Source of the DNA: Candidatus Gastranaerophilales bacterium
Lineage (GTDB): Bacteria; Cyanobacteriota; Vampirovibrionia; Gastranaerophilales; Gastranaerophilaceae
Direction of reading: 5' to 3'
Assembly: GCA_944323285.1 (NCBI GenBank)
Contig: CALURV010000032.1
Span: 1 to 64,000 of the forward strand
DNA: 64,000 nucleotides
Shown here: positions 1 through 64,000 of the stretch, piece by piece
How positions within the stretch are numbered: position 1 is the first letter of the stretch
Layout: each line of letters starts with the position of its first letter
The notes under the pieces: generated by a model
The model's input: only the letters and a program-made list of their open reading frames with translations
Databases searched by the model: none
Told to the model about the DNA's origin: nothing
Translations under genes and position numbers: made by a program

Positions 1-133
1 ATTTATCTTTTGTCCCGTCGTTTACACATATTATCTCTATGTTTGAATATGTCTGGTTTATTATACTTTCCAAACACTGCTTTAAATATCTTTCTACATT
101 ATATACGGGTACTATTACTGATATATCAACCAT
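1..133 (-). CDS. Family 2 glycosyltransferase, N-terminal fragment
   Basis: Only the first 44 codons lie in the window; the gene runs off the left edge. They read MVDISVIVPVYNVERYLKQC and continue to ICVNDGTKD, the standard start of a GT-A fold family 2 glycosyltransferase (nucleotide-binding strand, then the VNDG/D turn). Its ATG overlaps the stop of the upstream gene by one base (TAATG), so translation is probably coupled. It is the fourth gene of a minus-strand glycosyltransferase operon. Donor and acceptor cannot be predicted. Whether it has a coiled-coil tail like its neighbours cannot be seen. Confidence 0.85.
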   Translation of the reverse strand, partial: MVDISVIVPVYNVERYLKQCLESIINQTYSNIEIICVNDGTKDK

Positions 134-2163
134 TATTTTTTCTTTTTCTTATTTATTTTATCTATTATTCTTCTTATTGGACTTTTTGATAAATAATTAA
201 TTCTATCTTGAAGAATTTTTATTTGTTGTTCTTTTTCTGCATTTTGAACATTCATTTGTTTAATTAACAATTCCTGAATTTCAATTGATCTTTTACTATA
301 ATCATCTTTAATTTTATTAGTTTCTTCTTCTATTTTATTTTCAAAATTCAATTTATTCTGTTCTAAAACAGAAATTAAATACTCTTCTTTTTTAACATTT
401 TCTTCTTTTAATGTATTATAAAATTCCTCTTTGAGGTTTTTTATTTTTTCTTCTGATAATTGTTTCATATTATCAAACAAATAATTTATTTCTTTATAAC
501 TCTCAGAATTTTTATCATATATTTCTTCTATTTTTTTATTTATATCTAAATATAATTGAGAAAGTTTTTCATCATATAATGCTTTTTCATAACCAATTCT
601 TTCTTGTATATGTTTATATAATTCATAATTTTTATTATAATTATCATCAATTAATCTATCTATTTCTGTTTTTAGACCAGAATATTTACTATTAATTATT
701 CCGTATAAATTTTGTTCTTTATCATTAATTAATTTATCTGCATATAGTTTAACATTCTCTAATCCCGCATTTGTATATTCATAATTTTTTGTTATTTCTT
801 CATATACTTTCGTTATTTTTTTATCTACTGTATTTGAAAAATTATTTAAATCTGTTCTTATTAAACTTTCAAAATTTTTTATTTGTACTTTTTGTTCTTC
901 ATTTAATTTATTTGTATATTCATAATTTTTTGTTATTTCTTCATATACTTTCGATATCTTTCCATCTGTTTGAATTGTTATATTCTTTCCCGAACTGTTT
1001 ATTAATCCTTGTATTTCTTCTTTATTCTGATTTAATTTTTCATTAATATTTTTGTTTAATTCATTTGTATATTCATAATTCTTATTTAAATCATCATATA
1101 TATTAGAAACTTTATTATCTACATCTATGATAGAACACATTTCAGTTCTTAATCTATTTTCAATTTCATGAATATCAAGATATTCATTAAATACTTTTCG
1201 ATTAAAATCTTCAAAACTATTGTTTAATACCATTAAATAACCTTGAAAATGATATATTGATTTCCAATACGGATTTTCTAAGTCCTGAATATCAAGACTC
1301 TTAAATATTTTTTTCATCTCAAAGAAATACTCTTTTTGATAACTTTCTTTAAGCATTGTATATCTATGAAATAAATCATTAATAATCCAGCCTTTTATTT
1401 TATCTTGTATATCATTCAGAAAATCAAATTTCTTCATTTTTTCATAAGTTAAAGAAACCATTGCCAAACGGTCTAATATTTTTTTATTAAATTGCTGCAT
1501 TGTTGAATTTTTTCTGTTAACTCTGTAAATATAAAAATTTTTCCATACTATTTGTATTTTATTTGCAGGAAGATATGTTCCAAAGAAAAATGGTAAATCT
1601 TCATATATAAAACCTTCAGGAAACTTTTCTCCTATTTTATCTAAATATTCTTTTTTGTATATTTTATTCCATAAAACAACATTTATATCTAAAAGCTCAT
1701 CTTTTGTTTCAACTGAAGAAAAAACTCTTTCTCCCATTTTCTCCAATATAGTAAGAGAATAATAGTCAGATAAAATATACTTATTATTAATATCATCATA
1801 TTCCCTTGCCTGACATATTGTTATATCATTATCATTTTCTTTTGCTTTATTATAAAGCTCTAAAAACATATCAGTATCAACCCAATCATCAGAGTCAACA
1901 AATCCTATATATTCACCTTGCGCAATTTCTATAGCTCTATTTCTTGCATATCCTTGTCCTTTTCTTGTATCTAAATCTATAAGCTTTATTCTGCTATCTT
2001 TGTTTATAAATTCTTCTACTATTTTTCTTGAACCATCTGTTGATGCGTCATTTACACAAATAACCTCTATATCCTTCAAAGTTTGTGAACAAACACTTGT
2101 TAAACATTGTTCTATATATTGTTCTACATTATTAAATGGTATTATTATTGATATTTTTGGCAT
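133..2163 (-). CDS. GT2 glycosyltransferase fused to a long coiled-coil tail
   Basis: 676 residues. Residues 1 to about 220 form a GT2 domain: SIIIPFNNVEQYIEQC at the start, CVNDASTDGS, and the metal-binding GFVDSDDWVD. Residues about 220-330 are helical. From about 340 to the end the protein is rich in K, E, N and I and reads as coiled coil. The tail has three copies of a motif near VYEEITKNYEYTN, spaced 47 and 51 residues apart. Typical GT2 enzymes are about 250-350 residues, so the tail doubles the protein. The end is basic (PIRRIIDKINKKKKK). An AGGGA ribosome site precedes the ATG. Probably transfers a sugar to a surface glycan; the tail may scaffold or measure (inference). Confidence 0.85.
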   Translation of the reverse strand: MPKISIIIPFNNVEQYIEQCLTSVCSQTLKDIEVICVNDASTDGSRKIVEEFINKDSRIKLIDLDTRKGQGYARNRAIEIAQGEYIGFVDSDDWVDTDMFLELYNKAKENDNDITICQAREYDDINNKYILSDYYSLTILEKMGERVFSSVETKDELLDINVVLWNKIYKKEYLDKIGEKFPEGFIYEDLPFFFGTYLPANKIQIVWKNFYIYRVNRKNSTMQQFNKKILDRLAMVSLTYEKMKKFDFLNDIQDKIKGWIINDLFHRYTMLKESYQKEYFFEMKKIFKSLDIQDLENPYWKSIYHFQGYLMVLNNSFEDFNRKVFNEYLDIHEIENRLRTEMCSIIDVDNKVSNIYDDLNKNYEYTNELNKNINEKLNQNKEEIQGLINSSGKNITIQTDGKISKVYEEITKNYEYTNKLNEEQKVQIKNFESLIRTDLNNFSNTVDKKITKVYEEITKNYEYTNAGLENVKLYADKLINDKEQNLYGIINSKYSGLKTEIDRLIDDNYNKNYELYKHIQERIGYEKALYDEKLSQLYLDINKKIEEIYDKNSESYKEINYLFDNMKQLSEEKIKNLKEEFYNTLKEENVKKEEYLISVLEQNKLNFENKIEEETNKIKDDYSKRSIEIQELLIKQMNVQNAEKEQQIKILQDRINYLSKSPIRRIIDKINKKKKK
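774..1083 (-). repeat. Related coiled-coil repeats in the GT2 tail
   Basis: TATATTCATAATT starts at 774, 915 and 1068, giving periods of 141 and 153 bases (47 and 51 residues). Each marks one VYEEITKNYEYTN-type motif. The 153-base period matches the one in the GT8 gene two genes upstream, so the tails share an ancestor. Confidence 0.8.
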
Positions 2164-2188
2164 TCTATTTCCCTGATTTATTTATTAT

Positions 2189-3307
2189 TTATTTATTATT
2201 TATTTTCTCATTTATATCTTTATATAATACTGCTAATTCTTCATAAAACTTTGAGTTGTTCTCTTTTATAAACGAATATATATTATCTAAATTAATTTTA
2301 AGTTTATTTTCAAGTTTTAAAACCTCTTTTAATCGTTCACTATAATTCTCATCATTTGAATTAGCTATAATTGTTATAGCATCCATTTTATATTTTATGT
2401 CTTCAATAGCAGCATTAATTTGTTTTTGCAAGCTAGAATATTTTATTTCTTGTTCTTTTTCTATATTTTCTATTCTTCGATAAATATTTGAAATCTCATC
2501 ATTTAAATATCTTTTTGTATCTTCTTGAAGCTTTTCAGTATATCTATAATTTTTTGTTATTTCTTCATATACACTATTAATTTCACTACCTTTTTTGTTA
2601 ATTTCTGAATTGACAAAATCATGCTCTTTTGAAATATCACTATAAATTTGTTCATTATTTGATTGAACACTATTTAAAACATTATTTAATTTACTTTTTG
2701 TAATTTCCTCAATATTTTGTTCTTTTTCATACACAAATTTTTCAAGAGAATTAAATCTGGTATTTATATTGTAGATTTTATTATCTATATTATTATCACT
2801 ATTTTTATAACACTCATTTAATTTTTCTAAAATAACATCTTCATATTGTTTTAATTTTTCATTAATTTTTTGTAATTCAATATTAACCTTTTGTTCAATA
2901 ATATCTTCAATATCTTTATTATTAACAATAAATTCCCTTTTATAAATTGTCTTATCTTTAAGTTCAATATGATTTTTTTCTTCTTCTATATTTGCGTAAT
3001 AAAGATTTTGAAAGAAATCATTTGGTAAAATATTAAGAGCTTCAAGAAAACAAATATAATCTCCAGTTGCAATATCCAGTCCTATTTTTTTAGCATAATT
3101 TATATCTTTTCCCTCTGAAAGACTTATCTGAACAAATCTTTTATCTTTTTCCATTAATAAACTATTTTTCTGATTATTTGTATTAAAACAATTAACGAAA
3201 ATAGCTTCAAAATCTTTAAATATTTGATTTTCAAGACTTTCAATAAACTCATCCAAAGATTGCTCTTTATTATTTATTATAATTATTGATAATTTAGGAT
3301 TTTTCAT
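2189..3307 (-). CDS. Degenerate GT2-like domain with coiled-coil tail
   Basis: 372 residues. The first 100 or so follow a GT2 fold (PKLSIIIINNKEQSLDEFIE, then IATGDYICFLEALN), but the metal-binding DSDD found in the neighbour is replaced by LEAL and the catalytic half is missing. The rest is coiled coil with one copy of the shared motif (VYEEITKNYRYTE). The ATG follows the stop of the upstream GT8 gene without a gap (TAAATG). It is probably not an active transferase. It could be a structural partner that joins the other tails (inference). A pseudogene is less likely because the frame is intact and the tail is conserved in style. Confidence 0.75.
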   Translation of the reverse strand: MKNPKLSIIIINNKEQSLDEFIESLENQIFKDFEAIFVNCFNTNNQKNSLLMEKDKRFVQISLSEGKDINYAKKIGLDIATGDYICFLEALNILPNDFFQNLYYANIEEEKNHIELKDKTIYKREFIVNNKDIEDIIEQKVNIELQKINEKLKQYEDVILEKLNECYKNSDNNIDNKIYNINTRFNSLEKFVYEKEQNIEEITKSKLNNVLNSVQSNNEQIYSDISKEHDFVNSEINKKGSEINSVYEEITKNYRYTEKLQEDTKRYLNDEISNIYRRIENIEKEQEIKYSSLQKQINAAIEDIKYKMDAITIIANSNDENYSERLKEVLKLENKLKINLDNIYSFIKENNSKFYEELAVLYKDINEKINNK

Positions 3308-5308
3308 TTATTTTACTCTTTTAATTTTATTTTTTATTCTTTCCAATAAACTATTTCTTTTAGGCTCATACTTTTCATCTAATGATTTTATAATATTTTC
3401 CATTTCAATTAATTTCTTTTCGTATTTTACACGTTGATTATTTAGTTCATCACTAAATTTATTTCTAAGTTCATCAAAATTGGATTTATATAACTCTTCA
3501 ATATCTTCAATTTTATTTTTCATAATGCGATTCATTAAATCTAAGTCTTTTTTATCTGTTTTATTTTCTAAAATATTATTAATTTTATATTCTATCTCCA
3601 GATTTTTTTGATATTGTTCATTATTTCCTTGATTAATTTTACCTTCCAATAAACCTTGATATTCACTTAATAAATTATATAATTCTGCATTTTTTTCATT
3701 TATAAATGAATAAATATAGCTTTCTTTTTTATCTGTATTGTATTTTAAATCATTAATATTTTTATTTAGTTCATTCGTATAGTCATAATTCTTTGATATT
3801 TCTTCATATACTTTTGATATCTTTTCATCTGTTTGTTGAGTTATATCTTCTTTTGAACTATTTATTAATCCTTGTACTTCTTCTTTGTTTTGATTTACTT
3901 TCTCATCAACTTTTCTATTTAATTCATTTGTATAGTCATAATTCTTTGATATCTCGTCATATACTTTTGATATCTTTTCATCTGTTTGTTGAGTTATATC
4001 CTCTCTTGAACTATTTATTAATCCTTGTATCTCTTCTTTGTTCTGATTTACTTTATCATCAACTTTTCTATTTAATTCATTTGTATAGTCATAATTCTTT
4101 GATATCTCGTCATATACTTTTGATATCTTCTCATCTTGAAGTTCTGATATTGTTTCTACTGATTTATTTACAAATCCTTCAATTTCAGTTTTAGTCTCAT
4201 CTATAAGATTCTTAGAAGAAGTATTTAATTCATTCGTATATTCATAATTCTTAGATATTTCTTCATAAACCTTGGATATACTAATATCAAAATCACTAAA
4301 TTTAAAATCAGAAAATTCCTTTTGTAAAATATCAAATTTTGCATTTAACAACTTACAAGATTCTTCTGTAAACTTATAACTATTTGTTATTTCTTTATAA
4401 ACTTTTTGTATGTCTTCATCAGTTGCAGCAAGCAATATGTTTGTTGCACTACCACCTACATTATTTTTTAAATATCTTAAGCTAGACATTTGTTTATATA
4501 GGATTACTTTATTTTTCCAAGGAGTAAAAGACATATAATAATAATAATAATCGTATATAGGATGTTCAAAAGGGATTAACCAAGGCTTAAATCTACCCGC
4601 CAAATGAATAATTGATGAATCTGAAAGAGTTTTAAAATCAATTTTTTCATAAAGAAAATACTGAAAATTCCACTTCTCACTAATATTTTTGATTCTATCT
4701 TCAAGAACAATATTCACAATATCTTGATCTTGCCATAAAATTTTATCAGAGTTATTTTTAGCATAATTAAACAATGTTTCTTCAACATTATTTTTACGCC
4801 AAAAATCAAGATTAATAAGCATTACTCCAGCATTATAATATTTTTTTAAGTTAAGCCTTTTAGCTTCTTTTTTATTTTCAGCATCTACTACCATTGCTAA
4901 TGCTTTATTATTCAAATTTTCTTTAAATAATTCTTTCAATGATGTCCTTACTATTACATCACAGTCAATATATAAAATTTTATCTATATTTTTTAATAAA
5001 GAAGGAAGTTTAAAGCGAAAATATGTAGGAAGAGTAACATGATAAGAAGAATATTTTTCATCTTTTTCTTTTAATAATGGACAAACCTTAAAATCTTCTT
5101 GATTTATTTTTATATACTCAATAGAAAAATTTTTAATTTTCTTTAATAAATCAATATTTGTTTTATCTTGAACAGATAATCCACCATCAAGAATATAAAA
5201 ATTAATATTTTCATCTTCGTTTGAATTTTTTAAAATAGAACACATTGAAACAGCCAATTGCTCCGTATAATGTGAATCGAGGCTGTAACAAATATTGAAC
5301 TCAAGCAT
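3308..5308 (-). CDS. GT8 glycosyltransferase fused to repetitive coiled-coil tail
   Basis: About 666 residues from the ATG at 5308, which has GGGAAAA upstream; an in-frame ATG at 5329 lacks a ribosome site. Residues 1 to about 260 are a family 8 transferase: LEFNICYSLDSHY, LYIDCDVIV (the DxD), YNAGVMLINLDFW, WQDQDIVN and HLAGRFKPW. The remainder is coiled coil with five copies of the VYEEISKNYEYTNELN-type motif; three of the intervals are exactly 51 residues. It is the first gene of a minus-strand operon of glycosyltransferases. GT8 enzymes usually use UDP-glucose or UDP-galactose in LPS or glycan synthesis; the actual substrate is unknown. Confidence 0.87.
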   Translation of the reverse strand: MLEFNICYSLDSHYTEQLAVSMCSILKNSNEDENINFYILDGGLSVQDKTNIDLLKKIKNFSIEYIKINQEDFKVCPLLKEKDEKYSSYHVTLPTYFRFKLPSLLKNIDKILYIDCDVIVRTSLKELFKENLNNKALAMVVDAENKKEAKRLNLKKYYNAGVMLINLDFWRKNNVEETLFNYAKNNSDKILWQDQDIVNIVLEDRIKNISEKWNFQYFLYEKIDFKTLSDSSIIHLAGRFKPWLIPFEHPIYDYYYYYMSFTPWKNKVILYKQMSSLRYLKNNVGGSATNILLAATDEDIQKVYKEITNSYKFTEESCKLLNAKFDILQKEFSDFKFSDFDISISKVYEEISKNYEYTNELNTSSKNLIDETKTEIEGFVNKSVETISELQDEKISKVYDEISKNYDYTNELNRKVDDKVNQNKEEIQGLINSSREDITQQTDEKISKVYDEISKNYDYTNELNRKVDEKVNQNKEEVQGLINSSKEDITQQTDEKISKVYEEISKNYDYTNELNKNINDLKYNTDKKESYIYSFINEKNAELYNLLSEYQGLLEGKINQGNNEQYQKNLEIEYKINNILENKTDKKDLDLMNRIMKNKIEDIEELYKSNFDELRNKFSDELNNQRVKYEKKLIEMENIIKSLDEKYEPKRNSLLERIKNKIKRVK
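3778..4236 (-). repeat. Three tandem 153-bp in-frame repeats in the GT8 tail
   Basis: The string TATAGTCATAATTCTT begins at 3778, 3931 and 4084, and a diverged form (TATATTCATAATTCTT) at 4237, an exact 153-base period. Each unit encodes 51 residues running from VYDEISKNYDYTNELN to TDEKISK. Units two and three are nearly identical in DNA, which suggests recent duplication. The gene may vary in repeat number between strains. Confidence 0.9.
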
Positions 5309-5433
5309 AAAATTTTCCCAATCTACCATCTTGATTGTACAATAATTAAAGAAAAAAAAATATATTTCTTATAAAATAATTAAAGTATTTTAAAAATATA
5401 CCGAACATGATTATGTGAAATAGGTAAAAAGAA

Positions 5434-5748
5434 ATGGAAACACAAGAGGATATAGATTTAAAAAGAGTTGGACTAGAACTAATGTTTTTAACCCCTGAAA
5501 AATGCTCAAGATCAGAGGGTATTTCCGCTGTTGAACTTTCTAAATCACTTTCTATGCCGCTTGATATTGTTAAAAAGAAACTAAAAATTCTTCTTGATAA
5601 AGAAATTATAAGAGTATATGGAATAAATCCTAAGTTATGGAAATTTGATGAATTTAAATTTCAGAAAATGGATGAAGATGATGAAGTATATAGACTCTTA
5701 TGCAATTTTGATGATGTAGATTTTGAAAGATACTTTTCTTATAATTAG
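5434..5748 (+). CDS. Small winged-helix-like protein
   Basis: 104 residues. Residues about 28-65 read as a winged helix: ISAVELSKSLSMPLDIVKKK looks like a helix-turn-helix, followed by LKILLDKEIIRVYG as recognition helix and wing. The C-terminal third is acidic (MDEDDEVYRLLCNFDD). It is divergent from the glycosyltransferase operon, sharing about 100 bp of upstream DNA, so a role in regulating that operon is possible but unproven. AGGTAAAAAGAA precedes the ATG. No specific family is recognised. Confidence 0.75.
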   Translation: METQEDIDLKRVGLELMFLTPEKCSRSEGISAVELSKSLSMPLDIVKKKLKILLDKEIIRVYGINPKLWKFDEFKFQKMDEDDEVYRLLCNFDDVDFERYFSYN

Positions 5749-5749
5749 A

Positions 5750-5912
5750 AGCTCTATACAAGTACGATTTTGTTACCTGTGAATGCTCCACAGGTGGGTA
5801 AGAGCCTTAACAAATCCGTTTCCTGCTACAAGGCAGGTCTACTGCATTGTTATTAGAGTCTGCTTTCCCTATTAATCAAGATGTAGGAACAAAATAAATA
5901 CTCATATAGAGC
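5750..5912 (-). ncRNA. Candidate 6S-like regulatory RNA
   Basis: The intergenic stretch folds into a long rod. GCTCTATA at one end pairs with TATAGAGC at the other, then AGTA/TACT, ATTTTGTT/AACAAAAT and CCT/AGG. A central open region follows, then GGG/CCC, AAG/CTT, TAACAA/TTGTTA and a tip hairpin CCTGC/GCAGG. Read on the minus strand, a small hairpin ACCTGTG/CACAGGT sits in the 3' side of the bubble, as in known 6S RNAs. A perfect extended -10 (TGATATAAT) lies 7 bases before the predicted 5' end. Length (about 163 nt) and architecture fit 6S RNA, which binds RNA polymerase. No primary-sequence match was tested. Confidence 0.5.
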
Positions 5913-5914
5913 AT

Positions 5915-7192
5915 TTATATTATATCATATTCTTTTTCTTTTTTCATTATATTTTTTGCTATTTCAATTGCTTTTTCCATCATTAAATCTTTTTGTTTTG
6001 TCTCTGATTTTAATTTTATATCTCTTATATAAATATCAGGAACTATACCACAATTATGAATATCTTCCCCATTTGGCAATATATATTTATTCGAGGTTAA
6101 AATTAACCCAGTATTATTAGACATTGGAATAACTTGTTGTATAGAATTTTTGCCATAAGTATTTTCGCCTATAATTAAAGCACCAAGATTTTCTTTTAGA
6201 GTTCCTGCCAGAATTTCTGCAGCACTTGCTGTATTTTTATTAACTAATATAATTACATTTTTTTTCTTAAATATATTTTCATTACTGGCATATATCTGTA
6301 ATTTATTATTACCTCGCGATTCTATACTTATTATTTTCTCTTCATCTAACATATAATTAGCCATTTCTATAGCATTTGACAAAATTCCGCCATAATTATC
6401 TCTTAAATCAAATATTATCGTTTTAGTATTGTTTGTTAATTTTATAATTTGAAGAAAATCTTTTATTGCCTTATCGCCCATAATTGTAGCCAATGTTATT
6501 ATCGAAATATTATCTGGTAAAATTTTATATTCCATTGTTTTTATAGAAATTTCAGATTTTTTTAAAGTTTTTTCTATTATTTTATTATTTCTCTTCAATT
6601 TTATACTTACATTATTATTCTCTGAAAGACTATCAAATAATAAAGTAGAACTATCTTTAAACTTAGAAACAGCTTTACCATTAATACTTATAACTGTATC
6701 ACCAGGTAAAATTTGGCCTTTTTGAGCAGGAGAATTCTCAAGTACATTATTTACAATAATATTATCTCCGCTTTTATTAAATATTATTCCTACCCCATAA
6801 ACTTTAGAATCAATAATTTGTTTTTGTTTTGTATACAATTCTGTCATCAAAAACTTTGTGTATGGATCATTTAAACTAGTAAGCATTGTATTTATTGCAA
6901 CATTTGCATCTTCCATAGTTTTTATATTTTTTAAATATCTATTTCGCCACTTCATCCAATTTTGATGATTCATTGAACTATCTACATATTCATTTCTGGC
7001 TATTCGCCAGACATTTACAAATAAACGTTGAGGTGCTATTTTTTGGGTTGCTGTTATTTTATCTAACTTATTATATAGAAAATCGAAATTTAATAATTTA
7101 GCAAAATCAATATATAAATTTACTATTATTATTGTAAATAATAAAACAACTGAATAAAATATTACTGCTTTTAATCTTATTTGTTTTTCCAT
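5915..7192 (-). CDS. ctpA: S41 family carboxyl-terminal processing protease
   Basis: 425 residues. An N-terminal membrane anchor (about residues 8-28) is followed by a helical segment, a PDZ domain (about 130-200; YGVGIIFNKSGDN, ILPGDTVISINGKAV) and the S41 protease core. The Ser/Lys dyad is visible: S323 in NTASAAEI and K348 in YGKNSIQQ, 25 residues apart as in Prc/CtpA. It should act in the periplasm, trimming the C-termini of exported or membrane proteins. The ATG has a distant GAGGT. The 6S-like RNA promoter lies in its 3' end. Confidence 0.92.
   Translation of the reverse strand: MEKQIRLKAVIFYSVVLLFTIIIVNLYIDFAKLLNFDFLYNKLDKITATQKIAPQRLFVNVWRIARNEYVDSSMNHQNWMKWRNRYLKNIKTMEDANVAINTMLTSLNDPYTKFLMTELYTKQKQIIDSKVYGVGIIFNKSGDNIIVNNVLENSPAQKGQILPGDTVISINGKAVSKFKDSSTLLFDSLSENNNVSIKLKRNNKIIEKTLKKSEISIKTMEYKILPDNISIITLATIMGDKAIKDFLQIIKLTNNTKTIIFDLRDNYGGILSNAIEMANYMLDEEKIISIESRGNNKLQIYASNENIFKKKNVIILVNKNTASAAEILAGTLKENLGALIIGENTYGKNSIQQVIPMSNNTGLILTSNKYILPNGEDIHNCGIVPDIYIRDIKLKSETKQKDLMMEKAIEIAKNIMKKEKEYDII
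5919..5927 (-). promoter_or_regulatory. Extended -10 promoter of the 6S-like RNA
   Basis: On the minus strand the sequence reads TGATATAAT, a full TGnTATAAT extended -10. Initiation about 7 bases later falls on the first base of the predicted RNA (near 5912). The box sits inside the last codons of the protease gene. No good -35 box is visible, which is usual for extended -10 promoters. Confidence 0.55.
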
Positions 7193-7248
7193 AATATAAC
7201 AGTTTATACCTCTTTATTTTTTTTGTACATAATTATAATTTTTCTTGC

Positions 7249-7254
7249 TATAAT
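7249..7254 (+). promoter_or_regulatory. Extended -10 box, probably leaderless mRNA
   Basis: TGCTATAAT ends 7 bases before the ATG at 7262, so transcription should start at or within a base of the start codon. There is no ribosome-binding site between. This is the layout of a leaderless transcript. Confidence 0.5.
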
Positions 7255-7261
7255 AAAAATT

Positions 7262-8209
7262 ATGAAAAAATTAATTAAAGATTGTTTATTTATATTTTTT
7301 GTGGTGACTGTATTATTTTTCTTAACAGATCAACCTTCATTTTCGAGAAATTTAAAATTTGTACAGTTATCAGATATACATTATTCAATAGCCCAAGAAG
7401 ATACCGTATATAAATTACTATCGAAATCTAAACCGTTACTGGAAGATGCAATTAATCAAATAAATGATATTCACGGAATTGATTTTGTAATGATTACCGG
7501 AGACGGTATAGATAAACCAACCAAACAATCTATATATGAACTAACTGATATATTAAATACTCTTCATTACCCTTGGTATTATACAATAGGCAACCACGAT
7601 ACTACAACTGACGGTTATCTCACAAAAACTAGAATTGTAAGTATATTAAAAGAACAAAATCCTAATTATATTTTTGATTCAACTTATTATACTTTTAAAC
7701 CCAAAAAGGGATTTAGAGTTATCGTTATGGATGGAGCAAAAAATAAAGGAATTTCATCTAATGGAATTATTCCTCAAGAAGAACTAAATTGGCTCGATGA
7801 TATTCTTGACAAATCTAAGAATGATGTTGTTCTCATTTTCATACATTTTCCATTATTAGAACCTTATAATTCACCTCATCATAAAATATTAAATGATACG
7901 GAATTTAAAGATATTCTAAAAAAATACAAAATGCCTATAGCAATATTTTCAGGCCATTATCATATGACAAAGATAACCAAAAGAGGCAATATATTGCATG
8001 TTTCGAGTCCTGCTTTAATAGGCTACCCTAATGCATTCAGAGTAATTGACATTAACAATAAAAGGAAACAAGTAATTTTTAATTTTGCTTTTAAAGAAAC
8101 CAATCTTAAAGACTTTCAAACAAAAATGAAAATTTTAGCTCTTGGCGGAAACAGATATTATGGTAAACCCGACGACAGAAATACATCTATTGTTATAGAC
8201 AAAAAATAA
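7262..8209 (+). CDS. Secreted calcineurin-like metallophosphoesterase
   Basis: 315 residues from the ATG at 7262; an in-frame upstream extension to 7181 overlaps the promoter and is rejected. Residues 1 to about 29 are a signal peptide (MKKLIKDC, then a hydrophobic core). The dimetal site is complete: QLSDIHYS (D38, H40), MITGDGID, GNHDTTTDG and GHYHMTK. The fold is a Ser/Thr phosphatase-like phosphoesterase acting outside the inner membrane; substrate unknown. The start appears leaderless. Confidence 0.9.
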   Translation: MKKLIKDCLFIFFVVTVLFFLTDQPSFSRNLKFVQLSDIHYSIAQEDTVYKLLSKSKPLLEDAINQINDIHGIDFVMITGDGIDKPTKQSIYELTDILNTLHYPWYYTIGNHDTTTDGYLTKTRIVSILKEQNPNYIFDSTYYTFKPKKGFRVIVMDGAKNKGISSNGIIPQEELNWLDDILDKSKNDVVLIFIHFPLLEPYNSPHHKILNDTEFKDILKKYKMPIAIFSGHYHMTKITKRGNILHVSSPALIGYPNAFRVIDINNKRKQVIFNFAFKETNLKDFQTKMKILALGGNRYYGKPDDRNTSIVIDKK

Positions 8210-8273
8210 TAAATAAAGTATTATAGTTTGCAAGAAAAGTAAATATTATATTTTATTTATAAGAGAAATTTTT

Positions 8274-9212
8274 ATGACAAAAAATGATTTTAAAGTTAAG
8301 TTTTGGGGAGTAAGAGGTTCTTATCCTGTTGTCAATAAGAATTTTCTGAAGTATGGAGGAAATACTTCTTGTATTGAAGTAACAGCTGGTCAACACAGAA
8401 TTATTTTAGATGGTGGTACCGGTATTATTCCTTTGGGTGATAAAATTTTTCAAGAACACATTTCATCTGCTCAAAGTGTTTTTAACCGAACCCCGATGAA
8501 TATTATTGTTTTATTAAGTCATGTTCATCAAGATCATATTCAAGGCTTAAACTTCTTTAAACCAATGAATGTGCTTACAACAAAATTTTCTTTATTTGGA
8601 TACAGTGGTTTTGATTCTAATCTTGACTCTACTTTATCTGAACTCATATTTGGAAAATCTTTTCCTGTAAATTTATATGATGCTACAGCAGATTGTACAA
8701 TAAAAGATATAACGGAATCAGAAATAATTATACTTAGTGAAAAAAAAGAAACTCCTTTAATAAAAAGAATTTCAAATACACAAGACATAAAACCTGAAGG
8801 TAATGATGTTGTTATCTCTTTTATGAAATCAAATTCTCATCCAAATTTTGGTGTAATGTGTTTTAAAATAGCCTATAAAAATAAAACTCTCGTTTATGCA
8901 ACAGACACAGAATGTTATTTTGGTGGTTCAAAAAGACTTGAAATGTTTGCAAAAGATGCAAATTTATTAATTCACGACAGTCAATATACAACAGAAGATT
9001 ATTTATCACTTGTCTTCCCAAAACAAGGTTTTGGTCATTCTACTTTTGATATGGCCTATGATATTGCAGTAGCTGCTAATGTTAAAAAATTAGCATTCTT
9101 TCATTTTGATCCTTCTTATGATGATGAAAAATTGACAAATATTGAAAAAATGTTTAAAAGTAAAAATAAAGATTATTTTCTTTCAAAAGAAGGTTTAGAA
9201 ATTTGTTTATAA
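8274..9212 (+). CDS. MBL-fold metallohydrolase, PhnP/RNase Z-like
   Basis: 312 residues, cytoplasmic. The start KVKFWGVRGSYPV and YGGNTSCIEV are typical of the cyclic-phosphodiesterase branch of metallo-beta-lactamase fold enzymes. The metal motif is LSHVHQDHIQGL (H-x-H-x-D-H). ATDTEC and FGHSTFDMA supply further ligands. The reaction is probably phosphodiester hydrolysis; the substrate is not known. It overlaps the next gene by 10 bases. Confidence 0.88.
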   Translation: MTKNDFKVKFWGVRGSYPVVNKNFLKYGGNTSCIEVTAGQHRIILDGGTGIIPLGDKIFQEHISSAQSVFNRTPMNIIVLLSHVHQDHIQGLNFFKPMNVLTTKFSLFGYSGFDSNLDSTLSELIFGKSFPVNLYDATADCTIKDITESEIIILSEKKETPLIKRISNTQDIKPEGNDVVISFMKSNSHPNFGVMCFKIAYKNKTLVYATDTECYFGGSKRLEMFAKDANLLIHDSQYTTEDYLSLVFPKQGFGHSTFDMAYDIAVAANVKKLAFFHFDPSYDDEKLTNIEKMFKSKNKDYFLSKEGLEICL

Positions 9213-9751
9213 AAAAACTTTTTATATTTTTAATAATAACTTTATCTTTTACCCAATATTCTTTTGCAACAGATAATATAAAAGCTCAAAATAATGCCTA
9301 TTGGCACAACAACAAAGGACTAATTTACCTTGAGGAAAAATACTATTTTGGTGCAATAAAAGAATTTCAAATAGCAATTGATTTGAATCCAAATTCTCAA
9401 GCCAGTGCTGTTTTTTATACAAATTTAGGAAAAACCTATGAAAAAATAGGTCATTATGAACTTGCAAAATCTTGTTTTGAAAAAGCTGTAAGTCTTAATA
9501 TTCTTTGCTTTGATTATTATTTAAACTTAGTTGAAAATTATAAGAAACTAAATATAATTGATGAAAAATTAACTCAATATAAAAATAATAAATCTTCTCC
9601 TCTTAACGAAGTTGTTATTGGTCTTTTATATATACAAAAAGGCGAGACTAAAACAGGTATAACAATGCTAGATGAGTTTTGTAATAAAGAACCTAATCTT
9701 CTAATAACAACAGGAATAAAAAAGTACTTGGAAAAACTTTCTAAAAATTAA
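9203..9751 (+). CDS. Exported TPR protein
   Basis: 182 residues, starting at TTG 9203 with AAGG upstream, inside the end of the preceding gene. A signal peptide (LFIFLIITLSFTQYSFA) is followed by two to three tetratricopeptide units: NNKGLIYLEEKYYFGAIKEF, then YTNLGKTYEKIGHYELAKSC. Such proteins scaffold periplasmic or outer-membrane complexes. No partner is identified; the overlap with the MBL hydrolase gene suggests co-expression. Confidence 0.8.
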   Translation: MFIKKLFIFLIITLSFTQYSFATDNIKAQNNAYWHNNKGLIYLEEKYYFGAIKEFQIAIDLNPNSQASAVFYTNLGKTYEKIGHYELAKSCFEKAVSLNILCFDYYLNLVENYKKLNIIDEKLTQYKNNKSSPLNEVVIGLLYIQKGETKTGITMLDEFCNKEPNLLITTGIKKYLEKLSKN

Positions 9752-9863
9752 TTTATCCGAAAATAATTCACAATAAGCTGAAAGTGTAAGTAAATTTTCG
9801 AGTAACGTTTTCAAAAGGTGAGTGCTTTGTTAATGAACCAACTTTGCTAAGAAAGTACGATAC
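9752..9863 (-). repeat. Modular hairpin repeat, copy A (short form)
   Basis: Reverse-complement copy of the family seen complete at 14143-14325 and 56532-56714, with the central 60-bp module missing. It fills the gap between two convergent genes. Recognisable parts are AATAAGCTGAAAGTGT, TTTTCAAAAGGTGAGT and GTACGATACCAAATTAAA. It is more diverged than the others; its CTTTGTTA hairpin is broken. Confidence 0.85.
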
Positions 9864-9867
9864 CAAA

Positions 9868-10512
9868 TTAAATTAATAAATTTCTGCCGTGTGAATCTGT
9901 ACCACCTGTTTTTATAAGATTATATTTTTCAGCAAGTTCCAATACATAATTTCTTGAATAAAATTTTAAAATTCCTCTTAATCCGTTATAAGGATAATAA
10001 ACTTCCATTCCATCTAACCCAAATTCAATAAGTTCACGTGTCATTTTATCTAGTGAAAAAGACCAACAACAAGCAGGATGTGCCCATACTGCTATTCCGC
10101 CTGCTTCCTTTATTATATCAATAACTATTTTGGGATTTCTAAGCTGAAATAATCTTATAATATTAAACGTTTTTCCTGCTTTTGTTTTAGCACAAATATT
10201 TTTTAATTCTTTATTATCTATATCTATTCCATAGCCAAGTACATGCAATAGAGTTCCTTTATAAAAACAATCAAACTCTACTGCTGGAATAACTATTTCT
10301 TCTGAAAGTATATTTGTATTTAAATATGCATCTATACTATTATGATCACTTATTGCTATATATTTAAGATTTCTTTCTTTTGCCTGTTTTACAATTTCAA
10401 CAGGGGACAACTTTCCATCTGATTCATAAGAATGTATATGCAAATCAACATTTTTATAAAAATCTTCTTGATTAAATGATAATAACAGCTTTTTTAAATC
10501 TTTTTTTATCAT
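9868..10512 (-). CDS. PHP-domain phosphoesterase
   Basis: 214 residues. The PHP metal motifs are in order: VDLHIHSYESDGKLSP, YIAISDHNSIDAY, GGIAVWAHPACCW and KTGGTDSHG. It belongs with the YciV/TrpH-type phosphoesterases (some trim RNA 5' ends or hydrolyse nucleoside bisphosphates). At 214 residues it is shorter than the usual 270-290; it ends just after the last metal motif, but that end is natural (TAA), next to a hairpin repeat. Confidence 0.85.
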   Translation of the reverse strand: MIKKDLKKLLLSFNQEDFYKNVDLHIHSYESDGKLSPVEIVKQAKERNLKYIAISDHNSIDAYLNTNILSEEIVIPAVEFDCFYKGTLLHVLGYGIDIDNKELKNICAKTKAGKTFNIIRLFQLRNPKIVIDIIKEAGGIAVWAHPACCWSFSLDKMTRELIEFGLDGMEVYYPYNGLRGILKFYSRNYVLELAEKYNLIKTGGTDSHGRNLLI

Positions 10513-10570
10513 GATAAAATAAATTAAACCTATATAAATATGCTAATATAAAAAGTAAAAAAGAGGAAGC

Positions 10571-11548
10571 ATGACACGAAAAAAATCAAATAACTTTATA
10601 AATGTTTTTAAAATATTTTTTTCAAGTATTTATTTATATTTTATATATCTTGATCAAACAATGAAATCTCTTCTTTTTCCTGTTTTGGGGCAAGTTTTTT
10701 CAACGATTTTGATTTTTACTTTAACATACTTTTTTACAATAAATTATAATAATTTAATAAACTCCTGTACTTTTCTAAAAAATGAAACAAATTTATTCAT
10801 AATTTTAATAGTAATATTAATCCCATTGTTTCTTATTCTCACAAAAGCAATATTTGATTATTTAATTGCATTTTCTTCATTAAATATACTTTTTTATACA
10901 CATTCAAATAAAAAAACAACAAAGAAAATAGACTTTTCGGCAAATAATAATGTCATAAAAAGGAAATTGTTCAATTATATAATTTTACTTTTTTTAGTAA
11001 CTATATTATTTATAATTCCGCCTTTTCTGTTTATAGCACCAATCATAGGAATATTTTTAAGTCTTTCTTTTCAAGTATTTTCACTTGAAGGTGATGTATC
11101 TGCTATAAAAGCCATAAAAAGAAGTATTGAAATGATAAAGTCAAATTTTGTACCAACTTTAATACTTCTTATTTTATGTTTTACTCTGACATATATGTTT
11201 TTACCTTCTTTATTTATTTGGTCTTGTGAAAAGATATCTATATATTACTTTTTCTTAAACTCATGCGAAAAATTTGTAAATATTTTGCCATTAAATAATC
11301 TTTTAACTGAGATTAATAACTTTGGAATTCTGGCAGAACCTATAAAAGAATTTTTATCTCCATTATCTATAGCAAGGCAAATAACAGATGGGACTTTATC
11401 TTTTATCATTATTGGTTTTACTTTACCTCTTAGATGTTGTTGCTTTACACAGTTATATAAATTATTTGATTCTGAGAAAATTAAAGAAAACTCAAAAGAA
11501 ACCGATGAAATAATTAGAAAATCCGGAATAAAAAAAAGAAAGAACTAA
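10571..11548 (+). CDS. Multi-pass membrane protein
   Basis: 325 residues with about six hydrophobic segments (near residues 10-55, 70-105, 138-170, 195-222 and 270-295). SAIKAIKRSIEMIKSNFVP between segments resembles the amphipathic helix of YciC/DUF4013-like membrane proteins, but identity is not secure. The tail is charged. GAGGAAG precedes the ATG and TGCTAATAT near 10541 is a likely -10. The small zinc-ribbon gene follows 10 bp downstream. Confidence 0.75.
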   Translation: MTRKKSNNFINVFKIFFSSIYLYFIYLDQTMKSLLFPVLGQVFSTILIFTLTYFFTINYNNLINSCTFLKNETNLFIILIVILIPLFLILTKAIFDYLIAFSSLNILFYTHSNKKTTKKIDFSANNNVIKRKLFNYIILLFLVTILFIIPPFLFIAPIIGIFLSLSFQVFSLEGDVSAIKAIKRSIEMIKSNFVPTLILLILCFTLTYMFLPSLFIWSCEKISIYYFFLNSCEKFVNILPLNNLLTEINNFGILAEPIKEFLSPLSIARQITDGTLSFIIIGFTLPLRCCCFTQLYKLFDSEKIKENSKETDEIIRKSGIKKRKN

Positions 11549-11558
11549 ACAAAGGGTT

Positions 11559-11774
11559 ATGTTTAAATGCAAAAAATGCAATTCAATAGATAAATTTGAA
11601 CTTATGTTTAGTCCTTTATATAAAGGAACTAAATCTTTTAATATTGAATATACTCAAAATAGAGATATTAAAATTAGTGTTGACGGATATACTTTTATAC
11701 CTGATTTAAATTTTATGAATAAACATGCTGTTTGTAAATATTGTGGAAACATAAATTGCTGGGATTATAACTAA
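11559..11774 (+). CDS. Small zinc-ribbon protein
   Basis: 71 residues with two cysteine pairs, CKKC near the start and CKYC near the end, the layout of a rubredoxin-type zinc ribbon. The middle is predicted strands (KISVDGYTFIP). AAAGGG lies right before the ATG. It follows the membrane protein by 10 bp and is probably co-transcribed. No family name can be given. Confidence 0.75.
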   Translation: MFKCKKCNSIDKFELMFSPLYKGTKSFNIEYTQNRDIKISVDGYTFIPDLNFMNKHAVCKYCGNINCWDYN

Positions 11775-11776
11775 TT

Positions 11777-11978
11777 GTTGCATTTGCAACGGCGGGTTAA
11801 TCTAGTATCGTTCTTTGTTACCGAGTTATCCTCGCTAATAAAGTACTCACCTTTTGAAAACTCTGCTCTCATCCGTTTCACCACGGATACAAGCACACTC
11901 AAAAACAATGTTTTTGGTTTGTTTTGTAAAAAAAATTCAATTACTTTTTAGCTTATTTTGTTTTTTTCATCAGACAAC
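11777..11978 (+). repeat. Modular hairpin repeat, copy B (long form)
   Basis: The conserved start TTAATCTAGTATCG is at 11797. It is preceded by a small hairpin GTTGC/GCAAC (11777-11790) not seen in other copies. The body keeps the first hairpin, the central CAAAAACAATGTTTTTG hairpin and a degraded third module. It lies between two co-directional genes. Confidence 0.85.
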
Positions 11979-11985
11979 TTTTATT

Positions 11986-12013
11986 TTGTGATTAATAAAA
12001 AATTTGATATAAT
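11986..12013 (+). promoter_or_regulatory. Promoter of the transglutaminase gene
   Basis: TTGTGA (11986-11991), 16 bases, then TATAAT (12008-12013), the latter preceded by TGA to give an extended -10. The ATG at 12044 lies about 24 bases after the expected start site. Confidence 0.6.
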
Positions 12014-12043
12014 AATATTGTCAAATCAATATGGACTTTTTAA

Positions 12044-13123
12044 ATGAAAAAAAATGAAGATGATTCTTTTAATTTTATATTTATTCTGCATGTAATAATC
12101 ATTATTTCTATAATTGTTATTATAATTTTATTTTTAAATAGTATAGGACAAAGAAATTTTAATCAAATTGTTAAAAATACTGAAAATATTTATAAAGAAA
12201 AATTAGAAGATACTGAAAAGATATCTAATGAATTTATTTCAAAAAAAGAAAAGGCTAAACCTTTTGAAAAATATAACTTTAAATATTCATATACTATAGA
12301 TATAAAAGGAAATATCAATAATTTTATTTTTAAAGTGCCACTTCCATCAGATGAACCTGAAAAACAATATATCTCTGCCTTAAAAATATCTCCAACTCCA
12401 ACAAGAACATACCACGATGGAATAAATAATATTGCAGAATATAAATATGATAAATTATCTATAAGTAAAATTAATATTACTTTAGAAGGAATAGCAAATA
12501 TAAGAACTTATGACTTAAATACCGCAAAAATTTTAAACAAAAATATATCAAAAGAAAAAGATTTAACGCAATACCTAAAACCAAGTCCTTTAATTGAATC
12601 AGATGATCCATTAGTAAAACGCGTAGCAAATAGAATAGAAGGTGAATCTAAGGAAGAAATAGTTGCAAATATATATGAATATATTCAGAAAACAATTAAA
12701 TATACTCCGATTACTCAAGATATTGGAGCAAAAAAAGTATTAAAACATAAAAGAGGAAAATGTAGTGAATATGCAGCTTTAATGGTTGCACTATGCAGGG
12801 CAAGAAATATTCCTGCAAGAATTGTCTGTGGTAATATTGCTCGTGATTCTTTCCAAAAACATACCTGGGTTGAAGTATATTTCAATAAATTTGGTTGGAT
12901 ATTATATGATCCTACAACTACTATCTCTAATATTAACTTTTATAATAATGGAAGACTAATAAGAAAAGAGCATATTATTAATGCAGACAAAATGAATTTA
13001 AAATATATAACATCAAGTAGGAATGAATTTTCCCCTTGGTCTCTAACATATTCTTCAGAAGAAAGAACAACAAAAGATATGTCTGTTATAGAAAATATAA
13101 AAATTGAAAAATATATAAAATAA
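12044..13123 (+). CDS. Membrane-anchored transglutaminase-like protein
   Basis: 359 residues. One N-terminal membrane span (about 10-31), then a beta-rich domain (about 80-180), then a transglutaminase-like domain with C240 (KRGKCSEYAALM), H273 (KHTWVEVY) and D289 (LYDPTTT), a complete Cys-His-Asp triad. The catalytic part should face the periplasm. Family members are amidases or proteases acting on cell wall or surface proteins; the specific substrate is unknown. An intrinsic terminator follows directly. Confidence 0.88.
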   Translation: MKKNEDDSFNFIFILHVIIIISIIVIIILFLNSIGQRNFNQIVKNTENIYKEKLEDTEKISNEFISKKEKAKPFEKYNFKYSYTIDIKGNINNFIFKVPLPSDEPEKQYISALKISPTPTRTYHDGINNIAEYKYDKLSISKINITLEGIANIRTYDLNTAKILNKNISKEKDLTQYLKPSPLIESDDPLVKRVANRIEGESKEEIVANIYEYIQKTIKYTPITQDIGAKKVLKHKRGKCSEYAALMVALCRARNIPARIVCGNIARDSFQKHTWVEVYFNKFGWILYDPTTTISNINFYNNGRLIRKEHIINADKMNLKYITSSRNEFSPWSLTYSSEERTTKDMSVIENIKIEKYIK

Positions 13124-13150
13124 AAGAGCTATAGCAACGAGGCTCTTTTT
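13122..13150 (+). terminator. Intrinsic terminator
   Basis: AAAAGAGC and GCTCTTTT form a stem closed over about 12 bases and run into a T-rich tail, right after the transglutaminase stop codon. Confidence 0.8.
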
Positions 13151-13199
13151 CTTTTGCTTTACTCCTTTTTATACAAAAAATACAAAGTTTCACTTTGTT

Positions 13200-13218
13200 G
13201 TTCGAGCCTCTTTCTCGC
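13200..13218 (+). repeat. Inverted partial copy of the tRNA-Gly 3' end
   Basis: GTTCGAGCCTC followed by TTTCTCGC matches the T-arm and acceptor end of the adjacent tRNA (GTTCGAGCCTC then GTCTCTCGC), but in the opposite orientation to the tRNA gene. Eleven bases are identical, then 6 of the last 8. Confidence 0.6.
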
Positions 13219-13225
13219 ATAAAAA

Positions 13226-13248
13226 AAAAGACCTATATGGTCTTTCTT
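13226..13248 (-). terminator. Terminator of tRNA-Gly
   Basis: On the minus strand AAAGACC and GGTCTTT pair over a short loop and lead into a run of nine T. It follows the tRNA by a few bases. Confidence 0.8.
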
Positions 13249-13253
13249 TTAAA

Positions 13254-13328
13254 TGGAGCGAGAGACGAGGCTCGAACTCGCGACATCTTCCTTGGCAAGG
13301 AAGCATTCTACCACTGAATTACTCTCGC
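13254..13328 (-). tRNA. tRNA-Gly (anticodon GCC)
   Basis: 75 nt including an encoded CCA. The acceptor stem GCGAGAG/CTCTCGC, D-arm, anticodon arm CTTCC-TTGCCAA-GGAAG and T-arm with GTTCGAGC are all present. Anticodon GCC reads GGC/GGU glycine codons. It is the only tRNA gene seen in the window. Confidence 0.95.
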
Positions 13329-13345
13329 AAATCCTCAGTGATTTA

Positions 13346-13373
13346 ATTATACATGCACAAATATTTTTTTCAA
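13346..13373 (-). promoter_or_regulatory. Promoter of tRNA-Gly
   Basis: On the minus strand TTGAAA (13373-13368), a 16-base spacer and TATAAT (13351-13346), ending 17 bases before the tRNA 5' end. Confidence 0.65.
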
Positions 13374-13388
13374 GTATTTAATTAAAAA

Positions 13389-13511
13389 TTTAATCTAGTA
13401 TCGCACTTTGTTACCTTCTCATCCTCGCAAACAAAGTACTCACCTTTTGAAAACGCCACTCGAAAAAATTCACTCACACTTTCAGCTTATCGTGAATTTT
13501 TTCTCGGACAA
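13389..13511 (+). repeat. Modular hairpin repeat, copy C (short form)
   Basis: Starts TTAATCTAGTATCGCAC and ends TTCTCGGACAAAC. Compared with copy D it lacks precisely the 60-bp central module, joining GAAAACGCCACTC to GAAAAAATTCACTC. It sits just beyond the stop of the 65-residue membrane protein gene. Confidence 0.92.
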
Positions 13512-13512
13512 A

Positions 13513-13710
13513 CTATTTACCAAGAATCAAATCAAAAACATTTCTATATTTTACAGTAGTAATACTACCATCATCTTCTTCTATAACTCTTTCTTGTCGC
13601 CCATATTTTGCCGACTCTGAAAAGTAATTTGCTATATTATTAAACCAACCGGCTTGATATGCATAAAATATTGCAATAAATACAACTATCCACATTAAAA
13701 TTTTAAACAT
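13513..13710 (-). CDS. Small single-span membrane protein
   Basis: 65 residues: one N-terminal membrane helix (MFKILMWIVVFIAIFYAYQA) and a polar tail with ERVIEEDDGSITTVKYR. GAGGT lies upstream at good spacing, which supports it as a real gene. The stop codon adjoins a hairpin repeat. No family is recognised. Confidence 0.7.
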   Translation of the reverse strand: MFKILMWIVVFIAIFYAYQAGWFNNIANYFSESAKYGRQERVIEEDDGSITTVKYRNVFDLILGK

Positions 13711-13744
13711 AATAAAAGCTACCTCTTTTATATATAAAGATAAT

Positions 13745-14119
13745 TTATTTCTTAAAATTAGTCAATTTTTCTTCTCTTATTAAAAAAGGTTTAACAAAAT
13801 TATATGTACCATAAATTGAAGCAAGACAACCTGTTATTTTAAGGAAATTTGATATTTTCTCTTGCTTTATTAACCCCCCTATTGTATTTACCAAAGTACC
13901 TGCAGTAAAACACAAATAACCTTTAAAAATAGCTCTTGGTGTTGTTACCATATCAACTATATCATTTTTATTTACAACTTTTTCACTAAAAAAATCTAAT
14001 ATATCAGGTTTATATTCATACTTACTTGTAGATTTTTTAATTGATTTATCACTATTTTTTTTTGTATTATATATTTCCGAACTTCTTGTTATATCTTGAA
14101 AATTGTCAAATACATTCAT
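13745..14119 (-). CDS. Hypothetical protein with hydrophobic C-terminal half
   Basis: About 124 residues from the ATG at 14119 (AGGAAAG upstream). The open frame continues back to 14212, but that part is translated hairpin repeat and is rejected. The N-terminal half is polar and charged. The C-terminal half has one or two short hydrophobic segments (YLCFTAGTLVNTIGGLI, ITGCLASIYGTYNFV). Function unknown. It is followed by the small membrane protein gene 34 bp downstream, so they may share a transcript. Confidence 0.65.
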   Translation of the reverse strand: MNVFDNFQDITRSSEIYNTKKNSDKSIKKSTSKYEYKPDILDFFSEKVVNKNDIVDMVTTPRAIFKGYLCFTAGTLVNTIGGLIKQEKISNFLKITGCLASIYGTYNFVKPFLIREEKLTNFKK

Positions 14120-14142
14120 TTTACTCAATCTTTCCTGCTTAT

Positions 14143-14325
14143 TTAATCTAGTATCGCACTTTGTTACCTTCTCATCCTCGCTAACAAAGTACTTACCTTT
14201 TAAAAATGCCACTCACCTTCGTTTCACTACGGATACAAGCTCACTCAAAAACAAAGTTTTTGGTTCGTTTTGTAGAAAAAATTCACTCACACTTTCAGCT
14301 TATTGTGAATTTTTTCTCGGACACA
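14143..14325 (+). repeat. Modular hairpin repeat, copy D (complete, 183 bp)
   Basis: Full copy. Module 1: TTAATCTAGTATCG, then CTTTGTTA and TAACAAAG as an inverted pair. Module 2: TTCGTTTCACTACGGATACA and the hairpin CAAAAAC/GTTTTTG. Module 3: GAAAAAATTCACT, TTTCAGCTTAT and GTGAATTTTTTC, which pair with each other. It sits between divergent genes, so it cannot be only a terminator here. Confidence 0.93.
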
Positions 14326-14403
14326 ATTATACAAAACCTTATAAATATTTTTTTTGTCACTTTCAAAAATCTTTATAATAAAATAATTTATGGAGGGATA
14401 ATT

Positions 14404-15309
14404 TTGAAAATTATTGAATCTGAACTCAATTTATTTAATAAAGATTTAGCAGACACAATAAATAACAATCCAAATAAAATCTCAAAAAATATATGTGATT
14501 TTATATTTTTAAAATCAAAAAAAATAAGACCGATATTAATTTTTTTAGTGGCAAAATCATTAAATCTTGATATTTCAAAACAATTAATTTATCTTGCAGT
14601 TGCAACAGAAATAATACATAATGCTACTTTAATACATGATGATATTATAGATAATGCAAATATCAGACGCGGTAAAGTTTCTTTAAATATAGAACTTGGT
14701 AATAATTTAAGTGTTTTATCCGGAGATATTCTTTTATCTTTTGCAATGCAAAAATTAATAAAATGTGAAAATATGGAAATTTTAAATATTTTTGCAAAAT
14801 CACTTACAAAAATGTGTATAGGAGAAATAAACCAGCAATTTTCCTTAAATACTATTACAACAGTTGAAGACTATATAGAAAAATCACAATATAAAACTGC
14901 TGAACTTTTCAAAGCTGCTTTTGAATCATTATGCATTTTATATGATATAAAAAACAAAGACAACATAATAAATTTTTCAATAAACTATGCGACAGCTTTT
15001 CAAATAAAAGATGACCTTATTAACATATTAAAAACAGATAAAACAAAACCATCTTTAAGTGATATATATAACGGTATTTATACCCTGCCTGTTATTTTAT
15101 TAGCTCAAGAAAATGAAGAAAATTTTAAAAATTTAACAAAAGAAGAAATTATTGATAAACTTTTAACCGATAGTAAAGTAATAAATGAAACAAAAAATCT
15201 AATAGAAAAATATGCAAACAAGGCTATTGATTCATTAAATTTTATAAGAGATAATCAATATAAAAACAAAATTATAGAACTTACACAAGATTTATATAAG
15301 GCATTTTAA
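14404..15309 (+). CDS. Polyprenyl diphosphate synthase
   Basis: 301 residues from TTG 14404, chosen because GGAGGG ends six bases upstream; the longer frame to 14206 runs through a hairpin repeat. The first aspartate-rich motif is HDDIIDNANIRRG (D79, D80, D83) and the second is QIKDDLIN. The enzyme condenses isopentenyl diphosphate into all-trans polyprenyl chains for quinone tails; chain length is not predictable. The signal peptidase gene starts at the base after its stop. Confidence 0.88.
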   Translation: MKIIESELNLFNKDLADTINNNPNKISKNICDFIFLKSKKIRPILIFLVAKSLNLDISKQLIYLAVATEIIHNATLIHDDIIDNANIRRGKVSLNIELGNNLSVLSGDILLSFAMQKLIKCENMEILNIFAKSLTKMCIGEINQQFSLNTITTVEDYIEKSQYKTAELFKAAFESLCILYDIKNKDNIINFSINYATAFQIKDDLINILKTDKTKPSLSDIYNGIYTLPVILLAQENEENFKNLTKEEIIDKLLTDSKVINETKNLIEKYANKAIDSLNFIRDNQYKNKIIELTQDLYKAF

Positions 15310-15924
15310 ATGAATAAAGCAATATTAAAAGAAATAGTTGAAACAGTTGTATTTGTAGTAGTTGCACTAATAATAATAAGATTTTTCTTTGGAGAAGTAA
15401 GATGGATTCCGTCTGCATCTATGAAACCAACCTTAGTTGAAGGGGATAGAGTAATCGTTGAAAATTTCTCAAGGTTTTATTCTTCACCAAACAGAGGCGA
15501 TATAATGATATTTTACCCTCCGGAAGTTGATTTAAAATATGATCCTTTATCATTATTTAGAAGATTAACGGGATTTTTCTGTAAGGATACGGCTTTTATT
15601 AAACGTGTAATTGGGTTACCGGGAGATAAAATACAAATTATACAAAATGAAGATGGTTCTTCTGATGTTTTAATAAATGATAAAGTTCTCAATGAGCCAT
15701 ATATAAAAGACAGATTTGATTATACTATCTGTAAAGAAAATATGTTTTGCGGTCCCTTAACTTTAGGTGAAGATGAATTCTTTATGATGGGTGATAACAG
15801 AGGAAATTCTACAGATTCAAGATATTGGGGAACTTTGAAAAAGGATAGATTTATTGGCAGAGCAAAAATATTATTCTGGCCTGTTACTCATTTTAAATAT
15901 TTTGAAAAGAAGAATTATAACTAA
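15310..15924 (+). CDS. lepB: Signal peptidase I
   Basis: 204 residues. One N-terminal membrane span (about 9-28), then S37 in the SASMKPT box and K98 in FIKRVIGLPGD, the Ser/Lys dyad. Box E is MMGDNRGNSTDSRYWG. It removes Sec signal peptides at the outer face of the inner membrane. The ATG abuts the stop of the upstream gene and AAGG lies within its end. Confidence 0.95.
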   Translation: MNKAILKEIVETVVFVVVALIIIRFFFGEVRWIPSASMKPTLVEGDRVIVENFSRFYSSPNRGDIMIFYPPEVDLKYDPLSLFRRLTGFFCKDTAFIKRVIGLPGDKIQIIQNEDGSSDVLINDKVLNEPYIKDRFDYTICKENMFCGPLTLGEDEFFMMGDNRGNSTDSRYWGTLKKDRFIGRAKILFWPVTHFKYFEKKNYN

Positions 15925-15932
15925 TAATTCTA

Positions 15933-16481
15933 TTAATAATTTTCTCTAAGAAAATCTAAAAGCAAGTCTAATGCTGTATTAGAAAAAGCGTATTTCATAA
16001 TTCTTCTGTACAATAATGAGTTAGCTTCAAATTTATATGTTTTTTTAATTTTACTATTAGCTATTGCAATATAAATTAGCCCAACAGGTTTAGTTTCACT
16101 TGCACCTAATGGACCTGCGATTCCTGTTGTTGCAATAGCAAGTGAACAATTATAGTTTTTTAAAAGCCCATCAACCATTTCCAGTGCAACTTCAGATGAA
16201 ACAACTCCATATTTATCAATTGTATTTTTATTTACTCCTAATAATTGAACTTTTGCACTATTTGCGTATGTTACAAAATTCTCAAAAATATATGCGCTGG
16301 CTCCTGATATATCAGTTAATCTTGAACTTATTAAACCGCCTGTGCAAGATTCGGCAATAGAAATCTTAATTGCATTTTTCAATAGTAAAGCAGAAATAGC
16401 TTTTTCTCTTTTCAGAAGAACTATGCTTCCAATATTTTTAAGAAAAAATACGCTATTAATTAAAATTCTTTTAAAAGACAT
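15933..16481 (-). CDS. pncC: CinA C-terminal-type nicotinamide-nucleotide amidohydrolase
   Basis: 182 residues from ATG 16481; an upstream TTG at 16502 would overlap the previous gene. ISIAESCTGGLISSRLTD, YGVVSSEVALEM and IATTGIAGPLG are diagnostic of the PncC/CinA C domain, which deamidates NMN in pyridine nucleotide recycling. The N-terminal MoaB-like half of full CinA is absent, as in stand-alone PncC. It starts one base after the stop of the upstream exported protein gene. Confidence 0.88.
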   Translation of the reverse strand: MSFKRILINSVFFLKNIGSIVLLKREKAISALLLKNAIKISIAESCTGGLISSRLTDISGASAYIFENFVTYANSAKVQLLGVNKNTIDKYGVVSSEVALEMVDGLLKNYNCSLAIATTGIAGPLGASETKPVGLIYIAIANSKIKKTYKFEANSLLYRRIMKYAFSNTALDLLLDFLRENY

Positions 16482-16482
16482 A

Positions 16483-17187
16483 TTAATATACCGGCATATC
16501 AATAGGTTTCAATAATTGAACCTGAATAGTTTCACCTTGGTTTAAATTAATATCTTTACCTTTTTTAAATACATCAGCGATAGCATCACCAACAAAATAA
16601 ATACCTGCAACAGGAGCACTAACTATAGCGGTTAAAGGAGCTAAAACGTATTTGGGTGAACCATTCAACATTTCATCACCCTTCTCCCAAGCCCAAGTTG
16701 TTGGTTTTACCACAATATTTTTTGTAGTTTGTGCAGTATTATATAATGCTGTCTGATAATTAGTTTTAGAACTTAATGCCCCATCATAAGTTACATTAGG
16801 ATTATTACAAATACCGGCATAAAAAGGAACCTGTTTTCCTGTTGAGCTAACAATATGGTCAAAATACAAACGAATCATACCGCCCTTATACAGCCTTGCA
16901 GGCTTTTCCAGTTCTTCTATTGAACCTCTTATAACACTGCCTTGCGGTATTACAACAATATTATTAACCTTTACATTATCAACAACCATTAAATCAAATT
17001 GGTCACCTAATTCCATGTTCAAAGAATTTAACGGATCTAATAACTTTAGCTTTATTACAGTTCCTTCAGGAACTCTTTTTGTTTTAACATTTGCATTTAT
17101 TTGTTTATTAACAACTGCTAAAGAAGCTTGAAAATTAAATGTTATCATACAAATTGTTATTATTAATAAAGAAAATATTTTTTTCAT
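16483..17187 (-). CDS. Exported hypothetical protein
   Basis: 234 residues. A clear signal peptide (IFSLLIITICMITFNFQASLA) is followed by a beta-rich region: RVPEGTVIKLKLLDPLNSLN, ELGDQFDLMVVDNV, VIPQGSVIRGSIEEL. The strand pattern suggests a periplasmic SH3- or TrbI-like fold. GEMI/GGMIRLYFDHI-type text recalls TrbI/VirB10 C-domains (G-R-L-x-F-x-x-L) but the match is weak. AGGA lies before the ATG. Confidence 0.75.
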   Translation of the reverse strand: MKKIFSLLIITICMITFNFQASLAVVNKQINANVKTKRVPEGTVIKLKLLDPLNSLNMELGDQFDLMVVDNVKVNNIVVIPQGSVIRGSIEELEKPARLYKGGMIRLYFDHIVSSTGKQVPFYAGICNNPNVTYDGALSSKTNYQTALYNTAQTTKNIVVKPTTWAWEKGDEMLNGSPKYVLAPLTAIVSAPVAGIYFVGDAIADVFKKGKDINLNQGETIQVQLLKPIDMPVY

Positions 17188-17199
17188 AGTTTATATCCT

Positions 17200-18030
17200 T
17201 TAATTTATATCTGATATTGAAATTTTACCAAATTTTGCAGATAAGTCATCTATATGATGAATTATATACATAAAAGGTTCAGCATCTTTATCATTTAAAT
17301 CTATTAAAGCACCCCATTCTGTTCTGCCGTGGTGAGCTGCTATCATTTTCGCAACATCTTTGAACCCATTATTCATACAAATTGAAAATCCCCACTGAGA
17401 GTGAGTTCTCCAATCTTTTCTAAATTCTTCATTATACTCAATTAACCCTGTTTGTAAATCAACATTATATTCAAATATTTTCCCGAAATCATGAAGTATA
17501 CAAGCTGCATAAACTATATCAGAATCTATCTTATTATTACATTTTGAAAGAATAGTTTTTGCTATATCCAAACATTCATAAGTATGTTGAAGTAAACCTC
17601 CAATATAATTATGATGCATTAATTTAGCAGCAGGTGCTGTTTTAAATTCTTTTTCATACTCAAATAACAGAGAAGAAACAAACTCCGCTAATTTTTTATC
17701 CTTTATTTCTTCTACAAAAGAGGTTATTTTTTCAAATAATTCATCTTTTTGTGAATCATCAAGACCTAACTTTGCTTCTTTTACCAATGATAAATCAGAA
17801 ACTAAGCAATTATTATATTTTTCATTATATGTTCCTGCATTAATTTTTATAACATTATTTGTTCTAAATAGTTTTGAATCAAGTCTATTTAAAGTTTCTT
17901 CCCATAAAATACAATTTAATACAGAAGAATCATCTATATTTCTAACTTGAAGTTTGCCCATTTTTGAGCCTGCTTTAGTATCTCCTATTGCAAAAGTTAT
18001 AACTTCATATTCCGAATTTAAATCTAACAT
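17200..18030 (-). CDS. YhaM-like 3'-5' exonuclease (OB fold plus HD domain)
   Basis: 276 residues. The N-terminal OB-fold (residues 1 to about 85, EVITFAIGDTKAGSK) precedes an HD domain with LLQHTYECLDIAK, ACILHDFGKI and IAAHHGRTEWGAL. This order is that of YhaM/CBF1, an RNA/DNA 3'-5' exonuclease. It is slightly shorter than YhaM (about 310). GGAAGGT precedes the ATG. It lies between the formyltransferase and an exported protein on the same strand. Confidence 0.85.
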   Translation of the reverse strand: MLDLNSEYEVITFAIGDTKAGSKMGKLQVRNIDDSSVLNCILWEETLNRLDSKLFRTNNVIKINAGTYNEKYNNCLVSDLSLVKEAKLGLDDSQKDELFEKITSFVEEIKDKKLAEFVSSLLFEYEKEFKTAPAAKLMHHNYIGGLLQHTYECLDIAKTILSKCNNKIDSDIVYAACILHDFGKIFEYNVDLQTGLIEYNEEFRKDWRTHSQWGFSICMNNGFKDVAKMIAAHHGRTEWGALIDLNDKDAEPFMYIIHHIDDLSAKFGKISISDIN

Positions 18031-18070
18031 TTATACCTTCCATTTTTTATAAATTATATCATTAAAAAGA

Positions 18071-19021
18071 CTAAAGTACTTTAGAATTTATTTTTATAAA
18101 GTATTTTATATAAAATTTAGTAAATAAACTCAATATAGGTCTTTTTAGTTTTAAACCCGAAAATTCTATTACTCTATTGTCTTTACAAACAATAAATATC
18201 GAATTTTTTGATTTTTTTATTATTGTAGAAGGTGATAGTTTTGATATTTCAGAACATACTTTAAATTTTTCAAAAGTAAAAAATTCATTATTATAAGCGA
18301 TATGACAATTAATCCATGGTGTTAGAGCTCTTATTTTTCTTGTAATCTGAGAAGAATCCTCTTTTTTAAAGTTAAGAATAGATTCTTTTAAAGAAATATG
18401 AGATTGATAAGAAGAATCTTCTTCATTTTGATTAATTGGTATTTGAATTTTTGCACTATATGAATTTAACAAATCAATAACAGATTTTCTTGCAAGTTCA
18501 CAGCATTTAAGTTTAAGACTAAGACCTGTTTCATCTTCTGATATGTCTGTTTGAATTTGATATAGAATTGCGCCTTTATCAAAATATTCATTCATTAAAT
18601 GAAAGGTAATACCACTTTGTTTCTCATTATTAAGAATTACTTGAATATAAGGGTTTGGACCTCTATATTTAGGAAGCAAAGAAGGATGTACATTTATGCA
18701 AGCAACTTTTGGAGAATTAATAGTTTCAATTGTAAATTTTTCGCTCCATGACCCAACTAAAATAATATCAGCATTAAGTTTTTTCACTTCTTCTCTAAAT
18801 TTTTTACTGTTTACACTTTTTGCTTTTATATCATATAAACCCAAAGACCTAATAAACACCTTATTTACAGAAGGAAAAATATAATCATAAATAAATCTTT
18901 TTAATGGATTATAAATAACATTTTCATGCCTGAAAACACCTACTATTTGATGTTCTGAAGCCATTATCCCGGCAACAAGGGAATCAAACATTTCTCCATA
19001 ACCGACAACAATAATTTTCAT
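18071..19021 (-). CDS. Formyltransferase (Fmt/ArnA-like)
   Basis: About 316 residues from the ATG at 19021 (KIIVVGYGEMFDSLV). The 10-formyl-THF-dependent core has INVHPSLLPKYRGPNPY and ITFHLMNEYFDKGAIL. A C-terminal OB-like part follows (RALTPWINCHIAY). It resembles methionyl-tRNA formyltransferase, but SLLPKYRGPNPY and the low resemblance elsewhere leave a sugar or other formyltransferase possible. No def gene is next to it. Confidence 0.8.
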   Translation of the reverse strand: MKIIVVGYGEMFDSLVAGIMASEHQIVGVFRHENVIYNPLKRFIYDYIFPSVNKVFIRSLGLYDIKAKSVNSKKFREEVKKLNADIILVGSWSEKFTIETINSPKVACINVHPSLLPKYRGPNPYIQVILNNEKQSGITFHLMNEYFDKGAILYQIQTDISEDETGLSLKLKCCELARKSVIDLLNSYSAKIQIPINQNEEDSSYQSHISLKESILNFKKEDSSQITRKIRALTPWINCHIAYNNEFFTFEKFKVCSEISKLSPSTIIKKSKNSIFIVCKDNRVIEFSGLKLKRPILSLFTKFYIKYFIKINSKVL

Positions 19022-19126
19022 AATAAAAATAATATTTGATTTAAAATAAAAAAGCAAAATATAAAAATAAAAAATAAATAATGTAAATTAAGTATTCGTT
19101 TTTGTAATAAAAAAGTTTAAAATAGT

Positions 19127-19154
19127 TTTACAAAGGTTTACTTTCTACTAGAAT
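19127..19154 (+). promoter_or_regulatory. Probable promoter
   Basis: TTTACA (19127-19132), 16 bases, TAGAAT (19149-19154), 25 bases before the TTG start at 19180. The spacer and downstream DNA hold an ACTTTCT/AGAAAGT inverted pair. Confidence 0.4.
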
Positions 19155-19179
19155 AATAATAAGAAAGTGCAGGAAATAT

Positions 19180-19806
19180 TTGAGTAATTTTGATGATATA
19201 GAAACAACAGCAAGAAAATCATCTGTTATACAAGAGAGAATGAGTCTTGTATCAAGTCATATGTACAAGCAATTTCTTGAATATCAACAATCAAATGCAA
19301 ATACTGCAATTTTATTTGATAAAATGGTTGAAAATATGTCGTTAACCGTTGAATATTTAAAACAATCATTTACTTCAAGAGGAATTCCATCTGAAAATAT
19401 ATATTATGAATATGATAAACAAAGACATATAGCTCTTTTAAATATATTATGGCATTCAATAAGTTTTGTATCCAATATGAAAGATAAACCTAAAGCCCTG
19501 CATAGAGAAAAAGATTCACCGTTATTTACAGGAAGAATTATTGCAATAAAAGGAACTATTCCTGAACTTGTGCACGGATATAATGAAGAAATAGAACAAA
19601 AACTTTTAGATATGGAAGTATCCTCATTATATGTACCAGCAGATAAGAATGCAAAAGCAATAATAAAAATAAGACATTTGGGAAATCAAGAATTTTATAT
19701 AAATCAAATGGAAGCCCCAAGAGAATTTTTACTCAAAGTAATAGAAACTATTTGCGGCGGCGGAAATTACCATAAAGAAGGCTCAAGAGTTACAATAAGT
19801 ATATAA
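19180..19806 (+). CDS. Hypothetical cytoplasmic protein
   Basis: 208 residues from TTG 19180, with AGGA six bases upstream. No signal peptide. The N-terminal half is helical (SVIQERMSLVSSHMYKQFLE); the C-terminal half looks like strands, with TGRIIAIKGTIPELVHG and AIIKIRHLGNQEFYINQ. Not recognised. It stands alone between divergent and convergent neighbours. Confidence 0.7.
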   Translation: MSNFDDIETTARKSSVIQERMSLVSSHMYKQFLEYQQSNANTAILFDKMVENMSLTVEYLKQSFTSRGIPSENIYYEYDKQRHIALLNILWHSISFVSNMKDKPKALHREKDSPLFTGRIIAIKGTIPELVHGYNEEIEQKLLDMEVSSLYVPADKNAKAIIKIRHLGNQEFYINQMEAPREFLLKVIETICGGGNYHKEGSRVTISI

Positions 19807-19817
19807 TATTTTATAAA

Positions 19818-21164
19818 TTATATTTTTCTTATTTTCTTTAAATTTCTAATCAAACTAATTTTATAACCTGCATATAAAACAATAGAAGCAGCAATCCAGG
19901 CAACAGGTGAGGCAAGACATATTCCAAAGAAACCAAGTGGCGAAACTAAAATAAAAGCAGCTAAAACTCTCATTATAAGTTCTGCCAATCCAGAGAATAA
20001 AGGCGCCATTACATTCCCCATTCCTTGAAGAATATTCCTGTATAAAAGAAGCATACCTAAAAAGAAGAAGAAAATTATAATCACATGTAAATACTGCATA
20101 GCAAGTCTAATAACTTCTTCATTCGGAACATCCATAAATAAACCTACAACAAATTCACCGCAGGTTAAAATAAATACGGCACAAAGCACACTTATTATGA
20201 AAATAATAAAAATACCGGCTCTTGCTCCATCTCTTATTCTTGACATCTTTTTCGCGCCGAAATTCTGCGCTGTATATGTAGCAACAGCAGCACCTAAGGC
20301 TAACAATGACTGTGAAGCAAGTTGATCAACTCTTACCGCTGTTGTATATGCAGCAATTGCAATTGAACCTAAACCGTTTAATACATATTGAACAGCTATT
20401 ATACCAAGAGTTAAAACAGACATTTGAAAACCCATTGGAATACCTATTCTTAAATGCTCGTATAAAAATTTCCTATCAACAAACCAATCAACTTTTCTTA
20501 ATCTTAAAATAGGGAATCTTGCAAACATAAATATTAAGCAAAGAATAGTAGAAACAGCCTGTGAAACAACAGTTGCCCAAGCAGCTCCTTTAACTCCCAT
20601 ATGAAATTTCAATATAAATATCAAATCAAGGAAAATGTTTAATACAGAAGCAAAAATTAAAAAATAAAGAGGTGTTTTACTATCACCTAATGCTCTTATT
20701 ACATTTGAAGAATAATTATAAAATACAGTAGCTATTATTCCAACAAACATAATAAAAAGATATTCATCAGAAAGCTGAATTATATCATTCGGTGTTCTTA
20801 AAAAAGCAAGCATTTGATTTGTAAATGGAGCCGAAACCAATGTCATTACAACAGTTAATAAAAAAGACAGAATAAACCCTGATGTAACCGATTTTCTTAC
20901 AAGTTCGTAATCTCTTGCACCAAATTTCTGAGCAGTAACAACAGCAAATCCCTGAGTAGAAGCAAAAATAAAACTTATAACAAGAAAAATCATAGGCCCT
21001 GTTGCACCAACTGCAGCTAATGCATTTAAGCCAATAGTCCTTCCAACAATAAGAGTATCCACCAAACTATATATTTGCTGAAACAGATTTCCTAAAAAAA
21101 TAGGAATCATAAATAAAATTATTAATTTTAACGGATTTCCCGATGTTAGTTCTTTTGTTGCCAT
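19818..21164 (-). CDS. MATE family efflux transporter
   Basis: 448 residues, about 12 membrane spans. The family signatures are visible: IPIFLGNLFQQIYSLVDTLI at the start, NALAAVGATGPMIF, VIRALGDSKTPLY, GVKGAAWATVVSQ and the second-half NILQGMGNVMAP. It should export drugs or metabolites using a Na+ or H+ gradient. It stands alone and no regulator is adjacent. Confidence 0.92.
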   Translation of the reverse strand: MATKELTSGNPLKLIILFMIPIFLGNLFQQIYSLVDTLIVGRTIGLNALAAVGATGPMIFLVISFIFASTQGFAVVTAQKFGARDYELVRKSVTSGFILSFLLTVVMTLVSAPFTNQMLAFLRTPNDIIQLSDEYLFIMFVGIIATVFYNYSSNVIRALGDSKTPLYFLIFASVLNIFLDLIFILKFHMGVKGAAWATVVSQAVSTILCLIFMFARFPILRLRKVDWFVDRKFLYEHLRIGIPMGFQMSVLTLGIIAVQYVLNGLGSIAIAAYTTAVRVDQLASQSLLALGAAVATYTAQNFGAKKMSRIRDGARAGIFIIFIISVLCAVFILTCGEFVVGLFMDVPNEEVIRLAMQYLHVIIIFFFFLGMLLLYRNILQGMGNVMAPLFSGLAELIMRVLAAFILVSPLGFFGICLASPVAWIAASIVLYAGYKISLIRNLKKIRKI

Positions 21165-21231
21165 ATATTTTTTCGACTAATGTATTTTCTTATTTAATTT
21201 TATATTATTCAATAATACTATAGAATAATTT

Positions 21232-22497
21232 TTATAATTTATCAGGAGAAACAATATACCCTGCAACAGCACTGGCTGCAGCAATATAAGGGGAAGCCAA
21301 ATAAACTTCACTCTTAACATGCCCCATACGGCCTACAAAGTTTCTGTTTGTAGTAGAAATAGCCCGTTCTCCTTCAGCTAAAATACCGCAATGTCCGCCA
21401 AGACAAGGACCGCAGGTAGGAGTTGAAACAGCTCCGCCTGCTTCAATTATTGTTTGAATGTAACCCATTTTTATTGCTTCTAAATATATCTGTTGTGTTG
21501 CAGGAAATACAATTAACCTTACATCTTTATGAACTTTTCTTCCTTTTAATATTTCAGCAGCAGCTTTTATATCGGACAATCTTCCGTTTGTGCAGCTTCC
21601 AATAACAGCCTGATCAATTTTTACATTGCCAGCTTCTGATACAGGCTTTGTATTTTCAGGCAAATGAGGAAATGCAACAACAGGTTCAATTTCTTCAACA
21701 TTATAAACTATAACTTTTTCATATTGAGCATCTTTATCACTTTCATAAAACTTATAAGGTCTTATACTCCTGTTTTTTAAATATTCTTTTGTAATATCAT
21801 CAGGAGGAATAATACCGTTTTTAGCCCCTGCTTCAATAGCCATATTGCAAATAGTAAACCTGCCGTCCATAGAGAGTTTACTAATAGCAGAACCTGTTAT
21901 TTCAAGAGTTTTATATAAAGCGCCGTCAACACCAATATCGCCTATTAAGTATAAAATCAAATCCTTTGCCGTTACCCATTTATTTAATTTACCGTTAAAC
22001 TCAACCTTAATAGCAGAAGGAACCTTTAACCAAGTTTCACCTGAAGCCATAGCACAAGCAATATCAGTAGAGCCCATACCTGTTGAAAAAGCACCTAAAG
22101 CGCCATAAGTACAAGTATGAGAGTCAGCTCCTATAACAATATCACCAGCAGTAACAATTCCATTATCAGGAAGAAGTGCATGTTCAATTCCCATCCTGCC
22201 TACTTCAAAGAAATGTTCAAGATTTTGTTCCTTTGCAAATTCTCTTATTTGTTTTACCTGCTGAGCTGATTTTATATCTCTATTCGGAACAAAATGATCA
22301 GGAACAAAAACGACTCTTGATTTATCAAAAACTTTATTAACGCCTATTTTTTTAAACTCATTAACAGCAACTGGCCCTGTTATATCATTTGCAAGTGTAA
22401 TATCAACCTTAGCTGTTATTAATTGTCCGGGTTTAACTTCTTTTAAACCTGCATGGTCCGCTAAAATTTTTTCGGTTATATTCATCGGTCTTGACAT
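21232..22497 (-). CDS. leuC: 3-isopropylmalate dehydratase large subunit
   Basis: 421 residues from ATG 22497. The longer GTG frame at 22512 overlaps the GAGGA ribosome site, so it is rejected. The [4Fe-4S] cysteines are in GSCTNGR and [23 protein letters not shown] and [16 protein letters not shown] are family motifs. The short length is the archaeal/HACN-type. It should act in leucine synthesis with LeuD; no leuD is in the window, so a homoaconitase-like substrate cannot be excluded. Confidence 0.88.
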
Positions 22498-22573
22498 AAT
22501 AAAAATCCTCACAAAAAACTATTTAAATGATATTATAAAAAATAGAAAAAAAAAAGAACAAACTGGAGAGAAC

Positions 22574-23629
22574 ATGCCCATAAAAGAATTTAGAACCCCA
22601 ATAAGTAATAAACCAGTATTAATAGGCCCTGATAGCAATACTGATAATATTATTTTTGCAATAGAGTCAAGCTGTGATGAGACAGCAGCTGCTATAGTAA
22701 AAAACGGAAGAGAAGTTCTCTCAAATGTAGTAGCATCACAAATAAAAACCCATATAGAGTTTGGCGGAGTAGTACCTGAAGTTGCAGCAAGAGAACACTT
22801 AGAAGCAATAAATGTAGTAATAGCACAAGCATTTGAACAAGCAGGATTAACTCCTGACAATATAACAGCATTTGCAGCAACAGTAGGCCCAGGTTTGGTT
22901 GGTTCCTTACTAGTAGGAATGAATGCAGGTAAAGCACTTGCAATAGCGAACGATAAACCCTTTATTGGTGTAAATCACTTAAATGCACATGTATGTGCAA
23001 ATTATCTAAATACAGATTTGAAACCGCCATTTGTTGCCTTATTAATAAGCGGTGGGCATACCCAAATTATAGAAGTTAAAAGCTGGCTTGAACAAAAAAT
23101 AATAGGTGAAACTATTGATGATGCAATAGGTGAAGCCTATGATAAAGTAGCAAGATTAATAGGACTCCCCTACCCAGGCGGAGTAAACTTGGATAAATTA
23201 GCACAAACAGGTAATCCATTTGCATTCAAACTTCCTGAAGCAAAATTGCATAATGAATTCGATTTCAGCTTTTCAGGCTTAAAAACAGCATCACTACAGT
23301 TAATACAAAAGTTAAAAAAAGAATATAATGAACTTCCAAAAGCAGATATTGCAGCAAGTTTTCAAGAGAATGTAACTTCAACCTTATTTAAGAAAACAAA
23401 AAAAGCAGCAGATAACATAAATGCAAAAACCATAGCATTAGCCGGCGGAGTTGCAGCAAATTCTGAGATAAGAAAAAAATTCTTTGCTCTTTCTAATCAA
23501 GGATACAAAATATATGCACCGGAAATGAAGTACTGCACAGATAATGCCTCAATGATAGCATCAAGTGCTTATTTTCTGGCAAATACTACAGACTCTTTAG
23601 AAGTAGAGGTATTTTCAAGAATGCAATAA
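22574..23629 (+). CDS. tsaD: tRNA threonylcarbamoyladenosine transferase
   Basis: 351 residues. AIESSCDETAAAIV, VVPEVAAREH, GVNHLNAHV (metal-binding histidines) and ISGGHTQIIEV identify TsaD/Kae1, which completes t6A37 on ANN-decoding tRNAs together with TsaB and TsaE. An N-terminal extension of about 25 residues precedes the usual start; GGAGAG just before the ATG supports it. The gene ends directly before a hairpin cluster. Confidence 0.95.
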   Translation: MPIKEFRTPISNKPVLIGPDSNTDNIIFAIESSCDETAAAIVKNGREVLSNVVASQIKTHIEFGGVVPEVAAREHLEAINVVIAQAFEQAGLTPDNITAFAATVGPGLVGSLLVGMNAGKALAIANDKPFIGVNHLNAHVCANYLNTDLKPPFVALLISGGHTQIIEVKSWLEQKIIGETIDDAIGEAYDKVARLIGLPYPGGVNLDKLAQTGNPFAFKLPEAKLHNEFDFSFSGLKTASLQLIQKLKKEYNELPKADIAASFQENVTSTLFKKTKKAADNINAKTIALAGGVAANSEIRKKFFALSNQGYKIYAPEMKYCTDNASMIASSAYFLANTTDSLEVEVFSRMQ

Positions 23630-23630
23630 A

Positions 23631-23712
23631 AAAGCCGCTTAATGCTGCGGCCAGTTTGGATTTTATCCAAATCTCCTCTCCCTAATAGTCTTTTGACTAA
23701 ACTTTTTATTTA
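23631..23712. terminator. Three-hairpin cluster, minus-strand terminator and possible small RNA
   Basis: Hairpins GCCGC/GCGGC (23634-23651), TTTGGAT/ATCCAAA (23655-23671) and TAGTC/GACTA (23686-23699) follow the tsaD stop. On the minus strand the GCCGC hairpin runs into six T, a good intrinsic terminator, yet no minus-strand gene lies upstream. On the plus strand the last hairpin is followed by a T-rich tail, and an unpaired TCTCCTCTCCCTAA lies between the second and third. It may end tsaD, end an antisense RNA, or both. Confidence 0.5.
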
Positions 23713-23842
23713 TTATAATTAACTATAATTACCGAACTCAAATTATTTATTATTAAAGCATTATTTTTTTTGTTTGTATATAAGGAATTCAAACTTTTTT
23801 TTAAAAAATTGTTAACGATACACTCAACAGTCAATAATAGTA

Positions 23843-23885
23843 ACGTATTTGTTGCCTATACGTATTTGTTAAATATCTTAACAAT
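23843..23885 (+). promoter_or_regulatory. Direct repeats and palindrome at the GH57 promoter
   Basis: ACGTATTTGTT occurs at 23843 and 23860, 17 bases apart. The second copy runs into a palindrome TTGTTAA-N5-TTAACAA (23866-23884). The palindrome overlaps a possible -35 (TTAACA, 23878), which is followed after 16 bases by TAAAAT. A repressor or activator of the glucan enzyme could bind here; no regulator gene is adjacent. The remaining 23713-23842 shows nothing else. Confidence 0.4.
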
Positions 23886-23963
23886 TAAAAAACCCTCTGT
23901 AAAATAATATAGTTGTATAGTTAAGCTAAAAATGATATTATCATAATTAGTTGGAATAAAAAT

Positions 23964-26213
23964 ATGCAAAAAGAATTATCAGTAGCATTTGTATGGCATT
24001 TTCACCAGCCAAACTACCAAACCCAGCCAAACGGCATTAGATTAATGCCTTGGGCAAGATTGCATGCAATAAAAGATTACCTTGATATGCTTATTATCTT
24101 GGATAAATTTCCAAACATTAAACTAAATTTTAGTCTTGTCCCTGCCCTATTAGATGCAATTGAAGATTACGCAAATAAAGACGGACACGATATCCATTCA
24201 AAACTCACGATTACAGATATAAAAGAATTAACCGATGATGATAAATTATACATATTAAATTATTTTTTTGATGCAAATTATGAAAATTTGATATCAAAAA
24301 ACAAAAGATTTAATGAATTATATCTAAAAAGGTACAATCAAGAAGAAATAAGTATAAATGATTTTACAGACCAAGAATATGCAGATATAATGATGTTATT
24401 TAATCTTGTATGGTTTGACCCTATATGGAAAAAAACATATCCTGAATTAAAACGATTTGAAGAAAAAGGAAAAAACTATACTCTTAAAGACAGAAAAGCG
24501 TTAATTGAATTAAACAGAAAAATAATAAGACAAATCATTCCGACATTTAAAAAATATCAAGATGAAGGAAGAATTGAAATTTTAACAAGTCCGTATAATC
24601 ATCCTATACTGCCAATATTAATAAATCCTAATGATTTGAAAGTACCATCTTTAAAATATCCTCTTCCTGATTGCAAAATAGCATTAACGATTGATGCTAA
24701 AGAACAAATAAAATTAGCTTTAGATAAAATAGAAGAAGTATTCGGGAAAAGGCCTAAAGGAATATGGCCAAGCGAACATTGTATAAGCCAGAAGACTATG
24801 GATGTACTTGCAAATCTCAACATAGAATGGGTAATAACAGATGAAAGTGTTTTATCTAATTCTATAAAAAAAGAATTTATAAGAGATTTCAGGGGTTGTT
24901 ATGAAGATCCTTATGATGTATGTTCCTTATATCAATATAAAACAAAGAGAGAAAAAGAAATAAATATACTCTTTAGAGATTCTGTCATTCCAAACTTAAT
25001 AGGTTTTGAATATTCTCACCATGACAGCACACTATGTGCAAATGATTTATTTGACAGAATAAAAACAGTACATGATAAATTAAAAAATTCACCGGATAAG
25101 AAACATATATTAACGATAGCGATGGACGGTGAAAACAGCTGGGATTCATATCCATTAGACGGAGCAGTATTTCTTGAAAGATTATATTCACTTATAAATG
25201 AAGACAAAAACATATCAACGGTTTTAATAAGTGATTTTGTAAAGAAAAATAAAAAAGTAGAAAAACCTTTAAAGAAAGTAACATCTGGCTCATGGGTAAA
25301 TCAGGAATTCCAATTATGGATAGCAGAGCCGACAAAAAATCTTGCTTGGCAATATCTGGTTCAAGCAAGGAATGATTTAAATGATGCCGAAAAATCAGGC
25401 AGATTAACAAAAGAACAAATAAAAGCTGCAAAAACAGAAATTTATATTGCAGAAGGTTCTGATTGGTTCTGGTGGTATGGAGAACCAAATAATTCAGGAC
25501 AAGATCATATTTTTGATTTTTTATACAGGGAACACTTAAAAAATGTTTATACAATAATAGAAAAACCAATTCCAAGTTATCTTGAAATGCCATTAATTTC
25601 ATTTATGGGTAAACCCTTAAGGAATCCGAGAAGAGAAATAACACCGTTAATAAATGGAATGATTAAAGATAATGATGAATGGTTATCGGCAGGTTGTATA
25701 GATATTCCTACAGGTCCTATATTACAGGAGAATAAACTATTTAACAGAATATATTTCGGAACGGATAAAAATAATTTATATATAAGATTTGATATTAATA
25801 AGTATCTTATGGACAGTAAAGAAAGTTTCAAAGAATATTTTTCAATATATGTTTATATAAAAGTTTATAACAATTCATTTGAAACAACATCTCCATCAAG
25901 AACAACAAACAAAACAGACAGTTTACTTCCCGTGCTTTTGGATGGATACACACATGAAGTTAAATTTGCACTTACAAGCAACAGAAAATATCCGCTACAA
26001 TTTTCAAAAGCAGTAAAAGAAGGATTATGGGAATTAAAATGGGGACATCATATAAAATATGTGCATAAAGAAATTTTTGAAGTATCAATTCCTTATGAGG
26101 ATTTAAATATAGAGCATGGTGAAAGTTTTGATTTCTTCTTTATAACTGGATGCAGCGGAGTTACAGAAGAAATTTATCCTAAAGATATTCCTTTAACTTT
26201 AAAAAGACCATAG
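23964..26213 (+). CDS. GH57 family glycoside hydrolase
   Basis: 749 residues. The GH57 barrel begins VAFVWHFHQPNYQTQP. The nucleophile is E271 in GIWPSEHCIS and the acid/base D388 in AMDGENSWD. From about 560 a beta-rich C-terminal domain follows (MPLISFMGKPLRNP), as in the larger GH57 enzymes of cyanobacteria. No signal peptide, so it probably acts on internal alpha-glucan (glycogen) as an amylase or 4-alpha-glucanotransferase; the exact activity is not resolved. Confidence 0.88.
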   Translation: MQKELSVAFVWHFHQPNYQTQPNGIRLMPWARLHAIKDYLDMLIILDKFPNIKLNFSLVPALLDAIEDYANKDGHDIHSKLTITDIKELTDDDKLYILNYFFDANYENLISKNKRFNELYLKRYNQEEISINDFTDQEYADIMMLFNLVWFDPIWKKTYPELKRFEEKGKNYTLKDRKALIELNRKIIRQIIPTFKKYQDEGRIEILTSPYNHPILPILINPNDLKVPSLKYPLPDCKIALTIDAKEQIKLALDKIEEVFGKRPKGIWPSEHCISQKTMDVLANLNIEWVITDESVLSNSIKKEFIRDFRGCYEDPYDVCSLYQYKTKREKEINILFRDSVIPNLIGFEYSHHDSTLCANDLFDRIKTVHDKLKNSPDKKHILTIAMDGENSWDSYPLDGAVFLERLYSLINEDKNISTVLISDFVKKNKKVEKPLKKVTSGSWVNQEFQLWIAEPTKNLAWQYLVQARNDLNDAEKSGRLTKEQIKAAKTEIYIAEGSDWFWWYGEPNNSGQDHIFDFLYREHLKNVYTIIEKPIPSYLEMPLISFMGKPLRNPRREITPLINGMIKDNDEWLSAGCIDIPTGPILQENKLFNRIYFGTDKNNLYIRFDINKYLMDSKESFKEYFSIYVYIKVYNNSFETTSPSRTTNKTDSLLPVLLDGYTHEVKFALTSNRKYPLQFSKAVKEGLWELKWGHHIKYVHKEIFEVSIPYEDLNIEHGESFDFFFITGCSGVTEEIYPKDIPLTLKRP

Positions 26214-26216
26214 AAT

Positions 26217-26288
26217 TTAATCTAGTATCGCACTTTGTTACCGAGTCATCCTCGTTAACGAAGTACTCACCTTTTGAAAATGCTACTC
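26217..26288 (+). repeat. Modular hairpin repeat, copy E (module 1 only)
   Basis: TTAATCTAGTATCGCACTTT through ACCTTTTGAAAATGCTACTC is kept, then the copy stops where module 2 would begin and an unrelated terminator-like hairpin follows. It lies three bases beyond the GH57 stop codon. Confidence 0.88.
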
Positions 26289-26316
26289 AAAAAAAACCCT
26301 TCTTTAATAAGAAGGG
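26289..26316 (-). terminator. Strong minus-strand intrinsic terminator
   Basis: CCCTTCTT and AAGAAGGG pair over TAAT. On the minus strand the stem is followed by eight T; on the plus strand it is followed by GATGAG. It would end a transcript coming from about 26320-26480 on the minus strand, where no gene is visible. The stretch 26320-26450 otherwise holds no supported feature. Confidence 0.65.
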
Positions 26317-26452
26317 GATGAGCACTAAGAATAAGCAATCAGAAGAGTTGAGGATTTACTTTTTTATAATAAATTATTTTCCTTTTGTATTCATTACACT
26401 TAATGACTATCTTTATTAGTTATACTTTTGTTTAAAAAAGCTTATATCTCAT

Positions 26453-26481
26453 TTGTATTGTTATTATAAGTAAGGTAAAAT
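26453..26481 (+). promoter_or_regulatory. Promoter of the uracil-DNA glycosylase gene
   Basis: TTGTAT (26453-26458), 17 bases, TAAAAT (26476-26481), 26 bases before the ATG. Confidence 0.55.
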
Positions 26482-26507
26482 AGTCTTATTGAATAGGGAA
26501 TTATAAA

Positions 26508-27089
26508 ATGTTAGAAAAAGAAATTAAATTAGAAAGATTAAAAGAAGAATGCAAAAATTGTCATAAGTGTGAACTGGGAAAAACAAGAAATAATATAGTT
26601 TTTTCTGACGGAAGCACAAATGCTAAAATAATGTTAATAGGAGAAGCACCCGGTGCCGATGAAGATAAAACAGGTATACCTTTTGTTGGAAGAGCCGGTA
26701 AATTACTGACAAAATTAATTGAAGAATCTAATCTTTCAAGAGAAAAAGATTTTTATATTGCAAATACAGTAAAATGCAGACCACCTGAAAACAGAGTACC
26801 AAAAGATGAAGAAAAAAAAGAATGTGAAAAATATCTTTTAGAACAAATAAAGCTAATTCAACCAAAGGTTATAGTTTTATGCGGAGCCACCTCTGCAAAA
26901 TCTTTTTTAGGTGAAAAAATTAAAATTTCACAAATCAGAGGACAATGGTTTAAAATTCTTGATAATATAGATGCCACTGTAATATTTCATCCTTCATTTT
27001 TACTAAGGAATCATTCAGAACAAGAAGGTTCACCAAGGTGGCTTACAAAAAATGATTTAAAAAAAATTAAAGAATTTATTTTAAAATAA
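26508..27089 (+). CDS. Family 4 uracil-DNA glycosylase (Fe-S)
   Basis: 193 residues. CKNCHKC at the start and two later cysteines (TVKC, KECEKYL) bind a [4Fe-4S] cluster. The active-site motifs are GEAPGADEDKTGIPFVGRAG and FHPSFLLRN. The family removes uracil from DNA after cytosine deamination or misincorporation. It has its own promoter and is followed by a fragment of the hairpin repeat. Confidence 0.93.
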   Translation: MLEKEIKLERLKEECKNCHKCELGKTRNNIVFSDGSTNAKIMLIGEAPGADEDKTGIPFVGRAGKLLTKLIEESNLSREKDFYIANTVKCRPPENRVPKDEEKKECEKYLLEQIKLIQPKVIVLCGATSAKSFLGEKIKISQIRGQWFKILDNIDATVIFHPSFLLRNHSEQEGSPRWLTKNDLKKIKEFILK

Positions 27090-27096
27090 TATGTCA

Positions 27097-27149
27097 TAGA
27101 AAAAATTAACAATAAGCTGAAAATGTGAGTTTATTTTTCTCGGACAAAC
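27097..27149. repeat. Modular hairpin repeat, copy F (module 3, loop inverted)
   Basis: Only the third module is present. Its right flank TTCTCGGACAAAC is in plus orientation, but the inner loop reads AATAAGCTGAAAATGTGAGT, the reverse complement of the loop in copies C, D and H. The palindromic arms GAAAAAATT/TTTATTTTTC still frame it. Confidence 0.8.
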
Positions 27150-27305
27150 TTAAACATTTGTAATATTTCTTTTTTTCAAAATTCAGTCATTATAAGCTTT
27201 TCAAGAATATTGATATTAACTAAACAAAAATAATATCTTAAAACATGCCGATATGTCTTATGTTTGATAAAATAAAAATTAACAAAGTAAAATAGAGAGT
27301 ATAAA

Positions 27306-29747
27306 ATGTCTGCAGATAATAATTATAATGAAATTTTAGAAGAAGTATGCGAAAAATTAAATAGCCTTGATTCTATAAAAGAATTAGATATGCTTGATAT
27401 AAAAAATTCAGTAGAATCAATAGAAAATTTAATTACTGATACACAAGCTAAATTAAATTTTCAAGAAATAAAAGAAAAGCTTGAAAATCTTGCTTTTCAA
27501 GTAGACAGCTGTAATGAAACTCTTCTAAAAGACTTATATAATGATCTAAATGAATTAAAAGAAAAATATACAGGTATTGGTGCTTATTTAGAAAATATTC
27601 AAAACGTACAAAATCTTTCTCTTACAAGTGCTGAATTTGAAGAATACCAAAAGCAACAGCTTGATTTAGCTTTAAAAACTAACGAAAATATTTTTAACGA
27701 ATTAAATGTTATAAAAGAAAAATCAACAGTCGTAGATAATACAGAAAGTCTAAAATTATTAGAAACACAACTCTCTACTTTACACAAAAGCTTAACTGAA
27801 TATATTGAACAAATACTTACAAAAATTGATAAAACTCCAAATATCGAAGAAATCGGTTCAGTAATGTCCGATATGGCTAGTATAAATCAGAAAAATATAA
27901 AACAAACAAATGAACTTATAAAAACATTTGAATCAAATTTCAATAATTTTAAGAATAAAGAATTTTCAAATCAAATATCAAAAATTAGTGAAATATATGA
28001 TAGTTTAAATATAATTCACGCTTGGATTGAAAAAGTAGGATTTTTGAATAAATCAATAGAAAATGTATATGCAAGATTAGGTGCAAATATTGATTTTGAT
28101 GATGTATCAGAAAAAATAGACATTATCTATGAAAATATTTCAGCTTTAAATAACTGGACAATGAAAGTTGATAATATTGATGGGAATATGGCGGATGTTC
28201 AATCCAAAATTGCAGCATTAAGTTCTTGTTTAGAAGATACAAAAAATATAACAACAGCAATTAATAATATTAAAAACAGATTAGATGCTTCTTTTTCAGA
28301 AAATATAGATTTAGAAGATTTATCCAATAAAATGGATATTGTTTATGAAAATCTTACAACATTAAATGAATGGGCAGGTAAAGTTGATAATATTTCGGAA
28401 AAAGTATCATCAATAAATACTGCTTTTGAAGAAGATTTAATAACATCTAAAATAGATTTAATTTACGATAATATAAGTGTTTTGAATAACTGGGTAAGCA
28501 AAATTGACGGTATTGCACAAAAAAGTGAAGAATTAGATACAAAATTCACAAAAACTAACGATAGTCTAAATGTAAAAATTGAAGAAATAGCGCAAAATCT
28601 TTCCAGTGCAAATAAAATTATCGAAGATGTACCAAATATTAAAGATAATTTAGAAGCACTATCCAATGAATTAAATTTAATCACAAGAACAACTAAAAAT
28701 GAAACAGAGTCATATATATATACTCTTTTAGATATTGAATCTGACTTTTTAAAATTACATAAATTTTTAGATGATAAAACAGAGAAAACAAATCAGGATA
28801 TCAATTCATTAAAAGAGTATTTTGAAGAATTAAATGATGATATTGCAAGTATAAGTAAAAGAACAAATAAATTAATTTTATCAGCAGATGATGCAAACAA
28901 AGAATTTAAAAATCATCTTGAAATGTTCAAAAATACAATATTAGAGTTAGATACACAAAGACAGGAATTTAATCCGGAATTAAAATTCTCTATAATAGGA
29001 GAAAAACTGTCTCATATAGGATTGTTGCTTCAAAATACTTTAAATACAGGTAAGAACTTAAATACTGCCTTTATTTATCTTGCAGAATGGATTGATGCAA
29101 CAGGAAATATTTTAAATTCAATGCAAGATAATATTTTAGAAATAAAAACACAAACAACTAAAAATGATTCCCCTATTGATATAACTCCTGATTTAGCTGA
29201 ATTAAAAGACAAAATTTCAACAAGTATATCAAAAGTAGATACTTTAGAAGAAATCTTTATTAATTATAAAAATGAAGATATTTCAGAAATAAAAAGTTTA
29301 CTAACAGGAATTATTGTTCAATTAAATACAGCTTTAACACCTGATATTGACTCATTAAATGAAAGAATAGATAAATTATCAGAAGAAAATAACAATAAAC
29401 TTTCAGAACTTGAAATTTTATTAAAAGAAAAAATAAAGCAACAAGAAAAACAAATTATATCTTTAGAAGAAAAAGTTGATACTCTAAATTCAAAATTTGA
29501 AAAACTAATTGAAGCAATGAGCGAAGAAAATAAAAATTATGAAATAAAGGATATTTTAAATTATTTAACAACACAAATTGCTTCAACAAATGAAACATTA
29601 TTAAATCAGCAAAATGCAATTAATTCAATTAACGAAACACTAAATAATCAACAAAAAACAAATACAGTAATAGATGAAGTTGCAAATAAACTTTCAAGTT
29701 TTGATAATAACATAAATAAAATTGTTTCTTATATTGAAGAAGAATAA
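27306..29747 (+). CDS. Giant coiled-coil protein with repeated IYENISALNNW motif
   Basis: 813 residues, no signal peptide or membrane span, acidic and rich in N, K, E and I. Almost all of it reads as coiled coil. Four copies of a roughly 22-residue motif near KIDIIYENISALNNWTMKVD start at about residues 226, 268, 341 and 381. Near 585-600 LNTAFIYLAEWIDATGNIL is a fifth, weaker W-containing element. It resembles cytoskeletal or scaffold proteins only in style; no family is recognised. A possible -10 (TGATAAAAT) lies upstream and AGAGAG precedes the ATG. Confidence 0.8.
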   Translation: MSADNNYNEILEEVCEKLNSLDSIKELDMLDIKNSVESIENLITDTQAKLNFQEIKEKLENLAFQVDSCNETLLKDLYNDLNELKEKYTGIGAYLENIQNVQNLSLTSAEFEEYQKQQLDLALKTNENIFNELNVIKEKSTVVDNTESLKLLETQLSTLHKSLTEYIEQILTKIDKTPNIEEIGSVMSDMASINQKNIKQTNELIKTFESNFNNFKNKEFSNQISKISEIYDSLNIIHAWIEKVGFLNKSIENVYARLGANIDFDDVSEKIDIIYENISALNNWTMKVDNIDGNMADVQSKIAALSSCLEDTKNITTAINNIKNRLDASFSENIDLEDLSNKMDIVYENLTTLNEWAGKVDNISEKVSSINTAFEEDLITSKIDLIYDNISVLNNWVSKIDGIAQKSEELDTKFTKTNDSLNVKIEEIAQNLSSANKIIEDVPNIKDNLEALSNELNLITRTTKNETESYIYTLLDIESDFLKLHKFLDDKTEKTNQDINSLKEYFEELNDDIASISKRTNKLILSADDANKEFKNHLEMFKNTILELDTQRQEFNPELKFSIIGEKLSHIGLLLQNTLNTGKNLNTAFIYLAEWIDATGNILNSMQDNILEIKTQTTKNDSPIDITPDLAELKDKISTSISKVDTLEEIFINYKNEDISEIKSLLTGIIVQLNTALTPDIDSLNERIDKLSEENNNKLSELEILLKEKIKQQEKQIISLEEKVDTLNSKFEKLIEAMSEENKNYEIKDILNYLTTQIASTNETLLNQQNAINSINETLNNQQKTNTVIDEVANKLSSFDNNINKIVSYIEEE

Positions 29748-29752
29748 TCCAT

Positions 29753-32578
29753 TTAGTTATTTTTTTTAGGAACTATTGTTATTAATTCTCCATTATTTGA
29801 AAAAACAGTTTCAATCCTTTTATTATTAAACAGAAAATCAGCTATAATTCTATGAGTTAAATCTGACCCTTTAATTGAAATAGGCGAAGAAGAATAAATC
29901 GTTGCAAACAAATTTTTCAACATTTGTTTTGTTTCTTCAGAATACAGATTTTCAATAGGTAAATCATTTGCCAACGCAAATCTATCAATTGTTCTTAATC
30001 TTGCATGCATTGTAACATTAGGGATTTTGCTATTATCACCAGAATAATTAATCCAATCATTAGAATTAACAAAATCAATAAATTCCTGCGGCAAAACTTT
30101 TTCTACTGCTTTTATATAAATATAATCAGAGCAATCATCATTAAGCATTAAGCTATGTTTATCAATTTTTAGTTTTTCTACAAGATTTTTATATGATTCA
30201 TCAGTAAGCCCATATCTAGATACTATTTCTTGAGCGATTCTAAATCTTGAATATTCAAATTGCCTATCTTTAAAAGTTCTCGGAAGTGAATGAATAAAAT
30301 TAGCTGATTGAGGAACATTTGCAAGTTGTTTTACTAAATCATTAATGTATCCGGCATTTATATTTAATCTATTATCAAATATTGAAGAATCAATATTTAG
30401 TATATTATCATTGTTAATACAAATAGGAATATTCACTTCATCAATTTTAGACTGTAAAAAAGATAATGTATGTTTTATCTTTGTAAAATCAATTTCAATA
30501 GGTAACGACTGAAGCCAAGTTATTATATTACCAACATTTCCATCTTCACCTTGGTATATTTTAAAGAAACTACCTAAAGTTTTCAAAGAATCTATTTGTC
30601 TATTTGCAATTAAAGTCAATATTTCTCTGCCATTTTCCTTGAAAATAGAAGAAGAAATAAATTGAGATAAATAAGGTTTAGATTTATGTAAAAATCCTGA
30701 TTTTGTGAGTGCAGATATTAATTCATAAGATTTATCCGGATTTTTTTCATCAAAAACTGTTTGTATTATATCTAAACAATTTTGCCTATAGTTTGATTCT
30801 TCGTCAGAATTATCAAATTTAATCTTATTATCAGCTATAAACTGCAAAAGACTTTCTCGTGCCTGAAAGAAGTCTGCAAATTTATCAAATTCATTTGTTT
30901 TTTGTTCATATTCTTCAGAATTATTAATATTAAAACTTACTATTTTCTCAAGAATTTCAGAAATATTCTGACCATCTTCAGGGATAATATCCTTAAATTC
31001 CGTATAAATATCAAATTCCGTTTTACCTATAAAATATCCGGTAGTATTTGATTTAATAAAGGCAGATATTGCATCTTTTACTGTTTCAAATTTTTCTTTT
31101 TCTTCTTGTAATAACTCAAAAACAGAAATATTTTTTTGTTTTGCGTCTTTAAATAAATCTTTAGAATCAGAGTATCTAAATAAATCAACAAAGTTAGCCA
31201 ATTCTAAAGATGACATCTCTTTATTCTTGCTATTTTTAACTCTATTATATAAATTTAAGAAAGATTCACTATTTTTGAGGTCAAATCTTTTAATAAGATT
31301 TAATAGCTCGTTAAGTTTATCAACATCTTCATTATTAGCTGTATATACAGCATTGATAATGTCCTTAAATTTTTTATAGATATCTCGTGCTATAGAAATA
31401 TGAACGCCTTGAACATCTGATATATATTGCGATAATGACTCATAGTTTAACAAATTAGTCAATACATCATTATCAGAAACAAAAGATTTTCCAGCTATTG
31501 CATTAAATTCATTTATTTGTATATTGCTCTCAGATAGAGTTTGATAAAAATTAATTTTATCTTCAGGAGTTTCAAAGTTATGGAATAAGTCAGCAACAGA
31601 CTTTAGAGATTGTGCTTTGATTTTATCTGAAGTAACTGCAACATCAATATATCTTTCTAGTCCGGAAAGACTTTCTCCCTCATTTTTTTTGTATAAATAA
31701 TCAATTATACTATTTAAATCATTATATACTTTTTCTGCTCTACAAGAACTACATTTAGGATTAGCCTTTAATATTTCCGACAATAGCTCAATTTTTCTAT
31801 CATAAGTTCTATATAAATAATCTATAGCATCAAATTTATCAGAAATACTATCAAAATTATTAAAATCAGGTTTTAAATGAGAATATTTTTCATCAAACTC
31901 TTTAGAATTATTAATTCCAATTTGTCTTAGAAATACCGGATATTTATTTAAAACGCTATAATCAGGATTTTCAGAATCCTCCTCCTGATTATATAAATAT
32001 AATAATAAATCAGGATACCTTGAGAAATCATTTTTACTATTTAACAAACCATATATTTTAACAGCTTCAATATTCTGACCTGCAAATATTTTTCTTATAT
32101 CAGGATTGCTGCCATATAATCTCATGAAATTTTCAAGATTAAAAACTTTCGTAATACCAGCATCAGTAAATAATTTATTAAAATAATCTATATCACTAGT
32201 TAAATCAGCAAAAATATAATTATTAAAATTTTCTATTTTTTCATTTCTTGCAGCACTAAGACCTTGCCTAAATTTTTTATTAGAAAGAATTTCAAAATAT
32301 CCTTCTAATATAATTTCTTGTTTATTATAATGTAATATATCTCCTAAAGAATCTAAAAAAATATTTGATGATCCGAGAAATAAATCAAGAGTCCTTGAAA
32401 AAACAGAAGAAAATAAATCATCAGAACCATCACTAGCTCCAAAAGATACATTAGATTTTTGAAAAACATCACTTGTTAAGTTATTCTTATATGGACAACT
32501 TGTAAAATGAGAATTATTTGTCTTTTTATTATTTATATTCTTATCAGAATTAATTGAATTTATACTATGAATTATCAA
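29753..32578 (-). CDS. Large orphan protein with possible N-terminal tag
   Basis: 941 residues from TTG 32578, with AAAGGGA upstream. No signal peptide. The first 60 residues are polar and disordered (MIIHSINSINSDKN), with KSNVSFGASDG at about 41-51. The rest is helical, with many short KFDAIDYL- and FETVKDAI-like helices, suggesting an alpha-solenoid. The end is basic and beta-like (SPISIKGSDLTHRIIADFL). Not recognised. It converges with the giant coiled-coil gene, with five bases between the two stops. Confidence 0.75.
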   Translation of the reverse strand: MIIHSINSINSDKNINNKKTNNSHFTSCPYKNNLTSDVFQKSNVSFGASDGSDDLFSSVFSRTLDLFLGSSNIFLDSLGDILHYNKQEIILEGYFEILSNKKFRQGLSAARNEKIENFNNYIFADLTSDIDYFNKLFTDAGITKVFNLENFMRLYGSNPDIRKIFAGQNIEAVKIYGLLNSKNDFSRYPDLLLYLYNQEEDSENPDYSVLNKYPVFLRQIGINNSKEFDEKYSHLKPDFNNFDSISDKFDAIDYLYRTYDRKIELLSEILKANPKCSSCRAEKVYNDLNSIIDYLYKKNEGESLSGLERYIDVAVTSDKIKAQSLKSVADLFHNFETPEDKINFYQTLSESNIQINEFNAIAGKSFVSDNDVLTNLLNYESLSQYISDVQGVHISIARDIYKKFKDIINAVYTANNEDVDKLNELLNLIKRFDLKNSESFLNLYNRVKNSKNKEMSSLELANFVDLFRYSDSKDLFKDAKQKNISVFELLQEEKEKFETVKDAISAFIKSNTTGYFIGKTEFDIYTEFKDIIPEDGQNISEILEKIVSFNINNSEEYEQKTNEFDKFADFFQARESLLQFIADNKIKFDNSDEESNYRQNCLDIIQTVFDEKNPDKSYELISALTKSGFLHKSKPYLSQFISSSIFKENGREILTLIANRQIDSLKTLGSFFKIYQGEDGNVGNIITWLQSLPIEIDFTKIKHTLSFLQSKIDEVNIPICINNDNILNIDSSIFDNRLNINAGYINDLVKQLANVPQSANFIHSLPRTFKDRQFEYSRFRIAQEIVSRYGLTDESYKNLVEKLKIDKHSLMLNDDCSDYIYIKAVEKVLPQEFIDFVNSNDWINYSGDNSKIPNVTMHARLRTIDRFALANDLPIENLYSEETKQMLKNLFATIYSSSPISIKGSDLTHRIIADFLFNNKRIETVFSNNGELITIVPKKNN

Positions 32579-32637
32579 CTTACATCCCTTTTTCTTAAAT
32601 AGTAGAAAGAATATAAATAATAATTATTGCTTAATTA

Positions 32638-33540
32638 TTAATTTTTATTACAATAATCAAAAGCCTTTCTCAATATTCCATTATTATTTTTCAAAATTTC
32701 AACAGCTTCATCAAAAGAAATGGAATATTTTAACTGTAAAATTGCCTCTTTAACATTATAAGAATTTTCTTCAAGAATATTTTTAGCTTCATCTATTGAT
32801 ACATCTGCAATTTGAGAAACAATTCTTTGAGCTCTTTCTTTTAGTTTAATATTGGTAGGTTTCACATCTATCATAAAATTTTTATATACTTTGCCAATTT
32901 TGACCATAGAAGCTGTAGTAAGCATATTAAGCACCATTTTTTGAGCAGTTCCTGCTTTCATTCTGGTAGAACCTGTAATTACCTCTGGACCTGTTTCAAG
33001 GCAGATTGAGATATCTGAATATTTTATAATTTCAGCATTTTTGTTACAAGTTACAGCAATTGTTTTAGATTGTTTTTCTTTAGCAAGTTTTAAAATTTCA
33101 ACAACATAATTGGCATTACCGCTTGCAGAAATAGCAACAACAGTATCTGAAGAAGAAACATTTAAATTATTAAAATCAACTAAAGCAAGTTCAATAGAAT
33201 CTTCAGCCCCTTCAATAGCAAATCTTAAAGCTTTATCCCCTCCGGCAATAATACCTTGCACCATTTCATCAGGTGTATTAAAAGTAGGCGGACACTCAGA
33301 CGCATCCAAAACACCAAGTCTGCCGCTTGTTCCTGCTCCAAAATATAAAAGCCTGCCGCCTTTTATAAAATTATTTGAAATTATATCAATCGCTTTTGCA
33401 ATATTTTCAAGCTGTTTTGAAACTTCATTTGCTACTTTCATATCCTCATCATTTATCATTTTTGCAATTTCATAAGAGGTTGATGTATCAATGTTTATAG
33501 TATTAATGTTAGTTTTTTCAGTAATAATTAAATCTTTCAT
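32638..33540 (-). CDS. murQ: N-acetylmuramic acid 6-phosphate etherase
   Basis: 300 residues. The SIS fold has YFGAGTSGRLGVLDASECPP, IIAGGDKALRFAIEGAEDS and TGSTRMKAGTAQKMVLNML. The C-terminus is the UBA-like helical part. MurQ splits the lactyl ether of MurNAc-6-P during cell-wall recycling. Start overlaps the stop of ispE by four bases (ATGA), so the two are coupled. Confidence 0.95.
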   Translation of the reverse strand: MKDLIITEKTNINTINIDTSTSYEIAKMINDEDMKVANEVSKQLENIAKAIDIISNNFIKGGRLLYFGAGTSGRLGVLDASECPPTFNTPDEMVQGIIAGGDKALRFAIEGAEDSIELALVDFNNLNVSSSDTVVAISASGNANYVVEILKLAKEKQSKTIAVTCNKNAEIIKYSDISICLETGPEVITGSTRMKAGTAQKMVLNMLTTASMVKIGKVYKNFMIDVKPTNIKLKERAQRIVSQIADVSIDEAKNILEENSYNVKEAILQLKYSISFDEAVEILKNNNGILRKAFDYCNKN

Positions 33541-34391
33541 AAAACTTCTTCAACTCCTTTTGAAATTGTTTTTAAATTTTCAAAAATCTCATAATTATTT
33601 CTATTTAAATCAGTTTCGATTTTATCATTCAAAACAAAAAATGTTGAACCGCTTCCTGACATTAAAGAATCTTTAACTTTATGTTTAATTATTCTCAATT
33701 GTTCATAATAAGGAAACAAAGCATATTCTAAACTGTTATATATAAGAGATTTATCAAACTGACCTTTTTTTAATAAATCTTTCAATTTAGTAGTATTATC
33801 AGGATTTGATTTATCAATTAGTTTAGCAAAATTCATATAAGCTTCTTTTGCGCTGATACCAAGATTTTTAGGTTTTATTAAAGAAATACTTTGTTCAAAA
33901 AAAGGAATAGATTCAATAATTTCACCTCGTCCTAAGCAAAGTGCACACCCGCCATTTAAACAGAAATTCAAATCAGAACCTAATTTTGCACATAATAAGT
34001 TAATTTCATCATCAGATAAAATATTTTCATATAATTTATTTAAAGCGTATAAAGTTGCTGCAGCATCAGTGCTTCCGCCGGCAAGTCCTGCTGCTATAGG
34101 AATATTTTTTTCTATATAAACATTTAATTTAACATTGCTGACCAATATTTTCTCAAAAAATTTTACAGCAGCCTTATATATAAGATTTGATTCATTATAA
34201 GGAATTTCTTTAGAATTACCATTTAATATAATCTCTAATTTATTTGAATTTTCTAATTCAAAAATCAAATAGTCATATAAACTTATTGCCTGCATTATAG
34301 ATTGAATATTATGAAAACCGTCATCACGTCTATTTAATACTTCAAGAGTTAAATTAACTTTAGCAGGAGCTTTTACTTTTATTCTTTTCAT
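33537..34391 (-). CDS. ispE: 4-diphosphocytidyl-2-C-methyl-D-erythritol kinase
   Basis: 284 residues, GHMP kinase. APAKVNLTLEVLNRRDDGFH, IPIAAGLAGGSTDAAA (ATP-binding loop) and SLMSGSGSTFFVL are diagnostic. It is the kinase of the MEP isoprenoid route, whose product feeds the polyprenyl synthase found at 14.4 kb. It overlaps rsmA by four bases. Confidence 0.95.
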   Translation of the reverse strand: MKRIKVKAPAKVNLTLEVLNRRDDGFHNIQSIMQAISLYDYLIFELENSNKLEIILNGNSKEIPYNESNLIYKAAVKFFEKILVSNVKLNVYIEKNIPIAAGLAGGSTDAAATLYALNKLYENILSDDEINLLCAKLGSDLNFCLNGGCALCLGRGEIIESIPFFEQSISLIKPKNLGISAKEAYMNFAKLIDKSNPDNTTKLKDLLKKGQFDKSLIYNSLEYALFPYYEQLRIIKHKVKDSLMSGSGSTFFVLNDKIETDLNRNNYEIFENLKTISKGVEEVL

Positions 34392-35224
34392 AAATTTTCT
34401 TTCAATTTTTCGGATAAATTACCTATTTTAACAATAGATAAAGCTTCACCTCTTATATTTTCATCAATATTCAAATCAGTAAGAGTTTTTTCTGCTGCAT
34501 TTTTAGCAAAACCTGCATTTACAAGAGAATTTTTAATATTTTTTCTTCTGGTAGCAAAACAAGCTTTAACAACTTTTTTAAAAAAAGAATAATTAGAAAG
34601 TTCTAATAACGGCTCTTTTCTAACAGAAAGTTTAACAATAGCAGAATCAACTTTAGGCGAAGGAAAAAATGATCTTGAACCAACTTTTTGAATGAATTCA
34701 ACTTTTGCCCAAAATTGAGCAAGAATAGATAACAACCCATATTCTTTAGATGGAGAATTTTCACTCGCAGCAAGTCTTTTAGCAACTTCATACTGAACCA
34801 TTAAAACAACCTGAGAAATACAATTTCTGTTTTTATTATTTAAGTCATCAATCTCACCTAATAAATGAGCAATAATAGGAGATGTAATATAATAAGGAAT
34901 ATTGGCAACAACTTTAAGATTATTTCCAAACTGAGATAAGTCTGTCTTTAATATATCTTTATGAACAATTTCTAAATTATCAGCACTTATCTTTGAAATT
35001 TCATTAACCATATCTTCATCAAGTTCAACTGCATAAACTTTTTTTGCAAGTTTAACCAATTGTTCCGTAACAAAACCAAGCCCGGGGCCTATTTCAACAA
35101 CAACATCATCCTTCGATATATCAGATGCATCCAAAATTGTTTCAATAACTTTTTCATCAATCAAAAAGTTTTGACCAAGTCTTTTCTTTGCTTTAAATTT
35201 TCTTGCACGTTCAAAATAATTCAT
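34388..35224 (-). CDS. rsmA: 16S rRNA dimethyladenosine transferase
   Basis: 278 residues. KKRLGQNFLIDEKV, VVEIGPGLGFVTEQLV (SAM loop), VVANIPYYITSPII (catalytic NIPY) and FFPSPKVDSAIVKL identify RsmA/KsgA, which dimethylates two adenosines at the 3' end of 16S rRNA. It is first in rsmA-ispE-murQ, an order also common in other bacteria for the first two genes. ATATAAT about 45 bases upstream could be its -10. Confidence 0.96.
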   Translation of the reverse strand: MNYFERARKFKAKKRLGQNFLIDEKVIETILDASDISKDDVVVEIGPGLGFVTEQLVKLAKKVYAVELDEDMVNEISKISADNLEIVHKDILKTDLSQFGNNLKVVANIPYYITSPIIAHLLGEIDDLNNKNRNCISQVVLMVQYEVAKRLAASENSPSKEYGLLSILAQFWAKVEFIQKVGSRSFFPSPKVDSAIVKLSVRKEPLLELSNYSFFKKVVKACFATRRKNIKNSLVNAGFAKNAAEKTLTDLNIDENIRGEALSIVKIGNLSEKLKENL

Positions 35225-35331
35225 AATATTAATAATACTAAAAAAACTGAATTATTACAGTATTAAGATTATATAAAGGCATAAATGAAATGTGTTAAAC
35301 TAAATATATAGGAAGTAAGAGGAGAAGTAAT

Positions 35332-36450
35332 ATGATACCTATTTTAGATTCAAAAAGACAATATGCCAAAATCGGTAAAGAAATTGAAAAAGAAGTACTT
35401 GAAGTACTTGCTTCAGGTTCATATATTTTAGGAAAACATAATAAAGCATTCCAAACAGAACTTGCAGATTTTGTAGGAACAAAATATTCAGTAGGATTAA
35501 ACTCAGGAACAGATGCACTTCATCTTGCTCTAAGAGCATTAGATATAGGAAGAGGAGATGAAGTAATTACAACAGCATTTACATTTGTAGCAACAGCAAG
35601 TGCAATAGGATTAGCCGGAGCAACACCTGTTTTTGTAGATATTAACCCAGACACATTTAATATAGATGCAGATAAAATAGAAGCTGCAATTACTCCAAAA
35701 ACAAAAGCAATTATCCCTGTACATTTATATGGGCAGCCTGCAGAAATGGATAAAATTATGGATATTGCAAAACGCCATAATTTAAAAGTTGTTGAAGATT
35801 GTTGTCAAGCAATAGGTGCTGAATATAAAGGACAAAAAGTAGGCTCATTCGGTGATTTCGGATGTTTTAGCTTCTATCCGACAAAAAATTTAGGCGGTAT
35901 GGGTGATGGCGGTATGATTACCTGCAATGATGAAAAACTTTATAACAGAGTTATTGCCCTAAGAAACCACGGCGGAGCTATTAGATATTATCACGATGAA
36001 CTCGGAGTAAACTCAAGATTAGATGAAATTCAAGCTGCTATTTTAAGAGTTAAATTAAATTATATCAACGAATGGAATGAAAAAAGAAGAGAAAATGCAT
36101 ACAGATATAATGAAATGTTTAAAAAATATCCTGAAATTGAAACTCCTAAAGAAATTCATGATTCCTATTGTGTATACCACCAATACACTATAAAAATAGA
36201 AAATCGTGATGAAGTTCATAAACTACTTCAAGAAAAAGGTATAGGTGCAATGATTTATTATCCGGTACCTCTACACTTACAAAAACTACATAAAAACTTA
36301 GGATATAAAGAAGGTGACCTTCCAAAAACAGAAAAAGATACAAAAATGGTAATGTCTATTCCTATGTTCCCTGAACTAACTGTCGAAGAACAACAAACAA
36401 TTGTAGATACAGTAGTTGAATGCCTTAATTTAACAAAACAAGCTGTATAA
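35332..36450 (+). CDS. DegT/DnrJ/EryC1/StrS sugar aminotransferase
   Basis: 372 residues. PLP lysine K185 lies in [41 protein letters not shown] and [13 protein letters not shown] are family motifs. It converts a keto-sugar nucleotide to an amino sugar, for surface glycans. It may supply sugars to the glycosyltransferase operon at 1-5 kb, although the genes are far apart. AGGAGAAG precedes the ATG and a strong terminator follows. Confidence 0.92.
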
Positions 36451-36462
36451 AAAATATAAAAT

Positions 36463-36496
36463 AAAAAAGAAACTGCTTAAAAGCAGTTTCTTTTTT
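36463..36496. terminator. Bidirectional terminator
   Basis: GAAACTGC and GCAGTTTC form the stem; A-runs on the left and T-runs on the right serve both strands, ending the aminotransferase gene and the convergent ATPase gene. Confidence 0.9.
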
Positions 36497-36504
36497 ATAA
36501 AAAA

Positions 36505-38103
36505 TTAACCTGCATTTTTAAAATCACTGCCACCAACAATTCTTAAACGACGTTCAGTACCTTCACCTATACTTTCGCTTGATAAATTATGTTGTTCAAC
36601 AAGTTCATGCTGCAATTTTCTTATTTGTTGATTTTGAGGATGCAGTTCAACATTATCAGCACCTTCAAGAATTTTTTGAATAGCAGCTTTTGCTTCATCT
36701 AAAGCTCTTTCAGCATCATCATAATAGCCTTGAAGTGTTTCACTGTCTTTAATATGAAGTGCTTCTTTAACAACTTTTTGAACTTGAGACATAGAATTTG
36801 AACGTACATAATATATAGGAAGTTTATAATCATTAGCAATACTTAAAATTTTAGTACCGCCTTTAGCAAAAGCTTTATGTACAATTACTATATCAGCTTC
36901 TTCAATATTTCTTGTTATTTCAGCTTGCAAATTCAAACGTTCAAGCACTTTATCCAAAACTGTTCTGCTTACAGCATATATATATATCTTCTTGAAATCT
37001 TTAACCTGTTTTACGTACTCTTGTCTCGAAAAACTAAATTTTAATTTCTGGCTTGCAAGTGCTTCTTCTTCTTCTTTTATTTTCTGCTGAGCAATTGCAT
37101 CATCTGTTTTTGTTTTATCATCATAAACTTGATCAACTTTTCTTATCTCAGGTCTGATTGGCCAACCTCTTAAGATATAATCAACAGCTTCTGCTGTATT
37201 TTTATAAACAGCTAAAGTATTTCTGTCAATAATTTCAATAACAATATCAAAAGTAGGCTGTTTTTCTCTTTCAAGAACAGTCTTTTGGCATCCTCTTCTT
37301 TTTGCTTCATCATCACCTAAAGTAACAGAGCTGACCCCACCAACTAAATCAGATAAAATAGGATTTTTAATTAAATTGTCTAAAGTATTACCATGGGCGG
37401 TAGCAATAAGCATAACACCGCGTTCTGCAATTGTTCTTGCTGCTTGAGCTTCTTCTTCTGTACCGATTTCATCAACTACAATAACCTCAGGAGTATGATT
37501 TTCAACAGCTTCAATCATTATATCTTTTTGATAAATTGGCTGAGTTACCTGCATTCTTCTTGCTCTACCTATCGCAGGATGCGGAGTATCACCATCACCG
37601 GCAATTTCATTTGAAGTATCAACAACTACAACTCTCTTACCTAAATCATTAGCAACCAATCTCGAAATTTCTCTGAGTTTTGTTGTTTTACCGACTCCGG
37701 GTCTGCCTAAGAATAATATACTCTTATTTTGTAAAACAATATCTTTAATACAAGCAATAGTACCTGTTACAACACGACCTATCCTGCAAGTAAGACCAAC
37801 TACTTTCCCTTGCCTGTTTCTTATTGCACTTATCCTATGAAGTGTTCCCGGAATTCCTGAACGATTATCACTTGTAAACGGTTGTATTCTAGAAGTTATA
37901 TATTCTATATCTTCATCCGTTACATAATTTTCCCCTAAATAATCTGTTTTTCCGTCAGAATAACGAACTTCCCCAACCCTGCCTAAATCAAGAACCAATT
38001 CAATTGCATCATCTAAGTTATAAGGCCTTAGTGCTTCAATAATCTTCGGCGGTAAAATTTCAATTAACCTTCTTAGGTCATTATGAAATTGTATTTTATC
38101 CAT
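36505..38103 (-). CDS. Ycf45/SpoIIIAA-like AAA ATPase
   Basis: 532 residues from ATG 38103 (AAAGGG upstream); an in-frame GTG at 38124 is possible. Residues about 35-300 form the AAA ATPase: ILFLGRPGVGKTTKLREI (Walker A), VIVVDEIGTEEEAQAARTIA (Walker B) and LIATAHGNTLDN. The central and C-terminal parts (about 300-540) include a segment YIYAVSRTVLDKVLERL, IVHKAFAKGGTKIL. This long form with a C-terminal extension is the cyanobacterial/plastid Ycf45 type. Function unknown, possibly nucleic-acid-linked. Confidence 0.88.
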   Translation of the reverse strand: MDKIQFHNDLRRLIEILPPKIIEALRPYNLDDAIELVLDLGRVGEVRYSDGKTDYLGENYVTDEDIEYITSRIQPFTSDNRSGIPGTLHRISAIRNRQGKVVGLTCRIGRVVTGTIACIKDIVLQNKSILFLGRPGVGKTTKLREISRLVANDLGKRVVVVDTSNEIAGDGDTPHPAIGRARRMQVTQPIYQKDIMIEAVENHTPEVIVVDEIGTEEEAQAARTIAERGVMLIATAHGNTLDNLIKNPILSDLVGGVSSVTLGDDEAKRRGCQKTVLEREKQPTFDIVIEIIDRNTLAVYKNTAEAVDYILRGWPIRPEIRKVDQVYDDKTKTDDAIAQQKIKEEEEALASQKLKFSFSRQEYVKQVKDFKKIYIYAVSRTVLDKVLERLNLQAEITRNIEEADIVIVHKAFAKGGTKILSIANDYKLPIYYVRSNSMSQVQKVVKEALHIKDSETLQGYYDDAERALDEAKAAIQKILEGADNVELHPQNQQIRKLQHELVEQHNLSSESIGEGTERRLRIVGGSDFKNAG

Positions 38104-38191
38104 ATGTCCCTTTCGCTTTTTCACGCGCTCAGGTGTTTTTACTTGTACCCGATTTAGGACTTTTTTCTGCCCTTTTATCGGGGCTATCTAC
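38104..38191 (-). promoter_or_regulatory. Structured 5' leader of the Ycf45-like gene
   Basis: About 88 nt between the predicted start site and the ATG. GCCC (38184-38181) pairs with GGGC (38172-38169) over an 8-base loop. The loop and part of the stem (CCCGAT, 38182-38177) can instead pair with ATCGGG (38153-38148). The two helices either exclude each other or form an H-type pseudoknot. No known riboswitch class is recognised. Confidence 0.4.
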
Positions 38192-38197
38192 ACTTTT

Positions 38198-38226
38198 ATT
38201 ATAACACTTTTTTTAATAACTTTCAA
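38198..38226 (-). promoter_or_regulatory. Promoter of the Ycf45-like gene
   Basis: On the minus strand TTGAAA (38226-38221), a 17-base spacer and TATAAT (38203-38198): near-consensus. The remaining 38227-38413 is AT-rich with AATATT repeats and no clear feature. Confidence 0.75.
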
Positions 38227-38413
38227 AAAATTTTACTATATTTGTAGTAATGTAACATATCATTAATAAAACAATAGATATTTTATCCTTAATATTTCTT
38301 AATATTAAAAAAAATATTGTAAATTTCTGCATTCTAAAAAACTTTTAATAAGTAACAACTCGGAATAGTAAGTAAATTAAGTATTATAGGAATGTAAGTA
38401 AGGAGAAATTATT

Positions 38414-38824
38414 ATGACAATTGCTTTTCAAGGTATGCAAGATTGCCATACACAAACAAAAGTTAATTTTCCAGCAGAAATGGATTTAAAAGCATTTAAA
38501 AGTAATATTTTTAATGAATTAAAATCTGACAAAGTTGAACTTAGACCAAAAGACACAATTATTGGTGCAACTCCACGCATTGGCTTTATGAGATTATTAT
38601 TCAACAGATTAACAAAAGAACAAATTGATGGAATAAATCAATCAGGGAAACTTCCTAAAAATGCTAAATTTGTTGAAAATATGGGTAAAATAAATATAGC
38701 TTGGAACCTAGCAGACATAACAACAGGAACACATGAATTACCGAAAGGTTATGAAGTAAAAAATGATATATTTGGATTTACACATGTAGTAAGAGAAGGG
38801 ACAAAAAATATATTCATTAAATAA
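38414..38824 (+). CDS. Hypothetical protein with IAFQG start
   Basis: 136 residues, AAGGAG before the ATG. It starts MTIAFQGMQDCHTQTK; a short SF/AF-x-G element near the N-terminus also occurs in two larger orphan genes of this window. The rest is mixed helix and strand with no recognised domain (TPRIGFMRLLFNRLTKEQID). It has its own terminator. Confidence 0.7.
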   Translation: MTIAFQGMQDCHTQTKVNFPAEMDLKAFKSNIFNELKSDKVELRPKDTIIGATPRIGFMRLLFNRLTKEQIDGINQSGKLPKNAKFVENMGKINIAWNLADITTGTHELPKGYEVKNDIFGFTHVVREGTKNIFIK

Positions 38825-38858
38825 AGCGATTCTTCTAATTATTTATCATCATGGGAGA

Positions 38859-38884
38859 GGGGAGCAATGCTCCCTTTTTTTTTA
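38859..38884 (+). terminator. Intrinsic terminator
   Basis: GGGAGC and GCTCCC pair over AAT, followed by nine T. Ends the 136-residue protein gene. Confidence 0.9.
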
Positions 38885-38886
38885 AA

Positions 38887-38919
38887 TAAAAAAGGGATAT
38901 CTTTTAGACATCCCTTTTT
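38887..38919. terminator. Terminator of fusA
   Basis: AAAAAGGGAT and ATCCCTTTTT pair over an 11-base loop. The minus strand also runs into T, ending fusA. Confidence 0.85.
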
Positions 38920-38937
38920 AAAGCGTTAAACTAAAAT

Positions 38938-41022
38938 CTAAGCACGAGCGCCTGATTTAGAGATAATTTCTTCCTGAACATTAGCAGGAACTTGTTCATA
39001 TTTCAAGAATTCCATAGAGAAAGTACCTCTACCTTGTGTATTTGAACGTAAGTCAGTAGCATAACCAAACATATTTCCTAATGGAACTGTAGCTCTAACA
39101 ATTACGTTACCTGTATTACCTAAAGGTTCTTGACCTTCGATACGACCACGACGTCTTGAAATATCACCGATAATAGTACCTGTATATTCATCAGGAATTT
39201 CAATTTCAACTTTCATCATAGGTTCTAAGATGCAAGGTCTTGCTTTTTTACAACCATCTTTAATAGCCATAGAACCTGCAATCTTAAATGCCATTTCAGA
39301 AGAGTCAACTTCGTGGTAAGAACCGTCATAAAGTTCAACCTTAACATCTATCATAGGATATCCTGCTAAGATACCGCCTTCAAGAGCTTCTTCCATACCT
39401 TTTCTTGCCGGTTCAATATATTCTTTAGGAATAGCACCACCAACAATTTTGTTTTCAAATACAAAACCTTCATTTTCACCGGCAGGAGAAATTCTGATTT
39501 TAACGTGACCATATTGACCTTTACCACCTGATTGTCTGATAAATTTAGAATCTTGATCAGCATTACCTAAGATAGTTTCTCTGTATGCAACTTGTGGTTT
39601 ACCAACATTTGCATCTACTTTGAATTCTCTTAATAAACGGTCTACAATAATATCCAAGTGAAGTTCACCCATACCTGAAATAATTGTTTGACCTGTTTCA
39701 GTATCAGATTTAACTCTAAAAGAAGGATCTTCTTCAGCAAGTTTTTGAAGTGCAATACCCATTTTATCCTGGTCAGCTTTTGTTTTTGGTTCAATAGCAA
39801 CAGAAATAACAGGATCCGGGAACTCCATTTTTTCTAATATAATAGGAGCATTTTCATCACAAAGAGTATCACCTGTTGTAGTGTCTTTTAAACCAACTGC
39901 AGCACAAATATCACCTGCAAATACTTCAGTTATTTCATTTCTTTGATCAGCATACATTTGAACCAATCTTGAAATACGTTCTTTTTTACCGTTTGTAGCA
40001 TTTAATACATATGAGCCTGAAGTTAATTTACCTGAATAAACTCTTAAGAATGTTAAACGACCTACATAAGGGTCTGTCATAATTTTAAATGCCAAAGCAG
40101 AGAATGGTTCATCTTCAGTTGAATGTCTTTCAACTTTTGTTCCGTCTTCAAGTTCACCTTCAATAGCTTTAACATCTAATGGAGACGGCATATAATATAC
40201 AACATTATCTAATAGTAATTGAACACCTTTATTCTTGAATGCAGTACCGCAGCAAACAGGAACTATTTGGTTTGTACAAACAGCTTTTCTTAATGCTGCT
40301 TTTAATTCATCAACTGTTGGTTCTTCGCCTTCCATAAACTTAAGCATTAAATCATCATCAGTTTCAGAAATTTTCTCAATCATTTCAGCTCTGTATTCTT
40401 TAGCTTTTTCAAGCATATCAGAAGGAATTTCTTCTTCTCTTATATCTGTACCAAGGTCATTAGTGTAAATTTCAGCTTTCATTTCCATAAGGTCAATTAA
40501 ACCTGTAAATTTATCTTCAGCACCAATTGGCAATTGAATAGGAACAGCATTAGCTCCTAATCTTGTTTTAATTTGATCAACAACACGATAGAAATTAGCA
40601 CCTGTTCTATCCATTTTGTTAACAAATACCATTCTAGGTACTTCATATCTGTTTGCTTGTCTCCAAACTGTTTCTGATTGAGATTGAACACCGCCGACTG
40701 CACAAAATACTGCTACAACACCATCTAATACACGAAGTGAACGTTCAACTTCTATTGTAAAATCAACGTGCCCCGGTGTATCAATAATATTAAATTGATG
40801 TTCTTTCCACATTGCAGTTACTGCTGCAGATTGAATTGTAATACCTCTTTCTCTTTCTTGATCCATAAAGTCAGTAACAGCAGCACCATCGTGTACTTCA
40901 CCAATTTTATGAGTTTTACCTGTGTAGAAAAGAATACGTTCTGTGGTAGTTGTCTTACCTGCATCTATATGTGCAGCAATACCAAAGTTTCTTACTCTTT
41001 CTAATGGAACTTGTCTTGCCAT
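38938..41022 (-). CDS. fusA: Elongation factor G
   Basis: 694 residues, full length. Switch and GTP motifs: [40 protein letters not shown] and VNKMDRTGA. All five domains are present. EF-G drives tRNA-mRNA translocation and ribosome recycling. It is alone rather than in the str operon (rpsL-rpsG-fusA-tuf), which is unusual, so a second copy may exist elsewhere. TATAAT at 41062-41057 is a likely -10. Confidence 0.97.
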
Positions 41023-41281
41023 TTTTCTTTTTCCTTTATTATTACTACATAATTAAATTATACTTAGCTTACGCCATTAAAACTATCTTTACATAAACAC
41101 AATTTTTTTTAAAGAACATGCTTCATAATATTAAATAATATCCATAAATGTTAGTTTAAACTTATATATAAACATTTTTAAGAGATTTTATGAAGAAAAA
41201 TTAATTTTAAGAAAATAATTCTAAAGTTTTACTTTTGATTGCCGATAAGCTGTTTAAAGGTATAAAAAAGGAGAGTTGTTT

Positions 41282-41512
41282 ATGTTTGAATCAGGTAAAG
41301 AAACTTCATTAAGTAAGTATAAAAATATAATAGGGAGTGCAAAAGAAACTATTGAAGCCATTCAAAAGTATATAAATAATTTTTCATCTTCAAACATAAA
41401 CAATAATATTGAAACAGAAGAAGAACCTGCTGCTTCTATTAACAGAATTTTAAACAGCACTGCCAGTGAAGAGACAAATTTAGAAATTCAAAAAATAATT
41501 AATAATCTATAA
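41282..41512 (+). CDS. Small hypothetical protein
   Basis: 76 residues from ATG 41282, with AAGGAG at ideal spacing. Amphipathic helix first (KYKNIIGSAKETIEAIQKYI), then a polar N-rich linker and a second helix (NLEIQKIINNL). No cysteines or membrane span. It precedes asnS by 67 bp. Not recognised. Confidence 0.65.
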   Translation: MFESGKETSLSKYKNIIGSAKETIEAIQKYINNFSSSNINNNIETEEEPAASINRILNSTASEETNLEIQKIINNL

Positions 41513-41579
41513 TTATTTCAATCCTTATAAAAATATGTTATTATTAACCCGCAATATTTTGTTAAGGGGTTAATAAGTT

Positions 41580-42863
41580 ATGAAAAAAATATGGATTCAA
41601 GACATAAAAGAATATGAAGGTAAAGAAATTACTCTTCAAGCTTGGCTATATAATAAACGCTCCAGCGGAAAACTGCATTTTCTTCAGCTAAGAGATGGTA
41701 CCGGAGAGATTCAAGCAGTAGTATTTAAAGGAAATGTACCAGAAGAAGTATTTAATTTGGCTGATAAAATTTCGCAAGAAAGTTCTGTTGAGGTTAAAGG
41801 AATTGTTAAAAAACACGACCGTTCTAAAATAGGATATGAAATTGATGCAACAGATGTTAAAGTTTTGTCTGTATCTATTGATTACCCTATAACCCCAAAA
41901 GAACACGGAACTCATTTTTTAATGGAACATCGCCATTTATGGCTTCGTTCATCAAGACAGCGTGCTATTTTAAATGTAAGGCACCGAATAATAAAATCCG
42001 TACGTGACTTTTTTGATTCGCACGGATTTACTCTTGTTGATGCACCAATATTCACTCCTAATGCCTGTGAAGGTACTACAAATTTATTTGAAACAGATTA
42101 TTTTGATACAAAAGCATATTTAACCCAATCGGGACAATTATATATGGAAGCAGCTGCAATGGCTGTCGGTAAAGCATATTGTTTTGGACCCACATTTAGA
42201 GCTGAAAAATCTAAAACAAGACGTCATTTAACTGAATTTTGGATGGTTGAGCCTGAAATTGCCTATGCAGATATTTATGATGATATGGATTTGGCTGAAG
42301 AATTTGTTGAATATATTGTTCAACAAGTACTGGAACATAATAGAGCTGACTTAGAAGTTTTGGAACGAGATATTTCAAAACTTGAAAATATAAAAAGACC
42401 TTTCCCAAGAATTACATACGATGAAGCTATTGAAATTCTTCATAAGAAAGGAAATAATACTCCTTGGGGAGAAGATTTTGGCGGCGATGAAGAGACATTA
42501 ATTTCTGAAGAATTTGATAAACCTGTTATGATTCACCATTATCCGATGGCAGTTAAAGCGTTTTATATGAAACAAGATGGTGATAAAGCCGCTTGTGTAG
42601 ATGTAATTGCACCTGAAGGATACGGAGAGATGATTGGCGGCGGCCAAAGAGAAGATGACCTTGAAAAATTAAGAGCTAAAATTAAAGAAAATGGTTTATC
42701 TGAAGAAATATTTGACTGGTACTTAGATTTAAGAAAGTACGGAAGTGTACCTCATGCAGGGTTTGGTCTTGGCATAGAAAGAACCGTAGCTTGGATTTGC
42801 GGACTTCCTCACGTTCGAGAAACTATCCCATTTCCAAGATTAATGGATAGAATAAGACCATAA
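41580..42863 (+). CDS. asnS: Asparaginyl-tRNA synthetase
   Basis: 427 residues. An OB-fold anticodon-binding domain ([20 protein letters not shown]) precedes the class II core: [20 protein letters not shown] (motif 2), [12 protein letters not shown] and [14 protein letters not shown] (motif 3). The AEKS-TRRH loop is AsnRS-type. Direct charging means the AsnRS route exists here. A bidirectional terminator follows. Confidence 0.96.
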
Positions 42864-42889
42864 AAAAGAGGGTAAAAACCCTCTTTTTA
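42862..42889. terminator. Bidirectional terminator
   Basis: AGAGGGT and ACCCTCT with A- and T-runs on both sides. Ends asnS and overlaps the end of the convergent gene. Confidence 0.88.
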
Positions 42890-43864
42890 TGATAAAGCTT
42901 TTTCTAACATATCATAATAAATTGAGAATATATCTATATTTAATGAACTATCTGTTTTCATAGCTTTTTTAGCAATATCACTTTCTGTCGTATAAGCTTC
43001 TTTTTCGTCCTTTGCCTTTATTGCACAATATTTTTTTATTTTGGCATAAAGTTTATCCAAATGCTCTTTATCTTTTACATTTTGAGATATCAAAGGATCA
43101 TTAATAAAACTTTTTACTATTTCTCTAACTATATTATTAAATGTATAATTAATATAATTTTTAAAATCTTTTTCTGTGCTAAATCCAGCAGAATGAAGTA
43201 TATCCTGCTTAGAGACTTGTCTTTCCCTTGGAACAATCATTCCATATTTTTTTAAGTTCTCAATGTCTTCGGCACACTGAAAAGTAGGAACACAAAATTT
43301 AGCTTGAATATCATTGTCAAAAGGTTTAAAAGCAAAAAGTCCACCCCCTTGAATAATTTTGGCATATTCATGATCACCTTTTGATACACTTTTCAAATAT
43401 TCTCTTGCTTCTCCTTGTTTTGACTGAAGGAAATGAGTATATTCATGTGCACTATTCATAATAAATCCTAATCTATTAACAGGATTTTTATTAGCATCCT
43501 CTACATTCAAATATATTTTATTTTCTACAGCCTCAAAATCAGGACTTAAAATACCAGAATAAAATGCCATATAATTTTGAGAATCAGGAATTTCAAACCT
43601 TAAATCTCCAATAGGTTTTACTTGGATATCAGGTAATAAGCTTGAAATATAATCTAAATCTATTTTTTGTGACAATGGCAAGTGAATTAATTTTTCACCA
43701 AATTCTACTGCTTTAGCTGTATTAGAATTTTCTTTTTTTACATGTTTTTTACCGCTAAAAGATACAATATCTGATTTAAGCGGCTGTAAAATATACATAT
43801 GATTTTGAGATTTTGAAATATTTAATGTTTTACCGGGAAGATAATTTATACTATTTATATTCAT
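42887..43864 (-). CDS. Putative zinc metallopeptidase with N-terminal tag
   Basis: 325 residues. H140-E-Y-T-H144 in SAHEYTHFLQSKQGE is an HExxH zinc motif; a third ligand is not certain. The N-terminus (MNINSINYLPGK) and KSDIVSFSGKKH at about 30-41 resemble the 941-residue orphan. No standard signal peptide. The C-terminal third is helical and charged. It could be a protease exported by a non-Sec route, but that is inference. No family is recognised. Confidence 0.65.
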   Translation of the reverse strand: MNINSINYLPGKTLNISKSQNHMYILQPLKSDIVSFSGKKHVKKENSNTAKAVEFGEKLIHLPLSQKIDLDYISSLLPDIQVKPIGDLRFEIPDSQNYMAFYSGILSPDFEAVENKIYLNVEDANKNPVNRLGFIMNSAHEYTHFLQSKQGEAREYLKSVSKGDHEYAKIIQGGGLFAFKPFDNDIQAKFCVPTFQCAEDIENLKKYGMIVPRERQVSKQDILHSAGFSTEKDFKNYINYTFNNIVREIVKSFINDPLISQNVKDKEHLDKLYAKIKKYCAIKAKDEKEAYTTESDIAKKAMKTDSSLNIDIFSIYYDMLEKALS

Positions 43865-43937
43865 AAAAACTCCTTTAACTATTTAAAGGAACTGAGGTTA
43901 GAAATTTTACTTATTTAGATTTATTGTTACATAATTT

Positions 43938-43980
43938 AAAAATCCAGTATCGCACTTTGTTATCTAGGCATCCTCGCTAT
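43938..43980 (+). repeat. Modular hairpin repeat, copy G (fragment of module 1)
   Basis: CAGTATCGCACTTTGTTATC and CATCCTCGCTAT match module 1; the rest is replaced by a terminator hairpin. As in copy E, the break is close to a new hairpin. Confidence 0.75.
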
Positions 43981-43983
43981 ATT

Positions 43984-44018
43984 AAAAGAAGGTCGAAGTT
44001 AATAACTCGACCTTCTTA
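43984..44018. terminator. Intrinsic terminator of the glycine-rich gene
   Basis: AAGAAGGTCGA and TCGACCTTCTT form an 11-bp stem with a loop of about 10. On the minus strand it runs into TTTTAATA, following the 106-residue gene. Confidence 0.85.
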
Positions 44019-44043
44019 TTATAAATTATATTTTTTCTATTTT

Positions 44044-44364
44044 TTATGCTTTTTCAACAGATTCATTTTTTTTATTAGCAACTGCTTGACAAATAGCACC
44101 TACACCAGCACCAATAGCAGCTCCTATACCCATTATAATCCCAAGACCAATTGCAAGTCCCCCAACAGTAACTCCTTTAGCCCCAACCTTGCCTAATCCT
44201 TCGACACCAGATTGATACACATCTTTAATAAATTGTTTATTTTTTATTGTATTTATTGCAAATTTACCAACTCCAACTGCTGTTCCAATTTTAGCTCCGG
44301 TTTTTACATAATTTGTTTTATTCTGTGTATTATTTTGAACAGAACCTACTGATGAAATATTCAT
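44044..44364 (-). CDS. Glycine-zipper membrane protein
   Basis: 106 residues, AAAGGA before the ATG. The C-terminal half has a glycine-rich hydrophobic stretch (GGLAIGLGIIMGIGAAIGAG) typical of glycine-zipper segments that pack or form pores. The N-terminus MNISSVGSVQNNTQNK resembles the starts of the neighbouring metallopeptidase and the 941-residue orphan. No immunity-like gene is obvious, so a bacteriocin role is speculative. Confidence 0.65.
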   Translation of the reverse strand: MNISSVGSVQNNTQNKTNYVKTGAKIGTAVGVGKFAINTIKNKQFIKDVYQSGVEGLGKVGAKGVTVGGLAIGLGIIMGIGAAIGAGVGAICQAVANKKNESVEKA

Positions 44365-44492
44365 AATTATTTTTCCTTTCTTCTATATTACCTTTACATA
44401 TTAAAAAAATATTCATTTTATAAATTTACAATAATAGAAATAACAATTAACAAAAGTTTACTAAATTATGGTATTCAATAAATAATCTAAAT

Positions 44493-44498
44493 TATAAT
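44493..44498 (+). promoter_or_regulatory. -10 box of ruvC, probably leaderless
   Basis: TATAAT ends six bases before the ruvC ATG, so the transcript should start near the start codon. No ribosome site lies between. Confidence 0.45.
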
Positions 44499-44504
44499 TA
44501 AAGA

Positions 44505-44978
44505 ATGAGGATAATAGGTATAGACCCAGGGCTTGCTATTGTAGGTTATTGTATTCTGGATATAGAAAAAGAAAAAAATATTCTATTAACATCAGGCTCA
44601 ATACAAACAGATAAAAAAAACACTGATTCAGCAAGACTTTTTGAAATACAACAAGATTTGAAAACTATTCTTGAAAAATATCAACCAACTGTTGCAAGTA
44701 TAGAAAAATTATTCTATTTCAAAAATCAAAAAACTATAATTCCTGTAGCTGAGGCAAGAGGAGTAATATTATCAGTACTTGAAGAAAAATTAATTCCTGT
44801 TTTTGAATATACCCCTATTGAAGTAAAACAAATTATTACAGGATACGGAAGAGCCACAAAAGAAGAAGTTGCTAAAATTGTTAAAATGTCTGTTGAGTAT
44901 AAACATCTTCCTAAACTTGATGATACACTTGATTCTATAGCAATTGCGCTTTGTTATTCAAGATTTAATATTAAATAA
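44505..44978 (+). CDS. ruvC: Holliday junction resolvase RuvC
   Basis: 157 residues. RNase H-like core with acidic residues in IIGIDPGLAIVGY (D7), VASIEKLFYFKNQKT and LDDTLDSIAIAL. It cuts Holliday junctions together with RuvAB, which are not in the window. The start has a -10 box immediately upstream and no ribosome site. Confidence 0.95.
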   Translation: MRIIGIDPGLAIVGYCILDIEKEKNILLTSGSIQTDKKNTDSARLFEIQQDLKTILEKYQPTVASIEKLFYFKNQKTIIPVAEARGVILSVLEEKLIPVFEYTPIEVKQIITGYGRATKEEVAKIVKMSVEYKHLPKLDDTLDSIAIALCYSRFNIK

Positions 44979-44988
44979 AGAGGTAATT

Positions 44989-45426
44989 ATGTTTAAAAAT
45001 CCAATATATAAGATTATAAGTATTATTTCAATTATATCAGGAGCCATTCTAGGAGTATTTTCTATTATACCCTTATTAACTTTTTCTATAATCATTTTAT
45101 TAATGTTTATTATGGCTCCTTTTATTATTATTTACTTTAAAAATCTAAACTTAATTAAAGAAATAGAAATTGAAAAAGGAATTATATACGGTGCTATAGC
45201 AGGTTTTACAGGATGTATTGGATATTCTTTATTGTTTTTTCCATTAGCTTTTATTCTTGATTTAATATTTAAAATACAATCATTTATTTGGGTAAAAGTA
45301 ATATGCCAAAACTTTATATTCTTAATAGGTACAATATTTTTTACCGCAATATTATCTGCAATTTTAAATGCTTTTACAGGGTTTTTAACTGCATATTTAT
45401 TTCAATATTTTAAGAAAGGAAACTAA
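44989..45426 (+). CDS. Small multi-pass membrane protein
   Basis: 145 residues from ATG 44989 (GAGGT upstream); an earlier frame start at 44944 is inside ruvC and is rejected. About four membrane spans, with IYGAIAGFTGCIGYSLLF in the centre. The tail ends FQYFKKGN. Not recognised. It lies 10 bp after ruvC and 7 bp before mtnA, so they probably form one transcript. Confidence 0.75.
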   Translation: MFKNPIYKIISIISIISGAILGVFSIIPLLTFSIIILLMFIMAPFIIIYFKNLNLIKEIEIEKGIIYGAIAGFTGCIGYSLLFFPLAFILDLIFKIQSFIWVKVICQNFIFLIGTIFFTAILSAILNAFTGFLTAYLFQYFKKGN

Positions 45427-45433
45427 ATTTATT

Positions 45434-46489
45434 ATGGCATTTGAATCAAAAATTAAGACAATCGAATGGATTGGAAATATATCAAGGATAATAGACCAAA
45501 CCCTTTTACCTTACGAATTTAAAACTGTTGATATAAAAACATGTGATGAAATGTATAGTGCAATAAAAGATATGTTGGTAAGAGGTGCACCTGCAATAGG
45601 TATAGCAGGAGTTCATGGTATGGTTTTAGCCGCATTAGAACTTGGTGAGAAAATAAAAGATAAAAAATTATTTTTAGAAGAATTAAATAAAAAGGCTCAA
45701 TACTTAAAATCTTCAAGACCTACAGCTGTTAACCTTATGTGGGGTGTTGATAAACAAATGGAACTTGCAAAAAATATTAATGGCAGTATTGAAGAAATAA
45801 TAAAAAATTTAAAAGCAAACGGAATAAAACTTGAAAATGAAGATATAGAAATAAATAAAAGAATGGGAGATTATGGGGCAAGCATAGTTCCCAAAGGTGC
45901 TGCAATATTAACGCATTGTAATGCAGGAGCACTCGCTACAGTAGGGTATGGAACAGCCCTTGGAGTTATAAGAAGTGCATATGCAAAAGACCCTACTATT
46001 AAAGTTTTTGCTGACGAAACAAGACCAAGACAACAAGGTGCAAGACTTACAACCTGGGAACTTACTCAAGACGGAATTCCTACAACTCTTATTACTGATG
46101 GTATGTGTTCTTATTTTATGTCAAAAGGTATGATTGATATGGTTGTTGTAGGAGCAGATAGAATTGCGGCAAATGGCGATACTGCAAATAAAATTGGTAC
46201 TTATACTGTTGCAATTGCGGCAAAATATCATAATGTGCCATTTTATATAGCAGCACCACTTTCTACTATTGACATCTCTATAAAATCAGGTAATGAAATC
46301 CCGATTGAAGAACGCTCTCACGAAGAAGTTACGCACATTAACGGTGATTGGATTTGTGCTAAAGAAGTAAACATTATTAATCCTGGGTTTGATGTTACTC
46401 CTCATGAATTAATAACAGGAATAATTACTGAAAAAGGAATTCTAAAACCTGATTTTAAAGAATCTATTAAAAATGCTTTTCAAAATTAA
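45434..46489 (+). CDS. mtnA: S-methyl-5-thioribose-1-phosphate isomerase
   Basis: 351 residues. LVRGAPAIGIAGVHGM, THCNAGALATVGYGTALGVI, DETRPRQQGARLTTWEL and VVGADRIAANGDTANKIGTY are diagnostic for MtnA rather than eIF2B subunits. It acts in methionine salvage. No other mtn gene is seen nearby, so a role on ribose-1,5-bisphosphate-like substrates cannot be excluded. Confidence 0.93.
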   Translation: MAFESKIKTIEWIGNISRIIDQTLLPYEFKTVDIKTCDEMYSAIKDMLVRGAPAIGIAGVHGMVLAALELGEKIKDKKLFLEELNKKAQYLKSSRPTAVNLMWGVDKQMELAKNINGSIEEIIKNLKANGIKLENEDIEINKRMGDYGASIVPKGAAILTHCNAGALATVGYGTALGVIRSAYAKDPTIKVFADETRPRQQGARLTTWELTQDGIPTTLITDGMCSYFMSKGMIDMVVVGADRIAANGDTANKIGTYTVAIAAKYHNVPFYIAAPLSTIDISIKSGNEIPIEERSHEEVTHINGDWICAKEVNIINPGFDVTPHELITGIITEKGILKPDFKESIKNAFQN

Positions 46490-46503
46490 GGAACAAATAA
46501 TAT

Positions 46504-48294
46504 ATGTCAAAAAATAAAATAAAAAATTTTTCAATTTCAATTGTTTTAGTATTAATTTGTTTTTCAATTATATTTTTAACAAGTTATCTTTCACGCTACT
46601 CTACATTTTATGGCGACGATATGTCATACAGTCTTTATCAAAGAAGTATATTTGAAAATTTATTTCCTACAAATTTTCAAAGTGCATATCAACTTCATGC
46701 CGGCGGATATCTTTGTTTTTTTCTTACCAGTTTTTTTAATTATTTCCTTCCTCATTTATTACATGTCCATCCTGCAGATTTTATGAGCATTCCACATGGA
46801 ATAATTAAAGGTATTTTTTTGTGTATTATTTTAATTTCAATAACTAATTTCAGCTTTATTTATAAAAATTCTAAATTTTCAAAATTTATTATTTTAACAA
46901 TTTTATCAATGTACTTTTTTTTCTCTGTATTACAAATAAATTCATTCATTATAGGATGTAATCATTCTTTTTATAGATACATTTTTCCATTATTCTTTTT
47001 TAGTTATTTTTGGCAATTTATATATGAGAGAATTATCTTTAATTCTAAAAAAACCTTCTTATATAAAAATAATAATCTCAAACTTTTTTTTGCGATTCTT
47101 TCAGGATTTATTATAGGATCATCCTGCGAAATAATATTTTCTGTTTCAGCTTTATCAGCTATTTTTCTTATTTTATATAATGCTTTTATCTCTATTCTAA
47201 AAATAATCTATGACATTGTGTCATGTTTCTGTATAGAGGATGACTTGGAAATAAAGTACTTAATTTTTCCAAATAATAATAAAAAAATAAATATAAATAA
47301 TTATAAATTCAATCTGAATAAGAATTTCTATCTACCAGTCTTATCTTTATTCTTATCTATTATACTTTTTACGACTTCTAGAGGTTTCAGAAATGTAGCA
47401 ATAGAAAGAGGTGCTAATCAAATACATATTACACTTAATGAATTAAAAGAATTCTCCAATATTTTTACCCAAATTTATATTAAAGACGAAATAATATTAT
47501 GGATAATTTTTATTATCTTACTAACATTATCGGTTTATCTGACATATAAAAAACAATCAATAAAAAAAATAATATTTCCCATAATTTTACAATCATCAAT
47601 ATTAATATCGATATTTTCACTTGTTTTATGCGGTAAAACCTACTATGAAGGAGGGAAATTTTGGTTAATACATCCTAATATTATTATTTTATACAAAATA
47701 ATTATTTTTTATGGAATTTTAATATTATATAGCTATTTAAGCAGATATTTAACATATATTATAAAAAACAAAAATGCATTAAATATAATAAAAATAATAT
47801 CTACAATTCTTTTACTATTATCTATAGGTATTTATACACCAATTATAAAAAAATCAATAGAACAATCCTGCTGGTATAACGATTATAGTATTTTGAGTAA
47901 AACAAAGAAAATAAATTATATTATAGAAAAAATATTCAAATTTTATTATGAACAAAATAAAACACCATATTTTCCTATAGAATTATCTGAAATATCTATG
48001 CCATATAAAGGATATTTTATATGGAATAGAGATTGCAAAGAAACGAGTAATAATTGCTGTTCAAGAAGCCTTCTTACAACAGAGTATCTTCCGAAAATGT
48101 ACTCAGACAAAAATACAATAAATTATACATATTGTTTTAGTGAAAAAGCTATTGAACAATTCTATAACGATGGCGGAGAAATTACAGATAATGAAATAAA
48201 AAATATAAAATTTGATAATATAAAGCAGAACAAAATAATAGAAGGTAAAAAATTGAATCCAGAAGAAATTCAAGAATTTTTTCCAATATTTTAA
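46504..48294 (+). CDS. Large multi-pass membrane protein, possibly GT-C type
   Basis: 596 residues with about 11-12 hydrophobic spans. Between the first two spans is an acidic loop (YSTFYGDDMSYSLYQ), the position of the catalytic Asp pair in many GT-C lipid-linked glycosyltransferases and DUF6056-like proteins. The last 120 residues are soluble, with CKETSNNCCSRSLL as a cysteine cluster. The activity is a guess. It follows mtnA by 14 bp. Confidence 0.7.
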   Translation: MSKNKIKNFSISIVLVLICFSIIFLTSYLSRYSTFYGDDMSYSLYQRSIFENLFPTNFQSAYQLHAGGYLCFFLTSFFNYFLPHLLHVHPADFMSIPHGIIKGIFLCIILISITNFSFIYKNSKFSKFIILTILSMYFFFSVLQINSFIIGCNHSFYRYIFPLFFFSYFWQFIYERIIFNSKKTFLYKNNNLKLFFAILSGFIIGSSCEIIFSVSALSAIFLILYNAFISILKIIYDIVSCFCIEDDLEIKYLIFPNNNKKININNYKFNLNKNFYLPVLSLFLSIILFTTSRGFRNVAIERGANQIHITLNELKEFSNIFTQIYIKDEIILWIIFIILLTLSVYLTYKKQSIKKIIFPIILQSSILISIFSLVLCGKTYYEGGKFWLIHPNIIILYKIIIFYGILILYSYLSRYLTYIIKNKNALNIIKIISTILLLLSIGIYTPIIKKSIEQSCWYNDYSILSKTKKINYIIEKIFKFYYEQNKTPYFPIELSEISMPYKGYFIWNRDCKETSNNCCSRSLLTTEYLPKMYSDKNTINYTYCFSEKAIEQFYNDGGEITDNEIKNIKFDNIKQNKIIEGKKLNPEEIQEFFPIF

Positions 48295-48321
48295 TAAACT
48301 ACATATGACTAAACTATTAAT

Positions 48322-48349
48322 TTGAAATTTCTGAAGAAAATGATATAAT
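48322..48349 (+). promoter_or_regulatory. Promoter of the first ompH-like gene
   Basis: TTGAAA (48322-48327), 16 bases, TATAAT (48344-48349) preceded by TGA (extended -10). About 41 bases to the ATG. Confidence 0.75.
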
Positions 48350-48390
48350 CATTATAAATTTTTAATAAAATTTAATAAAAGGAGTTAAAT

Positions 48391-48858
48391 ATGAACAATA
48401 ATTTAAAAGTATTAACAGTTTCTTTAGTAGCTTTTGGTCTTGGACTTGGTTTTGCAAATTATGCAATGTCAGATACACCTGCTACATTTAAAGTTGCTGT
48501 TGTAAATGTACCCCAAATAGTTGAATCATCAGCACAAGTTAAAGCATTAAAAGAGCAAAACAGTAAAAATGTTCAAGAACTTGCAAAGCTTGGTGAAACT
48601 GCTCAAAATGCCATAAGCAAAGAAAAAGATGAGAAAAAACAAAAAGCATTAAGAGAAAAATATCAAAAGGAATTTCAAGCAAAAAGAACCGCAATGACAA
48701 AATCATACGAAAAGAAATTAATTGAAATAGATAATAATATTTCAAATGTAATTAATGCTCAAGCAAAAGCACAAGGATATGATTTAGTTCTTGCAAAAGG
48801 TGCTGTGTTAATGGGCGGTACTGATATAACAAATGAAATAGCAAAACAAATTAAATAA
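48391..48858 (+). CDS. OmpH/Skp-like periplasmic chaperone, copy 1
   Basis: 155 residues with a signal peptide (VSLVAFGLGLGFANYAMS). VAVVNVPQIVESSAQVKALK, a long charged helical arm, and YDLVLAKGAVLMGGTDITNE at the end are the OmpH/Skp pattern: jellyfish-like trimers that hold unfolded outer-membrane proteins. Its presence supports a second membrane. A strong terminator follows, so it is monocistronic. Confidence 0.88.
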   Translation: MNNNLKVLTVSLVAFGLGLGFANYAMSDTPATFKVAVVNVPQIVESSAQVKALKEQNSKNVQELAKLGETAQNAISKEKDEKKQKALREKYQKEFQAKRTAMTKSYEKKLIEIDNNISNVINAQAKAQGYDLVLAKGAVLMGGTDITNEIAKQIK

Positions 48859-48877
48859 GATACTAAATAAAAATATA

Positions 48878-48910
48878 AAAAAGGAAAGGATTATAATCCT
48901 TTCCTTTTTT
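48878..48910 (+). terminator. Intrinsic terminator
   Basis: AAGGAAAGGATTATAATCCT continues to a fully self-complementary stem flanked by A- and T-runs. Works for both the ompH gene and convergent aroF. Confidence 0.9.
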
Positions 48911-48926
48911 ATATTACCCGAAAAAA

Positions 48927-49937
48927 TTAAAAAGTCTTTTTAACAACAACCGCAAGAGCTTTTAAATCTTTAAATAATTCAGCGAATTCCTCAGGATATA
49001 ATGACTGAGCACCATCACATAAAGCGCAGTCAGGATTATTATGAACCTCAATAACTAAGCCATCAGCTCCAGCTGCAACTGCAGCTTTAGACATTGGAGC
49101 AACCTTATCTCTTAATCCTGTTGCATGGCTTGGGTCAACAATAACAGGAAGATGACTTATTTTTTGTACAACAGGAATTGCAGATATATCAAGAGTATTT
49201 CTTGTCATATTCTCAAACGTTCTTATTCCCCTTTCGCATAAGATAACTTCTCTATTACCGCCTGACATAATATATTCAGCAGACATAAGCCATTCTTCTA
49301 TAGTTGCACTTAAACCTCGTTTTAACATTACAGGTTTTCTTACTTCACCAAGGCTTTTTAACAAATTAAAGTTTTGCATATTCCTTGCCCCAACCTGAAG
49401 TATATCAACATATTTTAAAAACATAGGAATTTGATTAACTTCCATAACTTCAGAGGTAACGGCCATATTGTATTTATCAGCAACTTTTCTCAATATTTTA
49501 AGACCTTCTTCCCCAAGTCCTTGAAATGCATAAGGAGAAGTTCTTGGTTTAAAAGCACCACCTCTTAATATACGAACTCCACTATTATATAATTTCTCAG
49601 CAGTTTCATCCATTTGTTCATAAGTTTCAACACTACACGGTCCTGCTATCATACCTATATGTGTTCCGCCAAACTTTATTCCGTTTACTTCTATTATAGT
49701 ATTATCAGGTTTAAATACTCTGCTTACAAGCTTATATGGAGAAGTTATCCTTATTACTTCTTTTACGCCATCTAATAGTTCTATATCTCTTTTATCTATA
49801 ATTTTTCGGCCTACACATCCAATTACAGTATGATCTTCACCTCTTGATATATGAGCATCAAATCCCCTTTGTTTTATAAATTCAATAACTTTTTGGATTT
49901 TATCTTCACTTGCATGACTCTGCATTACGATAAGCAT
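48927..49937 (-). CDS. aroF: 3-deoxy-7-phosphoheptulonate synthase (beta type)
   Basis: 336 residues. The ferredoxin-like N-terminal domain (residues 1-70, [15 protein letters not shown]) is followed by the barrel: [42 protein letters not shown] and [14 protein letters not shown]. First step of the shikimate route. The N-terminal domain typically mediates Phe/Tyr inhibition. AGGAGAG precedes the ATG. Confidence 0.95.
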
Positions 49938-50068
49938 AATTCACTCTCTCCTGATATTATTCTTCTTAATCATATCACACAAATACTAATGTCAATTGAA
50001 TTTATATTTATAATAGCTTGTATTTATCAACATCATTTGTTAAAATTAACTTAAAATAGGAGGCTATA

Positions 50069-50521
50069 ATGTTTAAATTTAAATTTATTTTAACTGCATT
50101 AATATTAATGTTTGCTACAAGTTTATCAGCTAATGCTTATACTATAGGTTATGCGGATTTTCAAAAAGTAATTTCTGAATATACTTATGCTCGTAATGCA
50201 TATAAAGATATTGATAATAAACTTCTTGAACTTCAACAATATGCTATAGATAAAGATAAACAATATAAAACTATTGAATCACCAATACAAAAAAAGACTT
50301 TTGAACAACAAATACAAAAAGAATTTAAAACAAAAGAAGATAAAATATATGATTTAAAAGTCAGTAAAGAAAAAGAAATTCAAACTAATATCTTAAATGC
50401 ATCAAAAGCAGTAGCCGCAAGCAAAAAACTTGATGTCATTCTTGACTATGGTGTTGTATATGCTGGCGGTGTTGATGTAACTAATGATATCATACAATAC
50501 TTAAATTCAAACAAAAAATAA
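50069..50521 (+). CDS. OmpH/Skp-like periplasmic chaperone, copy 2
   Basis: 150 residues with signal peptide (FILTALILMFATSLSANA). IGYADFQKVISEYTYARNAY, a charged helical arm and LDVILDYGVVYAGGVDVTND match the OmpH/Skp fold. It differs strongly from the gene at 48.4 kb in sequence, so it is not a recent duplicate. AGGAGG precedes the ATG. Confidence 0.87.
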   Translation: MFKFKFILTALILMFATSLSANAYTIGYADFQKVISEYTYARNAYKDIDNKLLELQQYAIDKDKQYKTIESPIQKKTFEQQIQKEFKTKEDKIYDLKVSKEKEIQTNILNASKAVAASKKLDVILDYGVVYAGGVDVTNDIIQYLNSNKK

Positions 50522-50535
50522 GATAAAATAATTTT

Positions 50536-50590
50536 AAAATAGAGAAGCCCTAAGGATATTATTAAATAGAAAAAGGCTTCTCTATTTTAT
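50536..50590 (+). terminator. Intrinsic terminator
   Basis: AAAATAGAGAAGCC and GGCTTCTCTATTTT form a perfect 14-bp stem around a 25-base loop, followed by ATTTC. Confidence 0.85.
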
Positions 50591-50615
50591 TTCTATAAAT
50601 GAAAACGGGGTTCAT

Positions 50616-51920
50616 ATGAAGATTATTGATATTATTGAAAAAAAGAAAAAAGGAAAAGCTCTTACTCAGGAAGAAATCAAATTCTTTATTGATGGGATTA
50701 TGAATAATACAATAGAAGATTATCAAGTAAGTGCATTATTAATGGCAATATATTTTAAAGGCATGAATATTGATGAAACAACTTGGCTTACAAAATATAT
50801 GGTAGAATCGGGTGAAATATTAGATTTATCTGATATTTCTCACGACATTATAGATAAACATTCTACAGGCGGAGTAGGAGATAAAATAACATTAATTTTT
50901 CTGCCATTAATGGCAGCAGCCGGATTATATACAGCAAAACTCTCTGGAAGAGGACTTGGCCATACCGGAGGTACTATAGATAAACTTGAATCTATTCCTA
51001 ATTTTAGAACAGATTTATCTATAGAAGAATTTAAAGATAAAGTAAAAATACACAAAACCGCAATAGCAGCACAAACTCTATCTTTAGCACCGGCAGATGG
51101 TAAATTATATGCCTTAAGAGATGTAACTTCGACCGTAGATATTATTCCGTTAATTGCATCATCAGTTGTATCAAAAAAGATTGCATCGGGTGCTAATCAC
51201 ATAATACTAGATGTTAAATATGGTTCAGGCGCTTTTTTAAAAACAGCAAAAGAAGCTCAAAAACTGTCAGAAGTAATGGTTGAAGTAGGTAAACGTTTAA
51301 ACAGAAACATTTGCGCAGTAATAAGTTCTATGGACCAGCCTTTAGGAAGAGCTATAGGTAATTCTGTTGAGATTGAAGAGGTCATTGAATTTTTAAAAGG
51401 TAATATTGAACCTGATTTAAAAGAAGTAACATATACCCTTGCTCATAGTGCCTTTGAAAAAGCAGGAAAGTTCAAGTCAAAAAAAGAATCTTATAAATTT
51501 TTAGATGATTTAATTAAATCAGGTAAAGCTCTTGAAAAATTTAGAGAAATTATTAAATCTCAATATGGTGATGACAGGGTTATTGATGATTATACAAAAC
51601 TTCCTCAATCTTCTATAAAATATGAAGTAAAATCAGAAAAAGACGGTTTTGTAGAAAATATTGATGCACTAAAAGTTGCGAAAGCTTGTAAAAACTTAGG
51701 TGCAGGTAGAGAAAAGAAATCTGATGAAATAGACTACAGTGCAGGAATATACTTAACTCAAAAATACAAAGAACCTGTAAAAAAAGGTGAAACAATTGCT
51801 GTAATTTATACAAATAAAAAAGAAACAATTAAAGAAGCTGAAAATTTAATTTTATCAGCATATAAAATTTCAAAAAAAGAACCTGATGATATTTCTTTAA
51901 TTTATAAAATTATTCATTAA
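50616..51920 (+). CDS. Pyrimidine-nucleoside phosphorylase
   Basis: 434 residues. DKHSTGGVGDKITLIFLPLM (phosphate site), KLSGRGLGHTGGTIDKLES and LYALRDVTSTVDIIPLIASS are diagnostic of the thymidine/pyrimidine phosphorylase family (Pdp/DeoA). It splits uridine or thymidine to base and sugar phosphate. KSGRGLGHTGGT plus the overall length favour Pdp. A strong terminator follows. Confidence 0.94.
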   Translation: MKIIDIIEKKKKGKALTQEEIKFFIDGIMNNTIEDYQVSALLMAIYFKGMNIDETTWLTKYMVESGEILDLSDISHDIIDKHSTGGVGDKITLIFLPLMAAAGLYTAKLSGRGLGHTGGTIDKLESIPNFRTDLSIEEFKDKVKIHKTAIAAQTLSLAPADGKLYALRDVTSTVDIIPLIASSVVSKKIASGANHIILDVKYGSGAFLKTAKEAQKLSEVMVEVGKRLNRNICAVISSMDQPLGRAIGNSVEIEEVIEFLKGNIEPDLKEVTYTLAHSAFEKAGKFKSKKESYKFLDDLIKSGKALEKFREIIKSQYGDDRVIDDYTKLPQSSIKYEVKSEKDGFVENIDALKVAKACKNLGAGREKKSDEIDYSAGIYLTQKYKEPVKKGETIAVIYTNKKETIKEAENLILSAYKISKKEPDDISLIYKIIH

Positions 51921-51953
51921 AAAAGAACCCTGATAATATCAGGGTTCTTTTTT
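51919..51953. terminator. Bidirectional terminator
   Basis: AAAAGAACCCTGAT and ATCAGGGTTCTTTT form the stem, with A/T runs for both strands; ends the phosphorylase gene and clpX. Confidence 0.92.
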
Positions 51954-53301
51954 ATGCTATCTCTTCATTATTTTTTAATTGAGGTTTAATATCAGCTGTT
52001 TCTACTTGTGGTTTATCAAGTTTAGTAGGCAATTTTATTAATTCAGCCCCATTTTCTTTTTTCTTTTTAACCATATCAGCTGTAACAACAAATTCCTTGA
52101 CATCACCTTGTTCGGGAATTTCATACATAATATCAAGCATAATTTCTTCAACAATAGAACGAAGAGCTCTGGCACCTGTCTTACGCTTGATAGCTTCTTC
52201 AGCAATTAAGTCAACAGCTTCAGGGTCAAATTTTAACTCAACGCCATCCATATTTAATAAACATTGATATTGCTTTAACAACGCATTTTTAGGCTGAGTA
52301 AGAATATTCTTTAATGTGGCTTCATCAAGCGGATCCAAAACTGCATAAACAGGAACTCTTCCTATAAATTCAGGAATTAAACCAAACTTTAATAAATCTT
52401 CGGGCTGCAATTTTTTCAACATTTTTGCAGCTTCAAGTTCTTTTTCAGCCTGAGTTTTAGCCATGCCTGCCCCAAAACCTATTGTAGCAGAATCCCCTGC
52501 ACGTCTTTCAACTATTTTATCAAGCCCAACAAAAGCACCACCGACAATAAATAAAATATTAGCAGTATTAATTTGTATGAATTCCTGATGCGGATGTTTT
52601 CTGCCGCCTTGAGGCGGAACATTTGCAACAGTACCTTCTATCATTTTTAATAAAGCCTGTTGAACACCTTCACCTGAGACATCTCTAGTAATACTTGTGT
52701 TTTCAGATTTTCTTGATATTTTATCAATTTCATCAATATAAATAATACCTCTTTCAGCCTTTTGAGCGTCAAAATCAGCATTTTGATAAAGTCTTAATAA
52801 AATATTTTCAACATCATCACCAACATAACCTGCTTCCGTTAAAGTTGTAGCATCTGCAATAGCAAAAGGGACATCAAGCATCTTAGCAAGAGTTTGAGCT
52901 AATAATGTTTTACCGCTTCCTGTAGGTCCCACAAGTAAAATATTACTTTTCTGAATTTCCACTTGCTGTTCATCAGCAGAAGCATTATGAGCAATACGTT
53001 TATAATGATTATAAACAGCAACAGATAAAACTTTTTTAGCATCATCTTGACCAATAATATATTCATCAAGATATTTCTTTATCTCATGTGGTTTTGGCAC
53101 TTTAGTAATATCTGTTTCTTTAATCTCTGTATCTTCGGTTTTATCCTTATTTTCCAGAAATTCTTCATCTAAAATTTCATTACAAAGTTCAACACATTCA
53201 TCACAAATATATACATCTGGTCCTGCAATAAGCTTTTTAACTTGTTCTTGTGTTTTACCGCAAAATGAACATTTTAAACGACTATCGTCATGCGCTGCCA
53301 T
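51952..53301 (-). CDS. clpX: ATP-dependent Clp protease ATP-binding subunit
   Basis: 449 residues. N-terminal zinc finger ([20 protein letters not shown]), Walker [19 protein letters not shown], Walker [12 protein letters not shown], and sensor-2 region [14 protein letters not shown]. The IGF loop that docks ClpP is TIGFGAG. Unfolds substrates for ClpP. It starts three bases after clpP with AGGAGA inside clpP's end. Confidence 0.97.
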
Positions 53302-53304
53302 TAA

Positions 53305-53913
53305 CTATATCTCCTGACTTGGTTTAGGTTGTGTATTAACAGTAACAACTTTATCAATCATACCATAAGCTAAAGCTTCTTCCGGAGTCATGATATAATC
53401 TCTGTCTGTATCTTTTTCAATCTTTTTAATAGATTGTCCTGTATTTTTAGCTAAAATTTCATTTAATGATTTTTTAATTCTGATAATTTCAGCAGCTTGA
53501 ATTTCAATATCAGTAGCCTGACCTTGAGCGCCGCCTAAAGGTTGGTGAATTAAAACTCTTGAATGAGGTAGAGCCATTCTTTTTCCGGGAGTTCCTGAAG
53601 ATAATAAGAACGCACCCATAGATGCAGCTTGTCCTAAACATATTGTAGATACATCTGCTCTTATATGCTGCATTGTATCATATATTGCAAAACCTGCTGT
53701 TACACTTCCTCCTGGAGAATTAATATATAACATGATATCTTTCTCCGGATTCTCGCTATCTAACAATAATAGCTGTGCAACAATTAAATTTGCAACCATA
53801 TCATCAATAGGGGTACCTAAGAAAATGATTCTTTCTCTCAATAATCTGGAGAAAATATCAAATGATCTTTCACCTCTGCTTGATTGTTCTATAACTACGG
53901 GTACAAAACTCAT
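53305..53913 (-). CDS. clpP: ATP-dependent Clp protease proteolytic subunit
   Basis: 202 residues. S98 in [11 protein letters not shown] and H123 in [14 protein letters not shown] are two of the triad residues; [19 protein letters not shown] is the preceding motif. Forms a tetradecameric protease with ClpX. Middle gene of tig-clpP-clpX. AAAGGGA before the ATG. Confidence 0.97.
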
Positions 53914-53941
53914 ATTTTTCCCTTTCTAATATCCTAGTTAA

Positions 53942-55243
53942 TTATTTATTTACATAATTTATTTTTGCATTATCTAATAATAATTTAGTAACTTTTTCGG
54001 TTATAACCTGTTGGTTAATTGAGTGTAATAAGTTAACATTCTTTTGAATTTCTGCCACTATATTATCAGGTGTTGTTCTATATATAGCAGCCAAATCACC
54101 TATTTTTTTCTGTATATCTTCTTGAGTTACAGATAAATTTTCAGTTTGTGCAATTTTCCCTATAATCAAAGAAGTTTTAATTCTTTTAACAGCTTCCTCT
54201 TTTAATTGTTCATATACTTTTTGATGACCTTCTTTTTCAAGCATTTTATCAAAGTTACCACCTTGCATATTAACTCTTTGTTTAAATTCTCCCATTAATG
54301 CTTGAATTTCTCTATTTATCATTGCATCTTGTATCTTTATATCAATTTTTTCAAATAAAGTATCGAGTATTTTTTCAGTAGCTCTTTTATCATTTTCTGC
54401 TTTTGCAGTATTATCAACATATTTTTGAATATCTTCTTTTAGAGCCTCTAAAGTTGTAAATTTAGGATTTACTCTTTTTGCCAAATCATCATTTATTTCA
54501 GGAAGAACTTTTTCTTTTATTGAATTAATTTTTATATTAAATTCAGCGTCCTTACCTTTTAATTTTTCATCATGATATTCATCAGGGAATTTAACATTTA
54601 TTTTAAATTCTTCACCTGTTGCTTTATCAACAAGCTGTTCGGCAAAACCCGGAATAAAGTTAGAATGAGCTAAATCAAGCATATAACCTTTAGCACTACC
54701 GCCTTTAATTTCTTCACCTTCTACATAACCGTTAAAATCTATATTTACAATATCTGTATCTTTGGATTTTCTATCTGTAACATCATTTAATGAAGCAAAT
54801 CTGTCTTGAAGTGTTTTCAATTCTTTTTCTACAGCGTCATCAGCTTTTTTAAATTCTTCTATTTGTATATCTAAACCTTTATAATCACATAAATTAACTT
54901 CAGGTCTTAATTCAAATTTAGCAACTACTTTTAAAGTCTTATCATCAGCAAATTCATAAGACTCAACATTAGGTGCACTAACTAAATCAAAATTATTTTC
55001 AGTAATAGCAGATTCAAAAATTGTAGGTAATAAACTATCTAAAACTTCTCTTTGAAGAGCTGCAATACCAACATATTTTTCTAATACTAATTTTGGAGCT
55101 TTTCCTTGTCTAAAACCCGGTACATTAACCTTTTGAGCAAGTTTTCTGCAAGCTTTATCATACTCAAAAGAAGTAACTGCAGGTTCTATTTCAATGTTTA
55201 ATTTAACTTCATTGTTGTCTAATTTTTCGATTGTAACTGTCAT
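53942..55243 (-). CDS. tig: Trigger factor
   Basis: 433 residues from ATG 55243 (AGGTG upstream); the frame extends to 55276 without a ribosome site. The ribosome-binding motif is GFRQGKAPK near residue 46. The PPIase region has DIVNIDFNGYVEGEEI. The C-terminal helical chaperone arms follow. It holds nascent chains at the ribosome exit. First gene of tig-clpP-clpX, the order found in cyanobacteria and many other bacteria. Confidence 0.95.
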   Translation of the reverse strand: MTVTIEKLDNNEVKLNIEIEPAVTSFEYDKACRKLAQKVNVPGFRQGKAPKLVLEKYVGIAALQREVLDSLLPTIFESAITENNFDLVSAPNVESYEFADDKTLKVVAKFELRPEVNLCDYKGLDIQIEEFKKADDAVEKELKTLQDRFASLNDVTDRKSKDTDIVNIDFNGYVEGEEIKGGSAKGYMLDLAHSNFIPGFAEQLVDKATGEEFKINVKFPDEYHDEKLKGKDAEFNIKINSIKEKVLPEINDDLAKRVNPKFTTLEALKEDIQKYVDNTAKAENDKRATEKILDTLFEKIDIKIQDAMINREIQALMGEFKQRVNMQGGNFDKMLEKEGHQKVYEQLKEEAVKRIKTSLIIGKIAQTENLSVTQEDIQKKIGDLAAIYRTTPDNIVAEIQKNVNLLHSINQQVITEKVTKLLLDNAKINYVNK

Positions 55244-55316
55244 TGTTTCACCTTTTCTAATTAATTTGATTTTCACATGCCCTAAAAGATAGAAAACCTA
55301 TCTTACTACAGATAAG

Positions 55317-55343
55317 ATTATAACATAAATATATTTCTTTCAA
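55317..55343 (-). promoter_or_regulatory. Promoter of tig-clpP-clpX
   Basis: On the minus strand TTGAAA (55343-55338), 15 bases, TATAAT (55322-55317) with TGT before it (extended -10). The leader of about 65 bases holds a GATAG/CTATC hairpin. Confidence 0.6.
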
Positions 55344-55399
55344 GAAAAATAGACAATTTAGAGTACTATTAAAAATAATATAGTCTATAAAGATTATGT

Positions 55400-55405
55400 T
55401 ATAAT
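55400..55405 (+). promoter_or_regulatory. Extended -10 of the POTRA protein gene
   Basis: TGTTATAAT is a full extended -10, 20 bases before the ATG at 55426; GTGAGGATG gives the ribosome site. Confidence 0.55.
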
Positions 55406-55425
55406 ATAAAAAAAGTGAGGATGAT

Positions 55426-55893
55426 ATGAAAAAATTATTTATTATATTAGGTATTATTTTGTTTACACATAACATTTGTTTTGCATCAGCAATGGGAGGA
55501 TATGATGCAGGAAGCATTAACAGTCAATATATGCGTGATTTAAGAATTCATGAAATGGCTACGAGAGAAAGAAATAAAAATGCAATAATTAATACAAATG
55601 TAAAAAAAGAAAATCAAATACCAACTATTCCTGCAGCCTCAACAATTAAAACAGTCAAATTTATTAATAATAAATCAATTCCGTCAAGTGATTTAACAAG
55701 AATTTTAGCAGGCAAATTAAATGTAGCTGCAACAGAAGAATCAATAGCAGACATAAGAAAACAAGTTATTAAATATTATCAAGCAAATGGATTTTATTCT
55801 GCACTTGCTTTTCCTGATACAAGTAATCTAAAATCAGGAGAACTTATCATAGAAATAAGAGAAGGCAGTAAAAACTCAATTGTTGTTGAATAA
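55426..55893 (+). CDS. Exported stand-alone POTRA-domain protein
   Basis: 155 residues. A signal peptide (LFIILGIILFTHNICFASA), a polar linker, then one POTRA domain (about 80-155): TVKFINNKSIPSSDLTRIL, ESIADIRKQVIKYYQANGFY, GELIIEIREG. The pattern is that of FhaC/ShlB/Omp85 POTRA repeats, but no beta-barrel follows; the natural stop ends the protein. It may act as a periplasmic adaptor for an outer-membrane assembly machine. A terminator follows. Confidence 0.8.
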   Translation: MKKLFIILGIILFTHNICFASAMGGYDAGSINSQYMRDLRIHEMATRERNKNAIINTNVKKENQIPTIPAASTIKTVKFINNKSIPSSDLTRILAGKLNVAATEESIADIRKQVIKYYQANGFYSALAFPDTSNLKSGELIIEIREGSKNSIVVE

Positions 55894-55912
55894 GTTATCA
55901 TTTTAATAAATT

Positions 55913-55952
55913 AAAAATTACACATTAAGATAAACTTAATGTGTAATTTTTT
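55913..55952 (+). terminator. Intrinsic terminator
   Basis: AAATTACACATTAAG and CTTAATGTGTAATTT form a 15-bp stem with a 5-base loop, followed by T. Confidence 0.93.
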
Positions 55953-56024
55953 AAACTTAAAAAAACCGTAAACTAAAAAAAATACTTATAAATAATCATA
56001 TTTATTGTTTACGGGAAGTGTGTT

Positions 56025-56513
56025 ATGGGCAGATTGCCAAAATATTTTTTTGTCTGGTTTTTAGTGTTATTTTTTATACCTTATTGCAGTTTTGCGCTTG
56101 AGCTTGAAAATACTGCAGATAATCCAAGACTTGTTAATTTAACGCCTCAACAATTCAGAACCCTGGATACTATAGAAAAAAGAATTTATAATAATTCTTT
56201 TTACAATGAAAATACTATTGATAGAATAGAAAGACTTGAACTTGATTTATTTCATGAAATAAGAAAAGGAACTCCGACCCAAAGAATAAATACACTTAGA
56301 ATAGAGAGTACAAAAGTTGCACTTCGAGGTACAGCTATGACCCCTATGATGCAAGATACATTTAATACAAGATATATCAATCCAAGAGGAGAAGATGCAC
56401 CTGCTTATTATGATGATGTTGGTATAATTGATGGTCTAATACGTGTTTGGTGGCCTGATTTTTACGATAAAATATCTGAATACAGAAAATATAAAGAAGC
56501 TAATTTCTTTTAA
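56025..56513 (+). CDS. Exported hypothetical protein with RL-RLE motif
   Basis: 162 residues. Signal peptide (FFVWFLVLFFIPYCSFA). A helical region has LDTIEKRIYNNSFYNENTID then RIERLELDLFHEIRKG, a pattern of E-x-x-I-Y-x-x-x-Y and R-L-x-x-L-E seen in exported proteins of uncertain function. The C-terminus is aromatic (IRVWWPDFYDKISEYRKY). Function unknown. A full hairpin repeat follows. Confidence 0.75.
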   Translation: MGRLPKYFFVWFLVLFFIPYCSFALELENTADNPRLVNLTPQQFRTLDTIEKRIYNNSFYNENTIDRIERLELDLFHEIRKGTPTQRINTLRIESTKVALRGTAMTPMMQDTFNTRYINPRGEDAPAYYDDVGIIDGLIRVWWPDFYDKISEYRKYKEANFF

Positions 56514-56531
56514 TATTTTGCCCAATTAAAT

Positions 56532-56714
56532 TTAATCTAGTATCGTTCTTTGTTACCGAGTCATCCTCGCTAACAAAGTACTCACCTTTTAAAAACTCTG
56601 CTCACCTTCGTTTCACTACGGATACAAGCTCACACAAAAACAAAGTTTTTGGTTCGTTTTGTAAAAAAAATTCACTCACACTTTCAGCTTATCGTAAATT
56701 TTTTCTCGGACAAA
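56532..56714 (+). repeat. Modular hairpin repeat, copy H (complete, 183 bp)
   Basis: Same length and module order as copy D 42 kb away: TTAATCTAGTATCG, CTTTGTTACCGAG/CTCGCTAACAAAG, TTCGTTTCACTACGGATACA, CAAAAAC/GTTTTTG, AAAAATTCACTCACACTTTC and TTTTCTCGGACAAA. Differences from D are scattered single bases. Lies between convergent genes. Confidence 0.94.
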
Positions 56715-56715
56715 T

Positions 56716-57939
56716 TTAAGCACGAATTCGTACCGAAAGTGCATTACTTATGGAAGAAGAATTTTTTATATTAGTTCCACTTAAAATAGTTCCGTCAACA
56801 TACATAACTGTAGAACTTCCGCCATCTAAATTTATAGCTTCATAACAACCTAATTCTTTCATTAATCTTCCAAGCTCAATTAAGGTAACACCGCTTGAGC
56901 CTTCTTTTCTGCCGTCAACAGTAACCATAATCATTACATTATCCTTAGTATAACCTATAGCAGTTCTTGGATTTCTTCCTGTAATTCCGTTTAATTTTTG
57001 GCTGGTTGCATCTACAAAAACACTTCCGTTTTTAATTAAATATGGTCCACCGCTTATTATATGGTTTACATCTTCCCAATTTGGATTCATTTTATATTTA
57101 AGTTCTAACCTATCACCTATTTTTAAACCGGCTATTTTATCTTTAGGCGCAGATATAACATAGCCATTCCTTGGAATATTAATAGGATATGATGATATTT
57201 GTTTAATTACATTATTGCTAACAGCTATATGAACACTTTCTTTTTTTGTAGCAGGTGATTTTACTCCCCATAAAGGAGTATAAACCAATACTTGTGTAAA
57301 CATCATTCTTGGTTGATTTATATTATTCAAATTAATAATTTTATCATCCTTTTTTATATATCCTTCAAAAGAGACCCTTGAGGTTTTAAAACCTAAATCG
57401 CTAATTCCAAATGCAACCCTGTCATATATAGGACCTGTAATTATTTGATTATTTATCATTAAAACACCTAAAGGAGTACCCGTATCTTGTTTAAAATAAG
57501 TACCATTTACGGCAATTTTAGCATCCGCAGCTATATTATTTATTCTTTTTCTTGAATGCATTTTTTCAGAAGCCATTTGAGGAATAATTTCAATATTCGG
57601 ATTTATATTTCTGTTTATTTCTGCAACATTAATTTTTATTTTTCTTTTATTAATTATTTTATTAAGCCTTACATAAACAATGCCATCTGCTACTTCTCTT
57701 ATTTCATTTTTTTGATATTTACTTTTTAAACTTTCCATCCACTCTTGACGCAATAAAAAAAGAGCATTCAACTGCTCTTTTTTCATAATATTCTCATGGA
57801 TATAGTATTTTACAACATTCTCACCCGCATTAAGCTGCATACCTCCGCCCGAGAAAAAAGCCATTAACAAAACTACAATTCCCAATTTATAGACCATTTT
57901 CTCTAAACAAATATTTCTTTGTTTAGCTAGTGCATACAT
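56716..57939 (-). CDS. Exported phosphodiester glycosidase (NAGPA/DUF2233)
   Basis: 407 residues, AAGGAA before the ATG. A membrane or signal segment at about 15-35 (YKLGIVVLLMAFFSGGG). The C-terminal NAGPA fold has AVNGTYFKQDTGTPLGVL, GRNPRTAIGYTKDNVMIM, TVDGRKEGSSGVTLIELGRL and EAINLDGGSSTVMYVDG. The family hydrolyses phosphodiester-linked sugars, for example wall teichoic or exopolysaccharide links. Specific substrate unknown. Confidence 0.88.
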   Translation of the reverse strand: MYALAKQRNICLEKMVYKLGIVVLLMAFFSGGGMQLNAGENVVKYYIHENIMKKEQLNALFLLRQEWMESLKSKYQKNEIREVADGIVYVRLNKIINKRKIKINVAEINRNINPNIEIIPQMASEKMHSRKRINNIAADAKIAVNGTYFKQDTGTPLGVLMINNQIITGPIYDRVAFGISDLGFKTSRVSFEGYIKKDDKIINLNNINQPRMMFTQVLVYTPLWGVKSPATKKESVHIAVSNNVIKQISSYPINIPRNGYVISAPKDKIAGLKIGDRLELKYKMNPNWEDVNHIISGGPYLIKNGSVFVDATSQKLNGITGRNPRTAIGYTKDNVMIMVTVDGRKEGSSGVTLIELGRLMKELGCYEAINLDGGSSTVMYVDGTILSGTNIKNSSSISNALSVRIRA

Positions 57940-58074
57940 ATTAATGTTTCCTTATACTACAATTGTAACATATTTCCCATGGTTTTTCAAGTGGTTGTTA
58001 GGATTTATAAAGAAAATATAATATTTAAAAAATAGAAAAAAAGAGTATAATAAAATTAAAAATAAGGAGGATTA

Positions 58075-58488
58075 ATGAAAGATATAGCTGTCAAATATTT
58101 TATGGAAGGATATTCTTGTTCAGAATCAATAGTACAAGCAGCGGTAGATAAAGGATATGTTTCAAAAGAAATATTAAGCATAGCAACACCATTTTCCGGA
58201 GGAATGGGTGTAAGATGTTTATGCGGAGCGGTTGCCGGTGCACAAATTGTTATAGGCGCAATATTTGGAAAAAATAATAATGAGCATGACGGTAAAAAAG
58301 CCAGAGCACTTGCTAAAGAATATAATGAATTATTTTCCCAAAAATATAAAGTCAATTGCTGTAAAGTTTTAAGTGCAGGTTTTTCTGATTTTCATTCTAT
58401 AGAAAGAAGACAGCATTGTTCTTCAATAGTTAAGGATAGTTGTACAATTCTCGAAAATATTTTAAAAGAAAATTTGGTGAAAATATAA
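58075..58488 (+). CDS. C_GCAxxG_C_C family redox-type protein
   Basis: 137 residues. The family cysteines are in GYSCSESIVQAA, FSGGMGVRCLCGAVAGAQIV, VNCCKVLSAGF and RQHCSSIVK. Such proteins are thought to bind a metal or act in redox, and often accompany dehydrogenases. Its stop overlaps the ATG of the alcohol dehydrogenase gene by one base, so they are translationally coupled. AAGGAGG precedes the ATG. Confidence 0.9.
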   Translation: MKDIAVKYFMEGYSCSESIVQAAVDKGYVSKEILSIATPFSGGMGVRCLCGAVAGAQIVIGAIFGKNNNEHDGKKARALAKEYNELFSQKYKVNCCKVLSAGFSDFHSIERRQHCSSIVKDSCTILENILKENLVKI

Positions 58489-59630
58489 TGAAATCTTTTA
58501 CATATAAAAACCCAGTTAAAATAATTTTCGGAAATGGAACTATTAATCAAATTGGAAAAGAAATAAAACCTTATGCAAAGAAAGTTCTTTTAACATACGG
58601 TAAATCAAGCATTAAGCAAAATGGAATATATGAAAGAATAATAAATTCTCTTGATGAAAATGATATTGAATTTGTAGAATATGCAAATATTCAAGCAAAT
58701 CCGATATTATCACATGCTAAAAAAGGAGTAGAAATAGCAATAAAAAATAAAGTAGATGCCATTTTAGCCGTTGGCGGAGGCAGTGTAATTGATGAAAGTA
58801 AAGCAATTGCACTAGGCTGCACTAATGAAGATAATATATGGGATTTTGTTATAAATAAAGCAAAACCTGAAAAAGCACTGCCTATATTTACCGTTGTAAC
58901 CATTCCTGCTACAGCATCAGAAATGAATGCTACTTTTGTTATTACAAACGATAAAACAATGGATAAATTTGCATATACAAATGAACTTGTATATCCAGTT
59001 GCATCAATATTAGACCCTGAATTAACACTAACAGTTTCTAAAGAACAAACAGCATATACCTCTGTTGATATAATAGCGCATTCAATAGAAGCATATTTTA
59101 CAAAAGAAGATGATTTTGCCCCATTTTTAGATGGTTATGTTGAAAATTTAGTAAAGAGTGTAATTGCATCAGATAAAATCTTACTTCAAGACAGCAAAAA
59201 CTATGAAGCAAGAGCAAATTTAATGTGGACAGCAACTATGGCTTGGAATGGACTTACAAATTGCGGTGCAGGCTGTTTTTATGCAAATAATCATCAAATG
59301 GAACATCCAATAAGCGCTATCTATGGCATAGCTCATGGCGCAGGTCTTGCTATATTATTACCGGCTTGGATGAAATACTTTAAAGAAGAAAAAAAAGAAA
59401 GATTATCTAAATTCTTTAAAGCAATTTTTGATGAAGATAATGTTGATATTGGAATTAAGAAATTTGAAGATTTTTTAAATGAAATAGGAGCTCCTATAAA
59501 ATTTAAAGACATAGGAATTGATAATCCTGATATAGAAGAATTAACAAAACTTGCAATAATAGGAGGCTATCAAAGAGGCTCTAATTTAAAAGAAGAAGAT
59601 ATAAAATCAATATATAAACTTGGATTATAA
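58488..59630 (+). CDS. Iron-containing alcohol dehydrogenase (BdhA/YqhD type)
   Basis: 380 residues from ATG 58488; an earlier frame start at 58440 lies in the preceding gene. The NAD(P) site is ILAVGGGSVIDESKAIALG. Metal ligands lie in DIIAHSIEAYF, NNHQMEHPISAIYG and GIAHGAGLAILLPAWMKY. Reduces aldehydes (butanal or similar) to alcohols in fermentation. TAATG overlap with the C_GCAxxG gene suggests joint function. Confidence 0.92.
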   Translation: MKSFTYKNPVKIIFGNGTINQIGKEIKPYAKKVLLTYGKSSIKQNGIYERIINSLDENDIEFVEYANIQANPILSHAKKGVEIAIKNKVDAILAVGGGSVIDESKAIALGCTNEDNIWDFVINKAKPEKALPIFTVVTIPATASEMNATFVITNDKTMDKFAYTNELVYPVASILDPELTLTVSKEQTAYTSVDIIAHSIEAYFTKEDDFAPFLDGYVENLVKSVIASDKILLQDSKNYEARANLMWTATMAWNGLTNCGAGCFYANNHQMEHPISAIYGIAHGAGLAILLPAWMKYFKEEKKERLSKFFKAIFDEDNVDIGIKKFEDFLNEIGAPIKFKDIGIDNPDIEELTKLAIIGGYQRGSNLKEEDIKSIYKLGL

Positions 59631-59635
59631 AAATA

Positions 59636-60106
59636 TTATTCGGGTAATTTGCAAACATCAATCCAATTTTTATATTCTGAATACTTTTCAAGCTCACCAA
59701 TAGATAATTCAATAGCGCTATTTGCGCTTCCGCAAGCAGGAAAAACCGTAGTAAATCTTTTTAACGAATCATCTAAATATACATCAACTCCTTTATTAAT
59801 ACCAAAAGGGCAGACACCACCTACTGCATGACCTGTTATTCTCTCAACATCATCAAAAGGAATCATTTTTGCTTTTGCTTTAAAAAATGTTTTATATTTA
59901 TGATTATCGATTTTAGCATCACCTGCAGTTACAATTAATATAGGCTTTTCATCAACTAAGAAAGAAAGAGTTTTTGCGATTCTTTTTCCTTCACAATTTA
60001 AAGCTTTCGCTGCAAGTTCAACAGTTGCACTCGATAATTCAAGTTCAATAATTTTACTATCCATATTAAATTGTTTAAAATATTCTTTTACTTTTTCAAT
60101 TGACAT
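59636..60106 (-). CDS. YbaK/EbsC-type aminoacyl-tRNA deacylase
   Basis: 156 residues. The YbaK fold shows CEGKRIAKTLSFLV (K near 45), VTAGDAKIDNHK, HAVGGVCPFGI and FPACGSANSAIELS. It clears mischarged tRNA, typically Cys-tRNA(Pro) or related. Convergent with the alcohol dehydrogenase gene, with only five bases between, and divergent from atpD. Confidence 0.92.
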   Translation of the reverse strand: MSIEKVKEYFKQFNMDSKIIELELSSATVELAAKALNCEGKRIAKTLSFLVDEKPILIVTAGDAKIDNHKYKTFFKAKAKMIPFDDVERITGHAVGGVCPFGINKGVDVYLDDSLKRFTTVFPACGSANSAIELSIGELEKYSEYKNWIDVCKLPE

Positions 60107-60148
60107 AAAATTATCACTTTCTAATGTAAAAATATATCCAATAGAATT

Positions 60149-60177
60149 TTTACATTTTTTTTTTACAATTGTATAAT
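60149..60177 (+). promoter_or_regulatory. Promoter of atpDC
   Basis: TTTACA (60149-60154), 17 bases, TATAAT (60172-60177), 31 bases before the ATG. An independent promoter fits the separate atpDC operon. Confidence 0.75.
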
Positions 60178-60190
60178 AAAAATATTATAA

Positions 60191-61615
<1,425 letters not shown>

Positions 61616-61623
61616 GTGATTAA

Positions 61624-62028
61624 ATGTCAGATAAAATTATTCATTTTAAATTAATAACACCTGAGAAAATTGTTTTTGAAGACGATGTTGAAGCAGTATA
61701 TGCTCAGGGAGAAAGAGGAAGTTTTGGAATATTACCTAATCACATTCCTTTTATGTCTTCTCTTGCAGTAGATGTTGCAAAAGTTATTAAAAACGGAGAA
61801 GAAAAAACATTTTCAATAATTGGAGGTGCTCTTCAATTTAAAAATAACGAAGCAATTATTTTAACAGAAGCAGCAGAATGCGGAAGTGATATTGATACCG
61901 CCAGAGCTCAACTTGCAAAAGAAAGAGCTGAAGCAAAATTAAGTACAGCTGAAACTCAAAGAGATATAAAACTTGCAAATGCAGCATTGGCAAGAGCAAT
62001 GGCAAGATTAAAAGCCGCTTCTAAATAG
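61624..62028 (+). CDS. atpC: ATP synthase F1 epsilon subunit
   Basis: 134 residues. KLITPEKIVFEDDVEAVYAQ, GSFGILPNHIPFMSSLA and the C-terminal helical hairpin with TARAQLAKERAEAKL fit epsilon. It couples rotation and inhibits ATP hydrolysis. Eight bases separate it from atpD. Its last eight bases overlap the convergent gene. Confidence 0.96.
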   Translation: MSDKIIHFKLITPEKIVFEDDVEAVYAQGERGSFGILPNHIPFMSSLAVDVAKVIKNGEEKTFSIIGGALQFKNNEAIILTEAAECGSDIDTARAQLAKERAEAKLSTAETQRDIKLANAALARAMARLKAASK

Positions 62029-62650
62029 TTATCTCTTTTATAATTTTTAGACAAAAATCAACTATTTGTTTTTCAAAAATTATTCCTTCTTTTGTTGAAT
62101 AATATTTTTTCTTCCACCAATTATTTTTATATTCCTCACTTGGAAATGGTATTTTTAATATATCTATTCCGTAAACAGGCTCTGTTATATTCTGAGTATC
62201 TATAACAATAAATCTAAACGGTTTACCCTGTCTTTTTTCCTTTAAATTTTCAAATAGACTTTCAATATCAGAACAATCTCCCAGTATTTGCACAAATAAA
62301 ATCGGATTGGGATTTTCTATAATATTTCTAAAATTATTGATTCTATTTAGATATTTTTCTATTAGTTTATCTTTATCTTTTTTCTTAAATATCTTGTCAT
62401 GAACAAATTCTATACAATCAGGTTCTTTTACCCAAATTTGTTTATCTTCTCTAAAATTTAAATTATAGAAAAATTCTTTAAAATCATCTTTTATAGACTT
62501 TGTTATTTCTCTTGTTTCAAAAACAGCAAGGTCAAAAGGATATGTTACTTCACCAAAAATTTTAGAAGGTTTAACCTTCCATCTTGTTAATATTGTTCTT
62601 GGCATACAGTTTTGACCTAAAGGTATTATTTTAATTTTATTTTTATTCAT
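62021..62650 (-). CDS. DUF1796-like putative cysteine peptidase
   Basis: 209 residues. The start IKIIPLGQNCMPRTILTRW with C15, then VTYPFDLAVF, IEFVHDKIF and FVQILGDCSD follow the DUF1796 pattern, a papain-like family often found with glycosyltransferases. Function unproven; a substrate in glycan or capsule biology is inferred from other genomes. It is convergent with atpC. Confidence 0.75.
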   Translation of the reverse strand: MNKNKIKIIPLGQNCMPRTILTRWKVKPSKIFGEVTYPFDLAVFETREITKSIKDDFKEFFYNLNFREDKQIWVKEPDCIEFVHDKIFKKKDKDKLIEKYLNRINNFRNIIENPNPILFVQILGDCSDIESLFENLKEKRQGKPFRFIVIDTQNITEPVYGIDILKIPFPSEEYKNNWWKKKYYSTKEGIIFEKQIVDFCLKIIKEITI

Positions 62651-62809
62651 TCCATAATAATAATAAAATTTAGTATAATTTTCAATTTTAGTTTATGTTT
62701 AAAAGCTTTTTATTGTATAATTACTATTATAAAAATGCCGTCGCATTAAATAATATTTATTTAATTTTTTATTACAAAATAATAAAGCATAAAATTAAAA
62801 GAGGTTTTA

Positions 62810-63661
62810 ATGAAAACATATATAAAAGAATATTTTTTTCTGACAGTTGGTGCATTAATTTATGCATTTGCCATTGAAGCATTTCTTGTTCCAAGTAGAA
62901 TAATTGACGGCGGAATAACAGGTATTTCAATGATATTAAATACCCTTACAAAACAGCCGTTGGGAATGTTTATTCTTTTAATAAACTTACCGTTTGTAAT
63001 ACTAGCAATAAAAAAACTTGGTAAAAGATTTGTATTTTCAACATTCTTTGCAATACTTGTATTCGCAGGTGGTGTAACATTTTTTAGCCAGTGTTTTCAT
63101 GGGCATTGTATAATAGAGAATCTTGAATTATTCTTAGTTTCAATATTTGGCGGTTTAATATTAGGCTCTGGAGTAGGACTTGTTATTAGAAACGGAGCTT
63201 CTCTTGACGGAACAGAAATTTTAGCTATATATGCAACAAAGAAAATACCTTTTTCTGTTGGTGAAATAATTATGTTCATTAACTTATTCATATTCACGGT
63301 TGCAGGTTTTGTTTATGATTGGCAGCATGCCCTGTATTCAATAGTTACTTATTTTATTGCATATAAAACAATGGATGTTGTTATTGAAGGTTTAAATGAA
63401 TCAAAGTCAGTTTTTGTTATAACTGATTATTCTTCTGAAATAGGTAAAGACATAATGGAAAAAATGGATGTAAGTGTTACCTATATTGATGCAGAAGGTG
63501 GATACTCAGGAGCTAAAAAAAGAATTGTTTATTGTGTAATTTCAAGACTTCAAGTTCAAAAACTTAAAGAAATTGCTAAAAATATTGACCCAAGAGCATT
63601 TATTGCAATTGAAAATGTATATGAAGTTGAAGGGGTAAGAGTTAGAAAAAGAAAAATTTAA
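62810..63661 (+). CDS. YitT family membrane protein
   Basis: 283 residues. About five N-terminal membrane spans (FLTVGALIYAFAIEAFLVPS, SRIIDGGITGISMILN) and IRNGASLDGTEILAIYATKK are the YitT/DUF161 core; the soluble C-terminal domain (DIMEKMDVSVTYIDAEGGYS) is DUF2179. Transport function is not established. AGAGG precedes the ATG. Confidence 0.92.
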   Translation: MKTYIKEYFFLTVGALIYAFAIEAFLVPSRIIDGGITGISMILNTLTKQPLGMFILLINLPFVILAIKKLGKRFVFSTFFAILVFAGGVTFFSQCFHGHCIIENLELFLVSIFGGLILGSGVGLVIRNGASLDGTEILAIYATKKIPFSVGEIIMFINLFIFTVAGFVYDWQHALYSIVTYFIAYKTMDVVIEGLNESKSVFVITDYSSEIGKDIMEKMDVSVTYIDAEGGYSGAKKRIVYCVISRLQVQKLKEIAKNIDPRAFIAIENVYEVEGVRVRKRKI

Positions 63662-63733
63662 TATTTTTTGAAAAAATAGTATTTTTGAGTTAAATTAAAT
63701 ATAAATACAAGTGAGATGACAGGAAATTATAAA

Positions 63734-64000
63734 ATGCTAACAAAGACATCAATGAAAACGCATGGGTGCGGTGAAATAACAAGAAATGAAGTAGATAGTG
63801 AAGTTACAATTGCAGGCTGGGTATCTGCTGTTAGAGATTTAGGCGGAATTATTTTCGTTGAAGTTAGAGATCGTTCAGGTTTCTTTCAATTAGTATCTGA
63901 CCCACAAAAAAACCCTGAAGTTTATGGTACTTTCCAAAAACTAAGAGATGAATTTGTTATTAAAGCAACAGGTAAAGTTAGTGTAAGACCTGAAGAAACT
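63734..64000 (+). CDS. aspS: Aspartyl-tRNA synthetase, N-terminal part
   Basis: The first 89 codons lie in the window and the gene continues past the right edge. THGCGEITRNEVDSEVTIAG and WVSAVRDLGGIIFVEVRDRS are the start of the AspRS anticodon-binding OB-fold. AGGAAA precedes the ATG. Whether it is the discriminating or non-discriminating type cannot be seen; an AsnRS at 41.6 kb makes the discriminating type possible. Confidence 0.93.
   Translation, partial: MLTKTSMKTHGCGEITRNEVDSEVTIAGWVSAVRDLGGIIFVEVRDRSGFFQLVSDPQKNPEVYGTFQKLRDEFVIKATGKVSVRPEET

Follow-up and report, generated by a model that had tools for sequence, protein, structure and literature searches.

A modular hairpin repeat at eight places in the window

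The window analyzed here, a 64,000-nucleotide stretch of Candidatus Gastranaerophilales DNA, lies on contig 32 of a MAG of 1.86 Mb with 97% completeness. It carries eight mutually related places, which a sequence-only reading had described as copies of a hairpin repeat. BLAST searches with the two 183 bp copies, D and H, recovered all eight, and a covariance model recovered seven. D and H matched each other within the window with an E value of 2e-73. For comparison we used a sibling genome (G058), Candidatus Gastranaerophilales MAG BRZ_AN__bin63, which shows 85% protein identity at the neighboring prenyl synthase gene. The window also holds a 6S RNA gene on the minus strand at 5747-5915 (Rfam RF00013). 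The eight places are as follows.

9754..9873 (folding strand +), copy A: complete short form without the middle module; empty in the sibling
~11795..11976 (-), copy B: complete but diverged three-module form, hairpin 1 end degenerate
13388..13510 (folding strand -), copy C: complete short form, 123 bp, without the middle module; empty in the sibling
14141..14323 (folding strand -), copy D: complete 183 bp form, with hairpin 2 at ~14141-14214, the middle module at ~14215-14274 and hairpin 1 at ~14275-14323; empty site in the sibling
26215..26288 (-), copy E: fragment, hairpin 2 module alone
27092..27146 (+), copy F: fragment, hairpin 1 alone, palindromic TGTCATAG...CTCGGACA; orthologous place in the sibling also occupied
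43938..43980 (-), copy G: part of a hairpin 2 module (fragment); the sibling has it at the same place, and the flanks are nearly identical
56530..56712 (folding strand -), copy H: complete 183 bp form

At the place orthologous to 26215-26288, the sibling carries a complete copy that runs in the other direction (G058:C5:164673-164851), adjoining a terminator-like hairpin.

The strand that folds is the opposite of the one on which the repeat had been read. On this strand, the short form consists of TGTCCGAG, hairpin 1, the stretch GAGTGGC..AAAA (the spacer after hairpin 1, GAGTGGC..TTTTNAAAA) and hairpin 2 with a GATGA-like loop, and it ends in AGATTAAAT; this core is ~123 bp. The 183 bp form is the core plus a middle module of ~60 bp. 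As the sequence-only reading had stated, the element contains no ORF and lacks long terminal inverted repeats. Its length of 183 bp for D and H also stood; its limits did not, since empty sites and end conservation place the true ends 2 bp further left (ATTTAATC...CGGACA). The repeat is modular and made of hairpins as proposed, but with two conserved hairpins and an optional middle module rather than three hairpin modules. In ~0.85 Mb of the host and ~0.78 Mb of the sibling, the commonest forms were the three-module form (35 and 38 copies, respectively), the two-module form (29 and 22) and single end modules. By description, pneumococcal BOX elements, from an unrelated taxon, are likewise modular with an optional middle module. 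The element reaches up to 367 bp in some relatives, where its stems are GC-rich and further inner modules are present. In the longer relatives at L254, L255, L259, L261, L262 and L268, extra inner hairpin modules (one of them in tandem) are inserted at set positions within the core.

Base pairing in both hairpins is maintained through compensatory changes. In an alignment of 18 sequences from eight species, made without reference to structure, 12 of the 29 pairs had changed on both sides, a number that none of 500 shuffles reached. An alignment of 44 matches fitted to the model, which is biased towards structure, gave 20 of 29 doubly changed pairs, and 95.6% of its cells were able to pair compared to 35-52% in slid controls. 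The frequent G.U pairs at several positions imply that the folding strand, and not its complement, is the structured one. In 34 of the 36 copies listed, CCGA, CTGA or CAGA lies ahead of hairpin 1 at a distance of 0-1 base from its stem; hairpin 2 has no such motif before it. The loop of hairpin 2 was inverted in 7 of 83 readable copies and that of hairpin 1 in 3 of 113. Places where the hairpin 1 loop is inverted and the stem kept are G058:C7:70040-70221, G058:C7:81911-82092, G000:C24:254279-254398 and G000:C24:265154-265274.

Copy number and lineage distribution

A first look at the host gave 176 candidates, of which 40 were scored and all 40 were near full-length matches. At least 102 places match the covariance model, so the repeat is far from limited to the eight copies of the window. 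The earlier expectation that the genome would hold hundreds was right about high copy number and a little high in its figure. Allowing up to 3 mismatches, the 24-mer of the left end occurred 112 times in the 1.86 Mb of the host (61 forward and 51 reverse) against 0 for the reversed control, far more often than chance would give. The element accounts for ~1.4% of the host sequence that was read, and a rough ORF-based estimate puts its share of the host intergenic DNA at ~15%. Not one of 197 counted copies lay inside an ORF; all were intergenic, in divergent, convergent and co-directional gaps, as had been described from the window. Some MAG contigs end inside the element.

The covariance-model search of relatives, which the sequence-only reading had suggested, found matches in 31 of the 36 genomes of the genus set. 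With at most 99 candidates scored per genome, the host included, the copy numbers are lower bounds: at least 112 in the sibling, 76 in G007, 71 in G030 and 58 in G009. Within the genus, copy number ranges from 0 to more than 100. Several copies in G007 have identical scores, which suggests, without proving, a recent burst of copies. Across the order, where 12 candidates were scored per genome and numbers are again lower bounds, 51 of 286 genomes and 10 of 50 genera matched, all in one family except for three weak cases. In a phylum-wide sample, all 29 matching genomes (of 386) belonged to that one Gastranaerophilales family. The element is therefore not species-specific; it extends across the genus and is found in several genera of that family.

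The repeat had been put forward as an unrecognized family, and Rfam gave no match over the element at either gathering or relaxed thresholds. Phage and plasmid records contained no match, one exact-pattern scan of viral contigs found no element, and searches of open-licence papers turned up no repeats described for the order Gastranaerophilales.

Empty sites, target sequence and replication polarity

Empty orthologous sites, proposed earlier as a check, were found: at loci that are otherwise collinear (75-90% identity), copies A, C and D are missing from the sibling. For copy B, the empty site in the sibling was not clean. At clean sites the two flanks join up exactly: those of copy D are CCTGCTT + CAATTATAC, compared to CCTGCTTCATTTATAC in the sibling, and those of copy C are AATTAAAA + AACTA, compared to AATTAAAAAACTA. 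For one sibling copy, GTACAATAGGAGTA + TAAAAAAGAG corresponds to GTACAATAGGAGTATAAAAAAAGG. For 39 complete copies within the stretches read from the two genomes, the corresponding place was located in the other species; 16 of these places were empty and the rest occupied or changed. Sister species differ at many element sites. At most clean sites, the best-fitting target duplication was 0 or 1 base, and where it was 1, runs of A or T mostly left the call ambiguous. Sites that fitted 3, 7 or 12 bases, or small deletions, were in the minority. Flank statistics over ~0.85 Mb of the host and ~0.78 Mb of the sibling gave no convincing signal of target duplication. At clean sites, insertion is precise and leaves no target duplication, and the element family is real, mobile, conserved in structure and specific to its lineage.

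The target preference lies on one side only. Counted on the folding strand, an A stands at position -4 of the insertion in 66 of 74 copies (p 3e-17), and ADWW precedes the insertion in 55 of 74 copies compared to 19% in intergenic DNA; the other flank is at background level with no preference. The target is a loose A-D-W-W and not a fixed tetranucleotide. The A at -4 is invariant in the 3' end of the element itself (GATT-A-R-A-T).

Of 197 copies, 140 had their folding strand on the G-rich strand; among those where |skew| exceeded 0.1, the figure was 56 of 66 (85%). In co-directional gaps with genes running against the skew, it was still the G-rich strand in 16 of 23 cases. The strand bias follows GC skew, independent of gene direction. 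By the usual sign of GC skew, and not by a mapped origin, the G-rich strand is taken to be the leading strand, which has the same sequence as the lagging-strand template.

The mobilizing enzyme and mode of movement

No Y1 transposase domain was detected in the host or sibling genome. Nor was a RAYT detected in either, although a RAYT-type gene elsewhere had been suggested as the partner of a REP-like element. Y1/RAYT genes occur in ~11 species of the genus, with pseudogenes or contig-edge fragments in others, and most RAYT genes of sister species are flanked by GTAG-type REP hairpins of unrelated sequence, which are a separate REP system in the genus. RAYTs with their own GTAG-type REP hairpins (e.g., GTAGGGTGCAATTTTTTGCACC) lie at L222, L223, L225, L226, L228, L230, L246 and L247. 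A second RAYT clade, at L227, L229, L232, L235 and L250, has no evident adjoining GTAG repeats, and some of its members are contig-cut or pseudogenes. Among 32 Y1 loci, the covariance model found the element convincingly near only one, a RAYT remnant in G022, where a copy (L251 811-927) lies a few hundred bases away. Presence of Y1/RAYT among relatives does not track element copy number, and the ends of the TnpA locus of G032 are unrelated to the element.

For class 3 Y1 proteins, the stretches read gave no match to PF01797, a profile that is not class-3-specific, and no ORF with an HUH...Y motif; two matches from an HUH-motif scan of their ORFs were both false. IS91-type Y2_Tnp gave no match in a search whose control likewise matched nowhere. 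No reverse transcriptase (PF00078) was found in the host, the sibling and most high-copy relatives. No autonomous copy, in which matching ends would enclose a transposase gene, was found in ~0.85 Mb of the host and ~0.78 Mb of the sibling. There were five spaced pairs of opposite ends, one of them 63 bp apart and the other four enclosing ordinary genes only.

IS200/IS605 elements have no inverted repeats, produce no duplication, insert 3' of a tetra- or pentanucleotide, carry hairpins at both ends and use the lagging-strand template (PMC7290912, PMC6006769). The features of our element match these hallmarks and so fit single-strand transposition. We infer that it is probably a non-autonomous element moved as single-stranded DNA by a trans-acting transposase of the IS200/IS605 kind (HUH, one tyrosine); movement in trans, which the sequence-only reading had suggested as one possibility, is apparently correct. 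In our model, the folding strand forms the two conserved hairpins that mark both ends, and the transposase would bind them. Cleavage would follow a short A-rich tetranucleotide (the element itself ends 3' in A-R-A-T). Where the lagging-strand template exposes a similar tetranucleotide, A-D-W-W, the enzyme would paste the element in 3' of it, with no duplication of the target.

Among the closest known systems are the PATEs, ends-only derivatives of IS200/IS605, which share a hairpin at each end, the lack of an ORF and of inverted repeats, the absence of target duplication, insertion 3' of a tetranucleotide and the expected lagging-template bias (PMC7290912, PMC6006769). However, no parent IS or TnpA with the element's ends was found, the element's structure is much more elaborate, is modular and has been conserved across genera through compensatory change, and its copy number is much higher than that of the single PATE reported (PMC7290912). 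It would work like an ends-only IS200/IS605 element, but we do not class it with them, since a search for the transposase that defines the group came up empty. REP/REPIN sequences with RAYTs are likewise hairpins that occupy intergenic DNA in high copy number, and a single-strand enzyme acting in trans is presumed to move them. Our element, in contrast, has no GTAG foot, is longer (120-183 bp) with two different hairpins in fixed order, starts with TGTCCGAG, with CGTC in rare copies only, and lacks a RAYT in host and sibling, in a genus whose GTAG REPs around RAYTs are separate. CGTC-tagged palindromic repeats are likewise a hairpin family for which no dedicated transposase was found; they are single 20-40 bp hairpins, often head-to-head dimers (PMC3733652), whereas our element is a fixed two-hairpin unit that starts with TGTC and rarely CGTC. 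The bacterial MITEs RUP and Correia/NEMIS are alike in size, intergenic position and an internal insert giving long and short forms, but they have terminal inverted repeats and a TA-type target duplication (PMC2229807), and our element has neither.

Four other explanations were weighed against single-strand transposition by an IS200/IS605-like enzyme. It is unlikely that the element is RNA-borne, resembling a tiny derivative of a group II intron whose folding-strand transcript enters DNA at replication forks through either reverse splicing or target-primed reverse transcription. One structured strand with frequent G.U pairs would suit such an RNA, and precise, duplication-free insertion with lagging-template bias also fits retromobility into single-stranded DNA, but Rfam detected no group II match and no domain V, and PF00078 is missing from the genomes named above. 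Quite unlikely, too, is single-strand transposition by a RAYT that has since been lost from the host bins or sits in an unassembled gene. The ~11 species with Y1/RAYT genes and the remnants in others speak for it, and since contigs can end inside the element, our guess is that the bins may have lost a short gene lying between copies. Against a RAYT stand the unrelated GTAG-type hairpins around most RAYT genes, the single convincing association among 32 Y1 loci, and the fact that high-copy species may be without RAYTs and RAYT species without copies.

Polar chromosome motifs are strand-biased, and a DNA landmark or regulatory hairpin (in chromosome organization, termination or mRNA ends) under host selection could have spread secondarily, with the bias reflecting function. 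The strongly conserved structure and the lack of copies inside ORFs agree with this. We consider it very unlikely, because positions are poorly kept between siblings (16 empty of 39 placed), the bias tracks GC skew rather than gene direction and copy number varies so widely within the genus. A MITE moved by an ordinary DDE transposase, in line with the earlier comparison to MITEs, would also be short, AT-rich, without an ORF and high in copy number. It is highly improbable here: the ends are asymmetric without proper terminal inverted repeats, the replication-strand bias speaks against it, and the clean empty sites without target duplication contradict it. An IS110 bridge-RNA element, with guide loops pairing with a long target, was set aside because the targets share only ~4 bases.

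Returning to the single-strand model, the element may, tentatively, belong to a class of its own: a single-strand-transposed structured element, old in one Gastranaerophilales family, moved by an enzyme that is not a recognized Y1, kept by structure and not sequence, with inner modules gained and lost. Repeats associated with Y1 class 3 carry a CnGA tetranucleotide at the hairpin foot (PMC6006769), and the CnGA motif before hairpin 1 recalls these repeats near rare class 3 proteins and may serve as a lead. A single natural system, found in uncultured gut bacteria that lack genetics, here brings together a conserved structure, clean insertion and polarity relative to replication, and it makes the question of the mobilizing enzyme directly testable. 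Contigs in these MAGs also end at the element, and it could be used as a strain marker.
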